DNA of 22,634 nt, taken from a virus. Where the stretch lies: the IMG/VR virus record IMGVR_UViG_3300032288_000591, positions 1 through 22,634 of that record; one strand, written 5' to 3'. This document shows positions 1-22,634 of this stretch, piece after piece. Under the pieces are notes generated by a model. The model saw only the letters and a program-made list of their open reading frames with translations. It made no database searches and was not told where the DNA came from. Each line of letters opens with the position of its first letter. Within the stretch, counting starts at the first letter, position 1. Both the position numbers and the translations under genes were made by a program.

Positions 1-1
1 T

Positions 2-76
2 GCTGAGTTCATTGCCAACATCATTGCTGAGCTGCAATCCCTCCGCGCCCGTGTGGCGGCACTTGAATCAAACTGA
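2..76 (+). CDS. 3' end of a probable tail-fibre gene (partial)
   Basis: Only the last 24 codons and the TGA stop lie in the window; the start is off the left edge. The visible peptide is a heptad-like helix ending in LRARVAALESN. C-termini of this kind are common on phage tail-fibre and spike proteins that end in an intramolecular chaperone (peptidase S74 type) domain, which trimerises through such a helix. Its position just before the accessory gene at 89 and upstream of the adaptor gene fits a fibre or another virion protein. The assignment to a fibre is inference from this tail and the context; no chaperone motif can be seen in so short a piece. The stretch is GC-rich like the next gene and unlike the genes that follow. 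Confidence 0.55.
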   Translation, partial: AEFIANIIAELQSLRARVAALESN

Positions 77-88
77 AAGGAACCTGAA

Positions 89-403
89 ATGACCCCCGTA
101 TGGACAATCTCTGCCCTCGACTGCAAACCGACTGAGGGCAACCTGACTGATGTCGTTATCACGGCGCACTGGTCTTGCACCGGCACTCAGGATGACAAGA
201 CAGCCAGCGTCTATGCCACCTGCTCATTTAGCCAACCGGGTGACCCGTTCACCCCCTACGCCGATCTGACGCAGGATCAGGTGCTTGGATGGTGCTGGGC
301 CTCCGGTGTGGACAAAGACGCTACCGAGGCGGCTGTGCAGACCCAACTGGACAACCTGATTAACCCGCCTGTTGTTAATTTACCTCTACCGTGGGGAGTT
401 TAA
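89..403 (+). CDS. Small fibre-associated accessory protein, DUF7936-like
   Basis: A 104-aa protein preceded by AAAGGAACCTGAA before its ATG and starting 13 bases after the upstream stop. The N-terminus ([20 protein letters not shown]) resembles a family of about 100-aa proteins that sit beside tail-fibre genes in many aquatic phages, annotated as DUF7936; I recall this by pattern, not by search. It looks like a single beta-rich domain with no membrane segment and four cysteines. A hand count over 61-360 gives about 57 percent GC, against roughly 45 percent in the adaptor and nozzle genes, and codon choice shifts to C-ending codons. This suggests that the fibre end plus this gene came in as a unit. 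The function is unknown; a structural or chaperone role beside the fibre is a guess. Confidence 0.75.
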
Positions 404-404
404 G

Positions 405-584
405 ATGCCATTGAAAAAAGGTAAGTCAGATAAGACTGTCAGTGAGAATATCTCCATGATGGTCAGGGAAGGTAAGCCTCAGAAACAAGCTATCGCTATT
501 GCCCTGTCAGAGGCAGGCCGTAGCAAGCCTGAGCGTGGTGAGCGTTCCAAGAAGAACAAAGACAAAAAGAAAAAGATGAAATAA
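405..584 (+). CDS. Small basic protein, DUF6496-like
   Basis: A 59-aa, strongly basic protein. The ATG at 405 follows GGGGAG with a short spacer, immediately after the preceding stop, so I prefer it to an in-frame ATG 33 bases upstream that lies inside the neighbouring gene. The core ([20 protein letters not shown]) matches the pattern of the DUF6496 family: a short amphipathic segment with GKPQKQAxAIAL. The last 15 residues are nearly all Lys, Arg, Asn and Asp, which suggests nucleic-acid contact. Such proteins are common next to portal, adaptor and head genes. Whether this one is packaged with DNA or acts in the cell cannot be told from sequence. Confidence 0.8.
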
Positions 585-596
585 GGATAAACAAAC

Positions 597-1247
597 ATGG
601 CTACGTATTTAGACGTTGTGAACAATGTGCTCAGACGCTTGCGTGAGCCTGTTGTTTCCTCTGTGACCGACACTGATTATTCTTCTATGATCGGTGTCTT
701 GGTCAACGATGCTAAGAGAGAAGTAGAGGATGCTGCAGACTGGAATGCTCTGACTCAGACATTGACTGCAGTGACCACTGCTAATATCTTTAACTATGTT
801 CTCGTAGGCTCTCGTACACGCTTTAGGGTCATGGATGTTCTTAATGACTCTGATGATTTTTCTATGAGGTATGCCCCTTCAACATGGATGAACCGTATGT
901 TCATGTTGGACACACAGCAGCCGGGAAAGCCCCTGTACTACAACTTCAACGGTGTAGATACCAACGGAGATACTCAGGTAGACATCTATCCTATCCCTGA
1001 TGCAGCTTATACACTACGGTTTAACTTGATTATTCCTCAGGCTGACCTGAATCTAGATACAGATCGTATTTTAGTTCCTGACCATTTGGTATCTATGCTT
1101 GCCTACTCCAAGGCTATTGCAGAGCGTGGTGAGGATTCTGGTTTACTATCTTCTGAGGCTTATCAAATGTATCGTTTAGCTCTTGCAGATGCTGTTGCAA
1201 TTGAGAGAAACCACTACGATGAAGAGATGGTGTGGGAACCTACCTAA
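597..1247 (+). CDS. Head-tail adaptor protein (SU10-type adaptor / P22 gp4-like)
   Basis: A 216-aa protein with AAGGAT before its ATG. The opening MATYLDVVNNVLRRLREP, the SxMIGxLVNDAKREVEDAADWNAL helix (about residues 30-52), and a C-terminal helical bundle with LVSMLAYSKAIAERGED (about 163-179) are the layout of the ring-forming adaptor that docks under the portal in short-tailed phages of the SU10/P22 type. Length is normal for the family. The middle part is a beta-sandwich-like insertion. It lies directly upstream of the large tail protein it would contact. The role is known for the family and inferred here by sequence pattern and gene order. Confidence 0.8.
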   Translation: MATYLDVVNNVLRRLREPVVSSVTDTDYSSMIGVLVNDAKREVEDAADWNALTQTLTAVTTANIFNYVLVGSRTRFRVMDVLNDSDDFSMRYAPSTWMNRMFMLDTQQPGKPLYYNFNGVDTNGDTQVDIYPIPDAAYTLRFNLIIPQADLNLDTDRILVPDHLVSMLAYSKAIAERGEDSGLLSSEAYQMYRLALADAVAIERNHYDEEMVWEPT

Positions 1248-1269
1248 TGGGATTTAAACGGAGTAAGAA

Positions 1270-2808
1270 ATGGCAGAACAGCTTCTAACGACTACAATTC
1301 AAGCTCCGGGCTTTATGGGTCTTAACCGTCAAGACTCTTCAGTGGGTCTTGACAATGGGTTCGCTACGGTAGCTACCAATTGTATTATTGATAAATTTGG
1401 ACGTATCGGTGCTCGTAAGGGATGGAGTCCTGCACATTCTAGTCTAGGAGCTTTATCAGGGGATGTAGAAGGTATTGGTGAATTAATTGCTTTAGATGGA
1501 ACTTCCTACATCGTAGCCACTGGAGCCAATAAATTATTTAAATTAGTAGGTTCCACCCTTACAGAGTTAACCTATGGAGGAGGTGGTACAGCTCCTACCA
1601 TTACCGCTAATCACTGGCAGATGGCTCCCTTGCATGGATGCCTGTATCTGTATCAGGCTGGACATGATCCCTTAGTGTTCGATCCTGCGGTCAGCACAAC
1701 ACAGTACCGTAGGATCTCTGAGAAGTCAGGCTATGTAGGAACGGTATCACATAATAACTGTGTAATAAGTGCTTATGGTCGGATATGGACTGCAAACAAC
1801 AACTCTCAAAAGAGTATCATCCAGTTCTCTGATCTTCTGTCAGGACATATTCTGAGCACAGGCACTGCAGGTACTCTAGACATCTCCGAGATCTGGCCTG
1901 CAGGTTCTGATGAGATTATGGCCTTAGCTGCTCATAACGGATTCTTGATGGTCTTTGGTCGTAGGCAGATTCTGGTGTATTCAGGAGCTACAGATCCGAA
2001 CGAGCTAAGATTAGCAGACACGATTAACGGTACAGGCTGTGTCGCTAGGGATTCTGTAGTTGCCACAGGTGGAGATATTGTATTCCTCTCAGACACAGGC
2101 GTTAGATCTCTGATGAGAACTATTCAAGAGAAATCTGCTCCGATGAGGGAACTTAGTATCAATGTCAAGGATGACCTGATCGAGGATGTTTTAACTGAAA
2201 CAGCCTCCAAGATCAAGGCAGTGTACTCCGATAAAGATGCTTTCTACTTGTTGTCTTTACCGACAGTCAATACAGTCTATTGTTTTGATATGCGCTCTCA
2301 GCTTCAAAATGGTGCTGCAAGGGCTACAACGTGGAATAACATTACACCGACAGCCTTCTTCTATACCCGTAGTAAGGATTTGTTACTAGGTAAAGAAGAT
2401 TATATCGGAAAATATCAAAATAATCTTGACAACGCTGCCACTTATCGGTTACAATATTATACCAACTACTTTGACTTTGGTTCTCCAACAGCATTGAAGA
2501 TCCTCAAGAAGATCAACATGACTCTGATCGGTGGACAAGGTGCTGATATGGTTGTCAAGTACGGATTCGACTACAGTCCTAGTTTCTTGTCTCAATCTGT
2601 CAGTTTAGGTGCTGTGACTATCGCAGAATACGGGATAGCAGAGTATAACATCGGACAGTATACTGCTGGTGTTGTCTTTGATAACCAGAAGATTCAAGGT
2701 AGTGGTTCAGGTAATGTGCTCCAGATAGGATTGGAAGCTGAGATAGATAGTTTTGAACTATCCTTACAGAAATTGGATTGCTATGTTAAAGCAGGACGAA
2801 CGAGGTAA
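1270..2808 (+). CDS. Tail nozzle / stabilisation-type structural protein
   Basis: A 512-aa protein with GGAG seven bases before the ATG, 22 bases after the adaptor stop. The start (APGFMGLNRQDSSVGLDNGF) followed by ATNCIIDKFGRIGARKGW is typical of the beta-propeller proteins that form the nozzle under the adaptor ring in short-tailed phages (P22 gp10 or SU10 nozzle type). Repeated short beta-strand motifs such as YIVATGANKLFKL and FLMVFGRRQILVYSG recur through residues 70-300, as expected for propeller blades. There is no transmembrane segment. It should be a hexameric tail component that closes the DNA channel. A sigma70-like promoter sequence lies inside the gene at 2426-2455. Confidence 0.75.
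   Translation: MAEQLLTTTIQAPGFMGLNRQDSSVGLDNGFATVATNCIIDKFGRIGARKGWSPAHSSLGALSGDVEGIGELIALDGTSYIVATGANKLFKLVGSTLTELTYGGGGTAPTITANHWQMAPLHGCLYLYQAGHDPLVFDPAVSTTQYRRISEKSGYVGTVSHNNCVISAYGRIWTANNNSQKSIIQFSDLLSGHILSTGTAGTLDISEIWPAGSDEIMALAAHNGFLMVFGRRQILVYSGATDPNELRLADTINGTGCVARDSVVATGGDIVFLSDTGVRSLMRTIQEKSAPMRELSINVKDDLIEDVLTETASKIKAVYSDKDAFYLLSLPTVNTVYCFDMRSQLQNGAARATTWNNITPTAFFYTRSKDLLLGKEDYIGKYQNNLDNAATYRLQYYTNYFDFGSPTALKILKKINMTLIGGQGADMVVKYGFDYSPSFLSQSVSLGAVTIAEYGIAEYNIGQYTAGVVFDNQKIQGSGSGNVLQIGLEAEIDSFELSLQKLDCYVKAGRTR
2426..2455 (+). promoter_or_regulatory. Candidate sigma70-type promoter inside the nozzle gene
   Basis: TTGACA (2426-2431), an 18-base spacer, then TACAAT (2450-2455). The predicted start of transcription is near 2462, so it would feed the fibre-anchor, ejection and lysis genes. 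The bases TCGGTTACAAT over and before the -10 box also occur in the minus-strand candidate at 16264-16293. It lies in coding sequence, so chance is possible. Confidence 0.45.
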
Positions 2809-2810
2809 AC

Positions 2811-3041
2811 ATGAGTAATTATACTAAAGCCACGGACTTTGCCGTTAAAGACTCTTTAGCGTCAGGAAACCCTTCAAAGCTCGTGAAAGGTACTGAAATT
2901 GACACTGAGTTTAATGCAATTCAATCTGCTGTAAACTCCAAAGCTGATAAAGCCTCTCCTGCTCTGACAGGTACGGCTACAGCGGTTAACCTGACTGTAT
3001 CTGGAACATTTAATGCCACAGTGGACGGAGGGACTTACTAA
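2811..3041 (+). CDS. Small virion protein resembling a tail-fibre anchor
   Basis: A 76-aa protein with GAGGTAAAC before its ATG, two bases after the nozzle stop. The N-terminal part (TKATDFAVKDSLASGNPSKL followed by a VKGTEIDTEFNAI segment) is the sequence usually seen at the virion-attachment end of long phage fibres, where it precedes a shaft. Here it is followed by only one short shaft-like repeat (SPALTGTATAVNLTVSGTFN) and then ends. It could be a free-standing fibre adaptor, a decoration protein, or the remnant of a fibre whose distal part was lost or moved. The stop overlaps the next start as TAATG, so the two are translationally coupled. Confidence 0.7.
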   Translation: MSNYTKATDFAVKDSLASGNPSKLVKGTEIDTEFNAIQSAVNSKADKASPALTGTATAVNLTVSGTFNATVDGGTY

Positions 3042-4036
3042 TGGCTGATTGGACTAATCTTCTAACTGGCTTACTTGGGGCAGGAGCCAGTATATACACT
3101 GCTAACAAGCAAGCCAATGCGGTTCAGAATGCTGCCACTCAAGCGGCTCAGCAGTCACAGTTCCGTCCCGTAGGAATCACTACCCGCTTTGGTCGTAGTG
3201 GTTTCCAGTATGACCCTTCTACAGGTCAACTTGTAGGTGCTGGCTATCAAGTAGCTCCTGATGTAGCTGCTCAGCGGGAGGCTCTGTTAGGGCTTGCCGG
3301 TGGACAGCTTTCTCAGGCTCAACAAGCTCAGGCAATGGCTCCTCAAGTAGCTCAGGCTGCTCAAGGCTTGTTTAACTTAGGTCAGGGCTACCTTGCTCAG
3401 ACTCCTCAAGCTGCAGCACAGCAGTTCATGGCTCAGCAGCAGCAGTTACTTGCTCCGGGTCGTGAGCAGCAACTTTCACAGGCTATGAACCGTGAATATC
3501 AGCGTGGAACGATGGGTTTAGGTGTAGGAGCTACTCAGGCAGGCTATCAAGCAGGTGCTCCCGGCTTAGCAGCTTCTAATCCTCGTCTTGCAGCCTTGTA
3601 CAATGCTCAAGCTGCTCAGGATGCTCAGTTAGCTGCTCAGGCTCAGCAGGCAGGCATGGAGCAGGCTCGCTTTGGTCAGGGACTCTTAGGAGGTGCTCTG
3701 AACCTGCAAGGTGCTGGCTATGGTCTGCAGACACAGGCTCTGTCTCCGTATACGGGCTACTTCGGTGCTGCTCGTACCGCAGAAACAATGGGTATGCAGC
3801 CTATCGATATTAGTCTTGGCTTAGCTGGCCCCACAACGGCTGCTGCTCGTGCCGCTGCTATGACTAATCTTCAAGCTGCTCAGGATGTTGCCGCTCTTGA
3901 TGCTAGGCGCAACCAAGCCGTTATCGGTGGTTTGTCTGATCCTGTAGCTGCTTTGATCGGAGCCTTAACAAAGACACCTCAACCTAATTTTTCAACAATT
4001 GGTTACACTGGCCCCGGACGTGGTGATTATTTCTAA
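3041..4036 (+). CDS. Internal virion protein, Ala/Gln-rich (ejection-type)
   Basis: A 331-aa protein with a short N-terminal hydrophobic patch (LLTGLLGAGASIYTA, residues about 7-21) and long Ala/Gln-rich helical stretches built from repeated Ala-Gln codons (GCTCAG), for example residues 86-150 and 190-210. A small ordered patch (FGRSGFQYDPSTGQLVGAGY, residues about 50-69) interrupts them. Proteins of this type sit between the tail nozzle and lysis genes of short-tailed phages and are usually packaged inside the head and ejected with the DNA. The assignment rests on position and composition; no enzymatic motif is visible. Its start overlaps the previous stop. Confidence 0.65.
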   Translation: MADWTNLLTGLLGAGASIYTANKQANAVQNAATQAAQQSQFRPVGITTRFGRSGFQYDPSTGQLVGAGYQVAPDVAAQREALLGLAGGQLSQAQQAQAMAPQVAQAAQGLFNLGQGYLAQTPQAAAQQFMAQQQQLLAPGREQQLSQAMNREYQRGTMGLGVGATQAGYQAGAPGLAASNPRLAALYNAQAAQDAQLAAQAQQAGMEQARFGQGLLGGALNLQGAGYGLQTQALSPYTGYFGAARTAETMGMQPIDISLGLAGPTTAAARAAAMTNLQAAQDVAALDARRNQAVIGGLSDPVAALIGALTKTPQPNFSTIGYTGPGRGDYF

Positions 4037-4047
4037 GGATAACATAA

Positions 4048-5265
4048 ATGGCAACACAATTACCTAGTTTATTTGGCACTCAGATGGAACCTGAGCAGAT
4101 GGCAGAGGCTCGTGCTCTGCAGTTTGCTCAGATGTCACCACAGCAGCAGATGCAATACAACATTTACCGGAATGTTAATCGTTTAGGTCGTGGTGCTGCC
4201 AGTCTGTTAGGTGCTGATGTTCAAGATCCTGCCATGCGTAAGGCTTCTCAGATTCGTCAGCTGGCTTCTCAATTCGATACGAACACTCCTGAAGGACTGA
4301 TGGAGTTTGCTAGTGCTCTGAGACAGATCGATCCTCAGTTGGCTATGCAGGCTGCTCAGCAGGCTCAGGCTATGATGCAAGTTCAAGCTAATTTAGGAGC
4401 TACACGTGCTCTTGAACAGCAAAGGTTACGTGAAAAAGTATCTGCCGATCCGTTTGAACAGCTTGTACGTTCGGGCAAATATACCCCTGAAAGTTTAGCA
4501 GTTTATCGTGAATCTGGAAATGTTGCTGATTTAAAACTACAAGAAAAAGAAACTAAAATTAATTATGGTGCTGAAGCGGATCGTGCTGCAAAAGCTAATT
4601 TTGGAAAACTATTTAGTGAATTAACTCAATCAGAAGCTAAAATAATTGACGATCTTTTAGAAACTCGTGGTGTAACTAAGGCTAAAGCAGGTGCTGGAAA
4701 AACAGAAGTAACTCTTCCGGGCGTACAAAAAGCAGGTGATGTTACAGGTCTTCGAAAAGATTTACAAGCAATTACTAGACCTTATCAGGATCAGGCAGAC
4801 GCTGCTGGAGATGCCATTGATTTAGCAAATTTAGCATTGAAAAATAATAACTTTGCTGCTGTGTCTAGTTTATCACGTAGTCTTGCTAAAGCAGCCGGTG
4901 AAACACAGCTTTCAAATAAAGATGTAGAAGCATTTGGAATTGATCCTTCTTTAGTTGGTCGAGTTGTTGATACTGTGTCTCGTTTAGCTCAAAGCCGACC
5001 TTCGGTGGATACTTTGACTAAACTTCGTCAACTTGCTGAAGCTTTAAAGAAGAAAGCTGAGTCTCGTATTGCTATTGAAGAAGAACAGCTTCAAGAAACT
5101 GCCCGTGTTAGCGGTCAATTCACAGAGAATCAAATAAATACTGTGTTTCGCCGTAGACCAAAGACACCAAAATTATCTTTTAATTCTATTGAAGAAGCAG
5201 AAGCAGCCAATCTTCCAAGAGGAACTAGAATTACGATCAATGGTCGTCCAGCAGAGGTTGAATAG
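4048..5265 (+). CDS. Internal virion protein (ejection-type)
   Basis: A 405-aa protein, start preceded by AAGGATAACATAA. Residues 1-130 are Gln/Ala/Met-rich helices (MSPQQQMQYN and QLAMQAAQQAQAMMQ); the middle (about 170-350) is charged helical sequence. The last 35 residues contain SFNSIEEAEAANLPRGTRIT, a small beta motif often found at the C-terminus of phage ejection proteins. Base composition drops to about 37 percent GC around 4560-4620, with more T- and A-ending codons than in the first third, so the gene looks like a composite. No catalytic motif is seen. By position it is the second of three internal virion proteins. Confidence 0.65.
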   Translation: MATQLPSLFGTQMEPEQMAEARALQFAQMSPQQQMQYNIYRNVNRLGRGAASLLGADVQDPAMRKASQIRQLASQFDTNTPEGLMEFASALRQIDPQLAMQAAQQAQAMMQVQANLGATRALEQQRLREKVSADPFEQLVRSGKYTPESLAVYRESGNVADLKLQEKETKINYGAEADRAAKANFGKLFSELTQSEAKIIDDLLETRGVTKAKAGAGKTEVTLPGVQKAGDVTGLRKDLQAITRPYQDQADAAGDAIDLANLALKNNNFAAVSSLSRSLAKAAGETQLSNKDVEAFGIDPSLVGRVVDTVSRLAQSRPSVDTLTKLRQLAEALKKKAESRIAIEEEQLQETARVSGQFTENQINTVFRRRPKTPKLSFNSIEEAEAANLPRGTRITINGRPAEVE

Positions 5266-5273
5266 GAGTAAAC

Positions 5274-7820
5274 ATGGCTATCAAGTTTTTGGATGAGGCT
5301 GAACAAAAACCTAGTAAAATTCGTTTTTTAGATGAGCAGCCTGTTGATTTAGTATCTCAGATTCCTACAGGAGGCTATCCTACCGTACCGCTAACACAGC
5401 CTACTTTATCTGCAAGTGAGCGTATGCAGCGTAATTTGTTGTCTGGCGTTGCTGCTGTTCCTGCTCTTGCTATTCCTGCTCGGCTGCTTCAGACAGCAAC
5501 TGCAGGTACTCGTGCTGCTCCTTATACACAAGCTGTAGCTAGTGCTCTTGTTCCTCGCTCAGGTGCTGATCTTGCTCGTCAAGCAGTTATCAGCGGTGGA
5601 ACTGCTGTAGGCGCAGGAGAGATCGGACAAGCTGTTGCTGAAAAGGCAGGAGAAGAATATCGACTTCCTGCTGAAATTGGTGCAGGTTTGGGTCTAGCGT
5701 TTCCTGCTAACGCTTTATTAACAAGCGGTGAACTTGCTGTTAAAGGTTTAGTTAATAGGGCAATGGGCCGTGAATTCTTCGATACTGGGTTACAAGCTGC
5801 ACAAACTTTTGGCAGTGCTAAAGCAGCCTCTCGTATCTCTGATGCTATTCGTTCGAATCCAGATCTTCCTGCTGATTTGGCACGTGCTAAAGAAATTGAA
5901 GCATTGACAGGTGTTAAATTACCTGTCCCGGCTGCTTCTAAGGGCGATACTACTATTGTTGGGTTGCTTGCTAGTGAGACAGCTCGTGCTGAAAATGCAG
6001 CCTTCACAGCAGCCATGAAACAACAGGAAAAAGCTGCTTTAGATGCTGTAAGGGAAGCACAAAAGCGTTTAGCTGGTGATCCTCGTAACGCTGCTCTGGT
6101 TGCTGAAGTAGAGGCTCGTAAGATTGCTTATGAGAATTCTAGGCTCGAAACTGTTGCTGTTATGAAACAAGCTAACATCCAGCGTCAGTTAGGGGATATT
6201 GATAATCGGATGCAGCAATTGACTTCAGATCAGTTAATTGTAGATACAGGTAAACAGGATTTAGGTCTTCGTGTAAAGAATCTTCTGGATTCTCGTGAGG
6301 CTGTTCTTAGACAAGAATTTAAACCTTTATATGAAGGTGTTCTTAAAGAAGCTTCGGATGCTGGCGTGACGATGGATTCCCCAGTAGTCGCTACTCTGTG
6401 GAACTTTGTGAAGCAACGTCAAGCAGATGATGTCTTTGCTAAGTTTCCTCAGTTGGATGCTAAAATTAAACAAGTATTAGCACCTAAGAAGGCTCCTGTT
6501 AGTTCTAAGTTTGCAGAAAAATACCCAAATTTAGTGAGGTCTATTGAAGGAACTTTTAAACCATTAGAAGTCAACGATATAGATTCACTAAAAAGGGCTA
6601 TTAATAAAGCTATCGGACAAACACAAGATCGGGATCAGCTTCGTATGCTATACGAGTTGAAGAATAGATTTGATGACTCTCTTCAAACTTTACCTGAAGA
6701 TTTTGTTCAAGCTTATAAAGGCTTAGACAAGCAGTATGCTGAAAAGCTTGGAATGCCTTTCAGTGAGGCTGGTGTTGTAGCTGTTGATAAAGCTAGGTTC
6801 GTTGAATCTACTGTACCAATGCTAACAAATAAACCCTCAGCTATTCGTCAGATTCTTACAGCTACAGACAATTCTCCGGAAGCAGCTAAGATAGTAGAAG
6901 ATGCCTTCTTGATGAAGATCAGTCAGACAAACGGTATTGTCAATCCTATAACAGGTGAGGTAAATCCTTTTGCTCTTAGGTCTTTCATTAATAAAAACTC
7001 TGAAGGTATAGATTTAGTTCCGGGTTTACGCCAGCGTTTAGAGACTACTGGCTCTGATGCCGCTACTCTTTTAGGCAACCGTCAGCGTTTATTGGAAGAG
7101 CAGAAGAATGCAGCAGTTACTAAGCTTGAGAATGTTTGGTCTAAAGCGTATGGTCAGACAGGCGGCTTTGAAGGGTTTGTAAGCCGAGCATTGACTAATC
7201 CTCAAGATCTGAATGAATTGATTCGCTTGTCTGCTTCTGACTCTACGCTACAGCGTGGTTTGAAAGCTGTGGTTATGGATCTTGGTCTTAACTCTACCAA
7301 CAAAGTAAAGTTCTTTGATGATAATGTTCAGACTATCAACACATTGTTCGGTAAAGATCATGCTCAGAATGTAAAAGCTTTGTTAGAAGCTTCCGATCGC
7401 TTAGCTAAGAATCCTGTCATGGCTAAGATCAATCAGTCTTTATCTCAGACAACCGAGTTTGAGAAACTGACTGGTTCTGATCCTGCTCGACTGGCTGCTC
7501 TGGCGCGTAACCAAGTCCAAGGTACTTTCTATAAGATTTCTACGACTCTGAGCAGGTTCTTACAGAATCGCTCTACTAAATCAGAATCTGCAGAAATTCA
7601 AGATTTCTTGTCTAATTATAATAATGTAAAAGATGCTACTGAAGCTATCAAAGCTTTAGAACAACAAGGCAATAAAGGACTGGCTAAAGCTAAAGCCGTT
7701 GGTGCTAAGCTTTTAAATAATGCTTCAACTGCAGCTTTAATTGGTGCTTCGGCTCCTTTGCGTATTATTGAGCGTCAAGAAGTTCCTGAAATGGTTATAA
7801 ATGAAGAGGAGATGCAGTAA
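5274..7820 (+). CDS. Large internal virion protein (ejection-type)
   Basis: An 848-aa protein, start preceded by AGGAG. It has an Ala/Gly-rich hydrophobic N-terminal region (about residues 55-165, with AAVPALAIPARLLQ and IGAGLGLAFPANAL). Long helical, coiled-coil-like stretches follow (about 240-310 with repeated KAALDAVREAQKR-type sequence, then 430-480 and 600-720). Large proteins with membrane-prone segments at the end of the structural block, just before the holin, are typical of the DNA-ejection machinery of short-tailed phages (compare T7 gp15/gp16 in role). I see no transglycosylase or peptidase motif. The stop overlaps the holin start as TAATG. Confidence 0.65.
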   Translation: MAIKFLDEAEQKPSKIRFLDEQPVDLVSQIPTGGYPTVPLTQPTLSASERMQRNLLSGVAAVPALAIPARLLQTATAGTRAAPYTQAVASALVPRSGADLARQAVISGGTAVGAGEIGQAVAEKAGEEYRLPAEIGAGLGLAFPANALLTSGELAVKGLVNRAMGREFFDTGLQAAQTFGSAKAASRISDAIRSNPDLPADLARAKEIEALTGVKLPVPAASKGDTTIVGLLASETARAENAAFTAAMKQQEKAALDAVREAQKRLAGDPRNAALVAEVEARKIAYENSRLETVAVMKQANIQRQLGDIDNRMQQLTSDQLIVDTGKQDLGLRVKNLLDSREAVLRQEFKPLYEGVLKEASDAGVTMDSPVVATLWNFVKQRQADDVFAKFPQLDAKIKQVLAPKKAPVSSKFAEKYPNLVRSIEGTFKPLEVNDIDSLKRAINKAIGQTQDRDQLRMLYELKNRFDDSLQTLPEDFVQAYKGLDKQYAEKLGMPFSEAGVVAVDKARFVESTVPMLTNKPSAIRQILTATDNSPEAAKIVEDAFLMKISQTNGIVNPITGEVNPFALRSFINKNSEGIDLVPGLRQRLETTGSDAATLLGNRQRLLEEQKNAAVTKLENVWSKAYGQTGGFEGFVSRALTNPQDLNELIRLSASDSTLQRGLKAVVMDLGLNSTNKVKFFDDNVQTINTLFGKDHAQNVKALLEASDRLAKNPVMAKINQSLSQTTEFEKLTGSDPARLAALARNQVQGTFYKISTTLSRFLQNRSTKSESAEIQDFLSNYNNVKDATEAIKALEQQGNKGLAKAKAVGAKLLNNASTAALIGASAPLRIIERQEVPEMVINEEEMQ

Positions 7821-8014
7821 TGTCTTTATCGCAATCAACTACAGAGACTGCCTCTGGGATGGTCACTAAAGCAGCAGCGCCTGTGACTGTCTCTCTTGCA
7901 ACAGTAGCTGGTTATCAGGTTTCTGATATTATCCTCTGGACTACGTTGTTCTACACAGTCTTGATGATCGGTCATAAACTATATGTCATCTACAAGGATG
8001 TAATGGGTAAATAA
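7820..8014 (+). CDS. Holin, T7-type (class II-like)
   Basis: A 64-aa protein with one clear membrane segment (about residues 36-56, DIILWTTLFYTVLMIGHKLY) and a weaker hydrophobic N-terminal half (TKAAAPVTVSLATVAGY). The pattern KAAAPV, then a Trp/Tyr-rich membrane helix, then a basic tail (YKDVMGK) is like T7 gp17.5, and the length is nearly the same. It would collect in the inner membrane and, at the set time, depolarise it so that the SAR endolysin is released. It is coupled by 1-base overlaps to the ejection protein upstream and to the endolysin downstream. Confidence 0.75.
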   Translation: MSLSQSTTETASGMVTKAAAPVTVSLATVAGYQVSDIILWTTLFYTVLMIGHKLYVIYKDVMGK

Positions 8015-8478
8015 TGATGAACAGGATAGCCCCGGCATCTTTAGTTCTTACAGCAGCTACTCTGGTAGGTATAGCCGTAGAAGAAGGCTTTGTAGGCACT
8101 GCTTATACTCCAGTTAAAGGCGATGTACCTACTATAGGTTTCGGGACTACCTCTGGAGTTAAGCAGGGAGATAAAATAACCCCGGAAAGGGCGCTAGTAA
8201 AACTACTCGATGATGCTAGTAAATTTACTCAGGCAGTTAAGACTTGTGCTCCAGTACCTATGTATCAGTACGAGTTTGATGCTTATGTGTCTCTCACGTA
8301 CAATATTGGCCCCACTGCTTTTTGTAATTCTACTCTGGTTAAGAAGCTCCTAGCTTATGATTATGAAGCAGCTTGCAAAGAGATCCTCAAGTGGGATCAC
8401 TTCAAAGGCAAGCCTCTGAAGGGACTGACACTACGGAGACAGAGGGAATATAACCTCTGTATAGGTAAGCATGAATAG
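8014..8478 (+). CDS. SAR endolysin, lysozyme family GH24
   Basis: A 154-aa muramidase. Residues 5-22 are a weakly hydrophobic Ala/Thr/Leu stretch without a cleavage site, as in signal-arrest-release endolysins of the phage 21 type, which are exported in the membrane and activated on release. The active-site glutamate is E24 in EEGF; Y31 and T40 in TIGFG fit the T4 lysozyme pattern. The aspartate between them is not at the T4 spacing: the segment reads YTPVKGDVPT, with D37. The fold is confirmed by YQYEFDAYVSLTYNIGPTAF and the TLRRQRE ending. ATG ATG gives two possible starts. It overlaps the holin by one base and Rz by eight. Confidence 0.85.
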   Translation: MMNRIAPASLVLTAATLVGIAVEEGFVGTAYTPVKGDVPTIGFGTTSGVKQGDKITPERALVKLLDDASKFTQAVKTCAPVPMYQYEFDAYVSLTYNIGPTAFCNSTLVKKLLAYDYEAACKEILKWDHFKGKPLKGLTLRRQREYNLCIGKHE

Positions 8479-8911
8479 AATCATTATTGCCTTGGTTATA
8501 TACATAGCCTCCGTAGTCCTCTCTGGATGGTATTTCTACGGAGTAGGTAGAGACAAGGAAGCTAAGAAGTTTTCCGAGTATAGAGAAGCTCAAAAAGCTT
8601 TGGTATTGCAACTACAGAAGGACAATCAAGATAAGATTGTGTCTTTACAAAAGGATAAAGAGAATGCTATTAAGAATCTTAATAAGCGTCATGCTTCTAT
8701 CGTTGACAGCCTGCGCCAGCGTCCAGAAAGACCATCCATTGCCACCCCTCAAGCCCCTAGTGCTGCCCTTGTCTGCACAGGAGCAGGAAGCACTGGAGAC
8801 AAACTTTATAGAGAGGATGCAGAGTTTCTTATCGGGGAAGCTACCCGAGCAGAAGTCCTTAGACAAGCCTTAAAAGCTTGCAGAGCACAATTAGAATCTA
8901 CAAATAATTAA
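8471..8911 (+). CDS. Rz: Rz-like inner-membrane spanin (i-spanin)
   Basis: A 146-aa protein with an N-terminal membrane anchor (residues 4-23, IIIALVIYIASVVLSGWYFY) followed by a charged coiled coil (about 27-80). The periplasmic C-terminal half carries cysteines at C102 and near residue 138. This is the Rz layout: the anchor stays in the inner membrane and the coiled coil bridges to the lipoprotein Rz1 so that the outer membrane fuses at lysis. It follows the endolysin with an 8-base overlap and contains the whole Rz1 reading frame at +1. Its stop lies at the edge of the terminator hairpin. Confidence 0.85.
   Translation: MNRIIIALVIYIASVVLSGWYFYGVGRDKEAKKFSEYREAQKALVLQLQKDNQDKIVSLQKDKENAIKNLNKRHASIVDSLRQRPERPSIATPQAPSAALVCTGAGSTGDKLYREDAEFLIGEATRAEVLRQALKACRAQLESTNN
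8637..8873 (+). CDS. Rz1: Rz1-like outer-membrane lipoprotein spanin (o-spanin)
   Basis: A 78-aa protein fully inside Rz in another frame. It has a basic N-terminus (KRIKR), a hydrophobic signal and a lipobox L23-T24-A25-C26, so the mature lipoprotein starts at C26. A proline-rich stretch (HPLPPLKPLVLPL) follows, the usual mark of Rz1. An alternative ATG nine codons in (8664) gives a shorter signal peptide that would also work. It should be lipidated, sorted to the outer membrane and join Rz across the periplasm. Full nesting is known from lambda-type spanins; here signal, lipobox and proline run make it convincing despite the overlap. Confidence 0.85.
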   Translation: MCLYKRIKRMLLRILISVMLLSLTACASVQKDHPLPPLKPLVLPLSAQEQEALETNFIERMQSFLSGKLPEQKSLDKP

Positions 8912-8944
8912 GCCCCTACAGAGTCTCCTCTGAGGGGCTTTTTT
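8911..8944. terminator. Bidirectional terminator between convergent blocks
   Basis: AGCCCCT (8911-8917) pairs with AGGGGCT (8933-8939), and ACAGAG/CTCTG extends the stem with one mismatch. A T-run follows on the + strand (8939-8944), while the - strand side continues as TTAATTATTT. It sits between the stop of Rz (8911) and the stop of the ClpP-like gene (8949), so it can end transcription from both sides. Confidence 0.88.
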
Positions 8945-8948
8945 GTTA

Positions 8949-9581
8949 CTATTCTTCGCTTACTTCCGTATCCACTACTATTTTCTTAGGTTTAGATTGA
9001 TTTCTCAGATGCCTATACCTACGTTGGATACGCTTACGTGCCTCATCAGCATCAAACCAGAATTCTCTACCTTTCTTGAGTTCTTCCATCTCACGAGGAG
9101 TAAGGAAGCCTGTATAGGCAGTATCCAGTAGCTTATTTAACTGTCTCGTTGCGAAGTCTGTTTGTGACTTGACGTTTGGGACAGTGCCGACACTGCCGTA
9201 GTGAGCAGTGTGAAGCATAAACTCTGCACTATCAGCAATGAGGCACTGAGGAGCCATGCAAACCAACATAGAGGCAGCAGAATAAGCAGCGCCAATGACC
9301 GTAACAGCGACTTCACCTCGACATCCTTTCATAGCTTCGATAATCTGCCAGATACTGTCTGTCCTACCTCCGTAGGAATTGACAAGCATATTGACAGTAT
9401 CGTGTTCATTACAGGTAGCCAAGCATTGAATTACATCTCTGTAGTTCGATGGCTGGATAACGTCATCATCCAAGAAAACAATGTGAGTGTTTATCTCGGT
9501 TGTGATTGTCCTTATCATGCCATTTTGTTGCTTGGACGGATCTTGCATAACGATCAATTCCTCATCATTAGCTTTCCCCAC
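8949..9581 (-). CDS. ClpP-like serine protease
   Basis: A 210-aa protein with a GTG start and a strong AAGGAGG six bases before it. The ClpP/crotonase-like fold shows in VNSYGGRTDSIWQIIEAMKG (residues 68-87), VIGAAYSAASML with the nucleophile S101, and FMLHTAHYG with H124. Aligning REFWFDADEA to the ClpP segment that carries the third triad residue puts E173 where Asp is usual. Length is near that of bacterial ClpP. In phages such proteins are most often head-maturation proteases next to portal and capsid genes; this one lies last in the replication and nucleotide array, just after RNR. It may adapt host proteolysis or process a phage protein; the substrate is unknown. Confidence 0.85.
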   Translation of the reverse strand: MGKANDEELIVMQDPSKQQNGMIRTITTEINTHIVFLDDDVIQPSNYRDVIQCLATCNEHDTVNMLVNSYGGRTDSIWQIIEAMKGCRGEVAVTVIGAAYSAASMLVCMAPQCLIADSAEFMLHTAHYGSVGTVPNVKSQTDFATRQLNKLLDTAYTGFLTPREMEELKKGREFWFDADEARKRIQRRYRHLRNQSKPKKIVVDTEVSEE

Positions 9582-9592
9582 TGTCAGCCTCC

Positions 9593-11509
9593 TTAAAAAG
9601 CAATTTCACAAGCTCCTGCGGTACAGGCCAATGTCTGAGTACCCTCTACATTGTCGGTATTCTCAAAGAAACTCTCCCAGTCAATACCAGCAGGCATCTT
9701 AGAGGCCAAGTCCTCGTATGTGGCAGCATCAATAGTCTCATAAGGAGCTTGTCGATATGTTCCACCATCGTGAGGCAGGAATGACACCCCTGTTACCTCA
9801 TCGAAGTATTCCCATACCCACGCTCCTACGGCAGGCCATTCGTGCTCCTTCACAGAGATCGTTACCGAAGGCTTATGCTCACACCAGTGACGCTGAAAAG
9901 CAAGCCACAGACGTAGATGCTTGATAGCGTCAATATCATCCCTGAGCACTGCACCGTCACCTACCTTAACAGGAAAACTGAATACAGTAGTGCTGTCAGG
10001 CTTCATAAAGCAAGGCTCTGCAGGAAACCCTTGAGACTTCAGGAAAGCTGTCAGAGGATCTTTATTATCAGATCTTACACGACGAATGAAATACTTAGAA
10101 TGTTGAGGGTGAATGCCACTAGCAGTGCCAGTAAGCTGACTGACCGTCCCTTCAGGCTTAACGCAGGTGATAGATGCGCTACAATTGATACCAAGATTGC
10201 CAGCGTACTCAGAATTAACATGAACAGCCACATTTTTAAGTTCCTCCAGTCGTGCTGCTAATCCGTCATCGTCAGGATTATTCAGCAATGCATTGTCTAA
10301 AATACCTGTCATGGATACACCAAGCAGGCGCTCTTCTTCAGTGTTTGTCTGCCAAATCTTCCGAAGGTACGGGAAATGTGTCAGAGTCGATTGAAAAGTT
10401 CCAAGGATCGTTGCCAAGCGTACCTTATTACGAAGTCGATCCATAGAATCGGTACTACGAACAATAACGCTACTAAGATTACAAAACTGGTAAGGACGTA
10501 GGATAATTTCAGAGCAAGGATTAGTGCCCCACTCTTTACCAAGTTCCCTGCGTCCATTCTTCGCTGCTTGGAGATCCGAAGCATAGCGATTAAAGATTCC
10601 ACGCTCTCCCGAATGACTTTCATAAATGCTACTCCATTCACGCATGAATTGACCTACAGAGGGCTTGACATCATATACCGCACTGTTGTTAGCCAGAGCA
10701 CGTTGACCGTTACCATCCCACCAATTACCTGCCTTAGCATGAGCCATACGATCATCACTAAGATCAGACAAACTAATCATGGCACTACGGCGTACTCCTC
10801 CGACCACAACAACTTCACCAACTTTGCATAGAATGTCGTGAGCTTCCAAGCTCGTAAGCTTACGTCCCGCTGCGGTTTTGAACTTAGAGACAACATACTT
10901 AAACAGTTCTACAAGAGGTTCTGGGCCACTTGCACGTCCACCGAATGTTTTAAGTCTAGTACCTGCCGGTCTAACAGCAGATACGTCCCATTTTGGGATT
11001 TCACCTGCATATAACAAGGCAACAACCTGTCGGAGAGCCTTTGCCCATCCTTCTTTGGAGTCTTTAACGACAACCACAGTGCCAGAATCGAACAACTGAC
11101 ACGGGATTTCAGGGAGTTTGTTGACATATTTTTGCTCCACACTAAAGCCTACACCTGTCCCACAAAGCAGAATGTACATAGCCTCATCGAATGCCTTGAC
11201 ATCATCAATAGGCAGATATGAACAGTTAAACCCTGCAATGTTCTGACGATCAAGAGCCTCTCCAGCTGTCATAATAGCCCTCATAGAAGGCATGACTTCT
11301 AGATTATTGATAGCATTATAAAGCTCATCGTAGAGATCATCAGATAAAGTATAGTTAAACTTGGTACTCAGATGCTTACGCATGAATTCCATGTACCGTT
11401 CTACTGTCTCATTCCAGTGCTCCCTACGACCTTTATCATCCAAGAAACGAGAATATCTACTCTTTGCAATGTATGTCTGGTACGGGGTCATATTATTAAA
11501 AGTAGTCAT
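9593..11509 (-). CDS. nrdJ: Adenosylcobalamin-dependent ribonucleotide reductase, class II, monomeric type
   Basis: A 638-aa enzyme that reduces ribonucleotides (triphosphates in the best-known monomeric relatives) to deoxyribonucleotides with a radical made from vitamin B12 coenzyme. The active-site residues match the Lactobacillus leichmannii type in spacing: C96 (GFNCSYLP) and C343 (FCNLSSV) as the redox pair, N330, C332 as the thiyl-radical cysteine and E334 in TNPCSEI, and the C-terminal shuttle pair C629/C634 (ACTAGACEIAF). It is shorter than the 739-aa bacterial enzyme. No R2 subunit gene is present or needed. It depends on host cobalamin and works with ThyX and MazG nearby to supply dNTPs. 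The ClpP-like gene follows after a short spacer. Confidence 0.96.
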   Translation of the reverse strand: MTTFNNMTPYQTYIAKSRYSRFLDDKGRREHWNETVERYMEFMRKHLSTKFNYTLSDDLYDELYNAINNLEVMPSMRAIMTAGEALDRQNIAGFNCSYLPIDDVKAFDEAMYILLCGTGVGFSVEQKYVNKLPEIPCQLFDSGTVVVVKDSKEGWAKALRQVVALLYAGEIPKWDVSAVRPAGTRLKTFGGRASGPEPLVELFKYVVSKFKTAAGRKLTSLEAHDILCKVGEVVVVGGVRRSAMISLSDLSDDRMAHAKAGNWWDGNGQRALANNSAVYDVKPSVGQFMREWSSIYESHSGERGIFNRYASDLQAAKNGRRELGKEWGTNPCSEIILRPYQFCNLSSVIVRSTDSMDRLRNKVRLATILGTFQSTLTHFPYLRKIWQTNTEEERLLGVSMTGILDNALLNNPDDDGLAARLEELKNVAVHVNSEYAGNLGINCSASITCVKPEGTVSQLTGTASGIHPQHSKYFIRRVRSDNKDPLTAFLKSQGFPAEPCFMKPDSTTVFSFPVKVGDGAVLRDDIDAIKHLRLWLAFQRHWCEHKPSVTISVKEHEWPAVGAWVWEYFDEVTGVSFLPHDGGTYRQAPYETIDAATYEDLASKMPAGIDWESFFENTDNVEGTQTLACTAGACEIAF

Positions 11510-11660
11510 TGATTTCCTTTTCTAGTTTATATTGTTTATCTTCTATCAAATCTTCAAAACGCTCGACAAGTTCATCACTATGTATGTTTAATAACTCTAG
11601 TAATGTGATCTCATCGAGCATTGAAAGTCTCTCTTTTAGTTCATCAAGAGTTAGACTCAT
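11496..11660 (-). CDS. Small acidic helical protein, 54 aa
   Basis: A short gene found by reading the gap: ATG at 11660 with GAGGGAGAT eight bases upstream, stop TAA at 11496. The peptide (MSLTLDELKERLSMLDEITL and LELLNIHSDELVERFEDL) is rich in Leu, Glu and Asp and should be fully helical, perhaps dimeric. It overlaps the DUF3310 gene by 17 bases and RNR by 14, in keeping with the packing of this array. I recall similar 50-60-aa proteins in T7-like aquatic phages near the same genes, but their function is unknown to me. Confidence 0.8.
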   Translation of the reverse strand: MSLTLDELKERLSMLDEITLLELLNIHSDELVERFEDLIEDKQYKLEKEINDYF

Positions 11661-12045
11661 GTTTATCAATCTCCCTCTGTAGATACCACAGAGCCTTCTT
11701 CAGATCCTCCAGAGGCTTCCCCTTGTGCTTATGTCTAGCAATGTACTTGACTGCGTTGGCAAGCCTGAAGTTTAGATTCCAGTCCTCAATGACATCTATA
11801 ACCTCGTACTTCCCTGTCGTGTAGTGTTTTGGTTTATTGACAACATCCTCACGAGAAGCCTCAAACATATCTTCGTATTCCCAGTTCTTAACTGCCTGTG
11901 TTAAAGGCTTGAAGTCAGGAATGCTGCTGTTGATATAGACATTTCGATCCACAAACTTATTGTACCCTTCACAGGTACTGCACGGTGCTTTGTCACGGTC
12001 TTGTTCCATGTAAAAACACCTGTTACATTTATGTTCTTTGTTCAT
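11644..12045 (-). CDS. DUF3310 protein with N-terminal zinc-binding motif
   Basis: A 133-aa protein. Residues 7-25 hold C7-x2-C10 and C22-x2-C25, a likely zinc site. Residues 66-127 are a DUF3310 domain: VNKPKHYTTGKYEVIDVIED, then NAVKYIARHKHKGKPLEDLK and KKALWYLQREI. DUF3310 also occurs in T7 gp1.7, reported as a nucleotide kinase, so a role in nucleotide metabolism or sensing is possible, but the domain alone has no proven activity here. The start overlaps the exonuclease stop as TAATG, with GAAGGGAATCTA as ribosome-binding site. The neighbours (exonuclease, MazG, ThyX, RNR) support a nucleotide-pool function. Confidence 0.85.
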   Translation of the reverse strand: MNKEHKCNRCFYMEQDRDKAPCSTCEGYNKFVDRNVYINSSIPDFKPLTQAVKNWEYEDMFEASREDVVNKPKHYTTGKYEVIDVIEDWNLNFRLANAVKYIARHKHKGKPLEDLKKALWYLQREIDKHESNS

Positions 12046-12782
12046 TAGATTCCCTTCAACACTTGTTCAGGAAGTTTCATACTTGTTCTCTCGCTGCTCC
12101 ATGCACCACAGGCGTTGCACTGATAACGCTGATACTTTCCTGCTTTGGTCACATTATATCCTCGCTTGGTCAGCAGTCCAGATCCACAGGTAGGACAACT
12201 CAGGGGTGTCTCATCATGCACAGCCTTACTAGGATGGTTCTTGATCCAAGGAAGAAACTCGTAGTAGACCTTCTCAAGGAGCACCACATCCTGCTTGTTA
12301 TAGGCTTCCATACGCTTCCAAGCATCAAGATCCTTGTTCATGCATTTGACCCACAGCTCAAAGCCTTCATGTCCTTCCTTCTGACCTACACCCAAAGCCC
12401 TGCCAACATAGTCTAGCTTGTTGCTCGGGAACCTAAACTGCTGCCTAGCTGTCTTGAGAAGATCAATCTGAGAATACGGAGCAGGAGGAGCCAGCTTAGC
12501 TAACAAGAATTCCTTGTTTAGCGTAGGAATGTCAAACCTGCTTCCGTTGTAGTGTACCACAGCATCAGACTGTTCAAGCAGCTTATGGATCTGTCGGAGC
12601 ATCTTCTTGTGACCATCAAGGATCGAAGAGAACATGACTTCATCTTCACCTAGCCACTTAGCTGCCCAACAAAGCATCTTGCTACTATCTACGATCTGAC
12701 TGATACTGATGTTCTGTTTAAAAAGCCCCCACACATATGCCGTGTTAGGGGCTGATTCGATGTCCAACAAAAGAATTTTCAT
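12045..12782 (-). CDS. DnaQ/RNase H-like 3'-5' exonuclease with C-terminal zinc ribbon
   Basis: A 245-aa protein. Residues 1-180 are a DEDDy exonuclease-like domain: D7 and E9 in LLLDIES, D84 in NGSRFDIPTL, and Y161/D165 in AYNKQDVVLLE. It resembles the predicted YprB-type RNase H-like domain (RNase_H_2) more than a proofreading subunit. Residues 196-225 form a zinc ribbon: C196-x2-C199 and C222-x2-C225 in CPTCG and CNACG. The phage polymerase has its own proofreading domain, so this is a second exonuclease, perhaps for ssDNA or RNA turnover or recombination. It is coupled by ATGA to the gene upstream and TAATG downstream. The substrate is not known. Confidence 0.85.
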   Translation of the reverse strand: MKILLLDIESAPNTAYVWGLFKQNISISQIVDSSKMLCWAAKWLGEDEVMFSSILDGHKKMLRQIHKLLEQSDAVVHYNGSRFDIPTLNKEFLLAKLAPPAPYSQIDLLKTARQQFRFPSNKLDYVGRALGVGQKEGHEGFELWVKCMNKDLDAWKRMEAYNKQDVVLLEKVYYEFLPWIKNHPSKAVHDETPLSCPTCGSGLLTKRGYNVTKAGKYQRYQCNACGAWSSERTSMKLPEQVLKGI

Positions 12783-13081
12783 TCATCAAGTCCCGGTTTG
12801 ATTTCCTCGTCTTGTTCATCTTCATCCTCGGGATAAAAATAATGATTGACCCAAGGATCATTCCAATTTATTTCAGTATCTGTTGAATACCTAACCCATG
12901 CTGGTTCTTGGATGCGAATCTTGTCTTTGATGTTATATTTGTAAAGACTTTCAAGGAACCTGACAAAATCCTCAAGGACATCAGACCAACGATCAAGTCC
13001 TGAAACCTGCAGATAATACCGCTTTCCATCGTAGTCTACATACTCGAAACCAAAATAATCTGTATCAAACTTATCGCTCAT
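12779..13081 (-). CDS. Acidic hypothetical protein, 100 aa
   Basis: I do not recognise this protein. I place the start at the ATG at 13081, with TGGAGG eight bases before it; an in-frame TTG 15 bases upstream overlaps that Shine-Dalgarno and is unlikely. The protein is aromatic-rich (FGFEYVDYDGKRYYLQ) and very acidic, with about 26 Asp/Glu against 11 Lys/Arg, and ends in a run of PEDEDEQDEE. Predicted secondary structure is a beta hairpin followed by one helix (DVLEDFVRFLESLYKY). It overlaps MazG by 11 bases and the exonuclease by ATGA. A role within the nucleotide or DNA-processing module is likely from context only; its charge would also fit a nucleic-acid mimic, which is a guess. Confidence 0.75.
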   Translation of the reverse strand: MSDKFDTDYFGFEYVDYDGKRYYLQVSGLDRWSDVLEDFVRFLESLYKYNIKDKIRIQEPAWVRYSTDTEINWNDPWVNHYFYPEDEDEQDEEIKPGLDE

Positions 13082-13379
13082 CTCCAGATCCTCCAATAGT
13101 CATTCGTTCAGCCCTCGAAGCAAGCTTCTGAAGGTTCTTCGATGCAATATCTGCCAAGCTCCAGCCCATGACAGTAGACAATCCAGCAAGCTGCCAGAAG
13201 ACATCTCCCATCTCTTTTTGCAAACCTTCCTCGTCTAGCATACCGTCCCGAATCCACTTAGCATACTTGCCAGCGACTTCCCCGGCCTCCGAGGTCAGAT
13301 TCGCTACCATGTAAGCAGGATTCTTAGCAGTTTCCAAGGCTGTTTCCCACGCCTTCTTTTGATAATCTTCAATCAGCAT
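13071..13379 (-). CDS. MazG-like nucleotide pyrophosphohydrolase
   Basis: A 102-aa all-helical protein with the MazG/dUTPase-type metal-binding motif: E31-x2-E34 in TSEAGEVAGKYAKW and E56-x2-D59 in QKEMGDVFWQLA. Such enzymes split (d)NTPs into monophosphates and pyrophosphate, which can sanitise the pool or provide dUMP for thymidylate synthase. Some authors link phage MazG to lowering alarmone levels; that is not shown by the sequence. The start has GGAG seven bases upstream and overlaps the ThyX stop by 11 bases, so ThyX and MazG are made together. Confidence 0.85.
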   Translation of the reverse strand: MLIEDYQKKAWETALETAKNPAYMVANLTSEAGEVAGKYAKWIRDGMLDEEGLQKEMGDVFWQLAGLSTVMGWSLADIASKNLQKLASRAERMTIGGSGDER

Positions 13380-13998
13380 TATACAACTCCATAATACTAG
13401 GACATACCAGAGTAAGTTCTTTTTTACAAGCCTCTGCTACTTCCCTGTGTTCCTTTTGTGTGCTCGGATCAGTCCTCACCTCGATGTAGTGTAGCCAGCT
13501 CCTGAGCGTACCGTTCATGTACATACGACTGACTGTCATTCCCTCAGGAAGCAATGCTCTGGCCTGCTCCTTAGCAATGCCACGATTGAGTGCTGCCTGA
13601 TACATAAACTCAGCCTCAGACTTTATACGATTCTGTGCAGCTGCCCACCAATTTTGAAGCTCCAGATCAAAAGTGTATACACTGTTTTGTCTGTTCTTCT
13701 CGTCCTGTAGTCGGCATTCCCTTGTATCAAAGCCCTGCACAGTTGCATATCTCTGAGAAAACTCTTGGAAACTAAAACTACGATGCCTGAGAATCTGCCG
13801 TGCAATGTCTCTGGTAGTCTCAATCTCCATGCAAACATTAGCCATCTCGAAAGGACTCCAGTGCTTGTTCTTGATTAGATACTTGAGCAGCTTGGAAGCA
13901 GTCGAATGGTTATGTTGGTTGTCAGGGTTACTAACTCGCGCACAGTAGGCTACTTTTTCCTCCAAATCAGGAGTAGACCATACAAGATTAACTTTCAC
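13369..13998 (-). CDS. thyX: Flavin-dependent thymidylate synthase
   Basis: A 209-aa enzyme that makes dTMP from dUMP with FAD, NADPH and methylene-tetrahydrofolate. The signature RHR-x7-S is at R71-H72-R73 to S81 (RHRSFSFQEFS), and the dUMP-binding region PEGMTVSRMYMNGTLRSWLH lies near the C-terminus. I choose the GTG at 13998 as start: it follows GGAGG with a nine-base spacer and gives the N-terminus VKVNLVWSTPDLEEKVAYCA (initiating as Met), which fits phage ThyX. A GTG 36 bases upstream would add a basic extension overlapping its neighbour by 47 bases. The length suits the family. It supplies thymidylate without host ThyA and pairs with the RNR. Confidence 0.94.
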   Translation of the reverse strand: MKVNLVWSTPDLEEKVAYCARVSNPDNQHNHSTASKLLKYLIKNKHWSPFEMANVCMEIETTRDIARQILRHRSFSFQEFSQRYATVQGFDTRECRLQDEKNRQNSVYTFDLELQNWWAAAQNRIKSEAEFMYQAALNRGIAKEQARALLPEGMTVSRMYMNGTLRSWLHYIEVRTDPSTQKEHREVAEACKKELTLVCPSIMELYNAD

Positions 13999-14179
13999 TC
14001 TTGCCCTCCTCCAAGTCAATATCTGCACCTTCACAGGTCATTTTCTCTCCTTGTCGGATACTTGCTTTTAAAGCCTCCATGATCCCGTACCTTATAAGGT
14101 CTTTTCGCTCTTCATCGGTAAGATCAAATGAATAGCAAGCTGAACCATCTTCATTTTCGTGTAAAAGACTGACATTCAT
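13988..14179 (-). CDS. Small hypothetical protein, 63 aa
   Basis: Preceded by AAGGT and AAAGA before the ATG; overlaps its upstream neighbour as ATGA and ThyX by 11 bases. The peptide has a central helix (SFDLTDEERKDLIRYGIMEA, about residues 17-36) and an acidic C-terminus. The pattern FDLTxEE...YGIxEALK recurs in small phage proteins annotated as hypothetical. There is no membrane segment or metal site. The function is unknown; the tight packing only says it is expressed with ThyX. Confidence 0.75.
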   Translation of the reverse strand: MNVSLLHENEDGSACYSFDLTDEERKDLIRYGIMEALKASIRQGEKMTCEGADIDLEEGKSES

Positions 14180-14418
14180 TCTTTACCTTTTTCAGGAAGT
14201 ATTCCAGCATCTGTTAACTCCTTCAAGAATTCCTTGAAATCATCATAGACCATGAAATATCGAAGGACACACATAATAGCTGCGGCAGTGTCCATATCGT
14301 GAAATTCAAGACATAAAAGATAATCTTCTTTTAGTCGTTCAACAACCAGAACCTCCATAATGTCATTCCATGCATCTCTCACAGTTGGCTGCTCTAGCAG
14401 CTTAAAAATACTGTTCAT
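14176..14418 (-). CDS. Small hypothetical protein, 80 aa
   Basis: I do not recognise it. The start at 14418 has AAGGAAATACATA upstream and overlaps the endonuclease I stop as TAATG. It looks fully helical, with Leu- and Val-rich segments (WNDIMEVLVVERLKEDYLLC) and a hydrophobic core around AAAIMCVLRYFMVYDDF that is probably a buried helix, not a membrane span, as it is flanked by many charges. It lies between endonuclease I and the 63-aa gene, coupled to both. Confidence 0.75.
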   Translation of the reverse strand: MNSIFKLLEQPTVRDAWNDIMEVLVVERLKEDYLLCLEFHDMDTAAAIMCVLRYFMVYDDFKEFLKELTDAGILPEKGKE

Positions 14419-14864
14419 TATGTATTTCCTTTTTCATTGATCCACTCCTGCGGGATTTCCTTGTCTGCGAATTTAAATCCGTACTTCTTGCACCAGTCAG
14501 CATAGGTAGTTCTACTCTTCTTGCTAATACGTGCGCTGGAATTAGAAAACACAAACCGAATATCGACTGAAGGATTATGCTTCTTGACGAGCATATGTTT
14601 TTGTCTATCTGCAGGTAGGAATCTTCCTTTAGTCTCTACGATGATGCCATTAGCGAGAACAAAGTCTGGAGTATAGACATGAGATGAAGCTGGTTTTATA
14701 TAGTTCAGTTTCAGTTGCTCATAGGTAAACTCCACACCGCTGTCCTCTAGCTGCTTGGCAATGCGTTCCTCTAGACCACTGCGGAATCCATATTTCTGTC
14801 CTACCTGCTTAGCTGTCAAGGGTGCTTTTCTTTTGACGCTAACAGTTCTTTTGGAGGTAGCCAT
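14418..14864 (-). CDS. T7 endonuclease I-like Holliday junction resolvase
   Basis: A 148-aa protein, nearly the same length as T7 gp3 (149). The fold and active site are clear: E32 in GFRSGLEERIAKQL, D67 in SSHVYTPDFVL, and E77 and K79 in GIIVETKGRF, equivalent to T7 E20, D55, E65 and K67. It cuts four-way and branched DNA before packaging and helps recycle host DNA. I choose the ATG at 14864, with AAGGAG five bases upstream; a GTG 27 bases upstream would extend it with a run of basic residues inside the previous gene. It overlaps the exonuclease by 49 bases. The N-terminal 20 residues are very basic and probably bind DNA. Confidence 0.94.
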   Translation of the reverse strand: MATSKRTVSVKRKAPLTAKQVGQKYGFRSGLEERIAKQLEDSGVEFTYEQLKLNYIKPASSHVYTPDFVLANGIIVETKGRFLPADRQKHMLVKKHNPSVDIRFVFSNSSARISKKSRTTYADWCKKYGFKFADKEIPQEWINEKGNT

Positions 14865-15559
14865 ATTTCTCCTTCGCTCCTTCTTAGCCACAGGAGCTGT
14901 CCCTGTTCAGTGAGATATTCAATTCCATGTTCCTTTTCCTGATATACTTTCCAGACTGCTTGAAGTAGTTCTTCTTTTGTCTTTGCTCCTTTAAGAGCCT
15001 TCTCAGCCTTGACTGGGCCAATTCCTTCCAGACCCGGAATGTTATCGACCCTATCACCCGTGAGTAGCTGAGTGCAAAACGCTTTGTATCCACTGAATTC
15101 ATCTACGTATTCCGTCTTAGCCTTCATCGGATTATGATGCCATCCCGGTATCTGTCTTAGGTCTTTGTCTACGCCTACAAGCAGGTACTGATCTGGCTTC
15201 TTTGTCATCCTGATAGCTACTTCATCATCAGCTTCCTGACCATCTACAACGACAGCCCCCAAGCGGGTAATCATACATTCACGCAAAGCATCATAGTGTT
15301 TGGGCTTTTTAGCGTCCTTGCGATTACCTTTATAGGGTACTGTCTTTGCAATCTCGTAACGGTAATTGTTCTTACCAGTTAAGAAGGCTTCATAAGAGTC
15401 TGCCTTCAGGTGTATGTAGACCATATCTTCAAGTGTCTCTACTAACCTGCTCTTTGCAAACTTCTCAGAATCCTCCTCACTAGCAAAACCAACACCATAA
15501 ATCAGGTAGTCAGCGTCAATCAGTAACTCTTTTGGTGCATCAGATTCAGAGGACATCAT
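14816..15559 (-). CDS. 5'-3' exonuclease, FEN/T7 gp6-like
   Basis: A 247-aa protein of the flap-endonuclease superfamily. Metal ligands are visible in order: D15 in ELLIDADYLIY, E109/D111/D112 in GQEADDEVAIRM, D131/D133 in GVDKDLRQIPG and D169/D172 in LLTGDRVDNIPG. The helix-hairpin-helix NIPGLEGIGPVKAEKAL follows. It would remove RNA primers and resect ends for recombination, and together with endonuclease I break down host DNA. The start at 15559 has GAGGA eight bases upstream; the next codon is also ATG, and an ATG at 15586 lies inside the SSB gene without a good ribosome site. Overlap with SSB is 14 bases. Confidence 0.92.
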   Translation of the reverse strand: MMSSESDAPKELLIDADYLIYGVGFASEEDSEKFAKSRLVETLEDMVYIHLKADSYEAFLTGKNNYRYEIAKTVPYKGNRKDAKKPKHYDALRECMITRLGAVVVDGQEADDEVAIRMTKKPDQYLLVGVDKDLRQIPGWHHNPMKAKTEYVDEFSGYKAFCTQLLTGDRVDNIPGLEGIGPVKAEKALKGAKTKEELLQAVWKVYQEKEHGIEYLTEQGQLLWLRRSEGEIWLPPKELLASKEKHP

Positions 15560-15977
15560 CCAAGGATTCCTCAAACGGAGAATCATCAGTCTCTTCCGAT
15601 TGATAGACCTTCAACTCGGTAACAATCAACTTCTTGATGCTCGGGGATGCTCCGTACTTGGCTGACATCTTATGACGATAGCTGGTCACTAAGGCAGTAA
15701 CCTTCGTACCGTTACCGATCTTGGTAATATCCACCGGCTTACCGTCCTTGTCTACAGGTTCGAACACATACAGGCTCTTGCCTACAATGTACTTACCCAT
15801 CGTATCCTTCTCTTTAATCTGGATGCCAAGCTCTTTCAAAGCTTCGGCAGCTTTGTCTGAAAGATTACCGATGGTACACTCATACTTCTTGTTGTCTTCG
15901 TTAAACTTCGTGTTGAAGTTATTCATCCAGTTAGCCCAGAAGAGTTCGCCACCGATCTTTACAGGTTTCATATCCAT
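15546..15977 (-). CDS. Single-stranded DNA-binding protein, T7 gp2.5-like
   Basis: A 143-aa protein with an OB-fold-like body (GGELFWANWMNNFNTKFNED, KYIVGKSLYVFEPVDKDGKP, GTKVTALVTSYRHK) and an acidic tail (SEETDDSPFEESLDDVL) ending in a hydrophobic residue. This is the layout of gp2.5-type SSBs, whose tail contacts polymerase and helicase. The start at 15977 has AAAGGA seven bases upstream; a longer frame reaching 16043 would run into the tRNA and is rejected. It lies 36 bases after the tRNA 3' end, between polymerase and exonuclease genes, as expected for a replisome member. Confidence 0.85.
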   Translation of the reverse strand: MDMKPVKIGGELFWANWMNNFNTKFNEDNKKYECTIGNLSDKAAEALKELGIQIKEKDTMGKYIVGKSLYVFEPVDKDGKPVDITKIGNGTKVTALVTSYRHKMSAKYGASPSIKKLIVTELKVYQSEETDDSPFEESLDDVL

Positions 15978-16013
15978 TTCATTTTCCTTTAAGTTTGCTG
16001 CATTGCAGCGGGT

Positions 16014-16097
16014 TGGTGAGACTGGAGGGATTCGAACCCTCACGCAATAAGCGGCAGATTTTAAGTCTGCTGCGGCTACCGATTACGCCACAGTCTC
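16014..16097 (-). tRNA. tRNA-Leu(UAA)
   Basis: An 84-nt tRNA. The acceptor stem GAGACTG (16097-16091) pairs fully with CAGTCTC (16024-16018), followed by discriminator A and an encoded CCA (16016-16014). The anticodon stem GCAGA/TCTGC encloses the loop CTTAAAA with anticodon TAA at 16063-16061. The T arm is GAGGG-TTCGAAT-CCCTC, and the variable arm CGC-TTATT-GCG is long, as in leucine tRNAs. It reads UUA, a codon common in the AT-richer phage genes. Its 5' end overlaps the last 15 bases of the small gene upstream. Confidence 0.96.
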
Positions 16098-16235
16098 GCT
16101 GTTTTCAGTTTTCTGTTGCTCGGTGAACTGTGCCACGAGCTTCTGATGCAACGGAAAAGCACCAGACTCGGTAGGCAACTGCCCAATAACACGAACAATG
16201 AAGGCTGCTTCGTGATCTTCAAGTGTAAAAGTCAT
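16083..16235 (-). CDS. Small protein, 50 aa, running into the tRNA
   Basis: Found by reading the gap between the 66-aa gene and the tRNA. The ATG at 16235 has AAGGAG six bases upstream, the clearest ribosome site of this stretch; the stop TAA at 16083 lies inside the tRNA 5' end, so the last four codons are also tRNA sequence. The peptide begins MTFTLEDHEAAFIVRVIGQL and continues with a Gln/Lys-rich helix. This type (short, FTLE..EAxFI...GxLPTxxxxxPL..KL..Q) resembles small uncharacterised proteins of other phages. It follows a strong promoter candidate at 16264-16293. The function is unknown. Confidence 0.8.
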   Translation of the reverse strand: MTFTLEDHEAAFIVRVIGQLPTESGAFPLHQKLVAQFTEQQKTENSETVA

Positions 16236-16261
16236 TTCTATCTCCTTTTTTTGCGGTACAT

Positions 16262-16462
16262 CTATTGTAACCGAATTTTGTCTGTTTTGTCAAGGTCTTC
16301 GGCAACATTTTCCAAATATTCTTGTATTCCTGCTGCCACGGCCCAGATCGTCATCATATCAACATTATCTGTGATATTGACTTCGAAGCTATCTGTATAC
16401 AAATTTATTATAATCTGTCCTACGACATCGTTGTCAGTGTGTTTCTTTCCATGTTTTGCCAA
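16262..16462 (-). CDS. Small hypothetical protein, 66 aa, TTG start
   Basis: Starts with TTG at 16462, preceded by GGGGAG with a seven-base spacer, and overlaps the polymerase C-terminus by 29 bases; no ATG in frame gives a sensible length. The basic start (MAKHGKKH) is followed by a beta-like segment (VGQIIINLYTDSFEVNIT) and a helix (IWAVAAGIQEYLENVAEDLD). I do not recognise it. The rare start suggests low or coupled expression. Its 3' end contains the promoter at 16264-16293. Confidence 0.7.
   Translation of the reverse strand: MAKHGKKHTDNDVVGQIIINLYTDSFEVNITDNVDMMTIWAVAAGIQEYLENVAEDLDKTDKIRLQ
16264..16293 (-). promoter_or_regulatory. Candidate sigma70-type promoter before tRNA-Leu and SSB
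   Basis: Reading the minus strand: TTGACA (16293-16288), an 18-base spacer, TACAAT (16269-16264); transcription should start near 16257. It lies in the 3' end of the 66-aa gene and would drive the 50-aa gene, tRNA-Leu, SSB and the genes after them. The -35 box is a perfect match and the -10 box matches five of six. The bases TCGGTTACAAT recur in the + strand candidate at 2426-2455. Confidence 0.65.
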
Positions 16463-18146
16463 TCTTGTACTCCCCGTCCAAAGGACATCTCAGGTTAAAA
16501 TACGTCCCTGCATCTATGATGCTTTGACGGGCTGCTTTGCCTGCCTCTTCAGCTGTCTGTGCAGGACATTCAAACTGGAATTCATCGTGTACATTAGCGA
16601 CTAGTTTCACAGGCCATTTATTTGCCTTGATCTGGTCATAGAAGATACACAATGCCTTCTTCATCACGATTGCTCCAGCACCTTGAAGCAGGCTATTAAG
16701 TGCTGCGTGTTCAGAGCGTACCCATATCTTACGACCATCAAGCCCCGGTACAAAGCCCTTACCCGCATATTTGGCAACCGTATCTCGTAGGCGCTGCAAT
16801 GCGGGAGTTGCTTTGAGGAAAGAGGCAATAAGTCTCTCACCATCCTTGGCCCCGCCCCCAACAATAGAACCGATCTTGGACGGGCCTGCCCCGTATAGGA
16901 AGGCATAGATGAATGTCTTCGCCTGATCCCTCGTTTGTAGGCCAGCCGCTTTTTGATTCTTCGTATGGACATCCGTTCCGTCCTTACTCGCTCCCTCAAC
17001 GACAGTTTTAACATAATCCTCGTCCTTCATGTAGTGAGCAAGCATACGAAGTTCTAATCCTGAAGCATCACAGCCTACCAAGACATTACCATCGTCAACA
17101 GTCCAACACTCACGACACTCGTGTCCATACACTGATCCTGCGTTAGGAATCTGTGCCATGTTAGGACTTGAGTGCGTCATCCTGCCTGTCACTGCACCAT
17201 TGGTGATAACCTTACCGTGAACCCTCCCGTCATCCCCTACAGCCTCAATCCAGCTTTCGATCTGTGCTACCCTTTTCTGGAGCATCAGATACTCTGCAAT
17301 CATCTTAGCCTCTGGGATGTTGATCTTTGAAAGTATGTTCTCATCGACCATAGCCTGTCCTGTCTCGGTAAACTGCTTTGGCTTCCACCCTAACTCAACT
17401 AGCTTTTCTCCGATCTGCTTTCTTGATCCGGGGTTGAAAGTAACCAGCAAAGGCTTGAGTTCCTTTCCTGTTTTCTCACTGATTCTCTTAACTTCATAGG
17501 CAGGCCATCTCTGCTGCATCTGTTCATATATTCCTGCCATCTTTCCTTTGATGTCAGTAAGTAACACGGTTGCGTAGATGGTATCAAGTTTGAATCCATT
17601 TCGTTCCTGCTCCGCTATGATTGCCGCAACCTTGTGTTCCAGTTCAACACTTTCTTGCGAAAACTGTTTCTGATCCCGTTCAGTGCATAGGTGAAGATAC
17701 AGTTTAGCAGTAACTTCAACATCCCTAATGCAATAATGCTCCAGAAGACCCACCAAGGGTTTATCAAAGCACTCTCCGTCATACTCCTGCCTCCTGTCCA
17801 TCATCCACTGCCACACGGCGGGGTAGTCAATCTTGTGAAACCCCAGTGTCCTCCCCCATGACTCTAGGCTGTGACCTTGTTCCCTGCTCGGATCTAGAAG
17901 CCTGCTTACTATCAGTGTATCGAATACCTTCTTCAAGCCTATCTTCGTATTCCATTGCCTGTTCAGCACTGGAAAGTCGAATCCGATGCCGTTGTGAGCT
18001 ACGATCAATGTAGCGTCCTTTATAAAGTCCTGAAATGGCTTTGCTTCGTTCCATGTCTTTACTTCGCCTGTGTCAATATCTTTCGTTACTACCAAGTGGA
18101 TCTTCTTGTGAGATAGATCCGTTTCGATGTCGAGGACTAGCCTCAT
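16434..18146 (-). CDS. DNA polymerase, family A, with 3'-5' exonuclease
   Basis: A 570-aa replicative polymerase of the T7 type. The exonuclease domain has D6/E8 (LVLDIETD), D57 (NGIGFDFPVL) and Y138/D142 (HYCIRDVEV). Polymerase motifs: A at D360 (CDASGLELRMLAHY), B with R406, K410 and Y414 (RDQAKTFIYAFLYGAG), C at H520-D521 (NVHDEFQFEC). The residue matching E. coli F762 / T7 Y526 is tyrosine. Between the tip of the thumb and FNPGSRKQI it has only about 24 residues where T7 carries its roughly 76-residue thioredoxin-binding insertion, so processivity must come from elsewhere; T7 polymerase has 704 aa. Start ATG with AAGGAT upstream. Confidence 0.96.
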   Translation of the reverse strand: MRLVLDIETDLSHKKIHLVVTKDIDTGEVKTWNEAKPFQDFIKDATLIVAHNGIGFDFPVLNRQWNTKIGLKKVFDTLIVSRLLDPSREQGHSLESWGRTLGFHKIDYPAVWQWMMDRRQEYDGECFDKPLVGLLEHYCIRDVEVTAKLYLHLCTERDQKQFSQESVELEHKVAAIIAEQERNGFKLDTIYATVLLTDIKGKMAGIYEQMQQRWPAYEVKRISEKTGKELKPLLVTFNPGSRKQIGEKLVELGWKPKQFTETGQAMVDENILSKINIPEAKMIAEYLMLQKRVAQIESWIEAVGDDGRVHGKVITNGAVTGRMTHSSPNMAQIPNAGSVYGHECRECWTVDDGNVLVGCDASGLELRMLAHYMKDEDYVKTVVEGASKDGTDVHTKNQKAAGLQTRDQAKTFIYAFLYGAGPSKIGSIVGGGAKDGERLIASFLKATPALQRLRDTVAKYAGKGFVPGLDGRKIWVRSEHAALNSLLQGAGAIVMKKALCIFYDQIKANKWPVKLVANVHDEFQFECPAQTAEEAGKAARQSIIDAGTYFNLRCPLDGEYKIGKTWKETH

Positions 18147-18155
18147 ACGTATCCT

Positions 18156-18305
18156 TCACTTCAAATTAAGCCATAGACCTACCTGTGCAAACGCATAACC
18201 TGTCCAGATCATGCCATTCGATAGCTCACCCTTGCTCCATTGTAGCACACCTACGATGAGATACCCGATTCCTGTTGCTCCCACAATTAGGTGTTCAATG
18301 GTCAT
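18156..18305 (-). CDS. Small membrane protein, 49 aa, between polymerase and primase-helicase
   Basis: Found by reading the gap. The ATG at 18305 has GAGGAG five bases upstream and overlaps the primase-helicase stop as ATGA; TGA at 18156. The peptide has two hydrophobic segments, about residues 5-21 (HLIVGATGIGYLIVGVLQW) and 31-47 (GMIWTGYAFAQVGLWLNL), joined by a short polar turn (SKGELSNG), so it is probably a two-span helical hairpin in the inner membrane. Its place between the two main replisome genes and the strong ribosome site argue that it is made in amounts like theirs. I know no function; anchoring of the replisome or a lysis or exclusion role are possibilities only. Confidence 0.8.
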   Translation of the reverse strand: MTIEHLIVGATGIGYLIVGVLQWSKGELSNGMIWTGYAFAQVGLWLNLK

Positions 18306-19888
18306 AGTGTCTCCTCTTGCATCTCTAACATTCTACCTGTTTCCTTGACATATTGCAAGTCACAGGCTGGCCCAGTGTAGCCATTGAATCTATTCTTTGC
18401 TACGGCAACCTTAGTCTTGTGTCTTTCCTGTTCGTTCTCAGCCATGCTGTTCCTCTCCAGTGTAATTACTGCGTCAGATAACTGGGCAATCGCTCCAGAG
18501 CCTCTGAGTTGAGATAGAGACACTGCTTGCCCGTCCTCATGGCCTGCATTGCCCTGTGGCCTACGCAGGTGCGAGACACAGATCAAAGTAATCTCCAGCT
18601 CCTGCACCAGTGTTCTTAACTTGGTCATCATGTTGTCTATGGCCTTTCGTTCATCTCCTAAGTCCTGACCACTAACAACAATAGAAATATGATCCAAGAA
18701 AATAACACGGCAATCAAAACCCTTAGCCATGTACCTGATTCGGTTAGCAATGTTCTCAACATCACTAGAACCAAAATGGTCAAAGAGATAAACACGGTTA
18801 GTTCCAAGAGTAGCATTGAATGCATCCTTTAGTTCCTCTTCTGTCACCGGAGTGTCAGGCAAATGTAGTAGCTTGTTCGCGTGAAGAGACATGATACTAC
18901 GGGCTGTCTTTCGTGTAGATTCCTCCAAAAACAATCCTCCGATGTTCCACTGAGTAGTCTTGAGCAGATGGTACAGAATCTCACGCAGGAATTGACTCTT
19001 ACCCAGTCCAGACCCTGCGGTGACCGTAATCAGTTCTGCCCTCCGCAGGCCATACAGCAGCTTGTTCAAGCCCTTCCAAGGATACATAGCCTCCGCAGGT
19101 TGCTCTGGCTTCCTGACTTCCTCCCAGAGATCTGCGGCATTGACAATACCATCAGGGATGTATGTCTCAGCCTTCCACCATTCATTGACAAATTCCTTCG
19201 TAGCTCCTGCTTGCAGGTACTCACAAGCATCCTTGTAGCCACTCTTGTGCTTGACAATCTTGGCTTTCTGTCCGAATAGCTCTGCAACCTCTTTAGCAGC
19301 TTTCTGTCCCGGTTCATCGGCATCGAAGCAGATAACGATGTTCTCGAAGCTGTTGAGCCATTCGTACTGGGCTTTGCAGTCCTTTAAAGCTGCTTGTGCT
19401 CCGTTCCTGATACTGACACTAGGCCATTGACTGCCTGTAAGTTGGTATCCTGCCAGTGCGTCAAGTTCTCCTTCGTATACCGTGACGTACTTCCCACCTC
19501 CGTGAAAGAGATGTTGACCGAATAGAGAGGCAGATCCGAAGCTTCCTGCAATGGAGAAGCTTTTATCCGCAACCGTTCGTAGCTTGAGAGCAACGATAGT
19601 TCCGGCTGCGTCAGCATAAGGGTAATAGTGGCGCTCTGCATCTTGAGTGACTCCAAATTTCTCACAAGTTTGTTGACTGATACCACGATCAGGGATACTT
19701 TTAATCTGTCCCCGAATCTCGACCTTCCGTGGTGCTACTGCGTCCCGCATCGATGTTTTCCTATCATGTTCACCTTCAAACACGGTATGTCCACACTTGA
19801 AGCAGTGCGTATGCCCGTCATCGTAGAGGCTGTTAGCGTCACTACTCCCGCAATTATCACAGGGTAAGTGACGCACGAATGTGCTCAT
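18302..19888 (-). CDS. Primase-helicase, T7 gp4-like
   Basis: A 528-aa bifunctional replisome protein. N-terminal zinc site C10/C13/C29/C32 (LPCDNCG, HCFKCG) for template recognition; TOPRIM primase with E139 (VYEGELDALAGYQ) and D189/D191 (VICFDADEPGQ). The RecA-type helicase has the Walker A loop AGSGLGKS (residues 291-298), D399 in VIFLDHISIV, S438-H439 in ICVSHLRRP, and the arginine region near R500 (KNRFNGYTG). It unwinds DNA as a ring on the lagging strand and makes primers. It lacks the very acidic end of T7 gp4. It is coupled by ATGA to genes on both sides. Length is slightly under that of T7 gp4 (566). Confidence 0.96.
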   Translation of the reverse strand: MSTFVRHLPCDNCGSSDANSLYDDGHTHCFKCGHTVFEGEHDRKTSMRDAVAPRKVEIRGQIKSIPDRGISQQTCEKFGVTQDAERHYYPYADAAGTIVALKLRTVADKSFSIAGSFGSASLFGQHLFHGGGKYVTVYEGELDALAGYQLTGSQWPSVSIRNGAQAALKDCKAQYEWLNSFENIVICFDADEPGQKAAKEVAELFGQKAKIVKHKSGYKDACEYLQAGATKEFVNEWWKAETYIPDGIVNAADLWEEVRKPEQPAEAMYPWKGLNKLLYGLRRAELITVTAGSGLGKSQFLREILYHLLKTTQWNIGGLFLEESTRKTARSIMSLHANKLLHLPDTPVTEEELKDAFNATLGTNRVYLFDHFGSSDVENIANRIRYMAKGFDCRVIFLDHISIVVSGQDLGDERKAIDNMMTKLRTLVQELEITLICVSHLRRPQGNAGHEDGQAVSLSQLRGSGAIAQLSDAVITLERNSMAENEQERHKTKVAVAKNRFNGYTGPACDLQYVKETGRMLEMQEETL

Positions 19889-20151
19889 GGAAAAGCCCCT
19901 TCTTCGTGTAGTTGACTCACTACGATGTCGTGCTGGTCATGGGCTTGTATCTCAATGTCCTTGAGCTGTTCTTCGGACATACAGTCTACAATGTTTACCC
20001 ATCGGCGCTCCTCTGGCTTGATTGTGGGCGCTAGATACCATACTTCGAGGGTATCAAAATCGATGTACCAGCATCCCTCCTCTGACCAGATGTTAAACTC
20101 TATAGTCACATCGGAGTTAGCAACCACTGCAGGTAATGAAATCTTACTCAT
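19885..20151 (-). CDS. Hypothetical protein, 88 aa, upstream of primase-helicase
   Basis: I take the ATG at 20151 (MSKISLPAVVANSDVTIEFN) with AAAGG ten bases upstream. A frame open to 20271 is rejected because its extension covers a separate small gene and a promoter-like site. The protein is acidic and Trp/Tyr-rich in the middle (EEGCWYIDFDTLEVWYLAP), probably a small beta sheet followed by helix (SEEQLKDIEIQAHDQ). I do not recognise a family. It overlaps the primase-helicase start as ATGA. Confidence 0.75.
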   Translation of the reverse strand: MSKISLPAVVANSDVTIEFNIWSEEGCWYIDFDTLEVWYLAPTIKPEERRWVNIVDCMSEEQLKDIEIQAHDQHDIVVSQLHEEGAFP

Positions 20152-20204
20152 TTTAGACAAACCTTTACAATTGTTAAGACAAACAAAATTAAAGATACAA
20201 TCAT
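20148..20204 (-). CDS. Possible 18-aa hydrophobic peptide
   Basis: ATG at 20204, TGA at 20148, peptide MIVSLILFVLTIVKVCLK, a single membrane-like helix with a basic end. Its start overlaps the stop of the upstream gene (ATGA at 20204-20201) and its stop overlaps the start of the downstream gene (ATGA at 20151-20148). AAAGG lies ten bases before the start. Double coupling is the reason to list it. Against it: it is very short, and the start falls in a promoter-like -10 box. Confidence 0.45.
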   Translation of the reverse strand: MIVSLILFVLTIVKVCLK

Positions 20205-20386
20205 TGTACATTATCCTTTGTGATTCTGTCAATGGCTTTTTGAACATCCAGCATAATTGAATCGTAACCATTGGACACGATCAGCTGTGCGATGTCATCT
20301 ATGGTGGAATGATACCAACATTCAAACCTTATTTGCTCCTGTTCCTGCTCTGTCAATTCCAGTATGTAATCATCAAATGAAGACAT
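20201..20386 (-). CDS. Small hypothetical protein, 61 aa
   Basis: ATG at 20386 with AAAGGAATACTT upstream, a good ribosome site. The peptide is acidic and helical (MSSFDDYILELTEQEQEQIR, then TIDDIAQLIVSNGYDSIMLD). No metal site or membrane segment is seen and I recognise no family. It is the first gene after the AT-rich promoter region and so probably heads the primase-helicase transcript. Its stop forms ATGA with the possible 18-aa peptide. Confidence 0.75.
   Translation of the reverse strand: MSSFDDYILELTEQEQEQIRFECWYHSTIDDIAQLIVSNGYDSIMLDVQKAIDRITKDNVQ
20203..20232 (-). promoter_or_regulatory. Candidate sigma70-type promoter before the primase-helicase genes
   Basis: Minus strand: TTGACA (20232-20227), an 18-base spacer, TACAAT (20208-20203), with a start near 20196. 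It would give a leader of about 45 bases to the 88-aa gene and primase-helicase. It lies in the 3' end of the 61-aa gene and overlaps the possible 18-aa frame. Same boxes and spacing as the site at 16264-16293. Confidence 0.5.
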
Positions 20387-20429
20387 AAGTATTCCTTTAG
20401 TTAAAAGACAATCAAAGCCCCCTATGACT

Positions 20430-20493
20430 TATAAGTAACTGTATATGTATTATATATGTTTTATATATAATTATCTATACTATGTTACTTATA
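20430..20493. repeat. Inverted repeat around an AT-rich core
   Basis: TATAAGTAAC (20430-20439) and its exact reverse complement GTTACTTATA (20484-20493) flank 44 bases made almost only of A and T. The region separates the zinc-finger gene from the 61-aa gene and encloses a promoter-like pair of boxes. It may be an operator pair, a DNA-unwinding element or an RNA hairpin. Confidence 0.7.
20449..20477 (-). promoter_or_regulatory. Candidate promoter in the AT-rich core
   Basis: Minus strand: TAGATA (20477-20472; four of six to TTGACA), a 17-base spacer and a perfect TATAAT (20454-20449), with a start near 20442. It lies exactly between the two arms of the inverted repeat, so a protein bound to the arms could control it. 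AT-rich DNA makes chance matches easier. Confidence 0.45.
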
Positions 20494-20495
20494 CG

Positions 20496-20762
20496 TTACT
20501 CTGTTTCTTCATAGTCTCCTTTAAAGTATATTTTACCATATTTTTTAGTGTTTGTCAAGACCCCCTCAAACGGGCCATCTTCGATGTGTTCAAGACCATC
20601 TAGATCGAGGTCAGACTCTGAGATAAGATCCTTCCGATCCTTTGTAGGCACGTCCAGATCCACAACACAGCGATTACACATATCCAAGTATTCACCTGTA
20701 ATGGCGTGTTTGCGGGTTGTCTCATAATCGTTCAGGTTACAATTACAGGCCACACAGCGCAT
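20496..20762 (-). CDS. Small zinc-finger protein, 88 aa
   Basis: A start with GGAGG six bases upstream. The N-terminal 35 residues hold a four-cysteine site: C3 and C6 (MRCVACNCNL, with C8 also near) and C29-x2-C32 (MCNRCVVDL). The rest is acidic (SESDLDLDGLEHIEDGPFEG) and ends in DYEETE. Proteins beginning MRCxAC.....YE.TRK...GEYxDMCxxC are common in phages and have no assigned function; DNA or protein binding is plausible. Its 3' end contains a strong promoter candidate at 20530-20558 and its stop adjoins the inverted repeat. Confidence 0.82.
   Translation of the reverse strand: MRCVACNCNLNDYETTRKHAITGEYLDMCNRCVVDLDVPTKDRKDLISESDLDLDGLEHIEDGPFEGVLTNTKKYGKIYFKGDYEETE
20530..20558 (-). promoter_or_regulatory. 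Candidate sigma70-type promoter before the replication genes
   Basis: Minus strand: TTGACA (20558-20553), a 17-base spacer, TAAAAT (20535-20530), with a start near 20523. The -35 box is perfect, the -10 box five of six, and the spacing ideal. It lies in the 3' end of the zinc-finger gene and points to the 61-aa gene and primase-helicase. With the site at 20449-20477 it would form a tandem pair. Confidence 0.6.
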
Positions 20763-20772
20763 AAAATCCTCC

Positions 20773-20832
20773 TACCCTAGTGCGGGTATTTAATCTTACA
20801 AAAAACCTCTCTAAAGCCCATTAAAGGGCTTT
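20773..20832 (-). promoter_or_regulatory. Two small hairpins before the zinc-finger gene
   Basis: In the 80-base gap, AAAGCCC (20813-20819) pairs with GGGCTTT (20826-20832) over a six-base loop; on the minus strand it is followed, after seven bases, by six Ts, like a weak terminator or attenuator. A second stem, TACCC/GGGTA (20773-20788), abuts the Shine-Dalgarno of the zinc-finger gene (AGGAGG, 20773-20768), so folding could limit its translation. Confidence 0.5.
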
Positions 20833-20842
20833 TAAAGGGTGT

Positions 20843-20980
20843 TTAACGTGGTAGGAATAGTCCCAGAATCCATGCAAGGATACCTTTAGAGGGTTTTTCA
20901 GGTAGTTCCATGGCCTGCCCTCTGGGGTCAAAGTAACATTCCTCTAGGGTTCTGGGTGTCTTAAAATGTGATTCTTTCAT
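20843..20980 (-). CDS. Small protein with C-terminal hydrophobic helix, 45 aa
   Basis: Found by reading the gap. The ATG at 20980 has GGAGGT six bases upstream and overlaps the stop of the 64-aa gene as ATGA; TAA at 20843. The peptide starts MKESHFKTPRTLEECYFDPR, a pattern (TPRTLxEC.F.......E) that I have seen in many short phage membrane proteins, and ends in a hydrophobic helix (GILAWILGLFLP) that could sit in the inner membrane. The function of that group is not known to me. Confidence 0.8.
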   Translation of the reverse strand: MKESHFKTPRTLEECYFDPRGQAMELPEKPSKGILAWILGLFLPR

Positions 20981-21171
20981 GCTTTTACCTCCTCTGTCAG
21001 GACTGTTTCTATTGCTTCAATCAATTGTCGTGCTTGCTCCTCAGACAGTCGGACATTACACGAAGCGTTGGACTGTGTGATTGATAACCAGACCTTACTA
21101 TCGTCAGACTCAAAAGGACTTACGAATACGTAAGTATACTGTTTTGCAGTGTTGATGCGATGTTCACTCAT
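20977..21171 (-). CDS. Small hypothetical protein, 64 aa
   Basis: ATG at 21171 with AGGAG nine bases upstream. The peptide looks like a beta hairpin (TYVFVSPFESDDSKVWLSIT) followed by a helix (SEEQARQLIEAIETVLTEEV). The C-terminal LSEEQARQLIEAI is a common ending in small phage and plasmid proteins. No function is assigned. It is coupled to the 45-aa gene downstream by ATGA. Confidence 0.75.
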   Translation of the reverse strand: MSEHRINTAKQYTYVFVSPFESDDSKVWLSITQSNASCNVRLSEEQARQLIEAIETVLTEEVKA

Positions 21172-21188
21172 GGTTAATGACTCCTGTG

Positions 21189-21338
21189 TTAAAAAGGTGA
21201 ATCTTCAATGTCAGGATCTGACAAGACCCGTTCATATTGTGTCAATGGTTTGGCAGGCTTTGATGTCTCTAATGAGACACTTTCGGGTGTCTGCTCGCCA
21301 TTGTACCATTTAAAAGGCCACATTGTAGGAACGGTCAT
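21189..21338 (-). CDS. Small hypothetical protein, 49 aa
   Basis: Found by reading the gap. ATG at 21338 with AAGGG seven bases upstream and ATGA overlap with the 64-aa gene before it; TAA at 21189. The sequence begins MTVPTMWPFKWYNGEQTPES and is polar and probably mostly disordered, ending in DPDIEDSPF. That acidic end with a final Phe recalls protein-docking tails of SSB-type proteins, but the link is only a resemblance. Not recognised otherwise. Confidence 0.72.
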   Translation of the reverse strand: MTVPTMWPFKWYNGEQTPESVSLETSKPAKPLTQYERVLSDPDIEDSPF

Positions 21339-21529
21339 TCTCGAACCCTTACAATTTTAAAAAGGTTTAGACACTCTCCCCTTGCGTAGTCTATCACATC
21401 CCCGCTTATAGGGTCAAGCACTGGGACATCCTCGCCAAAATCGTTACAGTCTATCCAATACTGTGCTCCCTTGCGGTCGTTAAAGGTAGCGGCAACGATA
21501 CCGCTAGACCTAAATTGTACCTGATACAT
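21335..21529 (-). CDS. Small hypothetical protein, 64 aa
   Basis: ATG at 21529 with GAGGT six bases upstream, two bases after the stop of the gene before it. The peptide (MYQVQFRSSGIVAATFNDRK, then AQYWIDCNDFGEDVPVLDPI) looks like a small beta-rich fold ending in FKIVRVRE. The pattern YWIDxND is seen in other short phage proteins, without a known role. Coupled to the 49-aa gene by ATGA. Confidence 0.75.
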   Translation of the reverse strand: MYQVQFRSSGIVAATFNDRKGAQYWIDCNDFGEDVPVLDPISGDVIDYARGECLNLFKIVRVRE

Positions 21530-21531
21530 GA

Positions 21532-21879
21532 TTAGACCTCTTCGGTTTCAGGTTGAAATAGTTTTTTCAGTGTTGTATTTGCTTGTGATACTACATTAGA
21601 TACCATATCTTCGTAATACGCATCCTCGAGAAATTGTTTATAATTATCGTACAAACATCCTCCAAGATAGTCCGAAGCAAGTAAAACACCATGCCGGTAA
21701 GCTTCAACCCGTGCAATAAACCATACATATGTTCCGTTATCTATTTTCCTGCAAATTTCTTCGATGTCATGGCAAGAATCATCGTATAAATCGCTAGGGT
21801 GTGTGTCTTCATAGCCGACACTGCAAACGATGTGAAAACCTTGTGTGTCTTCGGTGTGAATGGTTTCGTAGTGTTTCAT
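21532..21879 (-). CDS. Conserved phage hypothetical protein, 115 aa
   Basis: A 115-aa protein, the first gene after the dyad region at 21901-21939. The sequence HIVCSVGYEDTHPSDLYDD followed by DIEEICRKIDNGTYVWFIAR and LLASDYLGGCLYD is a pattern I recall from many phage genomes, always without a function. It looks like an alpha/beta fold with four cysteines and no membrane segment. The Shine-Dalgarno is weak, so its expression may depend on the upstream structured leader. Confidence 0.78.
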   Translation of the reverse strand: MKHYETIHTEDTQGFHIVCSVGYEDTHPSDLYDDSCHDIEEICRKIDNGTYVWFIARVEAYRHGVLLASDYLGGCLYDNYKQFLEDAYYEDMVSNVVSQANTTLKKLFQPETEEV

Positions 21880-21900
21880 GCCTATGCTTTCAAAGTTATC

Positions 21901-21939
21901 CCTGCAACATTGCAGGCCATAACACCCTACACTGTAGGG
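21901..21939. repeat. Two perfect dyads in the gap after the GP88-like gene
   Basis: CCTGCAA-CA-TTGCAGG (21901-21916) and CCCTACA-C-TGTAGGG (21925-21939) are two compact palindromes with 7-base arms. Neither is followed by a T-run on the minus strand, so they are not ordinary terminators. They lie just before the 115-aa gene and could be operators or mRNA-stabilising hairpins. Confidence 0.75.
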
Positions 21940-21958
21940 CGCTACAGTCTACATTGTA

Positions 21959-21994
21959 ACATTGTCAATGCTTAAGATAAGACACATTGTCAAT
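21959..21994. repeat. Direct repeat ACATTGTCAAT
   Basis: Two exact 11-base copies, 21959-21969 and 21984-21994, 25 bases apart, at the 3' end of the GP88-like gene. On the minus strand each contains TTGACA, but no good -10 box follows at the right distance. A related ACATTGTA sits at 21951. Confidence 0.65.
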
Positions 21995-22600
21995 AGATTT
22001 ATTCCAGCATTTGCGACAATCTCCGCATTTATTGGAATTCTCGAATGCCCTACAAGTAGCATCGTCCGGGTTTGTGGTTACTGTTGATGTATGCTCAAAA
22101 TCTGGCCTAGTGCCATCAACCATAGCACCAGATACCCTTACAATCAAATTATCAGGGAATGCTCCAAAGGTATCGATAAACTGACTAATAAATTTCTTTT
22201 CTTTTGTAGGTAACCAGAATGCGACACTAGGGCATTTTTCCGCTACCTTTACGATGTTTAATAGGTGTTGGAAGCTTTGCAAGTCTCCGCTATCGTGCCA
22301 GCGGAAATAGTCGGTTTTACTTGCTAGAATCTGTGTAACCATAGCATCAACCCATAGCGGGTGCGTGATAGCTTCGCCACGTTTTAGGTGCGCTTTCATG
22401 ACACTAGGGTAGCTGTAGTTAGCCTTTAGTGCGTAGCATCCATGGCACACTGTACCGGGAATTTTTGCAAGCTTCGCGCCCGTAATGCATGCTTTAGCGC
22501 TGATACCATAGGACAATCCGGGCATTTTGCTAGGTTTGCCAAGCGTACCGGCTATATCTTTAGCGGTTTTCAGTGTCATTTTTGCGGTTAATGTTTGCAT
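21965..22600 (-). CDS. GP88-like cysteine-rich phage protein
   Basis: A 211-aa protein. I take the ATG at 22600 with GGAG seven bases upstream; the open frame runs on to the window edge only through a TTG. The sequence matches my memory of the GP88 family (first named in a mycobacteriophage): GLSYGISAKACITGAKLAKI, GTVCHGCYALKANY, YFRWHDSGDLQSF, FWLPTKEKKF. Eight cysteines form groups: C38, C52-x2-C55, C123, C183 and C192-x2-C195-x2-C198 (CGDCRKCW). The C-terminal group looks like an iron-sulphur or zinc ligand set. No canonical radical-SAM CX3CX2C is present. It heads the minus-strand array in this window. The biochemical function is unknown. Confidence 0.85.
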   Translation of the reverse strand: MQTLTAKMTLKTAKDIAGTLGKPSKMPGLSYGISAKACITGAKLAKIPGTVCHGCYALKANYSYPSVMKAHLKRGEAITHPLWVDAMVTQILASKTDYFRWHDSGDLQSFQHLLNIVKVAEKCPSVAFWLPTKEKKFISQFIDTFGAFPDNLIVRVSGAMVDGTRPDFEHTSTVTTNPDDATCRAFENSNKCGDCRKCWNKSIDNVSYLKH

Positions 22601-22634
22601 GGTCAGACTCCAAAGGCAAGCAAAACACCCCAAA

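Follow-up and report, generated by a model that had tools for sequence, protein, structure and literature searches.

The locus described here raises the question of how a phage protein gene can end inside a tRNA gene on its own strand, and whether maturation of the tRNA governs synthesis of the protein. The window, the whole stretch of DNA analysed, is the IMG/VR virus record IMGVR_UViG_3300032288_000591, 22634 bases in length, which carries T7-type replication genes (DNA polymerase, primase-helicase and exonuclease) on its minus strand.

Organization of the locus

The minus-strand order is a 66-aa ORF, a promoter-like site, ORF50, tRNA-Leu(UAA), a hairpin and a 143-aa gene (Table 1), the last of which was assigned to no family in family searches. 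A sequence-only reading had placed the stop of ORF50 15 bases inside the tRNA, and the coordinates of the two genes bear this out; the ribosome site that it called excellent is also present and was graded good. The 3′ end of ORF50 reads ...GAA AAC AGC/GAG ACT GTG GCG TAA, where the solidus marks both the 5′ end of the mature tRNA and a codon boundary of the ORF50 frame, and that reading was thus right that a cut at this point removes the stop codon, leaving ...Glu-Asn-Ser without one. The TAA is the sole stop in the frame until the end of the downstream gene, and read-through would therefore fuse ORF50 and the downstream protein across the tRNA. Short hairpins of differing sequence lie 3′ of the tRNA in several relatives (L005, L021, L007, L236 and L240), and in L071, L096 and L098, which have no tRNA here, the same downstream gene is preceded by a hairpin.

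Table 1. Features of the ORF50–tRNA-Leu locus in the window
Feature	Coordinates	Strand	Remarks
Upstream small ORF, 66 aa from TTG start	16262..16462	-	Stop TAG and -10 hexamer have one base in common
Putative sigma-70-like promoter	16264..16293	-	-35 TTGACA 16293-16288, 18-nt spacer, -10 TACAAT 16269-16264
Shine-Dalgarno AAGGAG	16242..16247	-	
ORF50, 50-aa protein gene	16083..16235	-	ATG start; stop TAA inside tRNA
Stop TAA of ORF50	16083..16085	-	tRNA positions 13-15 (D arm)
tRNA-Leu(UAA)	16014..16097	-	Encoded CCA (16016-16014); ARAGORN, Rfam, fold
Perfect short hairpin GCTGC-AAT-GCAGC	15997..16009	-	Interval between tRNA and next gene
Downstream gene, 143 aa	15546..15977	-	ATG at 15977; alternative GTG start of same frame inside tRNA

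ORF50 is a conserved protein gene

ORF50 has no match among Pfam, PHROG or NCBIfam models, and assignment by structure was abandoned because the predicted fold, two helices with a mean pLDDT of 71.5, was judged too weak for searching. Homologues are nevertheless found in many phage contigs, the 179 hit loci grouping into 73 distinct contexts, of which 21 have an adjoining tRNA, 51 do not and one is truncated. Fourteen residues are invariant among 12 aligned members, and the C-terminal tail differs across relatives. The core is under purifying selection on amino acids, with dN/dS values of 0.08-0.13 in comparisons of the window with seven relatives and 0.23 for L014, the most distant for which a value could be computed (that for L030 could not). 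On this sequence evidence ORF50 is a genuine, conserved small phage protein gene.

The stop codon lies 5-20 nt before the tRNA in 18 of the 21 contexts that have both genes. The 15-nt overlap occurs in the other three, all of one clade, namely L001 (identical in context to the window), L021/L059 and L085/L242. The window and four contigs, representing two genotypes, are thus the only sequences that have it, and the position of the stop is not conserved. Divergence between the window and L059 is about 2-15 % in the majority of 100-nt blocks that align well, the alignment being poor at 17.2-16.4 kb owing to inserted sequence. ORF50 itself differs at three positions between these two genotypes, all of them synonymous (codons 41, 42 and 45; P~0.016 if changes were random), and a third overlap contig, L242, has a single amino-acid change, D7Y. 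Retention of the overlap in two genotypes with diverged surroundings may point to mild selection for it.

The tRNA and its internal TAA

ARAGORN identifies a single tRNA in the window, this tRNA-Leu(taa), which scores 59.5 bits against the Rfam tRNA model (cut-off 29) and has a fold z of -3.59; its cloverleaf, anticodon, conserved positions and covariance score are all those of a functional tRNA gene. The predicted fold of a long precursor still includes the cloverleaf.

The possibility that the tRNA was altered to supply the stop was rejected, since TAA at positions 13-15 occurs without overlap both in related phages and in bacterial tRNA-Leu. It is present in 7 of 51 distinct tRNA-Leu(UAA) sequences, the same 5′ tRNA sequence is found without overlap at nine loci (L236-L240, L243, L244, L246 and L247, although L240 has just 25 nt upstream of the tRNA), and it recurs in tRNA-Leu genes on 16 bacterial genome contigs, of which 12 bear the name Polaromonas or Burkholderiales. 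Judged from these comparisons, the borrowed TAA is one that the D arm contained beforehand.

Several other features of the tRNA may be recorded. Its D arm matches the tRNA-Leu(UAA) of Polaromonas and other Burkholderiales (L249-L264), a weak hint at host or origin. A tRNA-Thr lies directly 3′ of tRNA-Leu in L020, L037 and L079, and a tRNA-like stretch, judged by eye, directly follows it in L244. In L003, near 4333-4473, a tRNA-Leu is present for about its first 25 nt and then stops short, and a second promoter-like site comes after it at the end of the contig; one tRNA may have been exchanged for another here. Partial tRNA-Leu genes adjoin integrases in cyanophage and pelagiphage contigs, according to PMC3861242. 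The idea of an attachment site or tRNA-dependent lysogeny was set aside for the window, where the tRNA is whole, and a tyrosine integrase (PF00589) was found in none of 20 records, incomplete ones included.

Promoter and transcription unit

The putative promoter upstream of ORF50 predicts a transcription start near 16257. The strict sigma-70-like pattern occurs three times in the window against 0.17 expected, the two other sites being at 2426-2455 (+) and 20203-20232 (-). It is present in 32 of 60 tRNA-Leu contexts, and 31 of the 102 strict hits over 80 loci fall no more than 300 nt before a tRNA-Leu. Where ORF50 is absent, a gap of 8-24 nt separates the end of the best promoter-like site from the tRNA downstream in 36 of 43 tRNA-Leu contexts, not all of these sites beating shuffles. 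Where both genes are present, the best site is usually 5′ of ORF50 and beats all 20 shuffles in 12 of 20 contexts, the remaining eight having no promoter that does so. For ORF50 without a tRNA the 20 shuffles are beaten in just 1 of 51 contexts, a contrast that is weakened by the presence of other phage groups in this set; in relatives of this kind, among them L046, L073, L075 and L069, the downstream gene directly follows ORF50. A promoter belonging to ORF50 itself is thus disfavoured, since the promoter accompanies the tRNA, though with the same reservation about the no-tRNA set, and its association with the tRNA in relatives would place ORF50 in the 5′ leader of the pre-tRNA.

In 8 (-35) and 10 (-10) of 60 tRNA-Leu contexts, the promoter hexamer has bases in common with the stop codon of an open frame at least 60 codons long. 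It is not safe to attribute the terminal ‘LQ*’ of the upstream ORF solely to the -10 hexamer, as L071, L072 and L074 retain it without a tRNA.

Origin of the overlap

Contig L241, one of the 18 contexts without overlap, has the same first 47 tRNA bases as the window, and the stop of its gene is a TGA lying 20 nt before the tRNA. Aligned to it, the window lacks 35 nt between gene and tRNA and the old TGA is gone; L241 begins at the gene, so its promoter region lies outside the contig. A relative with separate genes and a change that removes the stop are therefore both at hand, as expected of an overlap produced by stop loss. A net shortening of 35 nt in the window lineage would have removed ORF50's own stop, the direction of change being the probable one because many relatives have separate genes. 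The two sequences form a clear before-and-after pair, in which a gene's own stop is replaced by one inside a tRNA.

Phage genes that end inside tRNAs

A pattern search gave 68 viral tRNA-Leu genes of the TAA type; in eight of them an ORF of at least 45 codons ends at the same TAA (the contexts L272 and L315 look alike), and four of these ORFs have family support, as a radical SAM/SPASM protein (L286) or HNH-type proteins (L306, L313 and L294). A wider survey took in 333 viral loci and yielded 132 tRNA contexts in which an ORF on the same strand, 100 aa or longer and without other tRNAs, ends either inside the tRNA or no more than 100 nt before it. The ORF ends inside the tRNA in 24, no more than 20 nt before it in 35 and further away in 73, with starts taken leniently and some ORFs counted twice in the last class owing to tandem tRNAs; the sample is biased, having been drawn by tRNA-Leu patterns and as relatives of this phage, and some contexts are related. 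Seventeen of the 20 overlapping ORFs that were tested have a match to a PHROG family at 1e-3, and the ORF at L286:3056-4126 has a Pfam match instead. The sequence of tRNAs itself offers stops, with one at positions 8-10 in 379 of 744 distinct tRNAs and at 13-15 in 239, so that many frames entering a tRNA close early. These counts suggest that it is not rare for a phage gene to end inside a tRNA, and annotation that forbids overlap of genes with tRNAs would truncate or miss such genes.

Endonuclease-like genes (HNH, homing and other) account for 10 of the 20 tested ORFs that end inside a tRNA (L272, L273, L274, L278, L286, L299, L304, L306, L313 and L331) as against 2 of 18 controls that end before one. 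They seem over-represented among genes ending inside tRNAs, in a small and partly related sample in which L273 is counted through its second-best hit and hits to phrog_274, ‘endonuclease V’, are omitted.

Interpretation of the overlap

We consider it likely that ORF50 is a small gene lying between a host-type promoter and tRNA-Leu(UAA) that has lost its own stop and now ends at the D-arm TAA, the overlap being a tolerated compaction and translation normally preceding tRNA processing. The ORF50 message would be the 5′ leader of the pre-tRNA, transcribed from the sigma-70-like promoter; ribosomes close behind the polymerase would reach the TAA while little of the tRNA had been made, and RNase P, which requires a folded tRNA, would cut later and free it. 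The 5′ piece would then be a short-lived non-stop fragment and pass to the ribosome rescue systems of the host; in bacteria, tmRNA and ArfA rescue ribosomes from non-stop messages. The earlier statement that mRNA and tRNA cannot both be whole thus stands for the end products, but ribosomes could finish before the tRNA is complete or cut. Both the neutrality of the overlap and this order of events are what we infer.

The absence of any family match and the differing C-terminal tails could be taken to mean that the frame is a chance ORF or a decaying gene and that the tRNA alone matters, but a conserved core with dN/dS near 0.1, occurrence in 73 distinct contexts, 51 of them without an adjoining tRNA, and a promoter pattern and Shine-Dalgarno sequence both in place make this very improbable. 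The proposal of the sequence-only reading, that tRNA processing controls ORF50 or renders its mRNA non-stop, amounts to a regulatory switch in which protein comes only from uncut transcripts and ribosomes at the TAA delay folding of the tRNA. The cut site does lie inside the frame and between two codons, the arrangement is retained in two diverged genotypes, and comparable overlaps are seen in unrelated phage genes. Such control is unsupported and, in our judgement, decidedly unlikely, since in most contexts with both genes (18 of 21) the stop lies before the tRNA, the outcome that the sequence-only reading itself had named as refuting its proposal, and in the survey overlapping stops are rarer per nucleotide (24 over up to ~84 nt) than stops in the 20 nt before the tRNA (35), the opposite of what favoured coupling predicts.

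Selection for genome compactness may itself have driven the overlap, signals being packed into one another as they are where promoter hexamers share bases with stop codons. We regard this as unlikely: the 35 nt saved are few, and the majority of relatives carrying both genes lack this shortening, although in these data such selection is inseparable from neutral tolerance. A broader proposition, that conserved tRNA nucleotides are ready-made stops for upstream phage genes and that translation competes with maturation of the tRNA on a single RNA in a recurrent ‘translate first, then cut’ coupling, is quite unlikely on present evidence. Given the recurrence of such endings elsewhere in phages, the ORF50 overlap looks like a tolerated accident of compaction and not a proven switch. 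It nonetheless offers a simple system for studying how ribosomes and RNase P share one RNA.

Comparison with known systems

No bacterial or phage gene with its stop inside a same-strand tRNA was found in the titles and abstract openings of the open-licence PMC literature. Mohanty and Kushner reportedly described in 2008 bacterial transcripts that join an mRNA to a tRNA and are processed by RNase P, secG-leuU of E. coli being an example. Like secG-leuU, the window has a protein gene 5′ of a tRNA-Leu, presumably on one transcript, but overlap of stop and tRNA is absent from secG-leuU, as the title implies. In mitochondria, overlaps of mRNA and tRNA place the stop at the edge of an excised tRNA or within it, and polyadenylation can complete stops. 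The ORF50 stop likewise lies inside a tRNA that would be cut out, but completion of stops by polyadenylation is not known to us from bacteria or phages.

The available part of PMC9004378 holds nothing bearing on overlap of genes with tRNAs. In mycobacteriophage Fionnbharth (PMC10865867) a tRNA-Lys overlaps gene 37, and as in the window a phage tRNA with a promoter of its own overlaps the 3′ end of a protein gene. There, however, the two are on opposite strands and share no transcript, and the tRNA has a role in lysogeny, whereas no tyrosine integrase was found in the 20 records analysed here. Same-strand overlapping gene pairs can form when the upstream gene is lengthened at its 3′ end (Fonseca et al. 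2013, PMC3887535); in those pairs, as in ORF50, the stop of the upstream gene is lost and one inside the next gene is used, but the next gene in the window is a tRNA, and the borrowed stop lies in an RNA that is folded and cut out.
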